From Rickettsiales bacterium (GTDB taxonomy: Bacteria > Pseudomonadota > Alphaproteobacteria > Rs-D84): a stretch of DNA of 64,000 nt. This document shows positions 1-64,000 of this stretch, one piece after another. Numbering within the stretch: position 1 is the stretch's first letter; each line of letters begins with the position of its first letter. Under the pieces are notes generated by a model. That model saw only the letters and a program-made list of their open reading frames with translations, ran no database searches and was not told where the DNA came from. The stretch is from positions 1 to 64,000 of the forward strand of contig JAISAB010000020.1 of NCBI GenBank assembly GCA_031266915.1, written 5' to 3'. The position numbers and the translations under genes were made by a program.

Positions 1-936
1 GATACTCAACGTGATAAGGTGAATGAGTGGTATGGTTCGACCCTGTATTCGCGTCTGAACGATAAAACTAATGGGAAAATCTTGTTGATCATGCAGCGTC
101 TGCACCAAGATGATTTGACGGGACATCTGTTGGAATCTGATGCAAAATTTGGGCTTGTGAAATTGCCTGTAATAGCGATTGAAAACGAAACATGGCCAGT
201 CAAAAATCGCATATATGGTACGATACGAACTCTGATCCGTAACAAGGATGAGTTATTGCATCCAGACCGAGAAAATTTAGATACTATATTGGACTTAAAA
301 GGTTCGCTCGGTGAGTACGCATTCGCGGGACAATATCAGCAGGAGCCGTGTCCTGCCGAGGGTGGCATAATCAAGGAAGACTGGTTGCAGTATTATGACG
401 CAAGTATTTTTACCCCACAAATGCGAGTGCGACACTTGTTTATCAGTTGGGATACTGCTAATAAATCTGGTGAAAATAATGCTTACTCGGTTGGTTGCGT
501 GATTATCATGACATGGGATTACAAATTCTATTTGGTAGATGTAATCAGAGGCAAATGGGATACGCCAGAGCTGTTTGATAAAATCACAGCGGTTTATAAC
601 GATTATAAGTATGAACAAAAAGCAGGCAATTATGTGAAGTTGTTAATCGAAGATAAAGCCAGTGGTGAATTCTTGATACCGATGCTTAATAAGGCGTATG
701 ACAGTAGAAACCGATTGATTGAAACAATACCAATCAAACCGAGTGGTGATAAAATTTCACGTGCAAAAGCCGCAAGCATCATGATTGAAAAAGGCAATAT
801 GCTGTTCCCACAACATAACGAGCCGTGGTGGTTAGATTTCAAGAGAGAATTGCTCGGGTTTCCAGGCGGTAAATACAAAGACCAAGTGGACGCAATGTCG
901 CAATGCATAAATTACGCGATGGAGCAAGTTGGATAA
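1..936 (+). CDS. Phage terminase large subunit, C-terminal part (ORF runs off the left edge of the window)
   Basis: Reading frame open from base 1; terminase-like ATPase/RNase H-type nuclease features (ISWDTANKSGENNAYSVG, LIEDKASGEFLIP, KYKDQVDAMSQ). Confidence 0.85.
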   Translation, partial: DTQRDKVNEWYGSTLYSRLNDKTNGKILLIMQRLHQDDLTGHLLESDAKFGLVKLPVIAIENETWPVKNRIYGTIRTLIRNKDELLHPDRENLDTILDLKGSLGEYAFAGQYQQEPCPAEGGIIKEDWLQYYDASIFTPQMRVRHLFISWDTANKSGENNAYSVGCVIIMTWDYKFYLVDVIRGKWDTPELFDKITAVYNDYKYEQKAGNYVKLLIEDKASGEFLIPMLNKAYDSRNRLIETIPIKPSGDKISRAKAASIMIEKGNMLFPQHNEPWWLDFKRELLGFPGGKYKDQVDAMSQCINYAMEQVG

Positions 937-941
937 ATAAT

Positions 942-970
942 TTACCCCAGGTCATACTGGGGTATTTTTT
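942..970 (+). terminator. Rho-independent terminator after terminase
   Basis: TACCCCAGgtcataCTGGGGTATTTTTT. Confidence 0.8.
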
Positions 971-1526
971 ATTGTCTGTCCTTATATGGAATCGCCTTTT
1001 CTTTTTCAGTCATGCAGTCGAAAGTAAAATAACACTTACTATCAAACATACATATTGGACTTGATATTAATGCAAAAGGAGTGAATATAGGGGAATATAT
1101 AGATAAGCAAGAGAATGGCAGTAGTGGAAGGTGTTTCTTTCTCTGCTCATCGGGAAAATCCTCGTCATATTCTTTTAACAATTTCGCATTTTTCTCATCA
1201 ATCTTCATATCGTTATCTACGGTATAATCTGGAATTGTTTTTACAGAACCGAGTGCAGAATTATATCTGTATACGCCAACTTGTTTAACGCCTTTAACAT
1301 TGTATATGGCACCGTCAACAATATCAGACTTCATGTTCTTTATTTTGAAATGTCCCAGATTGTCACGATTTTTGTAATATGCTAAAATTTCGTCATTATC
1401 AATGACCTGTAAAACCTCAATATTACCTTCGGTTTCGTCAGTAACCATAGCGGGTTTATCGGGATAGTCTGGCGCCATACAACCAGCAATAAACAATATA
1501 GATATTATAAGAAGACTATTTTTCAT
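969..1526 (-). CDS. Putative lipoprotein
   Basis: N-terminus MKNSLLIISILFIAGCMAP with lipobox. Confidence 0.6.
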   Translation of the reverse strand: MKNSLLIISILFIAGCMAPDYPDKPAMVTDETEGNIEVLQVIDNDEILAYYKNRDNLGHFKIKNMKSDIVDGAIYNVKGVKQVGVYRYNSALGSVKTIPDYTVDNDMKIDEKNAKLLKEYDEDFPDEQRKKHLPLLPFSCLSIYSPIFTPFALISSPICMFDSKCYFTFDCMTEKEKAIPYKDRQ

Positions 1527-1537
1527 TGCTCGTCCTT

Positions 1538-1789
1538 TTATTTCTTAGGCACTCTGGCCAATTTGTCTGCTTTGACAAAGATTTCACGAACGATCCACAA
1601 TCCGCCATTCGCGGTTTTCTTGTAGTCATGAGATGTGCCAACCCAAGTCCATCCCTTTTTCGGTGTTCCCGATTTTTCTTGTTTTCGCTCCGCGTCAAAA
1701 TCATCAACATACAAATAAATACTCTCTTGGATTAAGATATTGTCTTCAATTTCTGTTCTTGTGTGTAACACACCTGCTGACTTGGCCAT
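1538..1789 (-). CDS. Hypothetical protein, probably starting at the internal MAKSAGVLHTR
   Basis: ORF 1538..1825 trimmed to the ATG at 1789 preceded by AAAGGGAATAAAC; lies directly downstream of structured leader copy F. Confidence 0.5.
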   Translation of the reverse strand: MAKSAGVLHTRTEIEDNILIQESIYLYVDDFDAERKQEKSGTPKKGWTWVGTSHDYKKTANGGLWIVREIFVKADKLARVPKK

Positions 1790-2035
1790 GTTTATTCCCT
1801 TTGTTTTTATTAAAAAGACCGCCAAAGGGAATTAGCGGTCGGGGAGTTTGTAAATCAGTTTGTGATTGATTCCGAGGTCTTTGGGCAAGCCCTATTATAT
1901 AACCAACGGCTCCCCGACCATAAGGACGGGGACATAACGGCGCAGAAAGCACCATTACATCAGATAACGATGCAATGCTGCACCGCACAAACTGGGCTTA
2001 CAACAGCCCCGACTCCACATCCCTGTGGAATCATT
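1790..2035 (-). ncRNA. Structured leader RNA, copy F (candidate cis-regulatory element)
   Basis: On the - strand: hairpin TCCACAgggaTGTGGA; hairpin GGGC[TGTTGTAA]GCCC whose loop is complementary to distal TTACAA (+ strand 1848-1853); three-strand set CCCCG / GGTCGGGGAG / CTCCCCGACC. Upstream TTGATT-17-TACGAT. Confidence 0.65.
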
Positions 2036-2150
2036 GGAAATCGTACATTAGAAAGTTGATGAAATCAAGTTGTTTCTGTAGATAAAAGACTGGCAATAAC
2101 AGATAAAAATCTATATGCTGTTATTAAGTTAAATAAAGATTTGGTATGAA

Positions 2151-2927
2151 TTGAATAAAAAGCAGATAAAGCCGCTAGATATGCCATTTTTAGTTACAAA
2201 ATATATAAATGACAATATCCAAATCAATGTATTTGATTTGGAGGTGATTACCGATGGATTAAGGCAATTTATTGATGATAACATTTGTCAAATATGTGTT
2301 GGCGAGCACGATAATTTACAAAATATAAAGTCGGATTTGAAACGTAGACTTGATAGATGGAATAACGACAACAACAAGATAATGGGTGCAATTGCGGAAT
2401 TTTTTGCACATTTATATCTAAAACATTATGGATATAGGCAAGAGTGTTTATTCTTAAATCTTGAAGAAAACTCACTAAAAAAGGGATTTGATGGAGTATA
2501 TTCTATTGAAGAAGATTTGTGGTTTATGGAAAGTAAATCGGGCTCTGTAACTACTAATGATATAACTCATGCTTCAAAGGTACGAGACGCATTCTCTGAT
2601 GTAAAAAATAAAATAACCACTAATGTTAGTAATAATCCCTGGTTAAATGCTTATAATCATGCGAGGGTTGTAGGAACCAAGAAAAAATTACGTGATGACT
2701 TAAAACGATTATCCGATGATTTTATTAACCATAGCTATCAAACTATTGATGATAAAAACATCATACCGTGCGCTACTATATTTCTGAATGGTACTTGGCA
2801 GCAACAAAACCATAATGAAATCATACAATCTGTTAAAAATATATCAACATTGCAGGGTAAAAATATCCATATTGTTTGTATCACTCAAAACAGTTATGAA
2901 ATGTTTATGCGGTATTTGGAGTCTTAA
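2151..2927 (+). CDS. hamA: HamA-like (DUF1837-type) PD-(D/E)XK nuclease of a Hachiman-like defence system
   Basis: Motif MGAIAEFFAHLYLKHYG...FDGVYSIEEDLWFMESKSG fits the E...D...ExK layout; directly followed by an SF2 helicase gene. Confidence 0.65.
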   Translation: MNKKQIKPLDMPFLVTKYINDNIQINVFDLEVITDGLRQFIDDNICQICVGEHDNLQNIKSDLKRRLDRWNNDNNKIMGAIAEFFAHLYLKHYGYRQECLFLNLEENSLKKGFDGVYSIEEDLWFMESKSGSVTTNDITHASKVRDAFSDVKNKITTNVSNNPWLNAYNHARVVGTKKKLRDDLKRLSDDFINHSYQTIDDKNIIPCATIFLNGTWQQQNHNEIIQSVKNISTLQGKNIHIVCITQNSYEMFMRYLES

Positions 2928-2928
2928 A

Positions 2929-5364
2929 ATGAGTGATTCTATAAAAATTTCCAACCTTAAAAGTATTGAACCTATACATAATAGTATAAACAAATTGTTT
3001 CTATCTGATGTTTCTATTAGTAATGATGAAAAACAGTTTTTGTTAAGTCTCGCCATTGTTTTAGTAAATCAATATCAGAAAGATAAAAGCTATAAAACAG
3101 CTTTTGAATTTGCTTATTTTATAATTCTTAAATATTCAATTTTATTCCAAGATTGGCAACCATTATATGATTTAGCACTGAATTTTGGGTTATATCCAAT
3201 ATCAAATGCTATTATAAATAATAGCGGCATTTCACCTGATATAACAACTGAGACATTAACAGTAGCAACTGAATCTTTATTTAATAATAATGGTATTATA
3301 GAAACAAAGGAACAAAATATTTCAAGAAAAGGACTATTGTCTACAAATGAGTCTTTTATAAGTTATATAGCCCCAACATCTTTTGGAAAAAGCCAGGTTA
3401 TTATTGAGCATATTGGACAACATGTTGATTTTTATAATAAATTTTCTATTATTGTCCCAACGAAATCTTTATTAATGCAAACATATAAAAATATAAAACG
3501 AGCATTTCCGAGCCTCAGAGTTTTGATACATGATGAAATGTATAACGAAGGTGATGAAAAATTCATAGTTGTATTTACTCAAGAACGAGCATTACGACTA
3601 TTAGAAAAGCATCCAAATATATATTTTGATTGTTTATATATAGATGAGGCGCATAAACTGCTGGAAAATACAGACAGAAGTATTTTATTAACACGACTTG
3701 TAAGATTATCAAAATATAGGAACATTAATATCAAAATATTATATTTGTCGCCATTAATCAGAGATAGTAGTAACATTTCAATATCTAATCAGAATATACA
3801 GGAGTATAAAATAACTTTTAATATAAAAGTTCCTACTCTATACGAATACGCAAACAATGGCGATATTTTCATTTATAATCGTTTTTTTAATGAGTTTTAT
3901 AATGCTGAACATTTTAATAATAATTATCTACAATATATAAAAACTAAATCCACAGATAAGAATTTTATATATTTATATACTCCTATAAAAATTGAACGTT
4001 TTGCAAAAAAATTATTTGACTCTATAGAACATACGCTTATTAGCGATGAGATCACGCAGATAGTAAATAATCTTAATAAGTATGTGCATGAAGATTTTTA
4101 CGTTTCCAGATATCTAAGCAAAGGGATTATTTATATTCATGGAAAGATGCCTGACGACATAAAAGATTATCTAGAATATAAATTTAATGCTATTAGAGAA
4201 ATAAAATATTTAATTGCAAATAACGTCATATTAGAAGGTATAAACTTGCCATTTGATTCGTTATTTATAGTAGATTCTTACGGGTTAAATAAAAACTCTT
4301 TGATAAATCTGATTGGTCGTGTAAATAGGTTAAATATGGTATTTACAGATTCAATAACTGATCTATCAAAATTATTGCCATCAGTACATTTTGTTGAAAA
4401 TAATGGAGATTTTTGCACGTGCAGTATGGCAAATAAAATTAAATTATTGCAAACACCAGATTTTAATGATGATATCGATAATCCATTATTAGATAATTTT
4501 GATATAGAAAATGAAGGAGATTCAGAAAAGAGGGAAAAATGTGAAAAAATCATTAGCAATGAAGATTTAATATTTTCAGAAACGAATGACGACATACAGC
4601 TCTTAAAGCAGAATATGTTGAAACTTAGCATGAATCTTGTATACAATATATCAGATGAACTATGTAATGAAATTTTATCAAGAATTACATCATATAAAGA
4701 AAATGACGGAATATTATCTGATAAAGAAGGTATATTTGATTTATTGAGTCAAGTTTTTATAGACGATTTAGGTGCCGCGATAAGCGATAACGAATTTAGG
4801 CGTCTTGTTAATATTGAAAGTCGAAATTATTATTACAAATTAATAGTAAAACACAGAAAGAAATCACTGAAAGAGCAAATTTCGTTAACGGCCAGATATT
4901 TATATACGATAAAAAGAAATACTAATAAGCCATACTTGTATATAGGCTCTTCTTATGGCGAGTGTGATCGCAATGGTGGCCTTTTTAGTAATAATAATTG
5001 CTTTATAGACACTCGTAGAAAGAGTTACTCAGAGACCATTAACTTATCAATAATAAAGATAAAGCTTGAGGAAAATTTTATCAGTTTTACACTGAATAAA
5101 TTTTTCCAACTAATGTTAGACTATGAACTTATATCAACAGAAGTTTATAATAATTTAGTATATGGCACTAATGACCCCTTGATACTATCCTTAAGTAAAT
5201 TAGGACTAAGTTTAAATATAATAAATAAACTTATTAAAGACAATGAATTAAATAATCTATCAATTGATAGATTTGGAAATCTAGCATATAATGATCAATT
5301 TGTAACATATAAAGAAAATTCTGATGACTTTTTTAGATTTGAATTAGATAAGTTTTTGCCATAA
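2929..5364 (+). CDS. hamB: HamB-like SF2 DEAH helicase of a Hachiman-like defence system
   Basis: Walker A APTSFGKS, Walker B/DEAH YIDEAHKL, motif VI-like LIGRVNRLN; ATG at 2929 follows the hamA stop directly. Confidence 0.7.
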   Translation: MSDSIKISNLKSIEPIHNSINKLFLSDVSISNDEKQFLLSLAIVLVNQYQKDKSYKTAFEFAYFIILKYSILFQDWQPLYDLALNFGLYPISNAIINNSGISPDITTETLTVATESLFNNNGIIETKEQNISRKGLLSTNESFISYIAPTSFGKSQVIIEHIGQHVDFYNKFSIIVPTKSLLMQTYKNIKRAFPSLRVLIHDEMYNEGDEKFIVVFTQERALRLLEKHPNIYFDCLYIDEAHKLLENTDRSILLTRLVRLSKYRNINIKILYLSPLIRDSSNISISNQNIQEYKITFNIKVPTLYEYANNGDIFIYNRFFNEFYNAEHFNNNYLQYIKTKSTDKNFIYLYTPIKIERFAKKLFDSIEHTLISDEITQIVNNLNKYVHEDFYVSRYLSKGIIYIHGKMPDDIKDYLEYKFNAIREIKYLIANNVILEGINLPFDSLFIVDSYGLNKNSLINLIGRVNRLNMVFTDSITDLSKLLPSVHFVENNGDFCTCSMANKIKLLQTPDFNDDIDNPLLDNFDIENEGDSEKREKCEKIISNEDLIFSETNDDIQLLKQNMLKLSMNLVYNISDELCNEILSRITSYKENDGILSDKEGIFDLLSQVFIDDLGAAISDNEFRRLVNIESRNYYYKLIVKHRKKSLKEQISLTARYLYTIKRNTNKPYLYIGSSYGECDRNGGLFSNNNCFIDTRRKSYSETINLSIIKIKLEENFISFTLNKFFQLMLDYELISTEVYNNLVYGTNDPLILSLSKLGLSLNIINKLIKDNELNNLSIDRFGNLAYNDQFVTYKENSDDFFRFELDKFLP

Positions 5365-5615
5365 TAAAACATGAATCATCCCTGATATTTAAAATAATTT
5401 CCCTGTTATCAGTTTTAGGGAATTTTTGGTGGGAATGGCGATAGTATTGGGGTGTGGTGAGGTGTTTTTGGCATTCGTGGCAAATACTTGAAAAATTCCC
5501 TGTATTTTCCCTGATATGGGTGTTATGATGGTGGAAACGAATGCGGGATTTGTGAAGAGTTGTTCGTGTTTTGTATGCGGCGCACCGTATTTTGTAAGAA
5601 CATAAAGGAAATATT

Positions 5616-6044
5616 ATGAAAAAATTTATACTATTTGGAATGATGGTTGTACTGACTGCGTGTGGCGAGCCTGATAATTCACCTGCATATGTACAAAGTG
5701 CCAAGACCGATGTTCGTAATGCCATTGTCGCAAATATTATCCAAGATACTCATTTCAAATGCTTTTCTATTCAAGATGTAGTCACTACAATTTGGACGAT
5801 GGCTTGCTTTATGGACAACGAACCAAATCCAACGCCGATTCTATTGTATGCAGTGCATGAGCTGCCGTCTGATATCAATCCGCCGTTTACATATCAACTG
5901 GTCGCGTTGAATGGCAAGGCAATCCAATACAAAGACAAGCCGGCATTTAAAATGTTTAAAATAACACGCGGCGAGGATGTTACGATGAATGTTCGCGTTT
6001 CGGAAATTATACAGTTGTATCAAGAAGCATATTTTAACAAATAG
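5616..6044 (+). CDS. Putative lipoprotein
   Basis: MKKFILFGMMVVLTACGEP lipobox; upstream AAAGGAA. Confidence 0.6.
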   Translation: MKKFILFGMMVVLTACGEPDNSPAYVQSAKTDVRNAIVANIIQDTHFKCFSIQDVVTTIWTMACFMDNEPNPTPILLYAVHELPSDINPPFTYQLVALNGKAIQYKDKPAFKMFKITRGEDVTMNVRVSEIIQLYQEAYFNK

Positions 6045-6243
6045 TCGTATCTTGTATGCGGTGCACCAATGTTCTTTACAGCCCCGCCATCCGCTTGCGC
6101 GCTTTGCGCTGCAGCATGATTGAATCAATTTATCCCGTAGCCGTGCGGGATTTTTTTATCTCTCAACTGGGGTTAGGTTTTTTATTGACTTTTTTATTTT
6201 TTGTCCTAATATACAACAAGAGAAGCACAACAGGAAAATAAAA

Positions 6244-6636
6244 ATGGATAAAATTAATAAACTTCATGAACTTGCCGCAAAGCGACCAACTGATTTCATT
6301 TTCAAATTTCACATGAATCTTCTTACCGAAGACTTGTTGGGCAAGCAAAAGAATGATTTTTATGAAGAATTTATCGAAACGATAGTATATATTGGCGAAT
6401 ATCATAGCATAGCGTCTTTCTTTGAGAATGATAGTATCATGATTATGAAAATAATCGAAGCATTCGCGAATAAATTCGGACGGGAAGAATTCAAGGCTCA
6501 TTTGGTTGGCGCCGAAGGTTTCTCGGAAAAACAAGCCTCAGATATGATAAAGAAATCCGTCTATGTATCCAATGTCGTCAATGGCAGCGGTTTAATTTCC
6601 AAACTTGCTAGAAAAATTTTGTGCTGGAACAGGTAA
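6244..6636 (+). CDS. Hypothetical protein
   Basis: Intact 130-aa ORF with upstream AGGAAA. Confidence 0.5.
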   Translation: MDKINKLHELAAKRPTDFIFKFHMNLLTEDLLGKQKNDFYEEFIETIVYIGEYHSIASFFENDSIMIMKIIEAFANKFGREEFKAHLVGAEGFSEKQASDMIKKSVYVSNVVNGSGLISKLARKILCWNR

Positions 6637-6659
6637 AAAAGTCAACCGAGGGTAAAAAA

Positions 6660-6685
6660 ATGCCCCGTGGGTTGATCGGGGCGTT
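6660..6685. terminator. Terminator hairpin between convergent genes
   Basis: TGCCCCGtgggttgatCGGGGCGTTTTTTT. Confidence 0.7.
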
Positions 6686-6688
6686 TTT

Positions 6689-7483
6689 TTATTTCTTCTT
6701 TTTCGCCGCCGGTTTTTTGGCGGGCTTTTTCGGCGCGGCCAGAGCCTTGGGCTTTACAAAGATTTTATCGAATACTTCCTGGGCGGACAATTTCTTGAAT
6801 GTCATAAACCAATCCTTGACGGTCAGCGATTTGTCTTTGCTCGCCAGGCGCTCTTTGGCCCCGGCCGCGGTTCTGGGCGCGCCTATGATAACGTCTTCGC
6901 CAGGCAGCCAATCCGCCGGCGTGCTGACGCCGAACACGTCCGAAGTCTGCAACGCCGCGACCAGGCGCTTGATTTCGGTAAAGTTGCGTCCCGCGCTCTG
7001 CGGATAATACAAGATTGTGCGGACGATTCCGGACGGGTCTATGATAAACACCGCGCGCACGGTCTTGGTGTCGGACGCGTTCGGATGCAGCATGCCGTAT
7101 TTTTTTGCCACGGTCATTTTTGTGTCGTCGATAACTGGGAACTGTATTTCCAAATTCGACCAGCTGCGGAACTCGATTTTATTCTGAATTTCGCGCATCC
7201 ATGCGATATGGCTGGTCAAGGAACCAATCGACAGTCCGATGATTTCCGTGTTCATGGCGCGGAATTCTTCCAGCATGGATTGAAAGGTCATGAATTCGGA
7301 CGTGCACACCGGGGTGAAATCCGACGGATGCGAAAACAGAATAACCCATTTGCCCTTGTAATCGTCTGGAAAGTTCACGGGGCCGTTGGTGGTCTCGGCC
7401 GTGAATTCCGGCGCCAGGTCGCCAATCAGCGGCATGGAAACCGCCGTTTCTTCGCGACATTGATAATCAAAAAAATCATGCAT
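6689..7483 (-). CDS. AhpC/TSA-family peroxiredoxin with Lys/Ala/Pro-rich C-terminal tail
   Basis: MPLIGDLAPEFTAETTNGPVNFPDDYKGKWVILFSHPSDFTPVCTSEF; C-terminus KPKALAAPKKPAKKPAAKKKK. Likely start is MHDFFDYQCREET. Confidence 0.9.
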   Translation of the reverse strand: MHDFFDYQCREETAVSMPLIGDLAPEFTAETTNGPVNFPDDYKGKWVILFSHPSDFTPVCTSEFMTFQSMLEEFRAMNTEIIGLSIGSLTSHIAWMREIQNKIEFRSWSNLEIQFPVIDDTKMTVAKKYGMLHPNASDTKTVRAVFIIDPSGIVRTILYYPQSAGRNFTEIKRLVAALQTSDVFGVSTPADWLPGEDVIIGAPRTAAGAKERLASKDKSLTVKDWFMTFKKLSAQEVFDKIFVKPKALAAPKKPAKKPAAKKKK

Positions 7484-7680
7484 ATTTTTCTCCTTTGCTC
7501 TGCCTATGTGCATGATACCCGCCCCAAAATATTATTACAAGGATATTTGAACGAAATCCGGCTGTTTGCGGCCTGTTTCTTTTCCTATAGAATCACAGAA
7601 AATATTTTTTACTTTACTCTTGCTAAAATGTGCTAAGATATAAATAATAAGTGATATTTGCAAAAGCGAGGGATGAAACC

Positions 7681-7746
7681 GCGCGTCGCGGGGTGCATCG
7701 ATTCCAACAAAACCAACCACTACAAAAAAGGAAAAAGAGATGAAAC
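7681..7746 (+). repeat. Direct repeat copy 1 containing an RBS and start codon
   Basis: GCGCGTCGCGGGGTGCATCGATTCCAACAAAACCAACCACTACAAAAAAGGAAAAAGAGATGAAAC, near-identical to 7797-7863. Confidence 0.9.
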
Positions 7747-7781
7747 CGAGTGAACAAGCATTAGATTTTTTGCGTTATTAG
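7740..7781 (+). CDS. Short upstream ORF MKPSEQALDFLRY*
   Basis: ATG carried by repeat copy 1; stop lies in the hairpin GATTTTTTGC-gttatta-GCAAAAAATC (7764-7790). Confidence 0.4.
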   Translation: MKPSEQALDFLRY

Positions 7782-7796
7782 CAAAAAATCGTACAT

Positions 7797-7863
7797 GCGC
7801 GTCACAAGGTTGCATCGGTTCCAACAAAACCAACCACTACAAAAAAGGAAAAAGAGATGAAAC
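7797..7863 (+). repeat. Direct repeat copy 2, provides the HU/IHF RBS
   Basis: GCGCGTCACAAGGTTGCATCGGTTCCAACAAAACCAACCACTACAAAAAAGGAAAAAGAGATGAAAC. Confidence 0.9.
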
Positions 7864-8138
7864 GTTCTGATATTATACGGTCCATACAGGTCCAATTCAA
7901 ACATATGCGCCCCGCCGACGCGGCCGCTATCCTGGATACGGTTGCGGAAACCGTGATAAATTCCGTCGTCGCCGGCGACAGAATCGAAACCCGCGGATTC
8001 GGCACGTTCCAGCCGCGCGTGCGCGCCACGAAAATCGGATACAATCCATGTACGGGCAAGCCCATGCACCTGGACGCGGGACGCACGATTCTGTTTAAAC
8101 CCTCGCGAGAGCTGACAAAGAAAATGAACGATTTCTAA
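7857..8138 (+). CDS. HU/IHF-family DNA-binding protein (IHF-beta-like)
   Basis: DRIETRGFGTFQPRVRATKIGYNPCTGKPM fold signature. Confidence 0.9.
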   Translation: MKRSDIIRSIQVQFKHMRPADAAAILDTVAETVINSVVAGDRIETRGFGTFQPRVRATKIGYNPCTGKPMHLDAGRTILFKPSRELTKKMNDF

Positions 8139-8195
8139 TCGTCGTCATCCCGGCGCGGCCGGGACGCGAATCAACAAGAACGAATGGATTAAGGA

Positions 8196-9935
8196 ATGTC
8201 GTTATTTGGCAATAAAAATGGTATAAAAAACCGCAATCGCGACCGGTATGACCGCGTCCGCCGCCTGATGTGGATTAAGTGCGAGGCTTGCGGCCGCCTG
8301 GTTTATTACAAGGATTACAAGGATAATCACTATATCTGCCCGCGCTGCAATCGTTCGTTTATCATGACGCCGAAACAGCGTTTCGATTTGCTGTTCGACG
8401 ACAATGGGTGGAGCAGGGTTGTGCTGCCTGTGGTTTCCGACGACCCGCTGGATTTCACGGACCGCATTCCGTACACGGATAGGCTGGCCGAGGCGCGCGA
8501 GGACACCGGTTCCAGCGACGCCGTATCCGCCGCCGACGGAGTCATCGGTGGAATCCCGGTAACAATCGTCGTGCTGAACGGCGACTTTATGATGGGCAGC
8601 ATGGGGCGCGCGGTGGGCGACGGCATTATCGCCAGCATTGAACACGCGCTGGAATTGAAACAGCCGCTGATAATGGTTACGACCAGCGGCGGCGCCCGAA
8701 TGCAAGAAAACATCCTGGCGCTGATGCAGATGGCGCGCACGACCGTCGCGGTGAACAAGCTGCACGCGAACGGCATTCCTTATATTGTATTGCTGACCGA
8801 CCCGACGTACGGCGGCGTGACGGCGTCGTTCGCGATGCTGGGCGACATCCATATCGCCGAATCAGGCGCGCGAATTGGCTTTGCCGGCCGCCGAGTAATC
8901 GAGCAGAATATACGCGAGAAATTGCCGTCGAATTTCCAGACGGCAGATTATTTGTACGAACACGGAATGGTCGACATGGTTGTCCCGCGCATCGAATTAA
9001 AAGCCCGGCTGGAAAACATCCTGGCGGTGCTGACCAAGCAGGAAAAAGAGTCAAAGCCTATCTCTATTATCACGCCTCGGGCTGATTCGTCCAAAAAGAC
9101 GCGCGGCATGGGCGAAACGCCGGCGTATGATAAAGTGCTGCTGGCGCGCAATGAAAACCGTCCGCATTTTCTGGATTATGTCCAGGGGATTGTCGGCGAT
9201 TGGACGTATCTGGCGGGCGACCGATTGTTCGCCGAAGATCCGGCCATGTGCAGCGGAATCGGTTTCTGGCGCGGAATTCCGGCCGTGATTATCGGCCAGG
9301 AACAGGGCCGCACAATCGAAAGCCGCCAAAAGCACCGCTTTGGCATGGCGAATCCCGACGGCTATCGCAAAGCCCAGCGTATGATGCGTCTGGCGGAAAA
9401 GTTCCAATTGCCGCTGATTTCATTATTCGACACCGCCGGCGCGTTCGCCGGCCGCGATGGCGAAGAACGCGGCCAGTCTCAGGCAGTGGCCGCGTCTATA
9501 TCGACCGGTTTGGCCATCAAGACGCCGTACGTCGCGGTCAACGTGGGACAGGGCGGTTCCGGCGGCGCGATTGCGATTGGCACAGGCGACCGGATATTGA
9601 TGCTGGAAAACGCGATTTATTCCGTGATTGCGCCTGAATCCTGCGCGTCGATATTATGGAAAGACAACAAGTTCAAGGCCCAGGCCGCCGCCGCCATGAA
9701 ACTGACTGCGCGCGACATGGCCGACCTGAATGTAATAGACAGGATTATCGAAGAACCGGCGGGCGGCGCGCACATGGATTGGCAGACGACGATGGAAATG
9801 CTGTCGGTCGCGGTCGCCGACGCCATCGGGGAATTGTCGGATATTCCGGCGGCCGAATTGCCGGCGCGCCGCGCGGAAAAATTCATCTCCATGACCCGCG
9901 ACGTCGAGATATACCAGCCCGAACACAAAGAATAA
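8196..9935 (+). CDS. Acetyl-CoA carboxylase carboxyltransferase, fused beta (AccD) and alpha (AccA) subunits
   Basis: AccD zinc ribbon WIKCEACGRLVYYKDYKDNHYICPRCNRSF and GGARMQE; then AccA-type FDTAGAFAGRDGEERGQSQAVA...GQGGSGGAIAIGTGDRILMLENAIYSVIAPE in one ORF. Confidence 0.92.
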   Translation: MSLFGNKNGIKNRNRDRYDRVRRLMWIKCEACGRLVYYKDYKDNHYICPRCNRSFIMTPKQRFDLLFDDNGWSRVVLPVVSDDPLDFTDRIPYTDRLAEAREDTGSSDAVSAADGVIGGIPVTIVVLNGDFMMGSMGRAVGDGIIASIEHALELKQPLIMVTTSGGARMQENILALMQMARTTVAVNKLHANGIPYIVLLTDPTYGGVTASFAMLGDIHIAESGARIGFAGRRVIEQNIREKLPSNFQTADYLYEHGMVDMVVPRIELKARLENILAVLTKQEKESKPISIITPRADSSKKTRGMGETPAYDKVLLARNENRPHFLDYVQGIVGDWTYLAGDRLFAEDPAMCSGIGFWRGIPAVIIGQEQGRTIESRQKHRFGMANPDGYRKAQRMMRLAEKFQLPLISLFDTAGAFAGRDGEERGQSQAVAASISTGLAIKTPYVAVNVGQGGSGGAIAIGTGDRILMLENAIYSVIAPESCASILWKDNKFKAQAAAAMKLTARDMADLNVIDRIIEEPAGGAHMDWQTTMEMLSVAVADAIGELSDIPAAELPARRAEKFISMTRDVEIYQPEHKE

Positions 9936-10104
9936 ATAATATGTACATATTGAAAAATAAAATATATCTTATTACCGGCGGCAGGATGTAAAAATTAGTC
10001 AATAGTCTGTAGTCGTTAGTCAATAGTCAGTAGTAGGGGCGCAAATATGCGCCCATATTTTCTTTATTCATTATGTTCCTATATCATCCCTTATCCATCA
10101 TCCA

Positions 10105-10770
10105 TTAATTGTTAACTGAATAATAGCAATTTCCTATGTATTCAATGGTGCCTGTATCATCCTCGTTAGTCGCGCCGGCTGGCATATAACAGTTCCCAAT
10201 AACAATACTTCCCGATGCGGACGTCGCGTTGTCGTTTCCGGTCGCGGTCTTGCAGCTTTCGCACCCGCTCAGGCCGTTCGTGCTTCTGCCATAATATCCG
10301 GCTGCGCATCTATAGTCTGAAAAACTCGGGCATCCGCTGCCGCAGGTCACGATTCGCCGTTCATATCCGACTGTATCGGCGACCGTCCAGCCAATGGTAT
10401 CAGCGTTTTCACAAGCCATGCAAGAACTGACATCAGGCGGATTGCTGCATGCTAAACCCAAATTATTCATAATCTCCAGAAAATCCAGGCCGGCGTCAAA
10501 CCAGTTTGATACTTCAGCGAACTGAGAGCCAATGATAAGGTTTTGAACTGAACACATCTGAGAAAACTGAGCTTGCAAACCATAGCAAATAACATTATCT
10601 GCAAAATATTGGACATGTTCGCCATCGCTTTCCCCAACAAGATAATAAATTCTGTAATAAGAGAGCAACTCTGTTGTGAAATCGCAGACAATGTCGGCGT
10701 CCGCGGGCACTGGGTGTGACAGGCCGATTAATGCGGCGGCGCAAATAATAAACGCCTTTGATTTTTTCAT
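10105..10770 (-). CDS. Cys-rich secreted protein (YRC..GYYG..C..C C-terminal domain)
   Basis: Signal peptide MKKSKAFIICAAALIGLSHPVPADA; YRCAAGYYGRSTNGLSGCESC...GNCYMPAGATNEDDTGTIEY; AAGGAGGTT RBS. Confidence 0.7.
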   Translation of the reverse strand: MKKSKAFIICAAALIGLSHPVPADADIVCDFTTELLSYYRIYYLVGESDGEHVQYFADNVICYGLQAQFSQMCSVQNLIIGSQFAEVSNWFDAGLDFLEIMNNLGLACSNPPDVSSCMACENADTIGWTVADTVGYERRIVTCGSGCPSFSDYRCAAGYYGRSTNGLSGCESCKTATGNDNATSASGSIVIGNCYMPAGATNEDDTGTIEYIGNCYYSVNN

Positions 10771-11003
10771 TCCAACCTCCTTTTTGTTTGGGAACGAAAC
10801 AACCGCCCAAAAAGGCGGTCAGGAGGTTGCTAACAATTCGTATGAAATTGTGCCGCGCCTTCGATATATAACGCCAGCCCTCCTGACCAACAGCCAGGAG
10901 CTTTATTTCCATCGCAACAAAAAAACACGCAAAACACGCGCTATTCAAAATTGCGACACATACGAAAGGAGTTAGCACACTCCATCGCGGGAACACCCCG
11001 ACG
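10771..11003 (-). ncRNA. Structured leader RNA, copy B
   Basis: - strand: CGGGGtgttCCCG; GGAG[TGTGCTAA]CTCC with distal TTAGCA; CTCCTG / CAGGAGG / CCTCCTGACC; terminator-like ACCGCCtttttgGGCGGTtgttt. Promoter TTGAAA-17-TATACT. Confidence 0.75.
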
Positions 11004-11095
11004 ACAACGGCAGTATAATTGAAAGCGCCCTGCGTTTCAACAATTTTCTTTTCATGCTTGCGTTTCGGAAACGATTTATATATAATCCGCCGTAC

Positions 11096-11184
11096 GGAGC
11101 GTTGGCAGAGCGGTAATGCAGCAGATTGCTAATCTGTGACCGCAGTAATGCGGTCCATAGGTTCGAGTCCTATACGCTCCGCCA
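11096..11184 (+). tRNA. tRNA-Ser (anticodon GCT)
   Basis: GGAGCGT...ACGCTCC acceptor, anticodon loop TTGCTAA, long variable arm GACCGCAGTAATGCGGTC, GGTTCGAGTCC T-arm, encoded GCCA. Confidence 0.95.
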
Positions 11185-11390
11185 TAAATAAAACCACGCT
11201 AGTGGTTTTGGTTATGGCGGAAAATAAGCGCGAGAACCGCACAGGTTCGATACGGAGTAGGCCAATTATGATTGTTGGATTTATTAATTTTTATTGCTGT
11301 TGTCGCTGACATCTTTTGCAGGCAATCTTTGGCTTGCCTGTTTTCTCCAAATTATGATAGATTATTAATAAAACACAAAAAGGTCAAATT

Positions 11391-12854
11391 ATGGCAACAA
11401 TCAGATTATTCAACACTATGTCCAGAAAACTGGAAGAATTCAAACCGCTTGTCCCCGGACATATGTCTTTTTATTCCTGCGGTCCGACCGTTTATTGGAA
11501 TCAGCACTTGGGCAACATGCGCACTTTTATCAACAACGATATGATTAAAAGAATGTTCGCCGAAAACGGATATGACGTCAAGCATGTCATGAATTACACC
11601 GACGTGGGCCATTTGACCAGCGACGAGGACGAGGGCGAAGACAAGATGGAAAAGGGCGCTAAACGCGAAAACAAAACCGTCTGGGAAGTCGCGCAGATGT
11701 ACATCGATTCCGTTGAATCGGACTTGCGGGACTTGAATATCATCAAGCCGATTACGCCGCGCGCAACCGATTATATCGACGAACAGATTGATTTGGTCCG
11801 GCGCTTGGAAGACTTGGGCTATACATACGTTATCCCGGGCAAGGGCGTTTATTACGATACTGGCAAATTCGCCGCATATGGCGCGCTGGGCGGGCAGAAT
11901 CTTAGCGAGCTGCGCGGCGGCATCCGCATCGACGACAGCGGCAAAAAGAGCCCGACGGACTTTATGTTGTGGGCGTTCTCGACGCCCGATATGAAACGCG
12001 AAATGGAATGGGACAGTCCGTGGGGCCGGGGCTGGCCAGGCTGGCATATCGAGTGCAGCGCAATGAGCATGAAATTGCTGGGCAGTCATTTCGACATCCA
12101 CACCGGCGGCCAGGAACATATCAAAATTCACCACACGAATGAGATTGCACAAAGCGAACCGCTTGTTGGAAAACCATGGGTGAATTATTGGGTACACTGG
12201 GCATGGCTGATGGCCAAAGACGGCAAGATGTCCAAATCCGCCGGCGATTCCCTGACCATTCCGTATATAAAATCCAAGGGCTATGACCCGATGGAATTCA
12301 GGTATCTGATTCTGCTGGGCCAATATAAACAGCCGGTCGAGTTTTCTTGGGCGGCGCTGGACGCGGCGGCGACCGGATACAAAAACATCGTGCGCAAAGT
12401 CGCTGACTTGGAGGTCGAAGGTCGAAAAACAAAGGTAGCAGGTTTTGATGATAATGAACCACCTTCGCTCTGCGCTCTTCGCTCTGCGACCTATAACGCG
12501 TGGCATGACCGAATTCTGGCCGCGGTTTCCGACAACCTGAAGACGGCAGAAGGGCTGGCGATTGTTCAAGAATTGCTGAAAGATTCCGGCATCAACGCCG
12601 CTACAAAAATCGAATTATTCGAATTCATCGACCGTCTATTCGGTTTGCAGTTTATCGACCGCGCCCGTAAATTGCTGGATTTGGCGGCAATTGCCGCACC
12701 GGCCGACGTTCAAAAATTGGCCGATGAACGCACTGTGGCCAAGGCAGCCAAAGATTGGGCGCACGCGGATGAACTGCGCGCGCAAATCGACGCGGCGGGC
12801 TGGACCGTAGTCGATGCCAAAGACGGCGCTAAACTGGTCAAAAAGCAGGCTTGA
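11391..12854 (+). CDS. cysS: Cysteinyl-tRNA synthetase
   Basis: YSCGPTVYWNQHLGN, GWPGWHIECSAMS, KMSKSAGDSLTI. Confidence 0.97.
   Translation: MATIRLFNTMSRKLEEFKPLVPGHMSFYSCGPTVYWNQHLGNMRTFINNDMIKRMFAENGYDVKHVMNYTDVGHLTSDEDEGEDKMEKGAKRENKTVWEVAQMYIDSVESDLRDLNIIKPITPRATDYIDEQIDLVRRLEDLGYTYVIPGKGVYYDTGKFAAYGALGGQNLSELRGGIRIDDSGKKSPTDFMLWAFSTPDMKREMEWDSPWGRGWPGWHIECSAMSMKLLGSHFDIHTGGQEHIKIHHTNEIAQSEPLVGKPWVNYWVHWAWLMAKDGKMSKSAGDSLTIPYIKSKGYDPMEFRYLILLGQYKQPVEFSWAALDAAATGYKNIVRKVADLEVEGRKTKVAGFDDNEPPSLCALRSATYNAWHDRILAAVSDNLKTAEGLAIVQELLKDSGINAATKIELFEFIDRLFGLQFIDRARKLLDLAAIAAPADVQKLADERTVAKAAKDWAHADELRAQIDAAGWTVVDAKDGAKLVKKQA
12413..12494 (+). repeat. 7-bp-period repeat inserted in frame in cysS
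   Basis: CCTTCGCTCTGCGCTCTTCGCTCTGCGACCT plus upstream AGGTCGAAGGTCG; encodes PSLCALRSAT. Confidence 0.75.
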
Positions 12855-12971
12855 GCCGTTTTGCGGGGCCGCGCAGCCGGCCACGCAAGCACAATAAAAA
12901 TAAATTAAATATTCCCCTTGAATTTCGGGGGCTTTTAGGCTATATTGCACCACGCAATAAAAGGAACATTC

Positions 12972-13490
12972 ATGAATTATCCCTATATGCCAAAATCCAC
13001 TGCTCTTTGGCTGATTGAAAACACCGCGCTTAGTTTCGAACAAATCGCCATATTCTGCGGCCTGCATGAATTGGAGGTCAAGAATATCGCGGATTCCGAG
13101 ACCTATAAGATTCAGGGTCTGAATCCGATTTTGAACGGCCAGCTGACGCGCGAGGACATCGAATCCTGCGAGGCGGACCCGGCCGCGCGCCTGACGCTGC
13201 GCGATTCCATCATCGTCGCGCAAAAAGCCCAGAACAAAAAGGGCGTCGGATATACGCCGAAACTGCACCGTCAGAACCGCCTGGGCGGCGTTCTGTGGAT
13301 TGTCAAGAATTATCCCGAGCTGTCCGACGGCCAGGTCGCGCGCCTGATGCGCAGCACGAATCCGACGGTGGCGTCCGTGCGCAACAAAACCCATAAATCT
13401 TATTCCGCGATACAAATCCAAAGCCCGATTGTCTTGGGCTTGGTTTCCGAATCCGCCCTGCAGGATGCTGTCGCAAAAGCGAAGAAATAA
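12972..13490 (+). CDS. DUF1013 family / TrcR-like cell-cycle regulator
   Basis: MNYPYMPKSTALWLIENTALSFEQIAIFCGLHELEVKNIAD...VGYTPKLHRQNRLGGVLWIVKNYPELSDGQ. Confidence 0.85.
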   Translation: MNYPYMPKSTALWLIENTALSFEQIAIFCGLHELEVKNIADSETYKIQGLNPILNGQLTREDIESCEADPAARLTLRDSIIVAQKAQNKKGVGYTPKLHRQNRLGGVLWIVKNYPELSDGQVARLMRSTNPTVASVRNKTHKSYSAIQIQSPIVLGLVSESALQDAVAKAKK

Positions 13491-13511
13491 TTAGGTACTG
13501 GGTGAGCATAT

Positions 13512-13916
13512 ATGACCGTAAAAGATTTGGACGTATTCAAAAAGTCTTATAAGTTTACATTAAGGATATATGAGATTACTAGAAAATTTCCCAAGGAAGA
13601 GCTTTTTGGTTTAGTGTCTCAAATGAGACGCGCGGCGTATTCGATAAACTCTAACCTTATGGAAGGCAGCGCAAGGGGTTCGGTCAAAGAATACGCCAAG
13701 TTTATACTGATTTCTCGGGGCTCTTCCGTAGAACTGGAATACCAACTGGAATTATCCAAAGATTTGGGTTATATAGATGAATTCGAATTTAATGATATTA
13801 TAAAAGAACTGAATACCATAGGAAAGATGTTGTCATCTTTGCACAAAAGTATAAAACAAGTACCGGATACCAAGTACCCAATACCTAGTACCCAGTACCA
13901 ACAAGAGGGTTTGTGA
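13512..13916 (+). CDS. Four-helix-bundle protein of the 23S rRNA IVS-encoded family
   Basis: DLDVFKKSYKFTLRIYEITRKFPKEELFGLVSQMRRAAYSINSNLMEGSARGS...; C-terminus built from a heptad repeat. Confidence 0.85.
   Translation: MTVKDLDVFKKSYKFTLRIYEITRKFPKEELFGLVSQMRRAAYSINSNLMEGSARGSVKEYAKFILISRGSSVELEYQLELSKDLGYIDEFEFNDIIKELNTIGKMLSSLHKSIKQVPDTKYPIPSTQYQQEGL
13862..13903 (+). repeat. 7-bp-period array forming the IVP C-terminus
   Basis: GTACCGG ATACCAA GTACCCA ATACCTA GTACCCA GTACCAA. Confidence 0.85.
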
Positions 13917-15985
<2,069 letters not shown>

Positions 15986-15986
<1 letters not shown>

Positions 15987-16014
15987 AAAAACGCCCGAGG
16001 GGCGTTTTTTTTTA
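15986..16014 (+). terminator. rpoD terminator
   Basis: AAAAAACGCCCgaGGGGCGTTTTTTTTTA. Confidence 0.85.
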
Positions 16015-16128
16015 ATCTTGAATAAAACTATCATTCGCACTAGACTCCGAGCCGGAGTAGGGAACCAATTCATTATTTCTATGTTATGGCAGGCGAAATG
16101 GGCCTGTGACTCCCTGGTATTCTAAAAT

Positions 16129-16824
16129 ATGGAGTTTGTAACCTTGAACAGTGACGGGGAAGTTTTTAAACTTGAGCACAAGCGGCGGTTGCTGGAGAAA
16201 TTCTTGGAATCTAAACTGCTGGATTACGAGATATTGGAACTGATGCTGACATATGCGACACGGGACGACGATACGGAATTTCTGGCAGACAAGCTGATAA
16301 AGACTTTCGGCGGCGTTCACGGCCTGCTGACAGCGCCGCTGGAAGAGCTGGAATCGACAGGTGCGCTTGCCCGCGAAACTGCAATATTTATAAAGGCGAT
16401 TTATGAAATAATACTCTTGGATTACAAGAATTACCTGGAGCAGGCGCCTATTTTCAACGACACGAAGGTTCTGAAAAATTATTGCCAGCTGAGCTTAAGC
16501 GGCAAAACCGAAGAAGAATTTCATGTCATGTATATTGACGCCGACAACAGGCTGATGTCGAAAGAGCTGCATTCCAAGGGGACTGTGGACCACACGACGG
16601 TGTACCCGCGCGAGATTCTGAAACGCGCCATAAACATAAACGCCGCCGCGGTGGTTCTGGTGCATAATCACACAAATGTCAGCGCCAGTTTTTCAACTGA
16701 AGATATAAACGCCACCATCAGAATCATGGACATGCTGCGGGTCGTGAACATTTTGGTTTGCGACCATCTGCTGGTCGCCGGCGGCATGGTGTATTCCGCC
16801 CGCGAGATGCACCTGTTGGATTGA
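16129..16824 (+). CDS. radC: RadC/JAB-domain protein
   Basis: ELMLTYATRDDDTEFLADKLIKTFGG; VVLVHNHTN...EDINATIR; VCDHLLVAGG. Confidence 0.88.
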   Translation: MEFVTLNSDGEVFKLEHKRRLLEKFLESKLLDYEILELMLTYATRDDDTEFLADKLIKTFGGVHGLLTAPLEELESTGALARETAIFIKAIYEIILLDYKNYLEQAPIFNDTKVLKNYCQLSLSGKTEEEFHVMYIDADNRLMSKELHSKGTVDHTTVYPREILKRAININAAAVVLVHNHTNVSASFSTEDINATIRIMDMLRVVNILVCDHLLVAGGMVYSAREMHLLD

Positions 16825-17056
16825 TGCGCGATTTTCGGTTGTTCTCTGGCAAGAGGCGTTGTTCGCTTTATCTTGATATATTAAATATGGATATAATTGT
16901 TGGAAATTCAAAGTGTGGGGTGCAGAAGGTGAAACTAACGCGTCATGCAACGCGCGACGCTTATGGATTGCTTTACCCTGACTGGCTCGCAATAACACAA
17001 TCAAGCTAAAGATTGTCATTACAAGGAGCGAAGTGGCGCGGCAATCCGGCAAATCC

Positions 17057-17920
17057 TTATGTTCCCGACGTGTACGCGCATCCGGTCGCCTCGACCGTGA
17101 AAGTGCCTGATGCGTCGTAATAGGTCCCGGCGGGCAGTTTGCATGTGCCGATGGCAGCATTGAATCCCGCGACATTCGTTCCGCGCGCCTTTATTGTCTG
17201 CGTGCTGTTCGTGTAAATAGTGTCGGATTCCGGGCACTGGGCGCAGCTGGCCACAGCCGCGCCGATAGGTCCGTAATACCCGCTCTTGCATCTGTATCTT
17301 GTGCTGCGGTTGGAACAAGTGCCGGTGCTGACGCAAGTTTCGCCGGTGCAGGTTCCGTCGTATTTCTCTGACTGATAATTCATTCCGGCAACATCTGTAT
17401 AGCCGCTGGAGCCGGCGCACGCTGTGCATAACGCCAGGCACTCTTCGCACACTGGCCAGCCAGCACTGTCGCGCCGCCCCGTATCGGAATATCCGTGCCA
17501 GCAATCGGTGCCGCAGCATTCATATTGTCCGTATTGGCCGCAGCTCGTCGGCGACGAATAGTATGTCAATGTTCCGTATCCTCCGCCGGTTGGTATATCC
17601 GCAAGACCGCAATATCCATTAAAGTGTCCGCTTGCCATGCATTTGGGCTCATAAGTCTCGCTTGGCGGGTTATAGCGGAATGACTCTTCAAAATTTACTA
17701 TGTCCGACGATTTGAAGCAAAGGCAGCTTGCATAAGACTGCGTGCACTCGGCCACCGGATAACATTCGGTGTAGCCGGCGGCGCGCGCGCCGTCATTACC
17801 GCTGACATCGCCTTCGCAATTCCAAGGCTCCACCTTGGGCGCGACCCAGACCGTCCAAGAGTTTGCAAACGCGTTTCCAACAAACATGTACACTGCAATA
17901 ATCAAAATTGATTTCTTCAC
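17057..17920 (-). CDS. Cys-rich secreted protein (YRC..GYYG..C..CP C-terminal domain)
   Basis: GTG start after AGGAGGTTCAG; signal peptide VKKSILIIAVYMFVGNAFA; YRCKSGYYGPIGAAVASCAQCPE...GTCKLPAGTYYDASGTFTVE. Confidence 0.7.
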   Translation of the reverse strand: MKKSILIIAVYMFVGNAFANSWTVWVAPKVEPWNCEGDVSGNDGARAAGYTECYPVAECTQSYASCLCFKSSDIVNFEESFRYNPPSETYEPKCMASGHFNGYCGLADIPTGGGYGTLTYYSSPTSCGQYGQYECCGTDCWHGYSDTGRRDSAGWPVCEECLALCTACAGSSGYTDVAGMNYQSEKYDGTCTGETCVSTGTCSNRSTRYRCKSGYYGPIGAAVASCAQCPESDTIYTNSTQTIKARGTNVAGFNAAIGTCKLPAGTYYDASGTFTVEATGCAYTSGT

Positions 17921-18144
17921 CTGAACCTCCTTTTTTTCAGCGAATGAAAAAACCACCTTGAAAAGGTGGCCGGGAGGCTTCTAACAATCTCATGAATTGC
18001 GCCGCGTATTCAGTATATTCCGCGACCCTCCCGACCTTACGGACGGGATTATTTCTCGGCATGGCACAAAAAAAGCGCAAAAGCGCGCCAAGCCATGACG
18101 CATGAGCAGAGGTTAGAAGACCCCATCATGGGAACACCCCATGA
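17921..18144 (-). ncRNA. Structured leader RNA, copy C
   Basis: - strand: CATGGGgtgttCCCATG; GGGG[TCTTCTAA]CCTC with distal TTAGAA; CCCG / GGTCGGGAGG / CCTCCCGGCC; CCACCTTTTCAAGGTGGTTTTTT. Promoter TTGCTT-17-TATAGT. Confidence 0.75.
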
Positions 18145-18221
18145 CATTCGAACTATACCGGAACAAAAATTATAAAGCAAGAGCTTTCTGGGCAATTATA
18201 TGGATAGAGCACCTGACCTGC

Positions 18222-18244
18222 GCCCGCAAATTGCGCAGCTTTTT
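18222..18244 (+). repeat. Exact 23-nt copy of the rpoD 3' end
   Basis: GCCCGCAAATTGCGCAGCTTTTT, identical to 15954-15976. Confidence 0.85.
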
Positions 18245-18278
18245 TAAGTTATAAAGGATAAGTTATAAATTGCACAAA

Positions 18279-18424
18279 TGACAAGAATGTACCTTTTTGA
18301 ACATACTTCTCACTTGCCGTCATAACGGCCTACGCCGGGGCCCAGCAAAAACCTATTGGATTTTTGTGGGTGGGTCGCGGGGTGACGACAATAGAGAAGA
18401 ATGTTGAAAAAATACATTCATGTC
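18279..18424. repeat. MITE-like repeat, copy 1
   Basis: TIRs TGACAAGAATGTACCTTTTTGAACATACTTCTC ... GAGAAGAATGTTGAAAAAATACATTCATGTC. Confidence 0.65.
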
Positions 18425-18488
18425 GCTTATGCCAATCCTTTTAAATCACCGCTTGCAAAAATCATCTTTGTAATGTAAAATAACTTAC

Positions 18489-18703
18489 GTCGCGGAGCGT
18501 TTCCGCGACGGGGTGTAGAAACCTCATCGTATAATTCCAGCCACGGCTGGAGGGCGGAGAATATATTGAATAAACCGCACAATTCTACGAGTTGTTTCTA
18601 ACCTCCGGCCGCTTTTTATAAAGGCGGTTTTTTTGCTTCTGTATAGGAGTACAGAAGCGGTATAGTGTGCATGCGGGGGGCCTCATCAACCCCCCGTTTT
18701 TTT
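18489..18703 (+). ncRNA. Structured leader-type RNA, orphan copy D
   Basis: GTCGCGGAgcgtTTCCGCGAC; GGGG[TGTAGAAA]CCTC with distal TTTCTA (18595-18600); CCAGCC / GGCTGGAGG / CCTCCGGCC; two terminator hairpins. Promoter TTGCAA-17-TAAAAT. Confidence 0.75.
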
Positions 18704-18747
18704 ATTGGCTCTAAAAAACTCAAAACTCGTCATTTTTACAAACAATA

Positions 18748-18773
18748 AAACCGCCGTTGCGGCGGTTTTCTAA
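18748..18773. terminator. Terminator hairpin
   Basis: AAAACCGCCgttgCGGCGGTTTT. Confidence 0.75.
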
Positions 18774-18794
18774 ATGCAATCGCAGGCAGTTCGT

Positions 18795-19865
18795 TCAGCG
18801 CTTTTTCTGTTTCAACAACAAGATTCGCCGGGCACGTTCTGCCGAGCTCAAAAGTTCGCCGCCGTTCTCGCAACCGCCGCATCTGTTTTTCATACACCCA
18901 ACGCAGCTGTGCGGCAAATAATCGAACAGAACATCATACGATGTTTTATCGGAAACCACGGAATATTCGCGGATTTGTTTAGCCGTTTGCGCCAATCTGT
19001 GCGCGACGATATTATAGATATGGCTGTTTTCGCCCAGTAATCCGCGAACCTGAAACAACAGATTTGAATAATATGACATTCTGTTCTGGGTGCGTTCAAG
19101 GCGGCGCATAAATTTTTCAGAATGGCGGGACAGCTTCGTCATCGCTGAATCGGCGCGCCGGCGGTACATATAAAACGAACCGTTCGGAACAGTCTTTAAC
19201 ATAATTTTATATTTCTTAACGCTGGCAATCGCATAGGTTGTAATGAAATTAGCGTCTTCGAAATAGGTCAATTCAGGCAGAAAACGAATCTCGTTTTCCC
19301 GGATGACATCGGAACGATACAACGCCGCGCAGCTGCTGATGCGGTTATCCAGAAAATCGATTGCCCGGTTATAGTCGACAACTTTGTCGCTTGATTTTTC
19401 GAACAGCTTGTTAAAGCGCTGGTTGTAAACCGGATAATTATTTGTTTGGCTGGTTACCAGCATGTTTCCAACAGCCATGCCGCAATTTGGATTCGTGTTC
19501 AAAACATCCAGAAAAGATTCCAAATAATGCGTGTCCAGACGTCTGTCGGGAACGCCGCCGATGGTGTCGTCGCCGTCCAAAAACATGATGTTTTTGCCCG
19601 TGGCGTTATCGATGCCGTAATTTCGCGCCTTGGATACGCCCAGGTTGTTTTTATCGCCCAGAACTTTCACAATTTTCGGGTATTTCTTGGAATATTTTTC
19701 CAGTTTTTTGCCGGTACAATCAACACTGCCGTCGTTGACGCAGATAATTTCCTGTTTTTTGATATTTTTCTGCGACAGGACAGAGTGCAAGCAGTCATCA
19801 ATATAATTGCTTATATTGTAACATGGAATAATGACAGAAATATCCGGTTGCGCTGTTTTGGCCAT
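18795..19865 (-). CDS. Glycosyltransferase family 2
   Basis: ISVIIPCYNISNYIDDCLHSVLSQ...IICVNDGSVDCTGKKLEKY...NLGVSKARNYGIDNATGKNIMFLDGDD. Confidence 0.92.
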   Translation of the reverse strand: MAKTAQPDISVIIPCYNISNYIDDCLHSVLSQKNIKKQEIICVNDGSVDCTGKKLEKYSKKYPKIVKVLGDKNNLGVSKARNYGIDNATGKNIMFLDGDDTIGGVPDRRLDTHYLESFLDVLNTNPNCGMAVGNMLVTSQTNNYPVYNQRFNKLFEKSSDKVVDYNRAIDFLDNRISSCAALYRSDVIRENEIRFLPELTYFEDANFITTYAIASVKKYKIMLKTVPNGSFYMYRRRADSAMTKLSRHSEKFMRRLERTQNRMSYYSNLLFQVRGLLGENSHIYNIVAHRLAQTAKQIREYSVVSDKTSYDVLFDYLPHSCVGCMKNRCGGCENGGELLSSAERARRILLLKQKKR

Positions 19866-20032
19866 AATTAAATCTCTTGTTCTTTATTAATGCTTGAACA
19901 TCAGAGTAAATATAGCCCAAATTAATAAATTGTCAAGTATTCTATTCAGAATTCGGAAAATAATACACATAAATATTAGGATATGAGACACCAGAGGCCA
20001 AGTTATAACAAAACCGCTGTTGCGGCGATTTT

Positions 20033-20629
20033 TTATTCGTTTTCAAAACCACGTGCTGGAAAAGTGTTATCTGGTTTAGTCGATAGTTCGCCATTTTTTA
20101 TATTATTCGCAGCTAGGTTGAACTTAACCTTATCGCCGTCGTTTATCTGGTTAACGGCAGTCTCGAAATCAGGGAATTCATCAACGGCGGCGCGCATATC
20201 TAAAATGAAATTATTAATGTCTTTCAATTGGTTTTGAATATAAGTTAAAGCAATTTTATGGGTGGATTCCGCCAACTTTGCAATCTCGTTCCGCAATTTT
20301 TCAGGCGTGTTTTCGGGATGCAAGGTATAGGCGGCGAAACCGCGCGAAACAGATTCCCGCACGGATTGGGTCAATTCATCCGCGCCAGTCGCCGGGGTTA
20401 AAAATTTTACATCATCGGTATATTTGGTCAGGTGGGCTTTCAAATTCTTTTTGATATAAGAATAAACGAAAACATCGGCGACGACATCTTGGTTCGCAGT
20501 CACAAAATTTCTGTCTTTGTAATTAACGCTGGGGATTGCCAGGATGCCTTTGCCGGCGGAAACAAGATTCTGCGCCCAAGGGCCGAACGCGCCTTCGTTG
20601 GTTAAATTAAGTGTCACTTGCTGGTTCAT
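20033..20629 (-). CDS. Hypothetical protein
   Basis: 198-aa ORF, no recognised family. Confidence 0.5.
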   Translation of the reverse strand: MNQQVTLNLTNEGAFGPWAQNLVSAGKGILAIPSVNYKDRNFVTANQDVVADVFVYSYIKKNLKAHLTKYTDDVKFLTPATGADELTQSVRESVSRGFAAYTLHPENTPEKLRNEIAKLAESTHKIALTYIQNQLKDINNFILDMRAAVDEFPDFETAVNQINDGDKVKFNLAANNIKNGELSTKPDNTFPARGFENE

Positions 20630-20641
20630 GATATAACTTTT

Positions 20642-21340
20642 TTACAAGGCCATTGCCTTTTTGCGCATATCGGCGGGCAGTTTCTCGATAGCGTATCTGT
20701 ACGCGGTGCGCGGCATTGTCGCAACGCGCGCGGTGACGAAATCATACACGCGTTTCGGGGCGAATTCGCCGGCGGCCTTCAGCGCCCAGCCGTATCCCTT
20801 TTGAACCATATCGTCGGGGTCGGTCAGCAGTTTTTCCGCGATTTCGAATACGTCGTCGACAAACCGTCCGCGCCGTGCAGACAGTATGAATATCACCGCG
20901 GATGCGCGTCTTACCCAGCGGTTTTTAGACTTGCTCCATTTCTTAATATCGGAAACCAATTCGGGAAATTTCTCGACCAGGGCGTTGACGCTGTGGTTGC
21001 AGAACGTATCGCACTTCGCCCAGTTGTTCACGTATGCGGCCACCCATTTTTCAAAGATTTTAAAATCTGATTTTTCGAAATCTCGGTGTCGCCGGTAACA
21101 AAATTCGCACGCGATACTGAATTCTTCCATATAATCGCTTTTCACCAGGTCATCGCATAATTCAAAGACCTCGGACTTTTTCATTTTGTCGATTTGCGGA
21201 AAATATGCGCGGGCGATTTTGGAGACATCGGCGGACTTGAAACCGTATGTTTTGATTTCTTCTTTGAAAAACCGTTTGGAGGATTCAGCGATTGCAGGGT
21301 CTGCGTTTTTGCGCAATTGCGCGCGAATATCTTTCAGCAT
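20642..21340 (-). CDS. DNA alkylation repair (AlkD/HEAT-like) protein
   Basis: AHDLCDD-like helical repeats: KSEVFELCDDLVKSDYMEEFSIACEFCYR...WAKCDTFCNHSVNALVEKFP...KSKNRWVRRASAVIFILSARRG. Confidence 0.75.
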   Translation of the reverse strand: MLKDIRAQLRKNADPAIAESSKRFFKEEIKTYGFKSADVSKIARAYFPQIDKMKKSEVFELCDDLVKSDYMEEFSIACEFCYRRHRDFEKSDFKIFEKWVAAYVNNWAKCDTFCNHSVNALVEKFPELVSDIKKWSKSKNRWVRRASAVIFILSARRGRFVDDVFEIAEKLLTDPDDMVQKGYGWALKAAGEFAPKRVYDFVTARVATMPRTAYRYAIEKLPADMRKKAMAL

Positions 21341-21352
21341 GTCATATCCTTT

Positions 21353-23260
21353 TTATATATGCGATTTCAACGCAACGTATACCTGGCCCAAATCGGTTTT
21401 CAATAATGTCCCGACCAGCATTTCGGAATTGTCGGATTGTTCGGCCGCGTTCAGTATTTTGCCAAAGCTGCGGGTGAACTGCGTCGCCTGGGAACGAAAC
21501 ACCGTATCGGATTTCAGCAGCTCGCGCACGCGTTTCTTGTCTGCGGCGCCAAGCATCCTGGCCAGCCATTTTGTAAAGATGGTCTTGTCGCCGGCGTGAT
21601 ATTTTTGCCAAACGGCGTCCGGAATTTCGGCGCCGGTGCTGCGCGTCAGGTCCAAAGATTGCTCGTGTATTTTTTCCATCAGCTTTTCGCTTTGCCTGAT
21701 AAAATCCGCGCTGCTGATGCGGCCGTACGACGCGCTGGGGGTTGCCTTGATGGCCTCCATCGGGGCGGTCGCGCGCGCGACCATCATCTGTTTGTTCAAT
21801 GTCTGCATGGTGTTCACGGCCTTGGCATAATCGGACATCAGGTCAATCATCTGCTGGCGCGACTGGCCCGACAGACTTTCCAGTTTGACCGAAGATTCCG
21901 ACATGCTCGACATGGATTCGGTCACGGTCTGTTTCAGCAGATGTATTTTTTCATTCATGGCCGCTACAATCTTTTCCATATTTTCAGCCATATCGACCGA
22001 GCCCTTGGACAAATCGGGCAGGGCCGCGTAATACTTTTCAATCAGTTCGGACAAAGGCTGCAGCTGGGCCGTTGTTTTGGCCGACATTTTAATCAGATTC
22101 GCGGACTGACCGGACAGCTGGGTGTGCGCGGTATTCATTTCCATCAGCGTTTCGCGCACGCCGGTGGCCATCGCGCGCACAGATTCCGAGAACGCGCCCG
22201 CCGCCGTCCGCGTGTTTTCCAGCGTGACGTTTGCAACGCCCGAGACTGTTTTCAGCTCGCCTACGACACCGGTTGCGAATTCCTTGATTTCACCGTTGAA
22301 CCGATTGGTCAGCCCGGCCAGTTCGTTCGACACGTTTCGCACAGAGCCCTCGGTCGTCATCGCCGATGACATCAGGGCCTCGACGGCCTCGACCAGTTTT
22401 CTGACCTGCTTTTCGATAGAGCTTTCCGCCAAACGAACCTGGCCGCCGACAACATTCGCCGTATTCGTCAGGGTGTTCATCTGATTGTTCAGCAGCGTTT
22501 TGGATTGCTTGGTAAACGTGTCCATCTTTTGTATCTGGGAACCCAGCAGCTTGTCGTTATGTTCCATCAGTTTTTCATAATCGGTGGCGGCGGTTTTGAC
22601 ATTGTCGAATCCGTCCGCGGTCGATTGGGCCAGGGCACTCAATTGCTGCCGCATGTTGCCGGATTCGTCGGCCATTGATTTTATCTGGGAAACATTGTCT
22701 TCGACATCAGAGCGCAACTGTTCTGACAGCGTTTTTCCGGATTCAATCCAGCTGTCAATCTGGTTCTGAACCTTGGTCGTCTGTTCCAAAGTTTCCTGAG
22801 AAGTCGTGTCAATACGGTTCAACAAGTCGTTGACACGGCTTGTAAATTTATCAGTGGATTCATCGACCTCGCGCCATCCGGTCGACCCGACGATATTCTG
22901 CAGGGTCATCACGGTGTTTTCCAGACGCTGGGACATCGTCGCAATCTTTTTGGTCGCGTCGTCGGCCAGCGTGACCAGATTGATATTCTGAATGGATAGG
23001 TCTTTTTTCATCGCGGCCGCCGTTTCAAGCTGCGCCGCCAGGGTTTCCTGCATGGTCTTGAAACCGTCGTCAATCTTTTGGATTTCGTCCGCCAGAATTG
23101 TCTGCAGCACGCGCGAAGCGTCCATGATTTTCGCGCGTTCGGGCTTGGTCAGCAGCAGCAGCAGCGATTCCATCACTTTCTGCGACCGGCGCGAAATAAA
23201 AAACACCACCGCCAATGCCGCCGCCAGGGCGACGCCAAAAATTATCAAAATCGTCTGCAT
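21353..23260 (-). CDS. Membrane-anchored long coiled-coil protein
   Basis: N-terminal TM MQTILIIFGVALAAALAVVFFI, then ~450 aa of coiled-coil/MCP-like sequence. Confidence 0.55.
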   Translation of the reverse strand: MQTILIIFGVALAAALAVVFFISRRSQKVMESLLLLLTKPERAKIMDASRVLQTILADEIQKIDDGFKTMQETLAAQLETAAAMKKDLSIQNINLVTLADDATKKIATMSQRLENTVMTLQNIVGSTGWREVDESTDKFTSRVNDLLNRIDTTSQETLEQTTKVQNQIDSWIESGKTLSEQLRSDVEDNVSQIKSMADESGNMRQQLSALAQSTADGFDNVKTAATDYEKLMEHNDKLLGSQIQKMDTFTKQSKTLLNNQMNTLTNTANVVGGQVRLAESSIEKQVRKLVEAVEALMSSAMTTEGSVRNVSNELAGLTNRFNGEIKEFATGVVGELKTVSGVANVTLENTRTAAGAFSESVRAMATGVRETLMEMNTAHTQLSGQSANLIKMSAKTTAQLQPLSELIEKYYAALPDLSKGSVDMAENMEKIVAAMNEKIHLLKQTVTESMSSMSESSVKLESLSGQSRQQMIDLMSDYAKAVNTMQTLNKQMMVARATAPMEAIKATPSASYGRISSADFIRQSEKLMEKIHEQSLDLTRSTGAEIPDAVWQKYHAGDKTIFTKWLARMLGAADKKRVRELLKSDTVFRSQATQFTRSFGKILNAAEQSDNSEMLVGTLLKTDLGQVYVALKSHI

Positions 23261-23342
23261 AATATAGCTCTCTTTTTTCTTACCTGTCAGGTTAGAGAAA
23301 ATTAACCGCCAAGTCCACTGTTATTTGCTGCCTTCCGAACTT

Positions 23343-23885
23343 TTATTTAATATCGTCTCTTATTTTAGAATACAAATAGTCGTCGAGGAAAGTTCCCTTG
23401 CGCACATAAAAAAATCTTTTGCGCATAACGCCTTCGTGTTTGAATCCGCAGCGCACCGCAACACCGATGCTCTTGAGGTTTTCCACGCAGCATGTCAGCT
23501 GCATACGGTTGCCGCCGCGGGCGAAAAATTCATCCGCAAATAAATTCAATGCCTCCGTCATCAAGCCGTTGCCAGTTGCGGATGTAGCCAAAGCAAAGTA
23601 AAGACTGACCCATTTGTCGCGCTCGTTCCACATTTCAAAACCAAAATATCCGATGAATTGCCCGTCGCGGTAAATTCCATATGTTTTACTGTCATCAGAT
23701 TTATCAATACGTTCAAGAAATTCCAAAATATCTTTTGCGGAATCAAAATATAGGTTATCAAATTCCAATATATTATCTTGGTTTTCCGTAAGAAACTTAT
23801 AGTATATTTCCGCATTGTCCGGCGATGCAGCCAAAGAACGCAACTCGACCCGCGGTCCTATTATAATATCTGAAAATGGTTTCAT
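23343..23885 (-). CDS. GNAT acetyltransferase (RimJ/RimL type)
   Basis: YFALATSATGNGLMTEALNLFADEFFARGGNRMQLTCCVENLKSIGVAVRCGFKHEGVMRK. Confidence 0.88.
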   Translation of the reverse strand: MKPFSDIIIGPRVELRSLAASPDNAEIYYKFLTENQDNILEFDNLYFDSAKDILEFLERIDKSDDSKTYGIYRDGQFIGYFGFEMWNERDKWVSLYFALATSATGNGLMTEALNLFADEFFARGGNRMQLTCCVENLKSIGVAVRCGFKHEGVMRKRFFYVRKGTFLDDYLYSKIRDDIK

Positions 23886-23970
23886 TTTAAATCCTTTTTT
23901 TTACTCGCTGCTGATTGATTTTGCCACAAATAATGATAGAATACCCGCAACGAACAAAGCAACATAAAAA

Positions 23971-25623
23971 ATGTCAAACAAGCAATCACTTTCGCCGGAA
24001 CAGGACCGGGCCGCGAATCCAGCCGAAAACGTCTGGGTCCAGGCCAATGCCGGCACAGGCAAGACCAGTGTCCTGGTCCAGCGCCTGCTGCGGATATTGT
24101 TCCGTAATTCCCCTTCGCTGGCGAAACCGCTCTGGCCGACGGAGGTGGACGGGATAGTGGAAACGCCTGCGCTCTGCGCTCTGCGCTCTGCGACCTCTAA
24201 AACCGGCATTCTGTGTCTTACTTATACTAATGCTGGCGCGAGCGAGATGCGCAACCGCATCCTGGCCGCACTGCGTGATTGGGCGATGGCGGACGATGCG
24301 CGTCTGCGCGATATGCTGGTCGGGATTTCGGAAAACACGTCGCCCAATGACACAGACCTGGGGCGCGCGCGCGCAATCTTTTACACATACATTGACAATC
24401 CTGATATATTGAAGATTAAAACCATCCATGGTTTTTGCGAGGAAATTCTACGCCGTTTTCCGATGGAGGCCGGCGTCTCGCCGGCATGGAATCTGGTGTC
24501 GGATTCTAATCAGAAAATACTGCTGGCCGACGCATTTCATCGGCTGATTAACACACCGGATACGGGGGCGGGGCAATCCGGTCAAATCGCCGACGCTTTT
24601 GCCCATATTGTGGAACGCATATCGGAGCACTCTTTTGACGAACTTTTGGGCAGCCTGACCACCCAATACAGACAGTTTTTCCAAGTTAATAGTGTTTCTA
24701 GTTATAGGAAATACTTCATTGATACGATTAGATATTTTTTAAATCTTGATTTGCCGGTTCAGACGGATATTTCTACAGAAAAGCTGCAAAATATCATCAA
24801 AAGCACCCAAGATGACATAAACTCATCGAAAAAGCCGGCGGCATACCTGTTAAATATTGTGAACTTAACCAAACAATTTATTGATAAAACAATAGATTTT
24901 GAAGAATATAAAAATGCTTATCTGACCGCTTCGGACGCCAAAATTGTGAACATCGGTAAAAAGGATTACCTGGCCGACGAACAAGACCGTGTTCACAGAT
25001 TAAACCAGCGCCGACTGGACGAGCAGATTTTCGCCGACACGGTCGCGCTGTTTGATTTGTCGGCGGCATTCGCAAAAACATACAAAGACATCAAGGCCGA
25101 AAGAAACCTTTTGGACTTCGACGACTTGATTCTATATACGCGGAAACTATTCTCAAAACCCGACAGCATGGGGTGGGTTTTATCGCAGCTTGATTTGTCA
25201 TTATCGCATATACTTGTCGACGAGGCCCAGGACACATCGCCAGAACAATGGGATATTCTTCGCATGCTGTCGGGCGATTTTTTTGTGGCCGGCGACACCA
25301 GGGGCGCGGCGCGGTCGCTGTTTGTCGTGGGCGATACCAAGCAATCAATATACGGATTCCAGGGCGCGGACCCGTCGGCTTTTTCAGACAGCCGCGAACA
25401 AATCGCCGCGCAGATACGCAATAATCTGCGTGTAATCGCGGAAATTCCGCTGACGCAGAGTTTTCGCTCGACCGAGTCGATTCTGCGGGCTGTGGATCAT
25501 TTTTTCGAAAATCCAAACATTCGCGATTTCGCAGGATTCATTAACAACGACCATAAATGCTTTCGCAAGGATGCGCCCGGACTGGTGGAAATTCACAAAT
25601 TGGTATCCAAGGAATCCGACTGA
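23971..25623 (+). pseudogene. addA: AddA-type UvrD helicase, N-terminal fragment
   Basis: VQANAGTGKTSVLVQRLLRIL, ILCLTYTNAGASEMRNRI, HILVDEAQDTSPEQWDILRML, FVVGDTKQSIYGFQGADP; truncated at a stop after LVEIHKLVSKESD. Confidence 0.7.
24168..24198 (+). repeat. 7-bp-period repeat in frame in addA
   Basis: TGCGCTCTGCGCTCTGCGCTCTGCGACCTCT, encodes PALCALRSAT, matching the cysS insertion peptide. Confidence 0.75.
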
Positions 25624-26082
25624 GCACACGCAGCCTTTCCATCAGGCGCAATTTTTTAATTACCTTTGCATAAACACTCAATCGGTAGGAATATATTTCT
25701 CACGCTGCGTTTCGCCGTATATAAAAATATCCATCCGCCCATGGATTTATCCCCTGAATATCCGCCAATGAACGAATATGTGAATCGCGGCAATCCACAG
25801 ACGTATGCAAACATATATAATCTTGTACAACACTTAGAAAGCATGGGTTTATTAGTATTTTTTATATCATGAAAATTGTTATTTTTTGTTCTATTAAATC
25901 ATGATGTTATCCGCCCGCCGTCCATGGTACGGCACAATGTAAATTTCCGCCGTTTCAGCACAAAGAATTTTTTCATAAATGCTTTCATAATGGGCAATCG
26001 TGTGTTAAGATTAATAATAAGAAACAGCAAAAGTCATAATATATGAAAACGAACCGTTTTTATTTTTTTACGCAGTAAAATC

Positions 26083-27210
26083 ATGACAACGATGAATGAC
26101 GAAAACATAACCATTTTGCCAAAACAAAAATCCGCGGCGTCGGCACGCAGGGAATATGTCCGCAATATCGCGGACAAGATTCAATCGCTGATTTTGAATG
26201 AAAATTTTTCCTCCGCGGACATCATGGTTCTGGTGCAAAGGCGCAGGCCTTTCGCACCGATTTTGGTCAATGAATTGAAATCGCGCGGCGTCGATGTCGC
26301 AGGCAGCGACCGGATTGTTCTGCCGGATTTTCCGGCCGTCCGAGACTTGCTGAACCTGCTGCGTTTCTGTATGAACCCATCCGATGACTACAGTTTGTGC
26401 TGTACTTTAAAAAGTCCTTTTTATCGTCTGAAAGAACCGGATATTTTTAATTTGTGCATGGCACGCGAAAGTGCGCAAAACGACAATGGGGGGCCCATGT
26501 CCGCGTTCGATATTTTGAAAAATCTGCATTCGGAAATTTATTCCGAATTGTCTGAAATTATCGGCTGGTCAGAAACGTTGGCGCCTTATTCCTTCTTCAT
26601 GCAGGTTCTGGATACGAACGAGCATCGTCAAAAAATGATTGCTGCGCTGGGCACGCAAATCATCGACCCGCTGGAAGAATTTCTGACTATATGTCTGGCG
26701 TACGAAAGAACGCGGCCGGGCACATTGAAACATTTCTTGAAATGGTTCATCACCGGCGGCAGCGAGATTAAGCGCGACATGGATGCCTGTGGCGGCGTCC
26801 GCGTCGCGACCGTTCATGGCAGCAAGGGATTAGAGGCGCCCGTCGTCTTCCTTGTCGATACAATCCGAACGCCGCGGGACAAACCTGAAAAAATATTCCC
26901 CGTGGCACCGACACGTAAAAACCGTGACATCGACGCGGAAAAGCCTGGCGCGTGGCTGTGGTGTCCGCAAAAAAAAGGTAGCGAAAATCTGGCTGCTGCT
27001 GCTGATTTGGCGATGAACGCCAAGATTGCCGAATACTATCGCCTGTTGTATGTGGCGATGACGCGCGCACGCGACCGCCTGTACATATACGGCTTTACAA
27101 CGAATAAAAATCCGCCCGATATTGCGTGGCATACCAAGCTGATGGAAATCATGCCGGATATACCCGGCGGCGTGTTCAACGACGATGTTTTCAAGGTTTT
27201 CAATGGCTGA
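26083..27210 (+). pseudogene. addA: AddA, middle fragment (helicase motifs IV-VI)
   Basis: IMVLVQRRRPFAPILVNELKSRGVDVAGSDRI...VRVATVHGSKGLEAPVVFLVDT...YRLLYVAMTRARDRLYIYGF. Confidence 0.7.
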
Positions 27211-27649
27211 TAATTTAACGGATTTTCTATCATCGCGAAAAAAGCGAAAATTTGCGACTGATTCCGGCAGCGGCGCGCATACGAAAATGCAGCACATTAT
27301 CATCGACGGAGATAGGGAAAAGGGCGATGCGGATTTGATACGAAAGATTAAATTGCGTCCTGAAATACTGCCTTATTTTTCACGAAAAAGCCGGTCTGAG
27401 GTACCAATCGCTGGAAAAATAAACGGTCGAATAATCAGTCGCCGCATCGACCGAATGATTGTTAATAACGACGATAAAACTATCGTCTTTATCGATTACA
27501 AGACAGATTTGGATAAAAATGCGTTCCGCGACAAATACGCGAAACAAATGAGCGAATATTCGCAGCTGTTGAAAAATATTTATCCTGATTATTCGGTCCG
27601 GGGACTTATTTTGTGGTTGCATGATTTCACCGTTGAACAAATTTCTTGA
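27203..27649 (+). pseudogene. addA: AddA, C-terminal RecB-like nuclease fragment
   Basis: INGRIISRRIDRMIVNNDDKTIVFIDYKTD; ATG overlaps the previous stop (ATGGCTGA). Confidence 0.65.
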
Positions 27650-27793
27650 AATCGTAAAAATATAAGATAGCATGATATTATCGAAATTTATAAAGAGGCA
27701 TAAACCGATGAACATAATGTAATTGATTTCAAACAGCCGCACTCGCATTTGCGACGGGTGGCGCATTCAATTATTTATGCAAAAGGTTTTGCC

Positions 27794-29176
27794 ATGCAAT
27801 CCGTATCTTTATTAAAAATATCATTTTCATATCCGGGCGCGGACGATTTGTTTTCGCAATTGTCAGCAGTATTTGACGACGCAAGAAAAGTTGCCGTCAT
27901 CGGCGACAATGGGACTGGGAAAACAACCCTGTTGAAAATCATCGCCGGCCGCCTGGGGCCTGCGTCTGGGAAGATTATCCGAAACGCAAACGTGTATCTG
28001 TTGCCGCAGGCGGCGCCGCCCGACACAAAAAGCGGCGGCCAGCGCCAGTGGCGTGAATTGGCGATGGCTTTCGCATCCGGCGCCGACATACTTTTGCTGG
28101 ACGAGCCGACCAACAATCTGGATTCCGACGCGCGCGAAAACTTCTTTGCGATGCTGCGCGATTGGCGCGGCGGCGCCGTCATAATTTCGCATGACCGAGA
28201 ACTGCTGAATCGGATGGACGCGATTATGGAACTGACGCCGAACGGCATTCGGACATTCGGCGGCAACTATGATTTTTATGTCGCGCAAAAAGATGCCGAG
28301 CGCGAGAATTTGGAATCGCAATATATCAATGCTGAAAAACGAATCGCGCGCCTGGGCGAAACTTTGTGCATCGCGCAGAACACGCGCCAACATCACGAGA
28401 CCAAGCAGCGAAAAGACAAAAACAATAGTCACCGGTCGCGAATATTCGCAAATGCTCTCGACGGGCATTCCAAGGAAACAGAAGCAAAAGCGCGGCGAAA
28501 AATCCAAAAAAAATTGGACGAACAATTTGAAGAACGCCAAAAACTTTCCGATTTCCTGCGCGATGATAAAATCAAAATCCCGATGCCTGACAAACCCTTT
28601 CCCAAGAATGACTTGATTCTGATTGAAGGGATGTCTTTCGGATATGACAAAAACATATTCCAAGACTTTAACTTTCGAATGCGCGGCGGTGAACGCGTTC
28701 GCGTCGTCGGCAACAACGGCAGCGGCAAGACGACGCTGCTGCGGCTGATTACGGGCCGGCTGCGACCGGATTCTGGCAGTGTCAAACTGTTCGGTCGCGC
28801 GGCCTATCTGGACCAGGATTTGTCATTGCAGAATCCGTCGAAATCCGTTGTCGACAATATCATCGATTTCGCCGGACTGTCAATAAACGAAGCGCATGCA
28901 ATCGCCGCAAACTTTGGATTTCGCGGCGCGTCATCGCAAAAGACGGTCGGCGTGCTGAGCGGCGGAGAATTATTGAAAGCTACGCTGGCCGCGGTGTTGG
29001 GCGATGTTCGTCAGCCTGATTTGCTAATTCTGGACGAGCCGACCAACAACCTGGACATCAAAAGTATCGAAATTTTGGAAGACGCGTTGAACCAATACCA
29101 AGGCGCGATACTGCTGGTTTCCCACGACGATATGTTTGTAAAAAAACTTGAGATAAATAAAACGGTGTGTTTGTAA
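27794..29176 (+). CDS. ABC-F family ATPase
   Basis: Two ABC cassettes: [14 protein letters not shown] / [11 protein letters not shown] and [14 protein letters not shown] / [30 protein letters not shown]. Confidence 0.93.
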
Positions 29177-29201
29177 ATTATGCAATTACATCATTTGAAT
29201 A

Positions 29202-29226
29202 AAAGCCCCAAAAGGGGCTTTTATTT
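29202..29226. terminator. Terminator hairpin
   Basis: AAAAGCCCCaaaAGGGGCTTTTATTTTT. Confidence 0.8.
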
Positions 29227-29601
29227 TTAATCCTTGTACACCAGAACCGCCCAATAGCTATCGGGCAGGTTGTTCATGCTCACATCATGGGCCAGCACCC
29301 TGTAACAGGATTCGGATGGAACCATGTTTATCAGAATCATATCCGGATTTATTCTTTCTGCGTCTTCGCCCGTTTGTATACCGGTCATGAATTTCGCGCT
29401 TGCTTTTGATTTTGAAATATTAATCAGTCCGTCGGTTTTCACACACTGGACGATAAAGTCGCCCATTTCCGATGGCGACTGCACGACTTCGCAGTCTTCT
29501 ATAACGTCGGTAATTATTTCATATGGCGTTTTCGGTACATCATCGGCATAGACCGAAAACGGCAGTGCCGCGAACAGTCCAGCTATCAGAGTTCTTTTCA
29601 T
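29227..29601 (-). CDS. Small secreted protein, paralogue of 32259..32633
   Basis: MKRTLIAGLFAALPFSVYADDVPKTPYEIITDVIEDCEVVQSPSEMGDFIVQC. Confidence 0.65.
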   Translation of the reverse strand: MKRTLIAGLFAALPFSVYADDVPKTPYEIITDVIEDCEVVQSPSEMGDFIVQCVKTDGLINISKSKASAKFMTGIQTGEDAERINPDMILINMVPSESCYRVLAHDVSMNNLPDSYWAVLVYKD

Positions 29602-29790
29602 TTGTTTTCCTTTTGGTTATTCGCATGCCAAAAGGAAGGCGGCGGGATTCTGAAAAAATCGCAACTAGAACGACCGCGCCCGTTTTCTGTATATGGCGAG
29701 CGCAATCCCGCTTGGGGCGGGACACGGTTTTACGTGCCTGTCCCGGCACGCTAGTTACGAGATTTTTCAGGTCTCGGTTTCCTTTCGGAT
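29602..29790 (-). ncRNA. Structured leader RNA, divergent copy G
   Basis: - strand: TCCGAAAGGA; GAGA[CCTGAAAAA]TCTC with distal TTTTTCAG (+ strand 29650-29657); CCCGC / GCGGGATT / AATCCCGC; CATATACAGAAAACGG loop; TCCTTTTGG...CCAAAAGGA over the RBS. Confidence 0.6.
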
Positions 29791-29854
29791 ACAAAGGTAT
29801 GTATGCTGAATAAAATCATTGAAATCAAGTAGTTTGTTTCGCTATAATCCGACC

Positions 29855-31510
29855 ATGTTGATAAACCTGCATATTTCGAATATCGTGTTGATTGAAAAGC
29901 TGAATCTGGAATTCGGAAATGGCTTGAATGTCCTGACTGGCGAAACAGGCGCGGGCAAGTCCATTCTGTTGGATGCGCTGTCCCTGGCGCTGGGCGCGCG
30001 TTCCGATGCCGGACTGGTTCGTCACGGCCGTGACAGCGCCCAGGTTATCGCAGAATTCGACGCGGCCGGCGGAAATTTAAAATCCATCCTGGACGACAAC
30101 GGCATCGAATTTGACGGCGCGCTGATACTGCGACGGACGCTGGCGTCTGACGGCAAGTCCAAGGCATGGATTAACGATGTTCCCGTGTCCGTCAAAACAT
30201 TGAAACAGGTCAGTGACGAATTAGTCGAAATTCATGGCCAGTTTGAAAATCATTCCCTGCTGGACCAGACGACGCACCGCAAGACTTTGGATGAATTTGC
30301 GGCCGTGGGCAATACAAAGTACGTCGAATTGCTGAACAACGTCAAAAATACATATTCTGAATTTCACGCGGCCCAGAAGAAGCTGCGCGACCTGGAAGAT
30401 ATGTTGGCGCATAGCGCGGCCGAGCGGGAATTCCTGGAACACAACGTTGCCGAACTGCAATCGCTGAATCCGCAGCCAGGCGAGGAAGAGGACTTGGCCG
30501 CGCGGCGCGCCATGCTGATGGGCGCCGAAAAGAACGCCGCGATTTTATCCGAAGCGGTTGAAGCGATTAGTCAAAAGAGCCGTTCGCTGGATTCGCAAAT
30601 CTTCGCGGTTGCGCATATTTTGGAACGCATTAAAACAGACCCGAATCCGTACCGTGAACATATAGATAAACTATATGAAATCGCAGGCGCGATCTCGGAA
30701 ATTTCCGAAAAATTAATGCCCGCGGACACCGATACGGAAAGTTTGGAAAGTATCGAGGAACGGCTGTTCGCAATTCGCGCCGCCGCGCGTAAGCACCGCG
30801 TATCCGCGGATGAACTGCATGCTAAGCTGGCGCAGATGACAGAGCAATTGAACGCCATCGATAATTCCGATGCGCAGCTGAAAAAATTAAAGGGCGACGT
30901 AAAGGATAAAAAAACTGAATTCGATGCACTGGCCACGCAACTGACACAGTTGCGCGTTAACGCTGGCGATGACTTGCGAAAGCAAATCCTGGCTGAGCTG
31001 CCGGACCTGAAACTGGGCCAGGCGGATTTTGTTGTCGAGCGCGCGGACGCGACCGCATCCTCGACCGGCCTGGATGAGATTACGTTCATGATAAAAACCA
31101 ATCCGGGCAGTCCGTTCGCGCCTTTGCACAAGACGGCGTCAGGCGGCGAATTGGCGCGGTTGATGCTGGCGCTGCGCGTTGTATTCGGCAACGGCAAAAA
31201 CGACGCGCGCACGTTCGTGTTCGACGAAGTCGATACGGGCATCAGCGGCGCAACCGCCGCCGCGGTCGGTCAGCGCTTGGCGCGTTTGGCGCGCGCGGGG
31301 CAGGCATTAGTCGTCACGCACAGCGCCCAGGTCGCAGGGCATGCCGACAGGCATTTTAAAATCGAAAAATACGTCAAAGATGGCGCAACTGTGACCACGG
31401 TCCAAGAAATCGCATCCGATATGCGAGTGAATGAAATCGCGCGCATCATCAGCGGCGCCGAGATTACAAAGGAATCAATTGCAACGGCAAAGACATTGAT
31501 AAAGAAGTAA
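29855..31510 (+). CDS. recN: DNA repair protein RecN
   Basis: MLINLHISNIVLIEKLNLEFGNGLNVLTGETGAGKSILLDALSLALG...ELVEIHGQFENHSLLDQ...TFVFDEVDTGISGATAAAVGQRLARL. Confidence 0.96.
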   Translation: MLINLHISNIVLIEKLNLEFGNGLNVLTGETGAGKSILLDALSLALGARSDAGLVRHGRDSAQVIAEFDAAGGNLKSILDDNGIEFDGALILRRTLASDGKSKAWINDVPVSVKTLKQVSDELVEIHGQFENHSLLDQTTHRKTLDEFAAVGNTKYVELLNNVKNTYSEFHAAQKKLRDLEDMLAHSAAEREFLEHNVAELQSLNPQPGEEEDLAARRAMLMGAEKNAAILSEAVEAISQKSRSLDSQIFAVAHILERIKTDPNPYREHIDKLYEIAGAISEISEKLMPADTDTESLESIEERLFAIRAAARKHRVSADELHAKLAQMTEQLNAIDNSDAQLKKLKGDVKDKKTEFDALATQLTQLRVNAGDDLRKQILAELPDLKLGQADFVVERADATASSTGLDEITFMIKTNPGSPFAPLHKTASGGELARLMLALRVVFGNGKNDARTFVFDEVDTGISGATAAAVGQRLARLARAGQALVVTHSAQVAGHADRHFKIEKYVKDGATVTTVQEIASDMRVNEIARIISGAEITKESIATAKTLIKK

Positions 31511-31529
31511 GGTACATTCCCGTCAGTTG
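31508..31529. repeat. Solo end of the MITE-like repeat
   Basis: AAGGTACATTCCCGTCAGTTG, matching the right ends at 38155-38173 and 53659-53681. Confidence 0.5.
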
Positions 31530-31538
31530 CGCCTTTAT

Positions 31539-32066
31539 TTAAAATTCCATTCTGAATCCTAATTTTATTTTATCCGTGCTAACGCTGACCCTAACATCAT
31601 TATATTCACTTACAAAAAACCAAGTCGTCAAACTGCTAATTGCGGCGCCGGCCGCCACATCCCACCAATGATGTTTATCTGATTCAATTCGCGAATATCC
31701 CGTAAATGTTGCCATTGCATAAGGTATAATCGCTCTTTTAACGCCGTATCTTTTATGAATGAAAGTTGCCCCGCTAAAGGCGCTTGCTGTATGACCGCTT
31801 GGGAAAGACTTATTGTTGCTTCCATCGGGTCTTTCCTCTTTTATAATACTTTTTAATCCATTAACCCCAATTTCCATTGTGGCAAAAGAATAAGTAAATT
31901 GTTTTGTTCCTTCCCAATCTTTTTCATTCACAGCCATTCCGAAAGCATAAGCCGGAACTATGACCTGCATATAACCTCCGATTTCTTCAATTGCTGATTT
32001 GGCGTAAGAGTTTAACGGACACGATGCAATTACAGTTAATGTAGATAATTTTATAAATTTAGACAT
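31539..32066 (-). CDS. PAP2-family phosphatase
   Basis: KEERPDGSNNKSFPSGHTASAFSGATFIHKRYG...GYSRIESDKHHWWDVAAGAAISS. Confidence 0.9.
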   Translation of the reverse strand: MSKFIKLSTLTVIASCPLNSYAKSAIEEIGGYMQVIVPAYAFGMAVNEKDWEGTKQFTYSFATMEIGVNGLKSIIKEERPDGSNNKSFPSGHTASAFSGATFIHKRYGVKRAIIPYAMATFTGYSRIESDKHHWWDVAAGAAISSLTTWFFVSEYNDVRVSVSTDKIKLGFRMEF

Positions 32067-32228
32067 TACTTCCCTTCATTTGATGTATTAGTAGGTATCA
32101 GGAAATTAATCCATCCGATTGAGCCTTTTCTTTACTAACAGTGTCTGCTCCTTATTTCTAAAGAGCAATGAAATAATACAACTAAATATAGGAATTTTCA
32201 ATCAGTATATTAAAAATGTTGGATATTA

Positions 32229-32256
32229 AAAAAGCCTCAATCCCGAGGCTTTTGTT
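32229..32256. terminator. Terminator hairpin
   Basis: AAAAAAGCCTCaatcccGAGGCTTTTGTTTTTT. Confidence 0.75.
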
Positions 32257-32258
32257 TT

Positions 32259-32633
32259 TTAATCCTTGCAGACCAGAACCGCCCAATAATCATCGGGCAG
32301 ATTGTTCATGTCCACACTTTCCGCAAGAACCCTGTAACAGGATTCTGACGGGACCACGTTCACCAGAATCATATCCGGGTTGACACTTTCCGCTTCATCG
32401 CCGGTCGGCGTTCCGGTCGAAAATTTTGCGTTTGCATCCGACTTTGAAATATTAATCAATTCGTCGGTTTCCGTGCACTGAACGATAAAGTCGCCAGTTT
32501 CCGACGGGGCCCGCACGACTTCGCAGTCTTCGATAACGGCGGCAATTGTTTCATACGGCGTTTTCGGCGCGTCGTCGGCATAAACCGAAAACGGCAATGC
32601 CGCGAACAGACCGGCAAGCAGAGTTTTCTTCAT
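32259..32633 (-). CDS. Small secreted protein, paralogue of 29227..29601
   Basis: MKKTLLAGLFAALPFSVYADDAPKTPYETIAAVIEDCEVVRAPSETGDFIVQC. Confidence 0.65.
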   Translation of the reverse strand: MKKTLLAGLFAALPFSVYADDAPKTPYETIAAVIEDCEVVRAPSETGDFIVQCTETDELINISKSDANAKFSTGTPTGDEAESVNPDMILVNVVPSESCYRVLAESVDMNNLPDDYWAVLVCKD

Positions 32634-32705
32634 TCTTTCATCCTTTTGGTTTGTTGATTCTACGATGAAATATTAACCAAAAAACGCACGCCCGTACATG
32701 GGTAT

Positions 32706-33473
32706 TTATCCCCTAAGTTTTTCCTGCAGACGGCGGCCAAACATAAAATTTCCGATTTCATTTATATTGATGTTTCCAATCAGAATATTGTAAAGACGCC
32801 GCGCTTGCTTGCCGTTCGGAATATCGTTCGGACTGCCATAGTAATTATTGTCCGGCGTTGCGCGGCGTTCGGCGTCGATTTTTTTCATCGTGTCCGACAA
32901 ATCATGCAAAAAGACGCGCCGCCTGTGTTTGTCGAAATCATTCTGAATTGCGGGATTGGTCAATATAGGATTGGGAGTATACCAAAAATTACCCTTGGTT
33001 TCATATCTGAAATATTCTTGAATAAATGGGCGGTTTTTTATTTCGCTTTCGACGAAAACTTTGTCCCAGCGGCCGAAATCGCCGTAGTTGTATTTGTTTT
33101 TTATTTTATCTATTTCCGCGCCCAATGCCGGTTGCATCCGCATTTCATGAATGGATGCGGCGGCCCGGACTTCCACGGGTTCGGACCAGAACAAAAGCTG
33201 TTTCAACAATGCGTCGTGAATTCCCTTGGGCTGATAGTCAAGAAACAATTCGTCAAAGTTAAGCATGCATGACATAATCGCGCGGGCAAGTATGTTTCTG
33301 GCATCCGGCGAACGCCGCTGGATATTTCTAATCAGCATTATTATATCCGTATCGATGTCATATGGCGTGAATGCTTCGTTCAAACGCATCTCGTGATTCG
33401 ATGCTATCAATTCCTGGTCCAGTATCACCGGGTCGGTTTTTCCGCCCTTGAAAATGCCGGAAAATCTGTTCAT
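32706..33473 (-). CDS. Hypothetical protein
   Basis: 255-aa ORF immediately downstream of xseA on the same strand. Confidence 0.55.
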   Translation of the reverse strand: MNRFSGIFKGGKTDPVILDQELIASNHEMRLNEAFTPYDIDTDIIMLIRNIQRRSPDARNILARAIMSCMLNFDELFLDYQPKGIHDALLKQLLFWSEPVEVRAAASIHEMRMQPALGAEIDKIKNKYNYGDFGRWDKVFVESEIKNRPFIQEYFRYETKGNFWYTPNPILTNPAIQNDFDKHRRRVFLHDLSDTMKKIDAERRATPDNNYYGSPNDIPNGKQARRLYNILIGNININEIGNFMFGRRLQEKLRG

Positions 33474-33475
33474 AG

Positions 33476-34696
33476 CTATCCGACCTTTACCGTATCGTCG
33501 GCGAACTCGATTGTGGCGGGCGTTGTGAAGTCCGCTGCGCGGCCGATTATCTTGTTCGAATCATTTCGCACAATCGCATAGCCGCGCAACAGAACGTTTT
33601 TATAACTTAAGGAATTCAGCATCTGGCCCAAGTGGCCGACGGATTGATTCAGAACGCCCATGCGGTTCTGCAAAATTTTCGGAAATGTCGACAAAGCTTC
33701 GATTCGCTGCTTGGTCGTCGCCAGTTTGCCGTTGATAATAATGTTCATCGTGCGGGTCAGGTCGTCCAGGCGCTGTGCGTGTTCCATAATCAACTGTTTC
33801 GGATTTTTTATATTAATCGATTCGACGCGCTGCTTTGCGTTAACCAGCCGGACCGCAAAGCTGGCGGACAATCGGTGCGACAGGTTGTCGATTTCCTGAA
33901 TCAGCGACAGCTTGGTCGGAATGACGGCCTCGGCCGCGCCGGTCGGAGTCGGCGCGCGCACGTCCGCCGCGAAGTCAATCAGCATCCAGTCCGGTTCGTG
34001 CCCGACGCCCGAGACCAGTGGTATCTGGCTGGCGGCGGCGGCGCGCACGACGATTTCTTCGGAAAACGGCAGCAGGTCTTCCAGCGAACCGCCGCCGCGC
34101 GCGACGATTATGACATCGACGTTTTCCCGTGCATTGAAGTATTCAATGCCGGCCGTGACCTCGGCCGCGGCGGTGGCGCCCTGGACGGTCGCAGGATACA
34201 GAATCACACGCACCGGAAAGCGTTCGCGCAACCGGTTTTGAATGTCTTGGAACGCGGCGCCGGTCGGACTGGTCACAACGCCGATTGTCTGCGGCAGGTA
34301 TGGCAGAGGCTTTTTGCGCGACGCGTCGAACAGCCCCAGCGCCGCCAGTTTGCGTTTGCGCTCTTCCAGCATTTTCAGAATCGCGCCGGCGCCGGCCATC
34401 TCGATTTCATTAGCGATAATCTGGTAATTGCTGCGCGCGGGATATGTCGTGAATTTGCCGGTTATTATGACCTCTATGCCTTCTTCCAATTTAAAGGCGA
34501 CCGGCGTTCCGCGCCAGACAATCACGGATATTGCGGCGGCGGAATCCTTTATCGTCATATAGACGTGGCCGCTGGCGGCGCGCGTGATTTGCGACAATTC
34601 GCCGCGGATTTTAATCAGGGGAAATGCGGCCTCGACAACATTTTTCAATCGCGCGGCGGCGTCGCTGACGGTAAAAATCGTGTCATGGCTATTCAT
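33476..34696 (-). CDS. xseA: Exodeoxyribonuclease VII large subunit
   Basis: IKIRGELSQITRAASGHVYMTIKD...IGVVTSPTGAAFQDIQNRLRERFP...IIVARGGGSLEDLLPFSEEIVVRA. Confidence 0.96.
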   Translation of the reverse strand: MNSHDTIFTVSDAAARLKNVVEAAFPLIKIRGELSQITRAASGHVYMTIKDSAAAISVIVWRGTPVAFKLEEGIEVIITGKFTTYPARSNYQIIANEIEMAGAGAILKMLEERKRKLAALGLFDASRKKPLPYLPQTIGVVTSPTGAAFQDIQNRLRERFPVRVILYPATVQGATAAAEVTAGIEYFNARENVDVIIVARGGGSLEDLLPFSEEIVVRAAAASQIPLVSGVGHEPDWMLIDFAADVRAPTPTGAAEAVIPTKLSLIQEIDNLSHRLSASFAVRLVNAKQRVESINIKNPKQLIMEHAQRLDDLTRTMNIIINGKLATTKQRIEALSTFPKILQNRMGVLNQSVGHLGQMLNSLSYKNVLLRGYAIVRNDSNKIIGRAADFTTPATIEFADDTVKVG

Positions 34697-34698
34697 AT

Positions 34699-35169
34699 TT
34701 ATTCCAACCCTGCGGCTTTGCCAAGAATCATTGCCTTTTCGCGCAACATTTCTGTAAATCCCTCATCTTTTCCTATACGCGCCTCCGCAGACTTTAAATA
34801 ATACGGAAAAGGCGTGGAAAACTGGTCGTGCGTGACATCGAACGGCCCGCTGATATTTTTGTGCTCCAGCCACCAGTGCGCGGGATTCTTTTGCAGCGTC
34901 CATTCCTTGTCGGCGCCGGTTGACTGATATATATAGTAGCTGGCGACCAGGCAAAAGCCTTCGGACGGCATAAATATATTCCCCCCCCCTAGACTTTCGC
35001 GGTTTTCACCAAACACACGCCTGTACGTCAGTTTGTATTTGAACGATTCGCGCAACATATAGACAATTTCCGGAAATGAAAATTTTCCGATTACCGGCAG
35101 TTCGTAATCATATGCCCTCAGAACAAGTTCCTCGGACGCTTTATTGTATGATTTCAGTTTATTTAACAT
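34699..35169 (-). CDS. Hypothetical protein with an internal G9 tract
   Basis: 156-aa ORF in operon spacing with xseA; C9 on the + strand at 34981-34989. Confidence 0.55.
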   Translation of the reverse strand: MLNKLKSYNKASEELVLRAYDYELPVIGKFSFPEIVYMLRESFKYKLTYRRVFGENRESLGGGNIFMPSEGFCLVASYYIYQSTGADKEWTLQKNPAHWWLEHKNISGPFDVTHDQFSTPFPYYLKSAEARIGKDEGFTEMLREKAMILGKAAGLE

Positions 35170-35205
35170 GGTGGCATTTTAGCACAAATACGATGGTTTT
35201 CAATA

Positions 35206-36288
35206 TTATAATGCCTGGGTGGTCATTTCAGTCAACGGCCAGCGCGGACGCGGTGCGACTGGTTCGGTCACCACGTTGCCCAATCGGTAATTTTCCAACC
35301 CGGCCCAGGCAATCATCGCGCCGTTGTCCGTGCACAGGTTCATCGGCGGGGCCGCAAACGACATGCCGTTGTCGCTGGCCAGCCGTTCCATCGCCGCGCG
35401 AATCGCCGTGTTCTTGGCCACGCCGCCGGCGACCACCAGCGTCTTAGGCGCTGCCGCCGTCACCCGTTCGTCGCGCAGGGCGTTGCCAAGGCGGTTGATA
35501 ATGCAATCCACCACCGACAATTGGAACGACGCGCAGAAATCGTTTATAAACTCTTCGCTGTGCGGCGCGGGATGCCCGGTCAGCAATGTCCGGGCGGATG
35601 TTTTTATGCCACTGAAACTGAAATCGCACCCGGGCTTGTCGCACAGAGGGCGAGGGAACTTGAACGCGTCGCCGCGGCCCATCGCCGCGCGCGCGTCGAC
35701 GACCGGGCCACCCGGATAGCCCAGCCCCAGCATCTTGGCGACTTTGTCGAATGCCTCGCCAGCGCTGTCGTCCAGGGTTTGGCCGATTAATTCGTACCGG
35801 CCGACGCCACGGACCAGCAGAATCATAGTGTGGCCGCCGCTGGCCAGCACCAGCAGGTATGGGAAATCAACCGCGTCGACACCGGCGCCGTCGTTTGCGG
35901 ACGCCGCGCGCAGACGCGGGACCAGGGCGTGGCCCTCCAGGTGATTAACCGCGACCAGCGGCTTTCCAGTACTTTGCGCAATGCCGACCGCGGCCATCCA
36001 GCCAATCAGCACGCCGCCGATTAATCCCGGGCCGGCGGTCGCCGCGACTACGTCTATGTCGGCGATTGTCTTGCCTGCATCATTCAACGTCTGTCCAATC
36101 ACTTTGTCGATGGCCAGAATATGCGCGCGCGCCGCCAATTCAGGCACTACGCCGCCGTATTTTTGATGCTCGGGAATCTGCGAGTAAATCACGTGCGACA
36201 ATATGTTGCGGTCGGAATCTACGACGGCCGCGCTGGTCTCGTCACATGATGATTCGATGCCCAGGCAAAGTATTTTTTTATCAGTCAT
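35206..36288 (-). CDS. tsaD: tRNA N6-adenosine threonylcarbamoyltransferase TsaD
   Basis: LGIESSCDETSAAVVD...GGVVPELAARAH...LASGGHTMILLV...VVAGGVAKNTAIRAAME. Confidence 0.97.
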   Translation of the reverse strand: MTDKKILCLGIESSCDETSAAVVDSDRNILSHVIYSQIPEHQKYGGVVPELAARAHILAIDKVIGQTLNDAGKTIADIDVVAATAGPGLIGGVLIGWMAAVGIAQSTGKPLVAVNHLEGHALVPRLRAASANDGAGVDAVDFPYLLVLASGGHTMILLVRGVGRYELIGQTLDDSAGEAFDKVAKMLGLGYPGGPVVDARAAMGRGDAFKFPRPLCDKPGCDFSFSGIKTSARTLLTGHPAPHSEEFINDFCASFQLSVVDCIINRLGNALRDERVTAAAPKTLVVAGGVAKNTAIRAAMERLASDNGMSFAAPPMNLCTDNGAMIAWAGLENYRLGNVVTEPVAPRPRWPLTEMTTQAL

Positions 36289-36982
36289 TTTTTATCCTGT
36301 ACAGGGCGACGCCCAGATTGTTTTTATTCGCCTGGCGCGCGGCGGCGTATTCCGCGAAGTCCGTATCGACTACAAATCCCGATTCGGATGACGCGTGCCG
36401 CAGCTTTCCATTCGGCAGCAGGAATCCCATATGTGACACCGCCAGGTCGGAACCTATTTTATCGCGCATTTTCGGATTATCTATGATAAACAACACCGGC
36501 AGCGGCGCGTCCGCATTAATCGGCCCCAAATCGGAATAGGGAATATAGGCGACATCGACCCATGCGTTATAAAGTCCGACATCCATTCCGTGATTCTTTT
36601 TGAACCAGTTTTTCCGGTCTAAATAAACACGCCGAATCTTGGCTGCGCCATATCGCGCGGTTACATTTTCAACCAGGCCGGCATTGTTCCGAACCCAGTC
36701 GTATTCGATGAAATGATTGCGTTCCAAGAAATCAACTTGGGCGCCGCGGTATCTGATTTTGGCCAGCTTATCCGCGTCTCCGCCCGCCATGGACATTTCG
36801 ACAAATGTCACGCAGTCGAACGCGTCGATTCGTATCAGCGGGTCTGCGTCATACCCGTATTCTTCGCCCAACGGGTCTGTCGCGTACCGGGCGCCTAGGT
36901 ATTCGCACCCGATATATTCGCATCGCCCCGATGTGCCGCATGCAGCCAACACCAACGATAAAAATAAGATATATTTTCTCAT
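36281..36982 (-). CDS. DUF1460-type amidase-like lipoprotein
   Basis: MRKYILFLSLVLAACGTSG lipobox; RIDAFDCVTFVEMSMA; SHMGFLLPNGKLRHASS. Confidence 0.75.
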   Translation of the reverse strand: MRKYILFLSLVLAACGTSGRCEYIGCEYLGARYATDPLGEEYGYDADPLIRIDAFDCVTFVEMSMAGGDADKLAKIRYRGAQVDFLERNHFIEYDWVRNNAGLVENVTARYGAAKIRRVYLDRKNWFKKNHGMDVGLYNAWVDVAYIPYSDLGPINADAPLPVLFIIDNPKMRDKIGSDLAVSHMGFLLPNGKLRHASSESGFVVDTDFAEYAAARQANKNNLGVALYRIKND

Positions 36983-37018
36983 GCGGGGAATATCCTGCCG
37001 CCGGGTTATGCGCAAAGC

Positions 37019-37327
37019 TCAAATACTGTCTTTCATCTGGATGCCCGTAAAGCACAGGGACGCCGCGTCTTTCACAGGCATGTCTGCGGAATCGGGCAGG
37101 GACGCGACCTTGTCCAGACAGCGGACCATCAGATCGGTATGTTCGTCCGTGCCGGTCAGAATCTGCGCCGCCGCGCCGCGCCGTGCCAAAGACGCCGATT
37201 TCCAATGCTTCAGGTTGCCGGTTTCCAAATCGGACGACCGGTTCATAATAAAGAAAGCCACCGCGAACAGAATTACGGCCGCAACGCCAATCAGCAATTT
37301 CATATATTTTTTCACAATCGCCACCAT
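37019..37327 (-). CDS. Small membrane protein
   Basis: N-terminal TM YMKLLIGVAAVILFAVAFFIM. Confidence 0.5.
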   Translation of the reverse strand: MVAIVKKYMKLLIGVAAVILFAVAFFIMNRSSDLETGNLKHWKSASLARRGAAAQILTGTDEHTDLMVRCLDKVASLPDSADMPVKDAASLCFTGIQMKDSI

Positions 37328-37328
37328 T

Positions 37329-37649
37329 TTATCTTCTCCTGATTTTGTTACAATCGGACCCGGATTCGATTACCATCCGCGCCGCATCGTAAACTTTTTC
37401 AACGACCCTCAGCTTGGAAGATTCCGTCGCCAAGATGATTCCTTCTTCAGCCAGCTCGACCAAAACATTTTCGCCGCTGACGCGGTAAATATAATTCCAA
37501 GCGTCCGATTTTTTAAACATCGCGCACGCCTTGGACCGGGTCAGCAGCACGAACACCTTGGAATCGCCGTCATAGCTGAGATACTCGCCGTTTTCAAACG
37601 ATTGCAAGCCCAGCACGTAACCTTCTATAACTTTTTGCGTCAACAACAT
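37329..37649 (-). CDS. Hypothetical protein
   Basis: 106-aa ORF in a co-directional run. Confidence 0.5.
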   Translation of the reverse strand: MLLTQKVIEGYVLGLQSFENGEYLSYDGDSKVFVLLTRSKACAMFKKSDAWNYIYRVSGENVLVELAEEGIILATESSKLRVVEKVYDAARMVIESGSDCNKIRRR

Positions 37650-37652
37650 GCC

Positions 37653-38006
37653 TTATTCACACTTTACCAGCCACAAATCATAATCGGCATTCTGCAGCGG
37701 GTTGTCGCCAGGCTCGTTCCGGGACATCCATCCGCTGAAAATCCGACCGTCCGGATTTTTGGAAACCTCGACGAACATGAAGAAATCTTCAGGCTGGAAA
37801 GGGTCCGTCTGCCGGCACGAGCGTACCGTCATCGCCAGTTTTTCATATTCGGCGCGCGCGCCAACTGTCAGGGATATTGTCTGGGATTTTCCGGCCGCCT
37901 TGTTCATGACGCGCACGACCGCGGTCTTTTTTTCAACATACGCGGACGCGTCCGCAGAATACAGCAGCGCGAATGAGACCAGCAATGCGGACAACAGTTT
38001 TTTCAT
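37653..38006 (-). CDS. DUF2155 family secreted protein
   Basis: TAVVRVMNKAAGKSQTISLTVG...MTVRSCRQTDPFQPEDFFMFVEVSKNPDGRIFSGWMSRNEPGDNPLQNADYDLWLVKC. Confidence 0.88.
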   Translation of the reverse strand: MKKLLSALLVSFALLYSADASAYVEKKTAVVRVMNKAAGKSQTISLTVGARAEYEKLAMTVRSCRQTDPFQPEDFFMFVEVSKNPDGRIFSGWMSRNEPGDNPLQNADYDLWLVKCE

Positions 38007-38066
38007 AACCGGTATTCTATAACCGCGGCAGGGCAAAGTCAAAGTTAATTTTGGCATTAAATCAAT

Positions 38067-38169
38067 TGACAATAATGTACCTTATTATTAAAACCTCAAG
38101 ACTCGTCATACCGGCCTGCGCCGGGGTGACGACAAAAGAGAAGAGTGTCGAAAAAGGTACATCCTGTCA
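38067..38169. repeat. MITE-like repeat, copy 2
   Basis: TGACAATAATGTACCTT...AAAACCTCAAGACTCGTCATACCGGCCTGCGCCGGGGTGACGAC...GAGTGTCGAAAAAGGTACATCCTGTCA. Confidence 0.65.
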
Positions 38170-38203
38170 GTTGAAGATGAAACTATTCACTATTGATTAA
38201 AAA

Positions 38204-38229
38204 ATCCCGCAGACGCGGGATTTTTTTTA
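38204..38229. terminator. Terminator hairpin
   Basis: AAAAATCCCGCagacGCGGGATTTTTTTTA. Confidence 0.8.
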
Positions 38230-38622
38230 TTGCTTGTTCGTGGTCTTTTCAGCGGACGTTGCAGCCAAGTCTTCGACAATGCGGGCCTTTTTGCCGGACA
38301 AGCCGCGCAGAAAGAACAATTTTGCGCGACGCACCTTGCCGATGCGCAGTTTCTCGATCTTTTCAATCGAGGGGCTGTATAGGGGGAACTTGCGCTCGAC
38401 CCCGACGCCGTATGATTCGCGGCGCACCGTGAACGACGCGTTGCCGCCGGTGTCCCCGTCGCGGGCGATGACTACGCCCTCGAAAATCTGGATGCGGAAT
38501 TTGTCTCCGTCCTTGATTTTAACGTGCACCCGCACCGTGTCGCCGGCCTTGAAAGCCGGAATTTTCTTGTCGCCTTTCAGCTTTTCGATTTGCTTGGCTT
38601 CTATTTTCTTAATGATGTTCAT
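38227..38622 (-). CDS. rplS: 50S ribosomal protein L19
   Basis: [33 protein letters not shown]...[40 protein letters not shown]. Confidence 0.97.
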
Positions 38623-38695
38623 GTTTTACTCACTTTGTTCGTAAAAGGAATCAGCAAACAGGAATCGGGAATCAGCAGATTAATACTTACTCCTT

Positions 38696-39409
38696 TCAAC
38701 TTGTTCCTGATTCCTTTAATAAATCCGGACGGCGTTCTTTGGTTATGTCGTCCGATTGTTTTTTCCGCCATCTTTCTATGTCGCCATGATGACCGGACAG
38801 CAGGACTTCTGGGACGCTTCGTCCACGCCATACTGACGGACGGGTATATAATGGCCATTCCAGCCCGCCGATTTCGAAACTTTCGTTTGCGGTGGCATCC
38901 TTGCCGCCGCGGACCACATTATCCATCAGACGAACGCAGCTGTCAATAAAAACTTGCGCTGCGATTTCGCCGCCCGACAGGATATAGTCGCCTATGGATA
39001 CCTCTTCGATGCCATATTCGTCGATTATCCGCTGGTCGATGCCCTCGTACCGGCCGCAAATAAGGATAAAGGATGATGGATAATGGATGACAGACGACGT
39101 GAATTCGCGCACCATCTTTTGATTCAACAGACGACCACGCGGCGAGAAATAAATTATCCTGCTCTCTGTTACTTGTTCCTTGTTCCTTATACTGTCAATC
39201 GCGGCGCCCAGAACCTGGGGCAGCATGACCATGCCCGCGCCGCCGCCGAATTGCGCGTCATCCACGCTTTTGTGGCTGTCCGTCGCGAAGTTGCGGATAT
39301 TGATTGCCTCGTACGACCAGACGCCGTCGTCCAGCGCCCGGCCGACAACCCCGCCCGCCAAGGTGCCCGGGAACATTTCAGGAAAGATGGTCAGTATCTT
39401 GAAATTCAT
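38696..39409 (-). CDS. trmD: tRNA (guanine-N1)-methyltransferase TrmD
   Basis: FKILTIFPEMFPG...FGGGAGMVM...LICGRYEGIDQRIIDEYGIEEVSIGDYILSGGEIA. Confidence 0.97.
   Translation of the reverse strand: MNFKILTIFPEMFPGTLAGGVVGRALDDGVWSYEAINIRNFATDSHKSVDDAQFGGGAGMVMLPQVLGAAIDSIRNKEQVTESRIIYFSPRGRLLNQKMVREFTSSVIHYPSSFILICGRYEGIDQRIIDEYGIEEVSIGDYILSGGEIAAQVFIDSCVRLMDNVVRGGKDATANESFEIGGLEWPLYTRPSVWRGRSVPEVLLSGHHGDIERWRKKQSDDITKERRPDLLKESGTS
39060..39190. repeat. Two 7-bp-period arrays inside trmD
   Basis: AAGGATA AAGGATG ATGGATA ATGGATG at 39062 on (encodes VIHYPSSFIL) and TTGTTCC TTGTTCC TTATACT near 39173. Confidence 0.7.
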
Positions 39410-39422
39410 GACGACGCTTGTT

Positions 39423-39710
39423 TTATTTTTCCCTGTCGCAGCAACCCGCGCACAACAGCTGCATATGATTTGCCAAAATGCAGTTAAGCTTTTTCTTGGC
39501 TATATTCGCGTCGCCGACAGACAGAATGTCCAATATTATTGTCTTTACATTTTGTTTTGTTTCATTCTCCAATTTTGAATGGATATTGCGCGTATTTTTC
39601 AAAAATAAAAACATGGATTTATATGCCGGACATTCGCCAAGACGGGCATTGCAGTTCGCGCAAAAACTGCTGCGCTTGGAGTTGTACGATACGACGAATT
39701 TTCTTTTCAC
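39423..39710 (-). CDS. Small Cys-rich protein inserted in the ribosomal-protein operon
   Basis: SFCANCNARLGEC...LLCAGCCDREK; co-directional. Confidence 0.5.
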   Translation of the reverse strand: MKRKFVVSYNSKRSSFCANCNARLGECPAYKSMFLFLKNTRNIHSKLENETKQNVKTIILDILSVGDANIAKKKLNCILANHMQLLCAGCCDREK

Positions 39711-39758
39711 TTTAATTTTTCCTATGGGTTGGATTTTATCAATCGAAACGGCGTGGTG

Positions 39759-40031
39759 TTATTTGCCATTGACCTTGTTTGCCTGTTCAACCAAATAACC
39801 GAATACCGAGACAATCTGATTAGAGAATTGCATGTCTTTTTTATGCTTAATCGTAAAATTCTTTTCACAAGCCCGTATAAAGCCCAATGAAGCGCCGAAA
39901 TTTGGATTAGACGCCAAGACGCTCAACATTTTCAAAGCGTTGTCAGATGCAGACATCGTGTTTCCAATGACAGGCACGCCATTTTCTCCAACGGCGGTTA
40001 TGCATACTTTCATTTGATTATCATCATTCAT
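39759..40031 (-). CDS. Hypothetical protein inserted in the ribosomal-protein operon
   Basis: 90-aa co-directional ORF with upstream AAAAGGAAAAA. Confidence 0.45.
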   Translation of the reverse strand: MNDDNQMKVCITAVGENGVPVIGNTMSASDNALKMLSVLASNPNFGASLGFIRACEKNFTIKHKKDMQFSNQIVSVFGYLVEQANKVNGK

Positions 40032-40042
40032 ATTTTTTCCTT

Positions 40043-40507
40043 TTATTTTATGTAAATGATTTTGTTTTCCATATCCACGTCTGCGCCGCCGAACGACAGC
40101 ATTTCCCCGGAATCCGATTCCAAAATGTCGCCGGCGCCAAAATTGTGCACGGCGGCGACTGCGCCGACCATCTTACCGAACAGATTGACTTGCATTCCTA
40201 TCAAATCTGTTTGGTAATACTCTCCCACGGGCAATCGGGGCAGGGATTCGCGTTCTATGAATAATTCCGTTCCGCGCAGAGCCTCGGCCGCAATTCTGTC
40301 GTCGACGCCGTCGATTTTGGCGACAATTACGTCCGAATTCGGAACATGGCGCACAAAAGCCAAACCGCCGTCCGGGAACCGTGGGCTTTGAACCTGGAAC
40401 TTTTGAAAATCCAGCGGATTTTCGGCGTACGTCTGCACGCGCACCTGGCCGCGCAGGCCGTGGGCCGCGACGATTTTTCCCACCAAGATTTTTGATGCGT
40501 CAGACAT
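40043..40507 (-). CDS. rimM: Ribosome maturation factor RimM
   Basis: ILVGKIVAAHGLRGQVRVQTYAENPLDF...GTELFIERESLPRLPVGEYYQTDLIGMQV. Confidence 0.95.
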   Translation of the reverse strand: MSDASKILVGKIVAAHGLRGQVRVQTYAENPLDFQKFQVQSPRFPDGGLAFVRHVPNSDVIVAKIDGVDDRIAAEALRGTELFIERESLPRLPVGEYYQTDLIGMQVNLFGKMVGAVAAVHNFGAGDILESDSGEMLSFGGADVDMENKIIYIK

Positions 40508-40580
40508 GAATTATTCCACTGGTGATGGATATATGGCGTCCGATTTCCAAAATAAAAACCGGACGCCGCGTTCGGCAAAT

Positions 40581-41036
40581 TTATTCGGCGGACGTTTCCG
40601 CAGGGGCCTCGGCCGGCGCTTCTGAGGCCGCTGGCGCGATTTCTGCTGCCGGTGTTGCGGCGGTTTCGGCCGCTGCCTTTGCCTCGGCTGCTTTCGCCAG
40701 CTTGCCGGCCTTGTCCTTGATTTTCATCAATGTTTTTTCAGACTGCAGATGCTTTTTCGTCTGAACCGGATAGGCTTTCTTTTCCAGCACACCTGCGTTC
40801 GCCAGGAATTTGTAAACGCGGTCGGACGGCATCGCGCCCTTGGCCATCCAGGCCTTGATTTCGTCGATTTTCAAAGTGACGCGGTTGTCGCCGTCTTTCG
40901 GCTGCATTGGGTCGTATTTTCCGACGACACCCAGAATGTTTCCCGAATTGCGCGCGTTGCGCGAATCCGTCACGACGATGTGATAATAAGGGCGTTTTTT
41001 CGCGCCATAACGCGCAAGTCTGATTACGGTTGCCAT
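40581..41036 (-). CDS. rpsP: 30S ribosomal protein S16
   Basis: VIRLARYGAKKRPYYHIVVTDSRNARNSGNILGVVGKYDPM; Ala/Glu-rich C-terminal extension. Confidence 0.96.
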   Translation of the reverse strand: MATVIRLARYGAKKRPYYHIVVTDSRNARNSGNILGVVGKYDPMQPKDGDNRVTLKIDEIKAWMAKGAMPSDRVYKFLANAGVLEKKAYPVQTKKHLQSEKTLMKIKDKAGKLAKAAEAKAAAETAATPAAEIAPAASEAPAEAPAETSAE

Positions 41037-41312
41037 TTTTCTTTTTCCTTTTTAAGTTATTGTTCCCAAGACCGCTTTGAACGACACAAAAACGCGCCAT
41101 CAAGAGCGAGACTCGCCGGTTGATGTTCCTCTACGCAGGCTGCGTGCAGGAGTTCAATAATCGCAATCTTTGGGGATTTGCCGACGTATTATCCATCAAT
41201 AATTGGCAAAAGTCAAATAAATTATGGCTTTTTGCAAATACCCGCCACGGTCGGCGCAATTGGTCATCAAATATTTCTGGATTTTTTCGCGGATGTTTAT
41301 ATAATTCGCCGC

Positions 41313-42023
41313 ATGAGATTAGATTGTGAACTTGTCATACGCAAAATTTACCCGACCCGCGCCAAGGCGGCCGCGGCTATTATCGCCGGATTGGTTTCTG
41401 TCAACGGTCTGGCAGCGCCCAAGGCCAGTCTGAACGTGTTACCGCACGATTCCATATCGGGCGCTCCGCTGCCCTATATTTCCGGTCGCGGCAGCTTGAA
41501 ATTGGCCGCGGCGCTGGATGCGTTCAATATCGACCCGACAGACATGCTGTGCCTGGACGTCGGTTCCAGCACGGGCGGCTTTACCGAGGTATTATTGAAC
41601 CGCGGCGCGCGGCGCATAATCGCGGTGGATGTCGGCACGGACCAGATGATTCCGGGGCTGCGAAACGACCCGCGTGTGACGTCTTTGGAAGAAACGGATA
41701 TTCGGATGCTGCGGCCGACGGCCTGCGTCGACTTGGTTGTCGCCGACGTGTCTTTTATATCGCTGGCAGACATCGCGGCCAGTCTGGCGGCATGGAACCC
41801 GCCCAAAATCATCGCGCTTATCAAACCTCAGTTCGAAGTCCCGCGCCGCACCGCCGCCAAGGGCAGGGGTGTTATTAAATCCGACGCGGACCGTGTTCGT
41901 TCTATTGAAGCAGTGACGGACGCATTCAAAGCGGCCGGTTTCCGGCGGACCGGATTAATCGAATCCCCGATAAAGGGCGGCAGCGGAAATATGGAATACC
42001 TGGCAATGTTCACAAACCAGTAG
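41313..42023 (+). CDS. tlyA: TlyA-family rRNA methyltransferase
   Basis: TRAKAAAAIIAGLVSVNG; YISGRGSLKLAAALDAF; CLDVGSSTGGFTEVLLNRGARRIIAVDVGTDQM. Confidence 0.92.
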   Translation: MRLDCELVIRKIYPTRAKAAAAIIAGLVSVNGLAAPKASLNVLPHDSISGAPLPYISGRGSLKLAAALDAFNIDPTDMLCLDVGSSTGGFTEVLLNRGARRIIAVDVGTDQMIPGLRNDPRVTSLEETDIRMLRPTACVDLVVADVSFISLADIAASLAAWNPPKIIALIKPQFEVPRRTAAKGRGVIKSDADRVRSIEAVTDAFKAAGFRRTGLIESPIKGGSGNMEYLAMFTNQ

Positions 42024-42112
42024 TGATTAGTGCATAGTGAGTAGTGTTTAGTGAACTAGTTAACTATTCACTATAAACTAAGTACTATTCACTACTCACT
42101 ATTTACTTATTG
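42019..42112. repeat. Inverted 7-bp-period intergenic array (AGTGNNT family)
   Basis: CAGTAGTGATTAGTGCATAGTGAGTAGTGTTTAGTGAACTAGTTAACTATTCACTATAAACTAAGTACTATTCACTACTCACTATTTACT. Confidence 0.85.
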
Positions 42113-43256
42113 GAATATTCAATATCTGTTTCGGGAAAATCAAATCCGGGTTTTCAATATTGTTTCTTTCCGCGATGATGCTGAACAAAATTCCCCGACG
42201 CAGAAAGTTTCTGGCGATAATCCACAGGCAATCACCGCGGCGCACGGTATAGAAAGTATCGCTGTCGCCGGTCGGTTCCGGCATCGCGAATTCATGCCGC
42301 ACTGTTGCGACGGTCCGTCCGTCGCCGTCATGCAGGCGGATTTCCAGTTTATATTCCCGACCCGGCTTCAATTCGCCAACATCCGCGCCCAAACCGAAGT
42401 GCTTGTGGTCGGACACGCGCGCAAAGCCCAGATACGTTCCATCCAGCGATAATGACACGCGCAGGCGCGGCAGCGCGTCGCCGGTAACGACGATGCGTCC
42501 CGAATCCAGATAATCAATTTTCGAGACCTGCAAATCGCCCTCGACCAATTTCGGAGACTGCAGCAGTGTGCTGCCGTTTTTCGTCATCAGCAGCGAGATT
42601 GAATTCTCGTATCCGCGCGGGGAAATATAAACGAAGACATCGCTTTCGGATTTGACGCCCGTATCGGCGCCGACCAAGGAAATAGTATAGTTGCCGGGCG
42701 CGAAAGCGCGCGTCGGCGCGTAAACGAATTCGCCGCGTGCATCCGTGCGTTCCGTCGCGACTACTTTTTTATTGATGACGATGGAAACGTTCGCCGACGG
42801 CAGCCACCGGCCCGCGATGACGACATTGCCGTCTTTTTCAATGCGGACGATGTCGAACGACGGTTCTGCGTTTTCCGCGACCACCTGGATTGTCGGTTCG
42901 GGCACGGCCGGAATAACTACGATTTTTTCGGTCGCGTTCACGCGAAAGAATGCGACCCAGACCGCAATAAATACAACCAACAGCGCACACAGAATCGGAA
43001 ACCAATACGCGGCCGGACCGGATTTTTTCTTATCGCGGCGGCTGACTGTTCCTGCGGCGGCGGTTTTGGCGGGCCGGCCCACGATTTTTTTCACAGCCGG
43101 GCGCGCGAACAGGTTAAGGCTTTTCAAGAAACGCTTTGCGAATGCGCGGCGGCGTTCCATCCATGAAGTCTGACGGGCTACGGCTTCTTCGATAATTTTG
43201 TCAGTGCTTCTTTTGATTCCGCCCATATTTGGATTTTTTTTAATTTTCTTGGCCAT
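42099..43256 (-). CDS. LysM-domain protein with single TM helix
   Basis: C-terminal YTVRRGDCLWIIARNFLRRGILFSIIAERNNIENPDLIFPKQILNIP; TM WFPILCALLVVFIAVWVAFF. Confidence 0.85.
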   Translation of the reverse strand: MAKKIKKNPNMGGIKRSTDKIIEEAVARQTSWMERRRAFAKRFLKSLNLFARPAVKKIVGRPAKTAAAGTVSRRDKKKSGPAAYWFPILCALLVVFIAVWVAFFRVNATEKIVVIPAVPEPTIQVVAENAEPSFDIVRIEKDGNVVIAGRWLPSANVSIVINKKVVATERTDARGEFVYAPTRAFAPGNYTISLVGADTGVKSESDVFVYISPRGYENSISLLMTKNGSTLLQSPKLVEGDLQVSKIDYLDSGRIVVTGDALPRLRVSLSLDGTYLGFARVSDHKHFGLGADVGELKPGREYKLEIRLHDGDGRTVATVRHEFAMPEPTGDSDTFYTVRRGDCLWIIARNFLRRGILFSIIAERNNIENPDLIFPKQILNIPISK

Positions 43257-43402
43257 GGGTTTCTCCGACTAATTCGATACACTTCCTCTCTCGCCCTCTT
43301 TGAACGAGAGATTATCACAAAAATTATTTCTTTGTCAACAAAAACATTGATGATGGATAATCGCCGCTTGCAAAAATCGTCTGCGTGTTATATAGTGCCT
43401 TT

Positions 43403-43617
43403 GTCGCGGAGCGTTTCCGCGATGAGGCTTGATAACCTGTACTTACGGATTCCAGCAATGGCTGGAGGGCGGCGAATATATTGAATAAGTCGTGCAATTC
43501 CGTAGGATTGTTATCAACCTCCAGCCGCTTTTATACAAGGCGGTTTTTTGCTTCTGTATTGGGAGTACGGAAGCGGATAGTGCATGAACGGGGGCCTCAT
43601 CAACCCCCGTTTTTTTC
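43403..43617 (+). ncRNA. Structured leader-type RNA, orphan copy E
   Basis: GTCGCGGAgcgtTTCCGCGA; AGG[CTTGATAA]CCT (43428-43435) with distal TTATCAA (43511-43517); CCAGC / GGCTGGAGG / CCTCCAGCC; two terminators. Promoter TTGCAA-17-TATAGT. Confidence 0.75.
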
Positions 43618-43713
43618 GTACTGGTCGAATATGATTCGCCCCTACACCGGTATGACGATTTGTCTGGTTCCCGGTTCTTTTCTCTGATAGAATGAAACGC
43701 AAAGGAAACGCAT

Positions 43714-44832
43714 ATGAAATCTAAAAAAACAACTTTTCACAATCCGCCATCCGCCAAAAGAATCGGAATCATAACGACCGGCGGCGATTGTTCGGGACTG
43801 AACACCGCGATTCACCGCGTCGCGCTGGGCGCGATGCTGCGCGGCTGGACGGTTTTCGGGATAAAGGACGGCACGGACGGGCTGACCTTTGATTCGGACA
43901 AGGTTATAAAATTCAACCGCAACACGTTGCCGATTGAAGTCGCGCGCCTGTCCGGCAGCATGCTGTGCAACGGCCGTTCGGGAATGGAGAACTTCGAAAC
44001 CGCCGCCAAGGCCGGCCAGCATTCCGAATTCAACAAAAGATTAAAGAAATCGCTGGAAAGCCTGGAACTGGACGCCTTGGTCCTGATTGGCGGCAATGGC
44101 AGCCTGTCGCTGGCATACAGGCATGCCGAAATCTATTCCGGCCTGCAGCTGATTTGCATGCCGAAAACCATCGACAGGGATATTCCGATGACCGACACGA
44201 CCATCGGTTTTTCGACCGCCGTGCAACAGCTGGTGAATTTCTGCGACCAATTGCTGCTGACCGGACGCAGCCACCACAGGTGGTTCGTCGTCCAGACGAT
44301 GGGGCGCGATACCGGCGCATTGGCGCTGAACGCGGGCGTCGCCCTGGGTGCGGATGCGATTTTGATTCCTGAAATCAAGTTCAACGTCAACAGCCTGATT
44401 GACCATATAAACAACCAGCCGCGCGATTACGGAATTATTTTGGTGTCCGAGGGGATTTCTCTGCGCGGTCATTCGGGCCGGCCGGCGGAAATGATTTCGC
44501 GTCAGCTGAGCGCCGCGAACATCGCGAACCGCGCGGCGTTTCCCGAACACACGCAAAGGGCGGGCGACACGACCGCGGATGACCGTCTGCTGGCGACGGC
44601 GATGGCGAATTGCGCCCTGGACGCGATTGAGAATAACGAGACCTATGTCATGACCGCGGTCCGCGGCGGTCGGTTCAAAACGATTCCTTTGTCCGATTTC
44701 TTCGACGCGGGCGACATCGTCAGCGACCCCAAGATTCCGAATATGAAGGTATCGAACGAATACGTCCAGCCCGATGACCCATTGTTGGACATCGCCGCCG
44801 CGATGGGGATTTATATCGGGGAAACGAAATAA
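43714..44832 (+). CDS. pfkA: 6-phosphofructokinase family protein
   Basis: RIGIITTGGDCSGLNTAIHRVA...LIGGNGSLSLAYRHAEI...MPKTIDRDIPMTDTTIGFSTAV. Confidence 0.93.
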   Translation: MKSKKTTFHNPPSAKRIGIITTGGDCSGLNTAIHRVALGAMLRGWTVFGIKDGTDGLTFDSDKVIKFNRNTLPIEVARLSGSMLCNGRSGMENFETAAKAGQHSEFNKRLKKSLESLELDALVLIGGNGSLSLAYRHAEIYSGLQLICMPKTIDRDIPMTDTTIGFSTAVQQLVNFCDQLLLTGRSHHRWFVVQTMGRDTGALALNAGVALGADAILIPEIKFNVNSLIDHINNQPRDYGIILVSEGISLRGHSGRPAEMISRQLSAANIANRAAFPEHTQRAGDTTADDRLLATAMANCALDAIENNETYVMTAVRGGRFKTIPLSDFFDAGDIVSDPKIPNMKVSNEYVQPDDPLLDIAAAMGIYIGETK

Positions 44833-44873
44833 CAATTAATAAATAATAGAGAATAAAGAATAAATAATATGTT
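44829..44873. repeat. 7-bp-period array
   Basis: ACAATTA ATAAATA ATAGAGA ATAAAGA ATAAATA ATA. Confidence 0.6.
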
Positions 44874-45002
44874 CGGTCTAAGTTCCCCTCCGCCGGAGGG
44901 GTGTCTCGGCCGCGGCGCACGAAGTGCGACGGGACGGACGGGGTGGTGTTACTGGGTTGCTTCGCTTTGCTCGCAATGACAAAGTAGAGGATAGCTGTTC
45001 GA

Positions 45003-45055
45003 GCGTAATGCTATAAACTATACACTACCTGCTATTCGCTATCCGCTATTTTTTT
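45003..45055. repeat. 7-bp-period array
   Basis: GCTATAA ACTATAC ACTACCT GCTATTC GCTATCC GCTATTT. Confidence 0.75.
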
Positions 45056-45238
45056 CACTGGACACGGGCGCCACAAAGGCGCAGAATGTATTCACAGGAC
45101 CGCTAATCCAAACCATCGTTGGATTGTACATAGTTGCTGTTCTTAAAAACCCCAGTTTTTCGCCATCTTTTGTTTCCTATTTATTGCCTAATCTAAACCA
45201 TGGTTTTTATGCCATTTTGGGCAATGGGGAAAAGAGAG

Positions 45239-45802
45239 ATGAATAGAATAATTTTCAAACTATCACGTGTGCTGGCATGTACGGTGCTTATCGCGTTATT
45301 TGCGCCCATGCCGGCGCGGGCCGAAATCGCGGCCAAATCCTATGTGGACAGCATGTTTATCGCCCAGGCGCAGAGCGAGCTGTTGAATCTGGTTTATCCT
45401 GTCGGATCCATATATATTTCGATAGTCAGCACGAATCCCGGAACTTTGTTCGGCGGAACATGGGTTGCGTTCGGCGCGGGCCGGGTCTTGATAGGCGCAG
45501 GCACTGGCACGGATACCAGAAACCAAAGCATCGCATTTTCGGCAAACGGCACGGGCGGAGAATACAATCATGTCCTGACAGTCAACGAATTGGCCGCGCA
45601 TGAGCATGCGACGAACACGTATAACGGTAGTCTTATATACTTGGATTATAACGGCGTCGGGTCTGGAAGCAATCGGATCTTGAACGCTGCATATTCGCCC
45701 GCTGCTAGCAATCCTTTGAGAGCCCAATCCACTGGCGGAAATGCTGCGCATAACAATATTCAGCCCTATATAGTCGTCTATATGTGGCGCAGAACGGCGT
45801 GA
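45239..45802 (+). CDS. Phage tail collar/baseplate-like secreted protein
   Basis: Signal peptide ACTVLIALFAPMPARA; YPVGSIYISIVSTNPGTLFGGTWVAFGAGRVLIGAGTGTD...GGEYNHVLTVNELAAHEH...NIQPYIVVYMWRRTA. Confidence 0.8.
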   Translation: MNRIIFKLSRVLACTVLIALFAPMPARAEIAAKSYVDSMFIAQAQSELLNLVYPVGSIYISIVSTNPGTLFGGTWVAFGAGRVLIGAGTGTDTRNQSIAFSANGTGGEYNHVLTVNELAAHEHATNTYNGSLIYLDYNGVGSGSNRILNAAYSPAASNPLRAQSTGGNAAHNNIQPYIVVYMWRRTA

Positions 45803-46013
45803 GTGGATTTCTGATTTATTATTGCTGATTTATGATTTTAAAAACAAATACTTTGTATTTTTTGTCATTCCCGCCTACGCGGGAATGACAAAAACTTAAT
45901 AAGTTCAAATAATTATATCTTTTAAATCAATCAACATAAAATGAACAATTTGCTTTAACAAAGGTGCGCGAACACGCGCCCATATCACCTTCAATTACAC
46001 TTGCGCCTTTGGC

Positions 46014-47900
46014 CTATTTTTCCGAAAAATCAGCGTCTGTCGTTTTGCCGTCGTCGGCCGCAGCGCCATCGGGCGCCGTTTCGGCCTCTTGGGCGGCTTT
46101 GTAAACGGCCTCACCCAATTTCATCGCCTTTTCAGTCAGCGCGTCCGTCTTTTCTTTCAGAGATTCCGCTGTCGCGCCGTCGCGTGCGATTTCATCGGCC
46201 AGTTCCTGTTTCGCAGTTTCTATCGCCTTTTTTTCGTCCTCGCTGATTTTGTCGCCGTGTTCCTTTAATGACTTTTCGATTGAAAAGACCGCGGCCTCGG
46301 CATGATTCTTTGCCTCGGCCAGTTCGCGTTTTTTCTTGTCGGCCTCGGCGTTCGCGGCGGCTTCGTCAACCATCTTTTTGATGTCGGCCTCGGACAATCC
46401 GCCGTCCGATTTTATTGACACGTTCTGTTCCTTGCCGGTGCCTTTGTCCTTGGCGGACACGTGCACGATGCCGTTCGCGTCGATGTCAAAGGATACTTCA
46501 ACCTGCGGCATGCCGCGCGGGGCGGGGGCGATGCCCTCTAGATTGAATTGCGCCAGCAGCTTGTTGTCCGCGGCCATGTCGCGCTCGCCCTGAAAGACGC
46601 GGATGGTGACGGCCGACTGGTTGTCTTCGGCGGTGCTGAAGACCTGGGATTTTTTTGTCGGAATCGTCGTGTTGCGGTCAATCAGGCGCGTGAACACGCC
46701 GCCCAATGTCTCGATGCCCAGCGACAGCGGCGTGACGTCCAGCAACAGCACGTCCTTGACATCGCCCTTCAGCACGCCGCCCTGGATGGCCGCGCCCAGG
46801 CCGACGACTTCGTCCGGGTTCACGCCCTTGTGCGGTTCGCGTCCGAAGAATTCCTTGACGGTTTCAGCGACCTTGGGCATGCGGGTCTGACCGCCGACCA
46901 AGATGACTTCGTTGATTTTGGATTTGTCGACGCCGGCGTCTTTCAGCGCCTGACGGCACGGCGCGATTGTTTTTTCAATCAAATCGCCGACCAGAGATTC
47001 CAGCTTGGCGCGCGTTAGCGTCGTGTTGAAATGCTTTGGCCCGGACGCGTCCGCCGTCAGATACGGCAGGTTGATGTCCGTCGAAGTTTTGGAGGACAAT
47101 TCGATTTTCGCTTTTTCGGCGGCCTCTTTCAAACGCTGCAGCGCCAGCTTGTCCGCGGACAAATCGATGCCGCTTTGGCCTTTGAATTCGGCAATCAGGA
47201 AATCCAGAACCCGCGCGTCGAAATCCGCGCCGCCCAGCATCGTGTCGCCGTTGGTCGATTTGACTTCGAACACGCCGTCGACGATTTCCAAGATGGACAC
47301 GTCGAACGTGCCGCCGCCCAAGTCATAGACAACAATTGTTCCGTTCTTGTTTTTATCCAGGCCGTACGCCAGCGCGGCGGCGGTCGGTTCGTTGACGATA
47401 CGCAATACGTTCAGGCCCGCGATGCGGCCGGCGTCTTTGGTTGCCTGGCGCTGGGAATCATTGAAATAGGCCGGAACGGTAATGACCGCGTCCGAGACCG
47501 ATTCGCCCAGATAGCTTTCGGCGTCTTTTTTCAGCTTGGCCAGAATCATCGCGGATATTTGGGACGGCGCGTATTTCTTGCCGTCGATTTCGACCCAGGC
47601 GTCGCCGTTGTCGCCGGCGACGATTTTATAGGGAACGCGCGCGGCGATTTCCTTGACCGCGGGGCTGTCGAAACGCAGGCCCATCAGGCGCTTGATTTCA
47701 TAAATAGTGTTTGCGGGATTTGTCACGGCCTGGTTCTTGGCGGTGACGCCGACCAGCTGCTCGCCGCCGCCGGTGATGGCGACGACCGACGGAGTGGTGC
47801 GCTGACCCTCGGCGTTTTCGATGATTTTAGGATCGCCGCCGTCCATGAACGCCATTGCGGAATTCGTTGTTCCCAAGTCTATGCCTAATACTTTTGCCAT
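46014..47900 (-). CDS. dnaK: Chaperone DnaK
   Basis: [39 protein letters not shown]...[16 protein letters not shown]. Confidence 0.98.
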
Positions 47901-48058
47901 TTTGTTTTACTCCTTGCAATATTTTTGACAATGAATTTGTCTGCCCCCCATATAGTTACACCAAAAACTATTTCAAGGTCCATAGGAAAAAATATCATTG
48001 GCGGTCAGAATGTTTTTTTACCTCTTGATTTTCCGTCTTCTTTAATCTAGTATTAAAG

Positions 48059-48283
48059 CATCGCGGGGCGTTCCCGCGATGGGGCTTGATAACCTCTTGT
48101 TAGCGTCGTGACGAATTTACACGCTTGTGCGTCTTTTTTCGTATAACGGCGAAAAATCAACTCCTGACTTAGTCAGGAGGGCGGCGATATATCGAAATAA
48201 GCCGCGCAATTCTAACAATTGTTATCAACCTCCTGACCACCCTTTCAAGGTGGTTTTTGCTTTACCTAAAAAAGGAGGTTTTA
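48059..48283 (+). ncRNA. Structured leader RNA, copy A
   Basis: CGCGGGgcgttCCCGCG; GGGG[CTTGATAA]CCTC (loop 48085-48092) with distal TTATCAA (48222-48228); CTCCTGAC / GTCAGGAGG / CCTCCTGAC; CCACCctttcaaGGTGGTTTTT; AGGAGGTT RBS. Promoter TTGATT-17-TAGTAT. Confidence 0.8.
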
Positions 48284-49042
48284 ATGAAATTTAAATTTTT
48301 CGCAACTTTTATGACAATAATTTTGACATCGACGACACATACCTGGGCGGCATCGTGCTGGATAGCTACAAAACCAACCAGCAGTAACTACATCGCATGC
48401 CTGCAGTCGCACACAGGATATTGGAATTGCAATTCTTCCAGCAGTTGCGGCAGCTCACAAGTAACTGCTGTCACAGGCAAACCCTATGGATTTTCTGATG
48501 CCAATACAATGAGCACGAGCGAAATGACGTCCTGCGGTGTAATCTGTACTCCATATGGTTTTAGAATGTTTGCTAATAACGATGCTGAAGCGATTGATTG
48601 CAACGGTACATGGGATTTAAATTCCAGCACTCGCGAAGCAGTATGTCAATGCAACGTTAGAAGCTGCACTGCTTGCAACAGCGTGTCGGTCGAGCAATGG
48701 ATTGCTATGAGCGGAACGGGCACGATCGTGTTCCAAGTGAAGCAGACCCGCACCGCCACGTGTTCAGGAAACACCTGCACCAGCAACGGCAGCTGCTCTA
48801 CCGGAAGCTGGACCAACACCAACAATTACCGCTGCTCGGCGGGATATTATGGCAGCGTTTCGACCAGCAACTACAGCTGCGCGCTGTGTCCGTGCATGAC
48901 AGACACTGGCGGCGTCAATCGCTGCGGCGCCAGTTCCGCCGGTACTACTCTTGTCAGTGGATGCGTCATGGCGACCGAATACGAATTTAACGACGGGACC
49001 GGCGATTATTCATTTACGACCGCATGTCCGGCATCATTGTAA
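48284..49042 (+). CDS. Cys-rich secreted protein (YRC..GYYG..C..CP domain)
   Basis: Signal peptide MKFKFFATFMTIILTSTTHTWA; NYRCSAGYYGSVSTSNYSCALCPC; AAAGGAGGTTTTA RBS. Confidence 0.7.
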   Translation: MKFKFFATFMTIILTSTTHTWAASCWIATKPTSSNYIACLQSHTGYWNCNSSSSCGSSQVTAVTGKPYGFSDANTMSTSEMTSCGVICTPYGFRMFANNDAEAIDCNGTWDLNSSTREAVCQCNVRSCTACNSVSVEQWIAMSGTGTIVFQVKQTRTATCSGNTCTSNGSCSTGSWTNTNNYRCSAGYYGSVSTSNYSCALCPCMTDTGGVNRCGASSAGTTLVSGCVMATEYEFNDGTGDYSFTTACPASL

Positions 49043-49076
49043 TAAAAAAGTACGTTCTTATTAGTCGAGTTTATTT

Positions 49077-49165
49077 GATAAATAGTCAATAGCGAATAGT
49101 GCTTAGTTTATAGTGCATAGTTAGACAGTTCACTAATCACTATAAACTATGCACTATTCACTAGT
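49077..49165. repeat. Inverted 7-bp-period intergenic array (AGTGNNT family)
   Basis: AATAGTCAATAGCGAATAGTGCTTAGTTTATAGTGCATAGTTAGACAGTTCACTAATCACTATAAACTATGCACTATTCACTAGTG. Confidence 0.85.
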
Positions 49166-49380
49166 GTTTCATGACCAACAATCTCCCCGAATTTTCATCG
49201 GCAACAAGTTGCCGGAAAATTCTCCCCTCTTTAACAAGAAGGGGCAACAGCCCAGAACAGCTCGCCGACACAAGACTTGGCACTTGTCCCCCTTGATTCA
49301 GCTCTTGTCCCCCTTAGTAAAGGGGAAAAGTTTTTGTTAGCGCCAGCGTTACAAAAACTTGGGGGATGCCGGTTTTTTTA

Positions 49381-49470
49381 ATCACTAGTGAATAGTGATT
49401 AGTGCATAGTGTTTAGTTATTAGTAAACTATTTAACTATACACTATAAACTAAGCACTATTCACTAATGT
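49381..49470. repeat. Inverted 7-bp-period intergenic array (AGTGNNT family)
   Basis: ATCACTAGTGAATAGTGATTAGTGCATAGTGTTTAGTTATTAGTAAACTATTTAACTATACACTATAAACTAAGCACTATTCACTAATG. Confidence 0.85.
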
Positions 49471-49487
49471 TTTTTTACGAGTCACGA

Positions 49488-49515
49488 AAAAACCGCCCAG
49501 CGGGCGGTTTTTTTT
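49488..49515. terminator. Terminator hairpin
   Basis: AAAACCGCCCagcGGGCGGTTTTTTTTA. Confidence 0.8.
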
Positions 49516-50167
49516 ATTTCTTGGCCGGTTTGCCTTTCGCGGGCGCAGCGGCTGCAGTGGGCGCGGCTGCGGGTGCTTCGGCCTTTTTGACATCGCTGGC
49601 TTCTTCGGCCATCTTGCCGCCGATTGCGGCGAACGCCAAATCAGCCATGCGCAGGCCCAGTTCGACGCCATTGGGCAGTTTCAAATCAGAACCGTGCACG
49701 GAATCGCCGATGCCCAATTCGCTTAAATCTATTACGATTTTTTCCGGGATGGATTCTATCAAACCGACCAACGCCACTTGGCGCACCGCGAAGTTCAGCA
49801 CGCCGCCGACCTTCAGGCCCTTGGATGTTTCGATATTGACGCATTCCACCGGAACGACCACATGCACGGGCTTTTTGACGTCGATGCGCTTGAAGTCCAC
49901 ATGAACCGCGTTGTCCGTAACCGGATGATACTGGATGTCGGCCAGCATGACGTTTTCTTGACCAGCCGGCGTTTTGATTTCGAATAATTTCGTTCGCAGA
50001 CCCGGCGTGCGCAGCAGCATTCCAAAGCCGTAGTCGTCCAGTTCGATGGCCAGGGGTGCTGTTTTTTCGCCGTAAATGACGGCTGGGATTTTTTTGTTAT
50101 TGCGAACGGCGCGCGCGGCCCCCTTGCCGGCGACGCTGCGAATTTCCGCATTTAATTGTATTGCCAT
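49514..50167 (-). CDS. rplY: 50S ribosomal protein L25/general stress protein Ctc
   Basis: MAIQLNAEIRSVAGKGAARAVRNNKKIPAVIYGEKTAPLAIELD...DIQYHPVTDNAVHVDFKRI; Ala/Pro/Lys-rich tail. Confidence 0.95.
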   Translation of the reverse strand: MAIQLNAEIRSVAGKGAARAVRNNKKIPAVIYGEKTAPLAIELDDYGFGMLLRTPGLRTKLFEIKTPAGQENVMLADIQYHPVTDNAVHVDFKRIDVKKPVHVVVPVECVNIETSKGLKVGGVLNFAVRQVALVGLIESIPEKIVIDLSELGIGDSVHGSDLKLPNGVELGLRMADLAFAAIGGKMAEEASDVKKAEAPAAAPTAAAAPAKGKPAKK

Positions 50168-50255
50168 TTTGGTTTCCTTTTTTTGACGTTAAGCGACCTC
50201 CAAGGGTGTCGCACGGGACGCATTATTGATTAGAACACGAGAAAAATCAAGTTTT

Positions 50256-50840
50256 TTATTCCCCGCCTGCGGGCAGGTGGGCGACTTTGCGTTCCAATAT
50301 AATAAACCGGGCGCGGCCGTATGTCTTGTCGCGCAGTACGGCCCATAGCTCTTCTGAAAATACAGGCGCGGCGGTATTTTCCATTTCCCACACGATGATT
50401 GTTCCCGGTCGCGCGATCTGGGCTAATTTGCGAACCAGACTGATTCCCAAATCATGACTGGAATAGGGCGGGTCGATAAAAACGATGTCGGCGGCCGCGC
50501 CGTGGCGCTTGACGGCGTTCAGCGCATCCGTCATTTCAATCGTCGCGCCGGGCATATCCGCGACGTTTTTGTTTATGGTCTTGAAAGAATCCGCGGAAAT
50601 ATCCGTAAAGATGACCGACGCATTGCGATACCTGGACAGAAATTCGACGCCGAACGCGCCGCTGCCGGCAAAGGCGTCCCAGACCGTAATTCGTGATTTG
50701 TGATTCGTGACTCGCAAAATATTCTCGAGCATGTTGAACAAGGCTATTCTGGCTTTGTTTTGCGTCGGGCGGGCGCCGCCTGGCAAAAACAGTCGGCGGC
50801 CGCGCTCCCGTCCTGAAATGATTTGCAATTTAGATTCCAT
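50256..50840 (-). CDS. rsmD: 16S rRNA m2G966 methyltransferase RsmD
   Basis: ISGRERGRRLFLPGGARPTQNKARIALFNML...VWDAFAGSGAFGVEFLSR...DIVFIDPPYSS. Confidence 0.93.
   Translation of the reverse strand: MESKLQIISGRERGRRLFLPGGARPTQNKARIALFNMLENILRVTNHKSRITVWDAFAGSGAFGVEFLSRYRNASVIFTDISADSFKTINKNVADMPGATIEMTDALNAVKRHGAAADIVFIDPPYSSHDLGISLVRKLAQIARPGTIIVWEMENTAAPVFSEELWAVLRDKTYGRARFIILERKVAHLPAGGE
50688..50723. repeat. 7-bp-period array in frame in rsmD
   Basis: GTAATTC GTGATTT GTGATTC GTGACTC GCAAA; encodes RVTNHKSRITV. Confidence 0.75.
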
Positions 50841-50857
50841 GCTTTAAAGTATACATC

Positions 50858-51310
50858 ATGGACCCGATGAGACAAGCGATTATTTTGGCGCGCCGCGCCG
50901 CGGCGCATGACGATGTGCCGATTGGCGCGATTGTCGTGCAGGGCGGCCGCATTATCGCGCGCGGCGAAAACCAGGTTCAATTAAAGCGCAATCCGACGCT
51001 GCACGCGGAAATCGTCGCGCTGAACCGCGCGGTGAAAAAGCTGGGGACCAAGTTTCTGGATGATTGCGAAATCTATGTCACACTGGAACCCTGCGCGATG
51101 TGCGCTGTCGCGCTGTCGCTGGCGCGCGTATCCAAGATTCATTTCGCGGCCGCCGATGAAAAAGGTGGCGGCGTCCGGCACAATGCGCGCGTGTTTGAAA
51201 CGGACAAACATCTGTGGAAACCGGAAATTATCGAGCATCCGGAACACGCGGCCGAATCCGCACAAATGTTAAGAGATTTTTTCAAATCAAAACGCAAGAA
51301 TAACCACTAG
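50858..51310 (+). CDS. tadA: tRNA-specific adenosine deaminase
   Basis: DVPIGAIVVQGGRIIARGENQVQLKRNPTLHAEIVALNRA...VTLEPCAMCAVALSLARV. Confidence 0.93.
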   Translation: MDPMRQAIILARRAAAHDDVPIGAIVVQGGRIIARGENQVQLKRNPTLHAEIVALNRAVKKLGTKFLDDCEIYVTLEPCAMCAVALSLARVSKIHFAAADEKGGGVRHNARVFETDKHLWKPEIIEHPEHAAESAQMLRDFFKSKRKNNH

Positions 51311-51392
51311 TGCATAGTGAGTAGTGCTTAGTTTATAGTTAACTAGTTCACTAATCACTATAAACTAAGCACTATTCACTACTGACTATTTT
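51305..51392. repeat. Inverted 7-bp-period intergenic array (AGTGNNT family)
   Basis: CACTAGTGCATAGTGAGTAGTGCTTAGTTTATAGTTAACTAGTTCACTAATCACTATAAACTAAGCACTATTCACTACTGACTATT. Confidence 0.85.
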
Positions 51393-52865
51393 TAGCAGGT
51401 TCTTTCCAGTCATCTCATGTGGCTGCGGCATACCCAGAATCTTCAACATGGTCGGGGCTAAATCCGACAGGCCCCCCGATGCGACAGCACGCACGTCATT
51501 GGACACAATAATCAAATTAACCTGATTTGTCGTATGCGCGGTCCAGGGTGTGTTGCTTTCGTAATCCCACAGCTTTTCGGCATTGCCATGGTCCGCTGTT
51601 ATCAGCATCGTTCCGCCCAGTTCCAACACCGCAGGGACAAGTTTGCTTAATTGTTCATCCAGGCATTCCATCGCCCGGATTGCTGCGGATTCCACAGCCG
51701 TGTGCCCGACCATATCCCCATTGGCATAGTTCAAAATCACAACGTCGAACTTCGACAATCTGTCCAACAAGGCGCGCGTGATTTCCGGCGCGGACATTTC
51801 CGGTTTCATATCGAACGTCGCGACGTCCGGGGACGCAATCAGGACTTTTTCCTCGCCCGGGTAATCGATGTTTCTTTCCGCATCGAAAAAGTATGTCACG
51901 TGATTGTACTTTTCCGTCTCGGCGATGCGCAGCTGGGTCTTGCCGGCGGCCGCCAAAACATCGCCCAACGTGTTTTTGACATTTATGTCGTCCAGCAGCG
52001 CGGGACACAGCTCGTCCAATCCTTCGCCGTATTGCGAGAAACACAGAACGCGCGCATTTGTCGTAACGATGCTGCGCATAATCTGGCGCGCGCGATCGCT
52101 GCGGTAATTGCCGAACAGGAACCCGTCAGCCTCATGAATAATGGATGATGGATGATGGATGATGGTCGGTCTTATAAATTCATCGGTTTCGCCGCGTTCG
52201 TACGCCGCCACGACGGCTTCGTCGATTGATGCGGCGGAAAAAGCGCTTTCGCCATGCGCGATGGCGTTGAACGCCGATTCCGTGCGGTCCAGATTCTGGT
52301 TCCGGTCCATCGCGTAATAGCGTCCGGATACTGTCGCGAACCAAGCCCGGCCCGACGCCAGGGCATCGGCCAATTCGGATTTAATCAATTCGACATAGGC
52401 CGTCGCGGACTTCGGCAAAGTATCGCGGCCATCAGCGATAAAATGTATGGCGATTTTCAGGCCCGACGCCAGAATCCGCTTGGCGATAATTAAAATCTCG
52501 CCGATGTCGGAATGAACGCGGCCGTCGGACATCAGACCGGCCAAGTGAACGATGCCGCCGGATGCCTTGACGGCGTCGATAAATTCGCGCAAGGGTTTGT
52601 TTTTGTCCCAATCTTCCAATTCAAAACGGCGCAGATACTGGTTGACGATGCGGCCCGATCCAATCGTGATATGCCCGACCTCGGAATTGCCCATAGTGTC
52701 CGGGGGCAGCCCGACGGCCGGCCCGCTGGTATCCAGCCTGGAATTCGGATATTTCGCCAGCAATTCGTCAAAAAATGGCATTTTGGCCAGGGAAACCGCG
52801 TTGTGTTCCCGGGCATTACTGATTCCGACGCCGTCAAGAATACATAGAACCAAAGGCTTTGTCAT
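51372..52865 (-). CDS. gpmI: 2,3-bisphosphoglycerate-independent phosphoglycerate mutase
   Basis: KPLVLCILDGVGIS...TSGPAVGLPPDTMGNSEVGHITIGSGRIVNQ...LITADHGNAEKLWD. Confidence 0.97.
   Translation of the reverse strand: MTKPLVLCILDGVGISNAREHNAVSLAKMPFFDELLAKYPNSRLDTSGPAVGLPPDTMGNSEVGHITIGSGRIVNQYLRRFELEDWDKNKPLREFIDAVKASGGIVHLAGLMSDGRVHSDIGEILIIAKRILASGLKIAIHFIADGRDTLPKSATAYVELIKSELADALASGRAWFATVSGRYYAMDRNQNLDRTESAFNAIAHGESAFSAASIDEAVVAAYERGETDEFIRPTIIHHPSSIIHEADGFLFGNYRSDRARQIMRSIVTTNARVLCFSQYGEGLDELCPALLDDINVKNTLGDVLAAAGKTQLRIAETEKYNHVTYFFDAERNIDYPGEEKVLIASPDVATFDMKPEMSAPEITRALLDRLSKFDVVILNYANGDMVGHTAVESAAIRAMECLDEQLSKLVPAVLELGGTMLITADHGNAEKLWDYESNTPWTAHTTNQVNLIIVSNDVRAVASGGLSDLAPTMLKILGMPQPHEMTGKNLLKIVSSE
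52136..52166. repeat. 7-bp-period array in frame in gpmI
   Basis: AATGGATGATGGATGATGGATGATGG; encodes IIHHPSSIIH. Confidence 0.8.
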
Positions 52866-52983
52866 CTTATCTCCTGTTTGCTTTGACGGTATCATAATAG
52901 TTTTTTGATTGCAAAACAAAAAGAAAAGCTGTATAAAGCCTGTATAGGAACCATTTCATATAAAACATCCATGGGAGATTACG

Positions 52984-53397
52984 ATGAGCGTCAAGAACTC
53001 TGCGCCGACATCCATAGACGAACATATCGGACAACGAATGCAGCTGCGCCGCAACATGATGGGCTTGTCCCAGAAAGATTTGGCCGGGCTGTGCGGGGTA
53101 ACTTTCCAGCAGATTCAGAAATATGAAACTGCTGGCAATCGGATTTCTGCGTCCCGTCTGTTCGATGTCAGCACGGCTTTGGAAACCCCGGTTTCGTTTT
53201 TCTTTTCGGGTCTGCCGGGCAATATGCCCGAAGAAACCCGCGCCAACCGGTCGGTCAGAATATCTTCGCCGAAATCCGACGATCCGCTGGGCAAGAACGA
53301 ATCCTTGTTATTGATAAATTTGTATTGGAAGCTGCCGAACGACGACCAACGCAAGATGGTTATGAAGATGTTGAAAAGTTTGAACGGCGCTGATTAA
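52984..53397 (+). CDS. XRE-family transcriptional regulator
   Basis: IGQRMQLRRNMMGLSQKDLAGLCGVTFQQIQKYETAGNRISASRLFDVSTAL. Confidence 0.92.
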   Translation: MSVKNSAPTSIDEHIGQRMQLRRNMMGLSQKDLAGLCGVTFQQIQKYETAGNRISASRLFDVSTALETPVSFFFSGLPGNMPEETRANRSVRISSPKSDDPLGKNESLLLINLYWKLPNDDQRKMVMKMLKSLNGAD

Positions 53398-53423
53398 AAA
53401 ACCGCCCGCTGGGCGGTTTTTTA
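53395..53423 (+). terminator. Terminator hairpin
   Basis: AAAAAACCGCCCgctGGGCGGTTTTTTA. Confidence 0.85.
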
Positions 53424-53461
53424 GTTATAAGTTATAAAGGATAAGTTATAAATGGCGCAAA

Positions 53462-53677
53462 TGACAGAAATATACCTTTTGGGCCCCAAAACCTCAAGAC
53501 TCGTCATTCCCGCTTGGACCACCCACGAAAATCCAGTAGGTTTTCGCGGGACCCGGTGGCGGGAATCCAATGTATTCAAACTATGAACAATACACGTGTG
53601 ATAAATACATTGGACCCCCGCCTTTGTGGGGGTAACGGCAAGTGAGAAGAATGTCGAAAAAGGTACATTCGATGTCA
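53462..53677. repeat. MITE-like repeat, copy 3
   Basis: TGACAGAAATATACCTTTTGGGCCCCAAAACCTCAAGACTCGTCATTCCCGC...GTGAGAAGAATGTCGAAAAAGGTACATTCGATGTCA. Confidence 0.65.
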
Positions 53678-54004
53678 GTTGAGCTAATCTCTATGTATTA
53701 AACCACCCCGGCCGCTACGCGCCCACCCCTCCACCGGAGGGGAACTTTGACCGAGCTTTTTATTTATTCTTTACTCTTTATTATTTAATAATTGTTATCT
53801 GTGCTCTGTTAATTGTTAACTGAAAAGGGGCGTCAGCCCCGCGGCAATCCAGTAAAATGAATTCGTGCGTCCGTTGGGTGCACTTTCTTTTGTCCCCCCT
53901 CCTGTGGGGGAGTACTTTTCCTCTCTTGCTGATGGGGGTCACGAAGTGACGGGGTAGTGTTACTGGATTGCTTCGCCGCGCTCGCAATGACACGGTGGCG
54001 ATTT

Positions 54005-54102
54005 AGTACCCAGTACCTAATACCAAGTACCCATCTGCGCTGCGCAATGACAATTGATTTCCTTTTACGAATCACGAGTCACGAATTACGTATCACGAAA
54101 AA
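54005..54102. repeat. Two adjacent 7-bp-period arrays of different motif
   Basis: GTACCCA GTACCTA ATACCAA GTACCCA and ACGAATC ACGAGTC ACGAATT ACGTATC ACGAAA. Confidence 0.8.
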
Positions 54103-54125
54103 AACCGCCGGACGGCGGTTTTTTA
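54100..54125. terminator. Terminator hairpin
   Basis: AAAAACCGCCggaCGGCGGTTTTTTA. Confidence 0.8.
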
Positions 54126-54127
54126 TA

Positions 54128-55291
54128 TCAGCTGCACAGTTTTGTGGTGGTATTCCACGTTTTGCCGAATATGCAGCATGCGTATTCTGCAGGCTCTAAC
54201 TTGGCCCAACAGGCGTCGATAAAATTCTGCGGCGCCGAATTCTTGCCTTTGCCGAATTGCATTTCAGGCGTCGCCAAGGTGGTCGCCTGTTTGCATCTCT
54301 TGGTCGTTTTATCAAATACCTGACCGTCGGAACATTTGACGCAAACCCCGTCCCCATCGACCCCGTACCGGCCGTCCGCATTGCATACATCGCACTGATT
54401 GCGCTCGGTCGCGGATTTAAAGCCCTGGCCGGAATCGGAACAGACAAATTTGCTGCATCCGCCGGACGTGCTCATGGTGTGCATAGACGCACTGAATTGG
54501 GATACAGAATAACCCGTGCACATGTTGGCGGCCTTGCACTTTTCGCAGTTGGCGCCCGTATATCCGGGCAGGCAAAGCGTATGCGCGGCCTTGCTGGTGT
54601 AAACGTTTATGTTCATCGTATTGCTGTCCGCGTGATTCGTGCAATGGAACAGCAAAGGCGAGCCGACGACACCCTTTTTGTTTTCCAACCAGCCGGACAC
54701 GCCGACCATAACATCCATTTCCATGCCGCCGGCGTAATGGCTGTGCAGCAAATCGATACTGTTTTCCTGGTTCCAACCGGTATTTCCGCTGGTTCTGACT
54801 GTATTGGATTCAAAGTCCGTGCGTGTTATGCTGGTGGTGCCGCAGGCCGCGTTTCCGGTCGACAGCGTGTATTCGCTTTCGTTGATCGGCAGACATCCGT
54901 CGCCGCTGAACCCGTTGCGACATAGCCAAAAACACTTTTGAGAACCGTTGGGCGCCAAATTCCATGTCCAGCTGCTCCTCTTGCCCTCGCACTGAAATTG
55001 CGTGACGCAGAAGTATCCGCCGTTGGCGGTTACCTTCCAGGCGACCAGACCGACCATTGCCTGGTCGTCGCCATGTATACCCATCTTCGGCGAACAGCCG
55101 CCGGACGCATCCTTGGAATTAGCGACGCAGAATGCCGCATGATTAGAGCCCCAGGGATAATCGTTCCAAGTGCCGCCCGGAGAACCCCAGGCGCCGCGAA
55201 TGCCCTCGTCGGTAATCATCGGCCAGGCGCGCGCATCCGCAAGCGGCATCATGCAGACCAGCAAAAAAGTAAATATCAATTTTCGCATCAT
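54128..55291 (-). CDS. Large Cys-rich secreted protein
   Basis: Signal peptide MRKLIFTFLLVCMMPLADARA; CLPGYTGANCEKCKAANMCTGY; CNADGRYGVDGDGVCVKCSDGQVF. Confidence 0.7.
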   Translation of the reverse strand: MMRKLIFTFLLVCMMPLADARAWPMITDEGIRGAWGSPGGTWNDYPWGSNHAAFCVANSKDASGGCSPKMGIHGDDQAMVGLVAWKVTANGGYFCVTQFQCEGKRSSWTWNLAPNGSQKCFWLCRNGFSGDGCLPINESEYTLSTGNAACGTTSITRTDFESNTVRTSGNTGWNQENSIDLLHSHYAGGMEMDVMVGVSGWLENKKGVVGSPLLFHCTNHADSNTMNINVYTSKAAHTLCLPGYTGANCEKCKAANMCTGYSVSQFSASMHTMSTSGGCSKFVCSDSGQGFKSATERNQCDVCNADGRYGVDGDGVCVKCSDGQVFDKTTKRCKQATTLATPEMQFGKGKNSAPQNFIDACWAKLEPAEYACCIFGKTWNTTTKLCS

Positions 55292-55292
55292 G

Positions 55293-57656
55293 TTATATAT
55301 AGCACGAGCCCCCCTCGTAATATCCGCCAAGACCCTTGCATTTTATCTCGTACCATTCTTCCTTGAAAGTACAGGTATTGTTCGCGGAGTTGAATGTTGC
55401 GTATCCCTTATCACCGGTCGAGCTGTCCTGGGATTTGCACATATACATCACAGTGTTCTGAACGCAATATCCCCATGTGCCGTATCCGTTCGTCGGCGTC
55501 GGCTTTGTACCGCTATATACGGCTTTATAGAACGTTTCTTCATATTTGTCGGTGGCGGCGGTGAAGGTATCCTGCCATATGCCTTCGGCTTTGTCGCATT
55601 CGTCATACAGCGCATAGTCTATTTCTTCCAGAATCTTGCGCACGGCCGTATCCACCATGGGTCCGACGGTCGGATTACCCGCCACAAAAGCCGCGTAATT
55701 CGCCGGTTCGGCCGCCGCCGGGTCTTTACAATTCTTCAAGGCCCAATCCTCCAGCAGATTCTTAATACCTTTGTCGGCGCCGATGGCGGTCTTGCCTTGC
55801 AGGCGGCAACCGTACGGCGACTGATGCGCGGTATCACCGGCCGCCGGCGCGCAGGTCGATTTGATAAAGTTCTGCAACCCGACTTCGCATCCCTCGGCGA
55901 CTTTGACATTATCGACGGCTTGCACGAAATCCTGCAACACTTGCAGGCCGCACGTATGCCCGTTGATTACCTTGCCGGTACTTTGGTCAAACCTGCATTG
56001 CTCGGCGCCGGCCGGCGCGTAAACCGCCGCGCAGGCCGCGACTTTGTCCATGCACATTTGACGCGCCGCATATGCATTCAGCGCGCCGGTCGCCTGGGCC
56101 GTCGTGTTGTCGAAACTGGCCAGGTCGCCAGACTGTTTGTTATAGCATTCAGCCATCGTCGCCACGCAGCTGTCTTTGACCTCTTCGATTTTTTCATCTT
56201 GGGCCTGTGAAATCTCAATCATCGCGCTGCGTTTGAATTCGTTCCAAACGACGTCGGCTTTGTCGCGGCAGGTATCCAAGGCCGTGGTCGCGAACATTCT
56301 CTTGTCGTTCATGTACTTGTTGTATTCCGGCTGGTTCGACGGGTCCGCGCCCAGGTCCAGTTTTATAAGCGTAGGCAGGTCCTGCAGATGCGCGGAATAA
56401 ATCGGCTCGCCGGTGTTCGGGTTTATATACAGCCCGGTCCAGTCCAAACACCTGCGATAATTCGGGCCGCAGGCGGTTTCGGCGGTAATCGCCGTCTTGA
56501 CCTTGGTGATGCATTCGTTTATATCGGCCGAGTTATGCGAGCGGTATTCTTCCAGCCGCGCCGTGCGCAGAATTTTTTCCGCGTCGCGAATGGTCTTGGT
56601 GACGGCCTCTTTCTGAGTATCGACCTTTTTTTCATAAGCGTTGCAGTCTTGGGTAATCAGGATGCTGTACGAGCTTTTCGTCATATTGAAAACGGTCTTG
56701 TCGCTGCAGGAACTCTGAACCATGTCCGTACATTGCTTGTGCGCGGCGTTGTACAGTTGCAGACCCTCTAGCTTTGACATGTCTTGGGCATTGGAATTGG
56801 ATGAAAATATTCCCCCGCCGCCGTTGTCACCCCAAATGTCGCCCAAGTCTGTCGCAAAGTCCAAGGACAATCCGGACAGAGACGCGACGGCTTTGCTGTT
56901 GGGCTTTTTTTTGCCCGACAACAGGTCGGCGATTTCATTTAATGTTTTCTGGGCCCCGCTGGTATCGTTTTTAATCGCCGATTCGCCGACAGTGGCGGAA
57001 TACATGGCTGTAACCTCGGCCGCAGTCTTGTCAATCGCGTTCAGGCTGTTGTCTTCGAAACGCATCAGCAGGGTTTTCGCCTCGTCCAAGGCGGCTTCGG
57101 TATCGGAAAATTCAGTATATCTTTGGCTGCAGTAACAGCGGCGGTACGTATCGTTGGACTTGGCGCAGAATTGATCCATGCATGTGTTATAGGCGTCGCG
57201 GCATGTCGCATAGCCGCCGCCCAGTTTGGAAACATCGTCGAATATCGCGGTCGCGCGTGAAGCCGCCGCGCGCGCGGCGCTGGCCTGGACAACCGCGGAA
57301 CGGGCGGACGACGGGGTTTTGGCTGAACGCGCCGCGGTCGCGGCCGGCGTGGCGCCGCTGCGTGCGGTCACATTCGCGCCCACCCGGGCGGCCGGGGCCG
57401 ACGCCTGGCGCGCGGCGCTGCGGCTGTATACGACGCCCTGGACGGTCGGCGCCGCGGATGTTCTGGGATTTGATGTCGCGCGGCGGCTGGTCGCGGAACG
57501 TGAAACGATGTCCCCGGCGGCGGCCGGCGCGATGTTTCTGACGATGGCCGCGGAACTTCTGGATGTCGCGGCCAAGGCCGAGCCCACATCACCCGCACAA
57601 ACCACGGCAATCAAAAACGAAAAGCCTGTGATAAAATTAAATATTTTTTTATACAA
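55293..57656 (-). CDS. Large secreted protein with Ala/Ser/Arg-rich N-terminus and Cys-containing body
   Basis: Signal peptide FITGFSFLIAVVCAGDVGSALA; CRDAYNTCMDQFCAKSNDTYRRCYCS. Confidence 0.7.
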   Translation of the reverse strand: MYKKIFNFITGFSFLIAVVCAGDVGSALAATSRSSAAIVRNIAPAAAGDIVSRSATSRRATSNPRTSAAPTVQGVVYSRSAARQASAPAARVGANVTARSGATPAATAARSAKTPSSARSAVVQASAARAAASRATAIFDDVSKLGGGYATCRDAYNTCMDQFCAKSNDTYRRCYCSQRYTEFSDTEAALDEAKTLLMRFEDNSLNAIDKTAAEVTAMYSATVGESAIKNDTSGAQKTLNEIADLLSGKKKPNSKAVASLSGLSLDFATDLGDIWGDNGGGGIFSSNSNAQDMSKLEGLQLYNAAHKQCTDMVQSSCSDKTVFNMTKSSYSILITQDCNAYEKKVDTQKEAVTKTIRDAEKILRTARLEEYRSHNSADINECITKVKTAITAETACGPNYRRCLDWTGLYINPNTGEPIYSAHLQDLPTLIKLDLGADPSNQPEYNKYMNDKRMFATTALDTCRDKADVVWNEFKRSAMIEISQAQDEKIEEVKDSCVATMAECYNKQSGDLASFDNTTAQATGALNAYAARQMCMDKVAACAAVYAPAGAEQCRFDQSTGKVINGHTCGLQVLQDFVQAVDNVKVAEGCEVGLQNFIKSTCAPAAGDTAHQSPYGCRLQGKTAIGADKGIKNLLEDWALKNCKDPAAAEPANYAAFVAGNPTVGPMVDTAVRKILEEIDYALYDECDKAEGIWQDTFTAATDKYEETFYKAVYSGTKPTPTNGYGTWGYCVQNTVMYMCKSQDSSTGDKGYATFNSANNTCTFKEEWYEIKCKGLGGYYEGGSCYI

Positions 57657-57797
57657 AATTCTATTCTCTCAGCAATACCGGATTCAGGATTTTATCCAAT
57701 CGCCGCAACCGCAGCGGCTTTTACCGCACCATTTGAATAAAATCCCTGGTCCTGCATCTAATTATATCACTTTTGGCCGCTGCCAATCAAGACCAAT

Positions 57798-58397
57798 TTA
57801 TTCTATGCAACAATTGACGGCATTTCTGACCCATTGACCCAAACGCTTGACCGTCGATTGACCGCCCGTACCCTTTGCCGGCGCGGTGACGTCGGTCTTT
57901 ACTTTACCTTCCAAGGCATTTTCCATGGCCGAATTCAGCGTTTCCATCGCGACTTTTTTTGTGCCCGCCAAATCAATCAGGTCCATGTTTATTCCCCAGA
58001 ACAAAGAATACAAATCGTACGCCTTGGCAAATAAATCTGCAGCTTCATCGCGGCGGCCCGCGGCGTTGGCCTTGGTGCCGACCTCCATCAGACGCATGGA
58101 CGCAGCCAGCAGGTGTTTGGATATGCACCAGACTTCACCGTTTTCAGCCGTGGATTTTTTGACGATGCGGCCCATCAGTTCCTTGCGCATGTCGCGCACG
58201 GTGTTAATCAGGTCATAGAATCCGGTCTTGCCGGTTTTCGCGCCGCTGAAAAAGAAATGCTCTTCCAGCGAAATCAGGTTCATCAGCGCGATGGATAAAT
58301 CCTGGTCGGACGACAAATCCAGCGGATTTGCCTTTTTGGCGGCATCCAATTGCTCGATCATTTCTTCAAGGGTTAATTTTTTTGGTGCTTTTGCCAT
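57798..58397 (-). CDS. Hypothetical protein
   Basis: 199-aa ORF with upstream AAAAGGAA. Confidence 0.55.
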   Translation of the reverse strand: MAKAPKKLTLEEMIEQLDAAKKANPLDLSSDQDLSIALMNLISLEEHFFFSGAKTGKTGFYDLINTVRDMRKELMGRIVKKSTAENGEVWCISKHLLAASMRLMEVGTKANAAGRRDEAADLFAKAYDLYSLFWGINMDLIDLAGTKKVAMETLNSAMENALEGKVKTDVTAPAKGTGGQSTVKRLGQWVRNAVNCCIE

Positions 58398-58415
58398 GTT
58401 CTGATTCCTTTTCGA

Positions 58416-58916
58416 TTACAGGTAAACGATTGCAATGAATACGCCGCTAAGCGCCAGCAGCGCGCACAGCGGTATGATGACTTTTTGAAACGGGAACAAG
58501 ACTTTTCCGCCGTTTTTTTGCTTGATTTGGGCGTTCCAGCGCTCGCTTAGGAAAAACACGATGCTGCCCGAAACAATGCCCAGCAAGAATTTGTCGATTC
58601 CCCACAGCGCGTTCGCGCCGAAATTGACGCTGGGCATTAAATAAACGCCGGCCAGCAATCCGTAATACAGCACGAACGGCGCGACGATTTGCAGCCAGAT
58701 GTTTTCGACGCCCTTTTTCTTCAGCCAGCCGGCCGTCCAAAAGAACACCGACAACGTCAGCGCGCCGGCCCAGATACCCGTAATGACATCGTCGACGCCC
58801 AGCAAGCGCGCACCTTCCAGTCCGGCGCCGACGGCAATCGTGCAGACGGGGCAGACGGCGTGTGCGGCCCCCGCGCAGAGCACAGACAACAGAGCACAAA
58901 TAACAGATTTTTTCAT
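58416..58916 (-). CDS. Multi-TM membrane protein with CPVC motif
   Basis: MKKSVICALLSVLCAGAAHAVCPVCTIAVGAGLEG and several hydrophobic segments. Confidence 0.6.
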   Translation of the reverse strand: MKKSVICALLSVLCAGAAHAVCPVCTIAVGAGLEGARLLGVDDVITGIWAGALTLSVFFWTAGWLKKKGVENIWLQIVAPFVLYYGLLAGVYLMPSVNFGANALWGIDKFLLGIVSGSIVFFLSERWNAQIKQKNGGKVLFPFQKVIIPLCALLALSGVFIAIVYL

Positions 58917-58986
58917 TTTTCTTTCCTTTTTATATTTTGCATATTAATCAAAACAATACATGTCGGTCAATATGATAAATTCCTTT

Positions 58987-59868
58987 TTACTGATTACTTT
59001 TTACTGATTCCTTTATTACGCCGCGTAGATGGGCGCTGCGGGCGCGCGGATTGCCCGCCAGTTCCGCGTCGGACGGCGTGAACGTTTTCAACAGCCTGAA
59101 TCCGGCGGACGCCACCAGGGGCAGGCGCGGGTCGCCCGGCGCCGTCGTCCAGTCGCGGAATGCGGATTTAACCAGCCGGTCTTCCAGCGAATGAAACGTC
59201 ACGCACAGGCACATGCCGCCCGGACTCAGCATTTCACGAACGCCGTCCAGCGCGCGCCGCATTTCGCCCAGTTCGTCGTTCACCGCTATGCGCAGTGCCT
59301 GGAACACCGGCGCAACGTCTTTTGGATTGTGTATCAGAGACTTTAATTCGAACGTGGTTTTCGGCAACGCTTTTTTCATCGCATTAGCCAGAATTTTCGC
59401 CTTTCTAACATCACCGTAATCGCGCAGAATCTGCGACAACTCGTCCGCGGACAAATTTCCAATCAGCTCTCTGGCGCTTTCTGAACTCTGATCCATGCGC
59501 ATGTCCAGCGGGCCATCAAAGCGGAACGAAAATCCGCGTTCGGCCGTGTCTATTTGCATGCTGGAAACGCCGAAGTCGAAAACGACGGCGTGGTAATCGG
59601 TAATCCGTAATCCGTAATCCGCAATGTTTTTCAAATTTGAAAAAGGCGCCTGGATAAAGTTGAATCTGTCGCCGTATTCCCGTTTGATTTTATCGGCGTC
59701 GGCCGCGACATTCGGGTCGCGGTCGAACGCGATGACATTTGCGCCCGCCGCCAGGAATGCGCGCGAGTATCCGCCTGCGCCGAACGTGCCGTCGACGACG
59801 GTTTTGCCGCGAATATCGCCCAGGGTTTCCAAAACCCTGTCCAACAGAACAGGAATATGTTTTGTCAT
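58987..59868 (-). CDS. rsmH: 16S rRNA m4C1402 methyltransferase RsmH
   Basis: HIPVLLDRVLETLGDIRGKTVVDGTFGAGGYSRAFL...FDFGVSSMQIDTAERGFSFRFDGPLDMRMD...CVTFHSLEDRLVK. Confidence 0.96.
   Translation of the reverse strand: MTKHIPVLLDRVLETLGDIRGKTVVDGTFGAGGYSRAFLAAGANVIAFDRDPNVAADADKIKREYGDRFNFIQAPFSNLKNIADYGLRITDYHAVVFDFGVSSMQIDTAERGFSFRFDGPLDMRMDQSSESARELIGNLSADELSQILRDYGDVRKAKILANAMKKALPKTTFELKSLIHNPKDVAPVFQALRIAVNDELGEMRRALDGVREMLSPGGMCLCVTFHSLEDRLVKSAFRDWTTAPGDPRLPLVASAGFRLLKTFTPSDAELAGNPRARSAHLRGVIKESVKSNQ
59598..59632. repeat. 7-bp-period array in frame in rsmH
   Basis: GTAATCG GTAATCC GTAATCC GTAATCC GCAAT; encodes ADYGLRITDYH. Confidence 0.8.
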
Positions 59869-62800
59869 TTATTCGATTTCCACCTTGACGCCGAAACCGC
59901 CCAAGTCCTGGGCCGTCGTCGGCAGCAGTTCGACCGTCTGCGGCAGCGACAGCGTCACAATCTTTCCATTATGCAGATTCAGCGCCACGCGTGTCTGACC
60001 GCGGGGCAGGGCGTCCAAAATCTTTTTGATGTCGGGCAGAATCAGTTTGTCTTTGATGTCCAGCGTCATTTTTTTCGCAACCCTGGCCACCCAGGTCGCC
60101 AGCGGAGTGATGGCATCCACAAAAACTGAAACGCGGTCGTCGCGGTTGCTGACCCGGCCGGACAACAGGACGACGCTGTCGCCGGACAGAATCTGCGCGA
60201 ATTCGGCCGCGCTGTCGCCGAACGCGACCGCGTCGATGTTGCCGGCGCTGTCGGACGCATTGATGGCAATCATATCCTTGCCGTTCTTGGTGCGTTTGCG
60301 CGCGAACGAATTTACATTGACCGCAATCAGAACCTGGGCGCGGTCCGGCTTTTTCCCCAGCGCCACACTAGTCGTCAGCTTGTGCTTGGAAACCAGGTGC
60401 TTGTACTGGTCCAGCGGATGCGCGGAAATATAAAATCCCAGCGCCGCTAATTCATTGTCCAGCCTTTCGCCGAACGTCCAAGGATTCGTCCTGGGCAGAT
60501 TTTTGTCCAGGCGGTTTTCGGTCACGTCGTCTTCGACCGTATTCGCGAACAGCGACAGCGTATTCGCCGAATCCCTGGACTTGGACGCATAGGACAAAAT
60601 CGCGTCCGCGTTCATGAATACTCTGGCACGATTAGGTTCCAAGGAATCCAAAACGCCGACGCGGGCAAAAGCCTCTAGAATTCTTTTGTTGATGATGCCG
60701 GCGGTGCGCTTGGCGAAATCGGTCAGGTTTTTGAATTTGCCGTTGGCGTTGCGCTCGGCGATAATCAGGTCGGTCGCGGACGGGCCGACGCCTTTCAGCG
60801 CGGCCAGGCCGTAATAGATTTTTCCGTCCTTGACCGTGAACAGGGACTCGCTTTCGTTGATGTCCGGCGCGGCGACCGTTATATTGAAATTGGTTTTCGC
60901 GTCATCGAAGAAAATCGACAGCTGGTCGGTGTCGTTCAGGTTGCTGGACATCGACGCGGCCAGGAATTCCGGAGCATAATTCGCTTTCAAATAAGCGCAC
61001 TGGTTCGCGACAATCGCGTACGCAACCGAATGGGATTTATTGAACGCGTATTTAGAAAATTCCAAAAACTGTTCCCACATTTTCCGGGCCTGGTCGGGGT
61101 TAAGTGTACTTTCGCGGGCGCAACCGGACATCCATTTCGGTTCCATCTCGTCCAGCATTTTTTTAATCTTTTTGCCCATGGCCTTGCGCACATTGTCGGA
61201 TTCACCGCGGGTAAAGCCGGCCAGCACGCGCGTCAGCTGCATGACCTGTTCCTGGTATACGATGATGCCGTACGTTTCTTTCAGGACCTCTTCGGCCTTG
61301 GGGTGCGGGTAGTCGATTTTTTCCTCGCCGTGCATGCGGGCGATGTATTGCGGGATAAAGGCAATCGGCCCCGGGCGGTTCAGCGCGTTCAGCGCGACGA
61401 TGTTCAAAATGCTGTCCGGGCGCATCTTGCGCAGGGTCTGCTGTACGAACGATGCATCGAATTGGAATATGCCTTCGGTCAGTCCCTGCTGCCATAATTT
61501 CATGGTCGCGCCGTCGGCGGTCGGTATCTTGTCCAAATCGATGTTGACGCCGCGGGTCTTGGCAATCAGCTTGGTCGCGTATTTCAAAACCGCCAGAGTT
61601 TCCAAACCCAAAAAGTCGAATTTAATCAGACCGGTCGCCTCCAGATAATGGCCGTCGAATTGGGACGACGGCAGCGGATTCGACGGGTCGCGATAAACGG
61701 GCGCGACATGCGTCGTCGGCCGGTCGCCGATTACGACGCCGCAGGCGTGCTGGCCCAGATTGCGCAATGCACCCTCCAGCTCTTGCGCGACGTCGACGAC
61801 CTTTTTCATATCCTGGTCGTTGTATAAAACTTCTTGGATTTCGGCGGAATCGTCGACCGCGGCCTTCAGCGTTTTGGCGTCGTTGGGAATCATTTTCGAC
61901 AGGCGGTCGGATTTTGAATAAGGCATTCCGTAAACGCGGCCTATATCACGAACCGCGCCGCGCGCCTGCAGGCTGCCGAACGTGATGATTCGGCACACCG
62001 AATCGCGGCCGTACTTTTCGCCGACGTAATCCAAAACGCGCTCGATTCCCGTCGGTTCGAAATCCACGTCGAAATCAGGCATGGAAATACGGTCAGGATT
62101 CAAAAAACGCTCGAACAGTAATCCGTATTCCAGCGGATTCACGTTGGTAATCCCCAGCGACCACGCCACAATCGACCCAGCGCCCGAACCGCGGCCCGGG
62201 CCGACCAGAATGTCGTTGCGGCGGCACCATTCGATATAATCCGCCACAATTAGAAAATAACCCGGAAAGCCCATGCCTATGATAACATCCAGTTCGAATT
62301 TGGCCTGCTCATAATAGGGTTCAGTGTCGGTGATTGCCTCTTGTTTCAGACGTTTTTCCAGGCCGGCCATCGTGCCGGCGCGCAGCAGGTCGCACTCTTC
62401 TTCCAAACTGGCCGCGAATTTTGGCAGCAACGGCTTTTCATTCACATTGACCATAAAGGCGCAGCGCCTGGCGATGACGACCGTGTTTTCCAAGGCCTCG
62501 GGCAAATCCGAGAATAAATCGGCCATTTCTTCATAAGATTTGAAATATTGTTCGGACGACTGGCGGTCGCGATTCGGGTCGATGACCTTGGTCTGGGACA
62601 AGACGCAGGACAGGGCATCCGTTGACTCATAATTTTCGGGCGCTGCGAAACAGACGTCGTTGGTCGCGACAATCGGTATGTTTAAATCGCGGGCAATTTC
62701 CAGGAAAACCGGCTCGGTCCTTATTTCGTTTTCCAGGCCGTGGCGCTGGATTTCGATATAGAATCTGTCGCCGAAAATGTCCCGAAATCTTTCGGCCTGG

Positions 62801-63276
62801 GCCCGCGCCAGGTCGTTCTGGTCGTTCAGCACGGACATGCCCAGCGGCCCCGTGTGCGCGCCCGACAGGCAAATCAGGCCGCCATTGCGGCATTCCAGTT
62901 CATCCAGCGTGACGTACGACCCCAGATGATTATTCTCGCCGCGCATGTACATTATGCGGTTCAGTTCGCACAGATTCAGATAACCGCCGTGATTCTGGGC
63001 CAGCAAAACGATTTTAGACAAGGATTTGTCGCGCAGTATTTTGGGGTCGGCGTTGTGGTGGTTCAATATGATTTCGATTCCGATAATCGGTTGGCGCTTG
63101 TTTTTAGGCATAACGTCGCTGAATTCGGCCGTTCCCGACATCAGATTGGTGTCGGTCAGCGCGCACGCGAACATGTCCGCCGCGGCGCACAAGTCTGGGA
63201 TTTCCTTGACTTTCAGGGTGCCTGCGCCGATGGAGAATCTTGAATGCACACGAAGATGAATGAATTTGCTTTCCAT
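59869..63276 (-). CDS. dnaE: DNA polymerase III subunit alpha
   Basis: FIHLRVHSRFSIGAGTLKVKEIPDLC...GRGSGAGSIVAWSLGITNVNPLEYGLLFERFLNPDRISMPDFDVDF. Confidence 0.97.
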   Translation of the reverse strand: MESKFIHLRVHSRFSIGAGTLKVKEIPDLCAAADMFACALTDTNLMSGTAEFSDVMPKNKRQPIIGIEIILNHHNADPKILRDKSLSKIVLLAQNHGGYLNLCELNRIMYMRGENNHLGSYVTLDELECRNGGLICLSGAHTGPLGMSVLNDQNDLARAQAERFRDIFGDRFYIEIQRHGLENEIRTEPVFLEIARDLNIPIVATNDVCFAAPENYESTDALSCVLSQTKVIDPNRDRQSSEQYFKSYEEMADLFSDLPEALENTVVIARRCAFMVNVNEKPLLPKFAASLEEECDLLRAGTMAGLEKRLKQEAITDTEPYYEQAKFELDVIIGMGFPGYFLIVADYIEWCRRNDILVGPGRGSGAGSIVAWSLGITNVNPLEYGLLFERFLNPDRISMPDFDVDFEPTGIERVLDYVGEKYGRDSVCRIITFGSLQARGAVRDIGRVYGMPYSKSDRLSKMIPNDAKTLKAAVDDSAEIQEVLYNDQDMKKVVDVAQELEGALRNLGQHACGVVIGDRPTTHVAPVYRDPSNPLPSSQFDGHYLEATGLIKFDFLGLETLAVLKYATKLIAKTRGVNIDLDKIPTADGATMKLWQQGLTEGIFQFDASFVQQTLRKMRPDSILNIVALNALNRPGPIAFIPQYIARMHGEEKIDYPHPKAEEVLKETYGIIVYQEQVMQLTRVLAGFTRGESDNVRKAMGKKIKKMLDEMEPKWMSGCARESTLNPDQARKMWEQFLEFSKYAFNKSHSVAYAIVANQCAYLKANYAPEFLAASMSSNLNDTDQLSIFFDDAKTNFNITVAAPDINESESLFTVKDGKIYYGLAALKGVGPSATDLIIAERNANGKFKNLTDFAKRTAGIINKRILEAFARVGVLDSLEPNRARVFMNADAILSYASKSRDSANTLSLFANTVEDDVTENRLDKNLPRTNPWTFGERLDNELAALGFYISAHPLDQYKHLVSKHKLTTSVALGKKPDRAQVLIAVNVNSFARKRTKNGKDMIAINASDSAGNIDAVAFGDSAAEFAQILSGDSVVLLSGRVSNRDDRVSVFVDAITPLATWVARVAKKMTLDIKDKLILPDIKKILDALPRGQTRVALNLHNGKIVTLSLPQTVELLPTTAQDLGGFGVKVEIE

Positions 63277-63332
63277 GCCCGCAACATAGCAAAAACCGAA
63301 AACAATTTGCAAGGAAGAAAAGCAAAAGAAAT

Positions 63333-63427
63333 CACTAGTGCATAGTGATTAGTTAATAGTGCATAGTTTTATAGTGAAATGTTTAACTATTCACTAATCA
63401 CTAAGCACTACTCACTATGCACTAGTT
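63333..63427. repeat. Inverted 7-bp-period intergenic array (AGTGNNT family)
   Basis: CACTAGTGCATAGTGATTAGTTAATAGTGCATAGTTTTATAGTGAAATGTTTAACTATTCACTAATCACTAAGCACTACTCACTATGCACTAG. Confidence 0.85.
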
Positions 63428-63973
63428 ACTAATTCTATGAACGTACATCTTCCAATACTTCATAAAAATAGTCATGTCGGTTTCAGGATTCCGGGCGACG
63501 GACAGCGTGTCCCAGTCGATAACCGCCACGATGTTCATATTCTTGTCATACAGAAAATTTGATTCGTTCAAATCGAAATGCGCCAAGACCAATTTCTTGT
63601 TATCCGTCGGCTTTTCACGGGTGCGCAGCTGCATGCTGTCCATAAATCTTTCGTTATTTGGAATTTTGCTGACATCGATGCGCTGCAGTTCGGCAATGAT
63701 TTCCCCCAGCTGCCGCAGCAATTTCTTTTCGTTTTTCAGAACCTTGGTTTTGGAAAATTTATAGATGGAATGCCCGCCGACCATTTTGCACAGGTACATG
63801 GGGGATTTTCTGTCGACCACGACCCGCGGGATATTAACGCTGACAAAAGGGCGGATATGGTTGACCAGAAATTCGAATTCTTTCAGCCGTTTGTTCGACA
63901 CGTTTCGAAAGACCTTGACGAAATACTTGCCGTTTACCAAATAGACCGCGCGGTTCAGCGTTATCTGGCGCAC
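63422..63973 (-). CDS. Kinase-like/aminoglycoside phosphotransferase-fold protein
   Basis: VLAHFDLNESNFLYDKNMNIVAVIDWDTLSVARNPETDM; may begin upstream of the window edge. Confidence 0.65.
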   Translation of the reverse strand: MRQITLNRAVYLVNGKYFVKVFRNVSNKRLKEFEFLVNHIRPFVSVNIPRVVVDRKSPMYLCKMVGGHSIYKFSKTKVLKNEKKLLRQLGEIIAELQRIDVSKIPNNERFMDSMQLRTREKPTDNKKLVLAHFDLNESNFLYDKNMNIVAVIDWDTLSVARNPETDMTIFMKYWKMYVHRISN

Positions 63974-64000
63974 CGGTTTAATCGACGCGGCCCTTTCGCC

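Follow-up and report, generated by a model that had tools for sequence, protein, structure and literature searches.

A multicopy family of C4- and sRNA-Xcc1-like structured RNAs in an alphaproteobacterium of the order Rs-D84

The closest described counterparts of the RNA family reported here are the C4 RNA of phages P1 and P7, sRNA-Xcc1 (RF02221) and IsrK of the Salmonella prophage Gifsy-1 (RF01394). C4 belongs to the icd/ant system of these phages, and the deposited annotation of phage P1 lists a1, b1, C4, a2 and b2. The terminator of IsrK allows read-through, and the mRNA on which the short form of IsrK acts is its own (PMC4825925); the CI/seqA/seqC system of phage P4, to the extent that it is discussed in the same paper, is grouped with IsrK. 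C4-derived RNAs have also multiplied on a bacterial chromosome, Group 1 of Acinetobacter baumannii comprising 21 copies with a variable a′ strand (PMC5320573), and in an annotation of Xylella isrK lies directly upstream of C4 (PMC12189769). The Rfam clans encountered in the present scans do not unite sRNA-Xcc1 or isrK with C4.

Architecture of the element and its covariation

The window, by which is meant the whole 64,000-nt stretch of DNA analysed, comes from a Rs-D84 genome of 1.09 Mb and contains seven copies, A–G, of a structured RNA. A covariance model (R1) was built from copies A–E, whereas copies F and G were assigned to a second subclass, and copy F is not recovered by R1.

48059–48260, + strand: copy A, whole RNA element (R1 match, 120.8 bits)
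48284–49042, + strand: gene after copy A, encoding an exported cysteine-containing protein of no Pfam family
10796–11006, − strand: copy B (R1, 94.9 bits), preceding the exported-protein gene 10105–10770 (−)
17946–18146, − strand: copy C (R1, 122.0 bits), preceding the exported-protein gene 17057–17920 (−)
18488–18634, + strand: copy D (R1, 151.2 bits), an orphan with a conserved two-hairpin tail and no gene directly 3′
43402–43551, + strand: copy E (R1, 147.2 bits), an orphan with a tail as in copy D
1824–2038, − strand: copy F, second subclass (x′ GGTCGGGGAG), parsed with the common plan, preceding a small ORF, with a phage terminase gene nearby
29618–29793, − strand: copy G, second subclass (x′ GCGGGATT), parsed with the common plan, preceding the exported-protein gene 29227–29601 (−)

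The initial annotation had described these seven copies as the whole family, each with a loop complementary to a distal strand. Inspection of the sequence finds all seven where it had placed them and every loop/partner pair as it was written, namely A TTGATAA:TTATCAA, B TGCTAA:TTAGCA, C TTCTAA:TTAGAA, D TAGAAA:TTTCTA, E TTGATAA:TTATCAA, F TTGTAA:TTACAA and G CTGAAAAA:TTTTTCAG; the earlier extent of copy A (48059–48283) takes in the Shine-Dalgarno region beyond the covariance-model match. A phage terminase domain (PF17289) at window positions 19–936 adjoins copy F (1824–2038), and for this reason a prophage remnant carrying one such RNA may form the left edge of the window.

All copies follow one plan, which runs 5′ to 3′ from a promoter through the P1 hairpin, the P2 hairpin with loop a, strand b and, in many copies, P4, to P5 (x:x′), P7 with a conserved loop, P8 with loop b′, strand a′, strand x″ and an intrinsic terminator. 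In copy A these parts are, all on the + strand:

48025–48053, +: promoter, TTGATT-17-TAGTAT (promoter scan over copies)
48060–48080, +: P1 hairpin (97.7% of alignment cells paired; 7 of 8 pairs with changes in both strands)
48081–48096, +: P2 hairpin, whose loop carries a (the C4 a1 site, 48086–48092; parse and c4-a1b1 alignment)
48097–48103, +: strand b (the C4 b1 site), with its partner at 48212–48218 (parse and permutation test)
48119–48139, +: P4, a hairpin and T-run between b1 and the C4-like core (weak isrK match, 17.3 bits)
48161–48180, +: P5 hairpin x:x′, with x′ at 48172–48180 (x:x′ self 20.2 vs non-self 15.2)
48181–48205, +: P7 stem with a conserved loop of AUAUAYYGAA type (98.4% of alignment cells paired; 5 of 5 pairs with changes in both strands)
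48207–48221, +: P8 hairpin with loop b′ (parse)
48222–48228, +: strand a′, partner of loop a (parse, permutation test and alignment covariation)
48229–48238, +: x″, which pairs with x′ as the C4 closing stem (x′:x″ self 25.5 vs non-self 18.8) and is also complementary to the Shine-Dalgarno sequence GGAGGTT
48236–48258, +: intrinsic terminator, its 5′ arm overlapping x″ (terminator scan of 135 copies)

A promoter of sigma70 type, with its −10 box 5–6 nt 5′ of P1, precedes 125 of 135 copies in the promoter scan. P4, which occupies the position of the upstream terminator-like hairpin of IsrK and of phage P1, is followed by a T-run in copies A–C and is absent from D and E. Besides the a:a′ contact there is a second, nested one, in which strand b, just 3′ of P2, pairs with the P8 loop (TTGTTAG:CTAACAA in copy A). 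Strand x′ (GTCAGGAGG), in which a GG begins at the first or the second base in about 122 of 135 copies, has two alternative partners, the upstream x (CTCCTGAC) and the downstream x″ (CCTCCTGACC). The initial annotation missed the b:b′ contact, the alternatives among x, x′ and x″, the terminator, the promoter and the fact that D and E lack a gene.

Both contacts were assessed in 135 well-parsed copies. Own a:a′ pairs score 13.4 against 7.0 for mismatched ones, the best of 5000 permutations reaching 7.7, and own b:b′ pairs 17.0 against 7.7, with a best permutation of 8.5; such simple permutation statistics are inflated by relatedness among copies. Chimeras joining the 5′ half of one copy to the 3′ half of another score 32.6, compared with 49.8 for true copies, and both tertiary contacts (loop a with a′, strand b with the P8 loop b′) break down in them; because the parser picks the best pairing, the chimeras were parsed with the same freedom as the true copies. 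In a 66-row alignment 92.4% of cells pair and covariation amounts to 0.677, compared with no more than 0.119 once the partners are displaced by one to three columns; the alignment was fitted to R1 and is therefore biased toward the structure, a bias from which the chimera test is free. Chance origin of the pairings is excluded. The permutation, chimera and alignment tests thus agree in upholding the proposal of a strongly covarying RNA family under selection on RNA structure, and the loop-to-distal-strand pseudoknot is real and corresponds to the C4 a1:a′ contact. The a and b contacts are nearly private: among 53 parsed copies of the source genome, only one pair, nearly identical in sequence, is cross-compatible at both.

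Kinship and distribution

At gathering score an Rfam scan of the window returned a tRNA only, and no Rfam family reached that score on any copy. The earlier statement that the RNA belongs to no known riboswitch holds, since no copy matches a curated Rfam riboswitch family. The companion statement, that it belongs to no known Rfam family, does not hold even though no gathering score is reached, as the 5′ half resembles c4-a1b1 (RF03163), the 3′ half resembles sRNA-Xcc1, and the anatomy is that of C4 in phage P1. In a permissive scan the 3′ half aligns to the entire length of sRNA-Xcc1 (39.2 bits, E=1.1e-5 on 300 nt); several copies give full-length 1–87 alignments, and the core order of closing stem, P7, P8, unpaired strand and closing stem is found. 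Across the genome RF02221 has 27 matches, the best at 46 bits and none above the gathering cut-off of 53 bits; that in copy A scores 31.1 bits at 48172–48245. The c4-a1b1 match in copy A, at 48047–48100, scores 24.1 bits (E=3.7e-4), below the gathering score of 46.7 bits, and 9 of the 11 best RF03163 matches in the genome start at the 5′ ends of copies. These permissive matches were taken as significant because they recur at one place in the element and coincide genome-wide. The C4 model itself (RF01695) matches at no copy, its best score in the genome (19.9 bits) lying away from them, and isrK matches copy A weakly (17.3 bits against a gathering score of 50).

The likeness extends to the contacts, the upstream a1/b1 being complementary to the a′/b′ of the core by the parse, the permutation test and the chimeras. 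With C4 of P1 and P7 the copies share the order of promoter, 5′ hairpin, hairpin with the a1 loop, b1, terminator-like hairpin, core with b′ and a′, and closing stem x′:x″; a reading of the phage P1 sequence finds the hairpins and contacts ordered as here, including a strand complementary to x′ just 5′ of x′. Unlike C4, the Rs-D84 copies have no RF01695 match and no a2/b2 at the ribosome binding site of the gene, their terminator overlaps the closing stem, and they are chromosomal, about 70 in number and mostly located at exported-protein genes. With sRNA-Xcc1 the core x′-P7-P8-a′-x″ aligns throughout, and sRNA-Xcc1 loci too have an upstream P2(a)/b outside the Rfam model; they differ in occurring at 1–9 loci per genome among the genomes sampled and in often retaining a2/b2. 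Nearly all of 30 sRNA-Xcc1 loci above the Rfam cut-off, from other Pseudomonadota, possess the a1/b1 part, and in half of them a2/b2 is clearly recognisable around the downstream Shine-Dalgarno sequence or ribosome binding site. The Rfam model of sRNA-Xcc1 appears to cover the core only, the upstream a1/b1 and terminator-like hairpin and, often, the downstream a2/b2 being parts of the element (loci L187–L216).

IsrK, as a short terminated leader with read-through and strand exchange on its own mRNA (PMC4825925), resembles the half of the present element that consists of a1b1 and the terminator, although it serves single-locus control of a prophage antirepressor and its match to copy A is weak. 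The Group 1 RNAs of Acinetobacter offer a parallel in chromosomal multiplication; they have, however, been described as sRNAs, whereas the Rs-D84 copies are mostly leaders, number at least 71 in 1.09 Mb, and show covariation of a1/b1 with b′/a′ in nearly every parsed copy. Together these likenesses suggest that C4, sRNA-Xcc1, IsrK and the Rs-D84 family are variants of one element, of which the Rs-D84 family is, as far as sequence can tell, a new and hugely expanded chromosomal variant. Integron attC sites were considered, given that sRNA-Xcc1 of Xanthomonas is integron-associated, and rejected: the copies lie scattered, carry promoters of their own and, as judged by reading the sequence, show an order of inverted repeats other than that of attC.

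The seven copies of the window are real but represent a small part of the family. R1 finds about 52 good copies in the source genome, and the second subclass, found through RF02221, raises the total to at least 71; these counts vary with model thresholds, and the sequence is a metagenome-assembled genome (MAG). Tandem arrays of several copies were observed at three loci (L098, L113 and L133). Among 61 genomes comprising the source genome and its relatives R1 matches 45. Within the same family a single genome lacks a match and the others have 1 to 43 copies each under stricter filters; several genomes of the same order also match, and there are matches in none of the 6 genomes from other orders of the class. 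An exact core pattern occurs in at least 112 stretches across species genomes, the matches listed being MAGs labelled alphaproteobacterial, ‘Rickettsiales’, proteobacterial or simply ‘bacterium’ (including Candidatus Enterousia) from samples largely of gut, rumen or termite type, and a thin draw of 241 Alphaproteobacteria added 8 genomes of 1.2–2.1 Mb with 1–5 copies each. The family recurs across alphaproteobacterial gut MAGs that we place in the GTDB order Rs-D84, to which these names and the genome size would also assign the window; reduced genomes of this order have been described as probably those of symbionts or parasites (PMC12306168). A viral origin of the present copies was rejected, the core pattern occurring in only 4 IMG/VR contigs, one of which R1 matches.

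Terminator, downstream genes and orphan copies

An intrinsic terminator lies immediately 3′ of x″ in 129 of 135 copies, and its 5′ arm overlaps x″ by at least 2 nt in 128. As the arm uses part of x″, full x′:x″ closure and terminator formation compete. The state with x:x′ and the terminator is favoured over x′:x″ by 11.8 ± 3.8 kcal/mol in all 135 copies, as computed from nested energies that ignore pseudoknots and co-transcriptional kinetics. Copy G is an exception, having no T-run; there TTCCTTTTGG:CCAAAAGGAA could hide the Shine-Dalgarno sequence instead. Strand x″ is complementary to the Shine-Dalgarno sequence of many downstream genes (best at C1:5436, TTCGAACCTCC:GGAGGTTCGAA), and a′ plus x″ score 15.8 against these regions and 11.3 against shuffled ones; the excess of self over non-self in this pairing is small and could reflect kinship of the copies.

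A leader role had been proposed for the family. It fits most copies, which stand at a nearly constant distance before the Shine-Dalgarno sequence and ATG of a gene, 50 of the 71 in the source genome having both a Shine-Dalgarno sequence and an ORF within 110 nt 3′, but a sizeable minority, including D and E, have no gene directly 3′ and are not leaders. By a simple and crude rule 36 of the 50 downstream genes appear to encode a signal peptide, against 8 of 40 other genes of the window, and in relatives the same rule gives 58 of 90; the remainder are mostly genes for small XRE-type HTH proteins and short ORFs. No Pfam family was found for the genes after copies A, B, C and G. Many copies of the source genome are followed by members of a paralogous exported family that starts with MKKSTIVLALLVWAFAxQGAFA and whose N-terminal 60 residues match no Pfam family. 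Leader-peptide attenuation was rejected on inspection by eye, since the AUG at P1/P2 of copies A–C is not conserved (ACG in D) and has no Shine-Dalgarno sequence.

The gene-less copies of the source genome, D and E among them, carry a conserved hairpin tail instead and may be trans-acting RNAs, to judge from their sequence. A second conserved tail, made up of two hairpins (TTCCATATTGGGAGTATGGAAGYGGATAGYGTGCATGCGGGGGGCCTCATCAACCCCCCGTT), is common to six orphans:

18635–18705, window: tail of copy D
43552–43620, window: tail of copy E
C20:22753, C4:67264, C4:67529 and C10:53741, source genome: the four other tails

Other orphans have GTGGGGC..TTTCTCTCYCC..GCCCCAC, with a CU-rich loop that might base-pair to Shine-Dalgarno sequences. 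On C3 of the source genome (near 15051, 34834 and 54040, − strand) a hairpin repeat, CCCCCTTGATAAAGGGGG(G/A)AAAGTTTTTGTTAGCGTCAGCGTTACAAAAACTTGGGGG, is present three times in nearly identical form and holds the a and b sequences of copy A in order.

Proposed mechanism and alternative readings

It is proposed, with a probability of roughly 60%, that each copy is a chromosomal self-antisense module of the C4/sRNA-Xcc1 type and that most copies are transcript leaders. At the level of sequence the support comprises the separate transcription unit, the two covarying contacts, the competing partners of x′ and the overlap with the terminator, features from which a self-addressed terminator/antiterminator switch is proposed. 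The promoter would start the RNA at P1; the 5′ half, with loop a followed by strand b (a1/b1 of C4), carries the ‘target’, and the 3′ half, with the P8 loop b′ followed by a′ inside a C4-like core closed by x′:x″, the matching antisense. By default x would pair with x′, leaving x″ free and allowing the terminator to form, and the free x″ (AACCTCC) could pair with the open Shine-Dalgarno sequence (GGAGGTT) of any read-through message. Closure of the core by x′:x″ would break the terminator and occupy x″, so that the downstream gene would be transcribed and translated. The state would be chosen by pairing of a/b with a′/b′, either within a single transcript (in cis) or with a terminated copy of that RNA acting in trans, and because a and b differ between loci each gene would answer only to its own RNA. 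IsrK provides an experimental precedent for self-acting leaders of this kind.

A C4-type antisense acting in trans would have RNase P free the core (x′ to x″), which would silence its own locus or unlinked mRNAs through b′/a′, as in phage P1. Similarity to the reported processing site of C4 (PMC5320573) is seen in the conserved GG with which x′ opens and in the ACC or GCC often present after x″; sRNA-Xcc1 is an 88-nt RNA by RACE (PMC2996969), about the length of the core, and the orphans D and E have the appearance of stand-alone sRNA genes. The part by which C4 represses its operon is nevertheless a2/b2, and this was not detected at the adjacent genes, where self complementarity (24.1) hardly differs from that of non-self pairs (23.7) in 134 copies, compared with 32.8 and 26.7 in the sRNA-Xcc1 positive control. 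A search of 219 kb for a2/b2 elsewhere in the genome gave 225 matches in the order a..b and 210 in the control order, and such trans targets were rejected for want of any excess. Action on the RNA's own a1/b1 would be compatible with this absence, but as a whole the trans-acting reading seems unlikely.

The terminator platform of 129 of 135 copies, the possible Shine-Dalgarno-hiding platform of copy G, the x/x′/x″ alternatives, a single core common to about 70 copies and the functional coherence of the downstream genes would also suit a new class of metabolite riboswitch, in which the conserved core (the P7 internal loop and P8) would bind a small molecule and drive a terminator/Shine-Dalgarno switch of a secretome regulon. 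The matches to sRNA-Xcc1 and c4-a1b1 and the anatomy of phage P1, however, account for the RNA through an antisense origin that needs no ligand, the a/b contacts are the most variable parts, as expected of antisense specificity, and orphans D and E control no adjacent gene; a riboswitch is accordingly regarded as rather improbable. High copy number, kinship with phage elements and the terminase gene near copy F might suggest a mobile or decaying phage-derived repeat with no present regulatory role, a view that is largely refuted and to which very little probability is given: both contacts are kept across copies through compensatory change, nearly every copy retains an intact promoter and terminator, and the near-constant spacing before the Shine-Dalgarno sequence and ATG, usually of an exported-protein gene, is not expected from decay.

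Returning to the self-antisense module, a wider reading, held tentatively and at somewhat less than even odds, is that a phage immunity RNA has been domesticated as about 70 insulated copies in a symbiont-like genome of 1.09 Mb, of which the majority would each gate a single gene, chiefly for exported proteins, by terminator/antiterminator exchange, a mode of action that was not found in any described C4 system. We know of no riboswitch or antisense family that attains a density of at least 71 copies per 1.09 Mb, the nearest reported multiplication being the 21 copies in Acinetobacter. If the reading is correct, sRNA-Xcc1, c4-a1b1 and isrK, filed apart in Rfam, would be united in a single modular element whose full-length structure is defined, and the avoidance of cross-talk among many similar RNAs in one cell would become directly testable. 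An RNA of phage lysogeny would then have been turned into a gene-by-gene regulator of the exported proteins of a host-associated bacterium.

Follow-up and report, generated by a model that had tools for sequence, protein, structure and literature searches.

A short interval in the genome of a gut alphaproteobacterium (positions 48161-48240 of the window, that is, of the whole 64,000-nucleotide stretch of contig JAISAB010000020.1 that was analysed) raises the question of whether a strand that can pair with either of two partners forms a regulatory switch and, if so, what such a switch would respond to. An earlier note had described three mutually exclusive and jointly covarying strands in this interval, conserved in all seven leader copies, and had taken them as the hallmark of an attenuator or riboswitch expression platform. 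The upstream, middle and downstream strands are called X, Y and Z here. The arrangement was found at that place and in all seven copies of the window (A to G). The elements of copy A, to which the interval belongs, are given below with their basis in brackets.

48061-48079, forward: 5' hairpin TCGCGGG-GCGTT-CCCGCGA (sequence; within the c4-a1b1, RF03163, match 48047-48100)
48081-48096, forward: second hairpin GGGG..CCTC, whose loop is the target a1
48086-48093, forward: a1, TTGATAAC, the complement of a' (cognate versus non-cognate test, 0/2000; pair counting)
48097-48103, forward: b1, TTGTTAG, the complement of b' (cognate test)
48161-48168, forward: strand X, CTCCTGAC (covariation with Y)
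48172-48180, forward: strand Y, GTCAGGAGG, the 5' strand of a C4-like closing stem (Y:Z pairing)
48181-48205, forward: conserved arm GGC..GATATATCGAAATAA..GCC (alignment)
48207-48221, forward: hairpin CAATT..AATTG, with b' (CTAACAA) in its loop at 48212-48218
48221-48228, forward: a', GTTATCAA (cognate test and pair counting)
48229-48237, forward: strand Z, CCTCCTGAC (Y:Z 100% paired)
48236-48258, forward: terminator-like hairpin ACCACC..GGTGGT, then a T run
48273-48280, forward: Shine-Dalgarno sequence AGGAGGTT, complementary to AACCTCCT of a'/Z
48284-49042, forward: led gene, a 252-residue Cys-rich protein with a signal peptide and no Pfam match

Among 42 diverse type-I copies, Y and Z formed standard pairs in 420 of 420 cells, with double changes at 5 of the 10 pairs; with gaps set aside the count runs from 390 to 420 according to the choice of the outermost pair, and none of the cells is unpaired. 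X:Y was paired in 98.3% of cells across 30 full leaders and forms a contiguous helix of 5-10 bp in every copy of the source genome, G-U being commoner at its outer pairs than in Y:Z. The score for X with the Y of its own copy was 18.7, against 12.4 with a different Y (0/5000 permutations, 86 copies). In folding calculations the two states are nearly equal (X-state minus Z-state, median -1.5 kcal/mol in 85 copies), and before Z is transcribed X:Y has a median probability of 0.97. These pairings, the cognate test, the near-equal energies and the early dominance of X:Y thus establish a bistable arrangement of three strands, as far as sequence and predicted folding go. The claim of joint covariation was thus borne out by the double changes in Y:Z and the cognate score of X:Y. 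The strands had also been placed correctly in the earlier note, with some helices trimmed (the X of copy G is GTCCCGC, and that of copy C has only 5 clean bp).

In the window, covariance models locate seven cores and no more, which correspond to the copies already noted and are a subset of about 86 in the source genome (1,091,825 bases). The core of copy A is anchored at 48172, forward strand; the other six copies are as follows.

10768-11011, reverse: copy B, leader up to the start codon of a secreted protein; core 10818-10887 (anchor 10887), X 10893-10900, a1 10971-10977
17918-18153, reverse: copy C, leader; core 17969-18035 (anchor 18035), X 18044-18048, a1 18112-18119
17057-17920, reverse: gene led by copy C, a secreted Cys-rich protein
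18482-18640, forward: copy D, short, with no adjoining led gene; core 18545-18610 (anchor 18545)
43395-43560, forward: copy E, short, with no adjoining led gene; core 43460-43526 (anchor 43460)
1787-2027, reverse: copy F, type-II leader; core 1837-1919 (anchor 1919), X 1927-1932
29599-29804, reverse: copy G, short type-II leader; core 29641-29712 (anchor 29712), X 29717-29723, a1 29763-29770

Copies were gathered by a DNA search of the source genome, a pattern scan of a GTDB genome collection and then two covariance models, R1 and R2, which match 52 and 34 places in the source genome, respectively. The pattern scan added 62 copies, all in records of uncultured Alphaproteobacteria, Rickettsiales or proteobacterium, and many of the isolate names suggest ruminant and other animal gut samples. 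Of 41 genomes sampled from the same family, 39 contained the element, as did 47 of 59 from the order; a single genome has as many as 51 type-I copies. Among 289 genomes of the class, weak matches occurred in nine others.

Around 60 copies are followed, usually 24-58 nt on, by an open reading frame with a Shine-Dalgarno sequence, and promoter-like -35/-10 pairs lie directly 5' of the first hairpin in 74% of cases (18% in shuffles). By a simple rule, 50 of 60 led reading frames have signal-peptide-like N termini, compared with 7 of 40 other reading frames of the window. Seven led secreted proteins searched against Pfam gave no match, and another led gene that was tested encodes a helix-turn-helix regulator. 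A few leaders precede such regulators in a more phage-like context (L207, C4:11089; L208, C9:256; L205, C3:14666). Copy G leads a gene for a 124-residue exported protein; one of two 300-nt copies with 79% identity (29219-29518 and 32251-32550) lies in this gene, and the pair probably represents paralogous genes. The window also holds an intergenic AT-rich repeat family, TAGTGAATAGTGATTAGTGCATAG...CACTATAAACTAAGCACTATTCACTA, with internal inverted symmetry (at 42010, 45016, 49079, 49382, 51297 and 63320).

About 25 copies of the source genome have no adjoining led gene. Six of these are short (43395-43700 and 18482-18700 of the window; G000 C4:67290, C4:67555, C10:53766 and C20:22811). Those read whole (D, E and C10:53766) look like free-standing sRNA genes and have in common a hairpin resembling GGGGGCCTCATCAACCCCC at the 3' end, to which D and E add a T run. 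Another gene-less subtype has a stem inserted in the arm (GGAATAAGG..CCAAATA), then GCGCGGTTTTT and a common downstream sequence (G000 C5:1633, C3:44083, C14:9597, C25:15115, C26:64417 and others; L191-L204).

What the arrangement might respond to is indicated by two further pairs of segments. The pseudoknot strand of the earlier note proved to be a', and its partner, the a1 loop at 48086-48093, lies about 130 nt to the 5' side of it, beyond the interval first described. Cognate segments have longer complementary runs than non-cognate ones (7.3 versus 5.1 for a1/a' and 7.5 versus 5.5 for b1/b'; 0/2000 permutations each), so that upstream targets are present as in C4 RNAs, and counting of the a1:a' pairs revealed double changes at 6 of 7. 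The codes of 85 copies comprise 59 for a and 81 for b, and most copies have their own combination of matching recognition segments. Codes common to gene-less copies and leaders were considered as proof of action in trans and rejected: copy E has the a-code of copy A and a different b-code, so that no clear trans partner emerges.

In C4 RNAs, a core of this kind finds a second pair of targets, a2 and b2, downstream. Were the element a canonical C4-type translational repressor, its core would bind a2/b2 at the ribosome-binding site of the gene that follows, as its architecture and homology might lead one to expect. However, cognate downstream matches in the source genome were weak or lacking (339 of 2000 permutations as high for a', 74 of 2000 for b'), whereas they are clear in C4 and sRNA-Xcc1 loci. 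Canonical action through a2/b2 was consequently rejected for the led gene encoded in cis, and we consider this reading very improbable overall.

The kinship itself is well supported by sequence: the leader RNA, whose 3' half is the three-strand switch, appears to be a descendant of antisense RNAs of the C4/sRNA-Xcc1 type, C4 being that of phage P1. At Rfam gathering thresholds the window gives only a tRNA, and a direct assignment of the element was rejected. Below the gathering scores, the 3' half of copy A matches sRNA-Xcc1 (RF02221; 48172-48245, 31.1 bits) and its 5' half matches c4-a1b1 (RF03163; 48047-48100, 24.1 bits, E 4e-4, genome-wide 3e-4). Across the genome, all 27 sub-threshold RF02221 matches fall on the correct half and strand of leaders (best 46.0 bits against a gathering score of 53), and 7 of 8 RF03163 matches fall on leader 5' halves (up to 24.1 bits against 46.7), although control genomes too give some weak matches. 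The C4 antisense RNA model itself (RF01695) gave at best 19.9 bits (E 0.15; gathering score 45), compared with 68.8 for phage P1. Features of a C4-like core are nevertheless present, namely the closing stem, two hairpins, and the a' and b' segments. Tests of the family model and of a2/b2 both went against membership, and for this reason the element should be called a C4-derived leader and not a member of the C4 family.

Because the covarying address segments differ from copy to copy and both halves resemble C4/sRNA-Xcc1, the likely input is an RNA and not a small molecule. A metabolite riboswitch, with an aptamer joined to the three-strand expression platform, would account for a conserved structured leader with alternative helices and a terminator-like hairpin. 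It is hard to reconcile with the variable address segments, which leave no single invariant ligand pocket, with the lack of any Rfam riboswitch match, and with led genes that encode secreted proteins of unknown function and no common pathway; very little credence can be given to it. Thus, of the two terms used earlier, attenuator is a fair working description, with which the U-tailed hairpin, the complementarity of Z to the Shine-Dalgarno sequence and the competition of X and Z agree, and metabolite riboswitch is not.

As judged from sequence, Z is followed by a hairpin and at least four T in 91% of the source-genome copies (3% and 7% in known C4 and sRNA-Xcc1 loci, respectively); in copies B and G the U-run is weak or absent. 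The outer Y:Z pairs overlap the base of this hairpin by 2-3 nt, and the hairpin is probable in both modelled states (0.78 versus 0.71). Because it forms in both, X/Y/Z is not an obvious terminator/antiterminator pair, and a simple switch of that kind is not favoured. The complementarity of Z to the Shine-Dalgarno sequence is greater for the gene that it precedes than for other genes, and this holds within subtype too (1/5000 permutations); it is slight in about a quarter of led genes.

Sixty whole leaders were folded as nested structures without pseudoknots; the effects are averages around which individual copies vary. When undisturbed, a1 and b1 were paired with the core (probabilities 0.87 and 0.94), the strand of the a1 hairpin sequestered Z in part, and the Shine-Dalgarno sequence was 53% free. 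Blocking a1 and b1 in silico, to mimic a bound antisense RNA, lowered its accessibility from 0.53 to 0.37 (0.49 with control blocks, p 2e-6), a predicted effect of modest size; in copy A, pairing of Z with the Shine-Dalgarno sequence rose from 0.03 to 0.99. When X was removed as well, most of the effect disappeared: the blocked leader folded into Y:Z (0.79) and left the Shine-Dalgarno sequence 0.47 free. This gives X a role in the model, in which it would keep Y occupied and thereby leave Z free to pair with the Shine-Dalgarno sequence.

Each copy may be read as a leader descended from C4/sRNA-Xcc1 and rewired as an autogenous attenuator, a reading to which we assign a probability of roughly 0.5; we infer the direction of switching and the action in trans from the folding models. 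According to this proposal, X:Y would form first. In an undisturbed transcript, a1 and b1 would pair in cis with a' and b' and help to hold a'/Z, leaving the Shine-Dalgarno sequence freer. Termination after Z would produce a free core RNA, possibly processed at its 5' end at Y by RNase P in the manner of C4. A free core of the same code could occupy a1 and b1, and the cis pairing would be lost; with Y kept by X, Z would be released onto the Shine-Dalgarno sequence and translation would fall. With address codes that differ, the feedback would be confined to the RNA of each gene itself.

A leader that acts purely in cis would need no free antisense RNA. The a1/a' and b1/b' pairs would then be an intramolecular pseudoknot that folds or stabilizes the 5' untranslated region, and the diversity of codes would reflect neutral compensatory drift. 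The dominance of cis pairing in the computed ensemble and the presence of the segments in one mRNA without a second target speak for this. Such a leader would have no use for the conserved competing strand X, though, and the terminator-like hairpin directly 3' of the core would free an RNA, copies without a led gene exist, and the C4 homologue works in trans (PMC8546580, PMC5320573). We regard the cis-only explanation, including its account of the codes, as unlikely.

Strand X could also serve as a gate for RNA processing, a role compatible with the autogenous attenuator. In the X:Y state the base of Y, with its RNase P site, would be hidden; refolding into Y:Z would create a stem like a tRNA acceptor, with ACC as its 3' tail, from which RNase P would free a C4-like RNA. 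Cleavage at GGW, at the position that matches the base of Y, occurs in P1/P7 C4 and in the C4-like sRNAs of Acinetobacter (PMC5320573), Y starts with GG(T/C) in most copies, which from the letters alone is compatible with such a mark, and the energies of the two states are close. However, the GGW start is absent from copy A (AGT/GTC), several other copies begin with GTC, and known C4s processed by RNase P have no X strand signal; a gate of this kind seems somewhat unlikely.

Should the autogenous attenuator hold throughout the genome, some 60 genes, mostly for secreted proteins, would each be under the antisense core of their own leader, forming dozens of parallel and separately addressed feedback circuits that work through a two-part code and an X/Y/Z block of the Shine-Dalgarno sequence. 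This extension is tentative and falls somewhat short of an even chance. If it is true, a phage immunity device came to control the surface proteome gene by gene and throughout the genome. The reduced 1.09-Mb genome has about 86 copies of this amplified C4 architecture, mostly before secreted-protein genes. That host-associated alphaproteobacteria dose many surface proteins one by one is an idea open to testing, and the dozens of RNA-RNA recognition pairs form a natural series in which specificity can be studied. A search of the open-access literature found no description of C4-type leaders in Alphaproteobacteria.

C4 RNA is a classic phage antisense repressor. In the annotated c4 leader of phage P1, the elements follow one another as they do here: a hairpin (GTCGTAGC..CTGCGAC, the counterpart of the 5' hairpin of copy A), a hairpin with a1, then b1, a further hairpin and the core with its closing stem, b' loop and a'. 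This leader also contains a possible X (ACGCCC upstream of GGGGCGT). Like the present element, P1/P7 C4 sits in the leader of the operon that it regulates, whereas the element described here has many copies with differing codes. The same tests were applied to 30 C4 and 29 sRNA-Xcc1 loci from other Pseudomonadota. These have cognate a2/b2 targets downstream of the core, for which the leaders of the source genome have no clear counterpart; conversely, a cognate X strand is found in those leaders and gave no signal in the 59 loci, and X as a general property of C4/sRNA-Xcc1 was rejected. In the C4 set, one sliced segment lacked a signal, which slicing and not biology may explain, and the other showed clear upstream and downstream matches.

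With sRNA-Xcc1 the element has in common the sequence and structure of the core and the upstream a1/b1. In Xanthomonas integron cassettes this RNA (RF02221) precedes symE (PMC12444791). Its loci (L245-L274) contain cognate a1/b1 upstream and a2/b2 downstream, which suggests that it behaves as a C4-type RNA, although it is not in the C4 clan of Rfam. The Group 1 C4-like sRNAs of Acinetobacter baumannii, with many copies in one genome, variable a' segments and reported 5' processing at GGW (PMC5320573), resemble the element in copy number and in the variability of a'; they are reported as sRNAs with unknown targets, whereas the present copies are leaders of secreted-protein genes with cognate a1/b1, an X strand and a terminator.

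The mechanism proposed here resembles plasmid antisense-RNA transcription attenuators, such as that of pT181, in that an RNA acting in trans on the leader would shift the balance between competing helices. The C4-derived leaders differ from these in that antisense and target lie in one leader and in the same sense, and in that the predicted effect falls mainly on the Shine-Dalgarno sequence.

What the first reader, a model, noticed from the sequence alone, without database searches (positions are those of the whole stretch)
48284..49042. Family of Cys-rich secreted proteins sharing a YRC..GYYG..C..C domain, each behind the structured leader
48284-49042, 10105-10770 and 17057-17920 have unrelated N-terminal regions but a common C-terminal pattern (YRCxxGYYGxxxxxxxxCxxC, and in two of them GxCxxPAGTxxDxxGTF). 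All three are preceded by copies A, B and C. A conserved regulatory RNA plus a conserved C-terminal domain plus variable N-terminal domains suggests a modular family of surface or effector proteins under common control.
Basis: partly seen in the sequence, partly recalled or inferred. Interest (0 to 1): 0.7.

Follow-up and report, generated by a model that had tools for sequence, protein, structure and literature searches.

The report
Phage-type RNA switch controls secreted proteins
In this small-genome gut bacterium about eighty copies of a folded RNA leader, related to one that phages use to control their antirepressor genes, sit mostly in front of secreted proteins, many of them cysteine-rich, and seem to form one genome-wide switch for what the cell shows to its surroundings.

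Summary
The three window proteins have signal peptides, different N-terminal halves and a shared C-terminal Cys-rich domain, and each lies directly behind a copy of one structured leader. Genome-wide, 22 of 28 genes with that domain carry the leader (22 of 30 top members in four genomes of another genus). The leader is not private to the family: at least 81 copies in 1.09 Mb, about 56 before a gene, mostly other secreted proteins but also small XRE-type regulators; about 20 stand alone. It has covarying long-range helices (s1:s1', s2:s2'), mutually exclusive a:b and b:a' pairings, a terminator and an anti-Shine-Dalgarno arm. Searches in both directions show homology to Rfam sRNA-Xcc1. True sRNA-Xcc1 copies, in phages and Pseudomonadota, precede Bro-N/KilA-N/Rha/P22-type antirepressor and symE genes and pair with those genes' ribosome-binding sites, like P1 C4, P4 CI and Gifsy IsrK. 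The window lineage lost that target pairing and appears to use anti-SD pairing and termination instead. Best reading: a phage antirepressor RNA switch, expanded and reused for a secretome regulon in an order of reduced-genome gut Alphaproteobacteria. Regulation and trigger are inferred, not shown.

The parts
48284..49042 (+). secreted Cys-rich protein (252 aa, 21 Cys), C-terminal YRC..GYYG / CYxPAG-type domain at about 48665-49036
   Evidence: profile E 7.5e-21
10105..10770 (-). secreted Cys-rich protein (221 aa), same C-terminal domain at 10114-10422
   Evidence: profile E 4.8e-26
17057..17920 (-). secreted Cys-rich protein (287 aa, GTG start), same C-terminal domain at 17063-17428
   Evidence: profile E 1.5e-24
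48060..48283 (+). leader copy A: P1 48060-48080; s1 48086-48093; s2 48097-48103; P3 48104-48151; a 48161-48168; b 48172-48180; P5 48180-48205; s2' 48212-48218; s1' 48221-48228; a'/anti-SD 48229-48237; terminator 48236-48258; SD 48272-48282
   Evidence: 86.7 bits; RF02221 31.1 bits; MFE z -6.4
10771..11005 (-). leader copy B: P1 10984-11005, s1 10971-10977, s2 10959-10966, a 10893-10900, b 10879-10888, s2' 10837-10844, s1' 10828-10834, a' 10817-10826, terminator 10797-10819, SD 10774-10782
   Evidence: (76.1 bits)
17921..18144 (-). leader copy C: P1 18126-18144, s1 18112-18119, s2 18101-18106, a 18041-18048, b 18027-18036, s2' 17989-17994, s1' 17978-17985, a' 17968-17977, terminator 17947-17971, SD 17924-17932
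   Evidence: (80.9 bits)
18489..18696 (+). stand-alone copy D (type II, no P3, no ORF): core 18489-18634, then a hairpin with SD-like loop TAGGAG 18635-18658 and a second terminator 18675-18696
   Evidence: (93.3 bits)
43403..43609 (+). stand-alone copy E (type II): core 43403-43549, SD-like hairpin loop 43550-43574, second terminator 43589-43609; the next gene (phosphofructokinase-like, judged by eye) starts at 43714
   Evidence: (89.2 bits)

Best explanation
The leader is a cis-acting two-layer off-switch of the phage C4/CI/IsrK/sRNA-Xcc1 kind, reused in this bacterial lineage. Transcription starts just before hairpin P1. In the default fold s1 and s2 (5' part) pair with s1' and s2' (3' part), a pairs with b, the intrinsic terminator forms, and in any transcript that reads through, arm a' (AACCUCC) pairs with the Shine-Dalgarno sequence GGAGGUU, so translation is off. 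In the alternative fold b pairs with a', which takes away both the anti-SD arm and the 5' edge of the terminator stem, so the secreted protein is made. What tips the balance is unknown: the terminated leaders or the stand-alone copies acting in trans, a protein, or a signal at the conserved GAAUAUAUUGAAUA internal loop. Shown by sequence: the helices, their covariation, the position before SD and ORF, and homology to sRNA-Xcc1. Inferred: the start site, the on/off assignment, the trigger, and that the copies are regulated together. The C-terminal protein domain is probably an extracellular disulphide-rich attachment or interaction module; this is the least certain part.
For: Copies: R1 finds 71 in the own genome, best E 9e-28; 8 more only with RF02221; 2 more upstream of family genes. 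Pairing: cognate duplexes beat swapped partners in all 10,000 permutations for s2's1' against the 5' region, for a:b and for b:a', in own copies (n=69) and in relatives (n=27). The MFE fold of copy A contains P1, s1:s1', s2:s2', a:b and a':SD together, z -6.4, 0 of 200 shuffles as stable. 90 of 97 copies end in a U-run. Copies lie 15-45 nt before SD plus start; 38 of 45 such ORFs are signal-peptide-like against 8 of 31 other window genes, p 3e-7. Homology: RF02221 (built by others) hits 27 places, best 46 bits, E 2.4e-7; R1 finds 13 of 32 true sRNA-Xcc1 loci at the same position, best E 4.2e-9. Phage kind: sRNA-Xcc1 loci precede Bro-N, KilA-N, P22_AR_N, Phage_pRha and SymE genes and pair with their own RBS, -17.2 against -12.1 kcal/mol, 0 of 10,000 permutations; in Pasteurella phage Pmp1 and Aggregatibacter phage S1249 the RNA lies directly before ant, in S1249 between Q and ant.
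Against: No transcript, terminator or expression data. In the window lineage s1'/s2' alone do not match their own RBS better than others' (-8.27 against -8.35; 5904 of 10,000), so the C4-type target pairing is gone. Cognate-specific a':SD pairing is clear over all copies (0 of 10,000) but weak within the close type (518 of 10,000 for bits >= 60; 25 of 10,000 for the rest), so part of it is only that any SD pairs with CCUCC. RF02221 hits stay below Rfam's own cut-off (46 against 53 bits). Six of 28 family genes have no leader.
Confidence: 0.7

Rival explanations
1. Riboswitch-like or protein-bound leader: the conserved core (GAAUA..UUGAAUA internal loop, long-range helices) binds one small molecule or one protein, which sets b:a' against a:b in all copies at once. 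Resemblance to sRNA-Xcc1 would be ancestry only.
For: The internal-loop letters are almost invariant in 21 copies and recognisable as GAAUACAA..GGGAAUA in sRNA-Xcc1; mutually exclusive a:b / b:a' pairing with terminator and SD is the usual expression platform of riboswitches.
Against: No Rfam riboswitch family matches; genes behind the leader share no metabolic theme; the stem partners s1/s2 are hypervariable, which fits antisense keys better than a ligand pocket.
Confidence: 0.25
2. Trans network: the stand-alone type II RNAs (SD-like loop) and type III RNAs (UCUCUCC hairpin) are sRNAs that open or close the leaders, as short IsrK does on its long form.
For: At least six type II and about eight type III copies have the full core and terminators but no ORF; type II has a conserved GGGAG/AGGAG loop that could compete for a'; the IsrK short form acts in trans on the read-through form (PMC4825925).
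Against: A screen of s2's1' of all copies against all 5' regions gives many scattered non-cognate hits and no clear donor-target set.
Confidence: 0.2
3. Mobile repeat: the leader is a selfish repeated sequence that spread and only happens to lie before genes.
For: At least 81 copies in 1.09 Mb; relatives in phages and in integron cassettes (PMC12444791).
Against: Precise position 15-45 nt before SD and start codon, same strand, in about 56 cases; strong bias to secreted proteins (p 3e-7); pairing kept by covariation in the strong and in the weak copies; same kinds of genes in other genera. Copies differ too much in s1/s2 for recent copying.
Confidence: 0.05

Closest known systems
sRNA-Xcc1 (Rfam RF02221; Xanthomonas integron-cassette sRNA, upstream of symE)
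   Same: Homologous core b-P5-P6-a'; same order P2/s1, s2, P3 with U-run hairpin, core, s2', s1', then gene start.
   Different: P5 shortened (GAATATATTGAATA instead of GAATACAACACCCGCAAGGGGAATA); a full terminator after a'; no s1/s2 copy at the RBS; the gene behind is a secreted protein; dozens of copies per genome.
C4 antisense RNA of phages P1/P7 (Rfam RF01695, c4-a1b1, c4-2; clan CL00128)
   Same: Two short keys in the RNA complementary to sites upstream and, in the phage sRNA-Xcc1 loci, to the RBS of an antirepressor gene.
   Different: The window copies give only a sub-threshold c4-a1b1 match (24.1 of 46.7 bits) and no C4 match; RBS keys lost.
IsrK of Gifsy-1 (RF01394) and CI RNA with seqA/seqC of phage P4
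   Same: Short terminated RNA and read-through mRNA share one leader; the locus order Q - RNA - antirepressor is the same as in phage S1249.
   Different: Only a 17-bit, chance-level match to the isrK model; the IsrK short form activates its target.
Ephrin_rec_like / TNFR-like Cys-rich modules (Pfam PF07699)
   Same: C..GYY...C..CP pattern; 3 of 18 domains match, best E 3e-5; weak OX40 alignment, Z 3.0.
   Different: The whole window proteins have no significant Pfam, NCBIfam or PHROG hit; the CYxPAGxxxxDxxGxF block is, to my knowledge, not part of those families.

Membership tests
sRNA-Xcc1 (RF02221) | score above Rfam's curated cut-off (53 bits) | tested here: not met
   27 own-genome matches, best 46 bits, none over the cut-off
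sRNA-Xcc1 (RF02221) | statistically significant full-length match of the family model | tested here: met
   E down to 2.4e-7 over positions 1-87; reciprocal R1 match to true members, E 4.2e-9
sRNA-Xcc1 (RF02221) | 3' keys s1'/s2' complementary to the own downstream RBS (seen here in true members) | tested here: not met
   true members 0/10,000 permutations; window lineage 5904/10,000
C4 antisense RNA (CL00128) | match to C4 / c4-2 / c4-a1b1 models | tested here: not met
   only c4-a1b1 at 24.1 bits, gathering 46.7 (copy A only)
C4/CI/IsrK type of mechanism (works like) | self-complementary 5' and 3' keys within one leader, specific to each copy | tested here: met
   0/10,000 permutations in own copies, relatives and sRNA-Xcc1 loci
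C4/CI/IsrK type of mechanism (works like) | short terminated RNA plus read-through mRNA | not testable with these tools
   U-run at the end of 90 of 97 copies; no transcript data
integron attC site | RYYYAAC/GTTRRRY ends and tandem cassette array | tested here: not met
   AAC/GTT ends exist but RYYY/RRRY does not hold (for example TAGAAAC/GTTTCTA), and copies are dispersed on both strands
Ephrin_rec_like (PF07699) | significant Pfam match of the C-terminal domain | tested here: inconclusive
   3 of 18 domains at E <= 0.1, best 3.1e-5; the three window proteins none; structure model pLDDT 76.6, no Foldseek hit below E 7

The most novel reading that the evidence does not exclude
A phage lysogeny RNA switch has been multiplied about eighty-fold in a reduced genome and now acts as an RNA-based regulatory system for the secretome: each leader carries its own private key pair (s1/s2), and stand-alone copies act in trans as selectors, so that single surface proteins can be switched individually, like antigenic variation by orthogonal antisense RNAs.
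Probability: 0.15. Interest if true: 0.9.

Novelty: new variant of a known kind. Interest (0 to 1): 0.72.

Why it matters
It would be a genome-wide case of a phage immunity RNA turned into a bacterial regulatory system, in a lineage (order Rs-D84 by inference) described as obligate symbionts or parasites with genomes of about 1 Mb (PMC12306168), where such regulation could be studied in a very small gene set. It also suggests that sRNA-Xcc1, described as a trans-acting sRNA of Xanthomonas and noted upstream of symE (PMC12444791), is one branch of a widespread leader class that controls antirepressor and symE genes through their ribosome-binding sites; no paper in the held library has both 'sRNA-Xcc1' and 'antirepressor'.

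Tried and rejected
Integron attC site: rejected (see membership test). Known riboswitch or cis-regulator: no Rfam match at gathering score in the window except a tRNA. Leader in viral contigs: pattern scan of IMG/VR found none. Cross-talk between copies: scattered, no clear donor-target pairs. Fold of the C-terminal domain: AlphaFold model pLDDT 76.6; Foldseek PDB best E 7.1; VIA-align best Z 3.0 to OX40, too weak to name a fold. PDB sequence search: none. The promoter scan found no strong site for copy A, although many copies have TTGCAA-N17-TATAAT-like boxes directly before P1 by eye. One row of alignment A3 was mistyped at its first residues (CDSC for CLDFDSC); corrected in A4, which was used.

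Full report
WHAT IS THERE. The window (contig C26, bases 1-64000, of a 1.09-Mb, 95% complete genome) holds three genes for secreted Cys-rich proteins: 48284-49042 (+), 10105-10770 (-) and 17057-17920 (-). BLASTP aligns them only in their C-terminal halves. An alignment of 18 such C-terminal domains from this genome has invariant C, C, C, C, D, G, C columns and the consensus YRCxxGYYGx(n)CxxC ... CYIPAGxxxxDxTGxFxxxxxCxY. Pfam, NCBIfam and PHROGs give nothing significant for the whole window proteins; three of the 18 isolated domains match Ephrin_rec_like, best E 3e-5. A model of the domain (pLDDT 76.6) is mostly short strands and has no convincing structural neighbour; OX40/TNFR at Z 3.0 is the best and is not evidence by itself.

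THE LEADER. Copies A, B and C have the same order of parts: hairpin P1 (GUCGCGG..CCGCGA type); P2, GRGG-[s1]-CCYC; s2; a domain P3 that itself holds a short hairpin and often a U-run; arm a; arm b; P5 with the conserved internal loop GAAUAUAUUGAAUA; s2'; s1'; arm a'; a terminator; AAGGAGGU and the start codon. s1 pairs with s1' and s2 with s2'. Arm b is complementary both to a and to a', so a:b and b:a' exclude each other, and a' (CCUCC) can also pair with the Shine-Dalgarno sequence. The predicted fold of leader A forms P1, s1:s1', s2:s2', a:b and a':SD at once (-87.8 kcal/mol, z -6.4, none of 200 shuffles as stable).

IS IT MORE THAN CHANCE. Duplex energies of each copy's own segments were compared with those of swapped partners. 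The own partner wins in all 10,000 permutations for s2's1' against the 5' region, for a:b and for b:a', in 69 own copies, in the 39 weaker ones alone, and in 27 copies from relatives. This control keeps composition but not relatedness of copies. Of 97 copies, 90 end in a U-run. The core pattern occurs 5 times in the window (0.05 expected) and 21 times in the genome with 0 in the backward control.

HOW MANY AND BEFORE WHAT. A covariance model of the core (R1) finds 71 copies in the own genome. RF02221 adds 8 and inspection of family genes 2, so at least 81. About 56 lie 15-45 nt before an SD and start codon. Of 45 scored, 38 have a signal-peptide-like start, against 8 of 31 other window genes (Fisher p 3e-7; a crude hydropathy rule, not SignalP). 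The genes: 22 with the Cys-rich C-terminal domain; about 11 of a second secreted family (MKKSTI...LLVWAF...GAFA); a VirB2-like small membrane protein (by eye; Pfam gives no hit) whose like also follows the leader in two other genomes (L072 same genus, L075 another genus); a trypsin-like protease, a YadA-anchor protein, a PAP2 phosphatase and six small HTH proteins. About 20 copies precede no gene: type II (window copies D and E, and four elsewhere), with a second hairpin whose loop is SD-like, and type III, with a long hairpin containing UCUCUCC.

A profile of the C-terminal domain finds 28 genes in the genome. 22 have the leader directly upstream or before the first gene of their operon; six do not (C11:11422, C5:14366, C6:5730, C10:7510, C11:1840, C1:57622), three of these lying directly behind another reading frame as in an operon. 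In four genomes of another genus of the same family, 22 of the 30 best members have an R1 match upstream on the same strand. So most members carry the leader, but the leader also precedes many other genes.

RELATIVES OF THE LEADER. In the order, 172 of 190 genomes have it, often with 20 or more copies; in the class only 19 of 289 sampled, three of these being the own genome and two of its family. Named hits are uncultured gut Alphaproteobacteria and a 'Rickettsiales' MAG. Genome size, source and a paper on Rs-D84 (PMC12306168) make the order Rs-D84 likely; this is inference. Independently of R1, Rfam's sRNA-Xcc1 model hits 27 places in the own genome, best E 2.4e-7. In the other direction R1 hits 13 of 32 sRNA-Xcc1 loci at the right place, best E 4.2e-9. 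The two are homologous, although the window copies stay under Rfam's cut-off.

WHAT sRNA-Xcc1 LOOKS LIKE IN ITS OWN CONTEXT. sRNA-Xcc1 is over the cut-off in 39 of 398 Pseudomonadota genomes. Reading 30 loci shows the same order P2/s1, s2, P3 with U-run hairpin, core, s2', s1', and then an ORF. The ORFs include Bro-N, KilA-N, P22_AR_N, Phage_pRha and SymE proteins. Around their SD many loci repeat s1 and s2, for example CTGAAAGA-GGAG-ACACAAG-CCATG in L163, so that s2's1' pairs with the own RBS (mean -17.2 against -12.1 kcal/mol, 0 of 10,000 permutations). Pasteurella phage Pmp1 and Aggregatibacter phage S1249 have the RNA over cut-off directly before ant, in S1249 behind Q. This is the logic of C4 in P1 and of CI with seqA/seqC in P4, and the locus order of Gifsy-1 antQ-isrK-anrP (PMC4825925). 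The sRNA-Xcc1/symE link was already noted in Xanthomonas integrons (PMC12444791).

WHAT CHANGED IN THE WINDOW LINEAGE. There s2's1' no longer matches the own RBS (5904 of 10,000), but a' plus its neighbours does over all copies (0 of 10,000); within the close type this specificity is weak (518 of 10,000). SD sequences follow a' across types (AAGGAGG with CCTCC; AGGGGTCGGGAATG with TTCCCGACC). So the target pairing seems to have been replaced by SD sequestration next to a terminator.

MECHANISM, WITH STATUS. Shown: parts, covariation, position, homology. Follows from known biology: a terminator and a masked SD reduce expression; C4-type RNAs act by RBS pairing. Inferred: the default fold is off, b:a' is on, and a common trigger exists. 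The trigger is open.

NOVELTY. The pieces are of known kinds; the expansion to about eighty copies, the loss of RBS keys, the link to a secretome and the joining of sRNA-Xcc1 with antirepressor control are new as far as the held library shows, which lacks most subscription papers.

Noticed in passing
window 42010-42106, 49079-49175, 49382-49478, 51297-51393, 63318-63434: Interspersed repeat built of TAGTGATTAGTGCATAGTGTTTAGT-like words, with long inverted pairs (for example 49079-49163 with 49393-49477, 85% complementary).
   Followed up: no
window 7691-7746 and 7808-7863: Two 56-nt direct repeats, 96% identical, 117 nt apart, ending in AAAAAAGGAAAAAGAGATGAAAC (SD plus start-like).
   Followed up: no
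window 29219-29518 and 32251-32550: Duplicated 300-nt stretch (79% identity) that covers two 124-aa ORFs on the minus strand.
   Followed up: no
own genome C19:348-453, C9:237-343, C4:11070-11176 (L099, L105, L106): Near-identical leaders in front of near-identical small XRE-type regulators (PHROG transcriptional repressors); may be the phage-like ancestral use of the leader.
   Followed up: partly
type III copies, e.g. C3:10180-10289, C25:15101-15212, C26:64403-64505: Stand-alone copies followed by a long hairpin (for example GTGGGGC..GCCCCAC) holding a conserved TCTCTCC, which could pair with Shine-Dalgarno sequences in trans.
   Followed up: no
L200, upstream of C10:7510-7863: A family gene without the leader has a different anti-RBS hairpin (CCTAATCCAAACCTCCCTTTGGATTAGG ... 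ATAATCCAAAGGGAGGTTTTTTG), perhaps a second kind of leader.
   Followed up: no
L153 2890-2958 (-): A sub-threshold c4-2 RNA (34.8 of 41 bits) lies about 1.3 kb from the sRNA-Xcc1 element, so both RNA types may share one prophage region.
   Followed up: no
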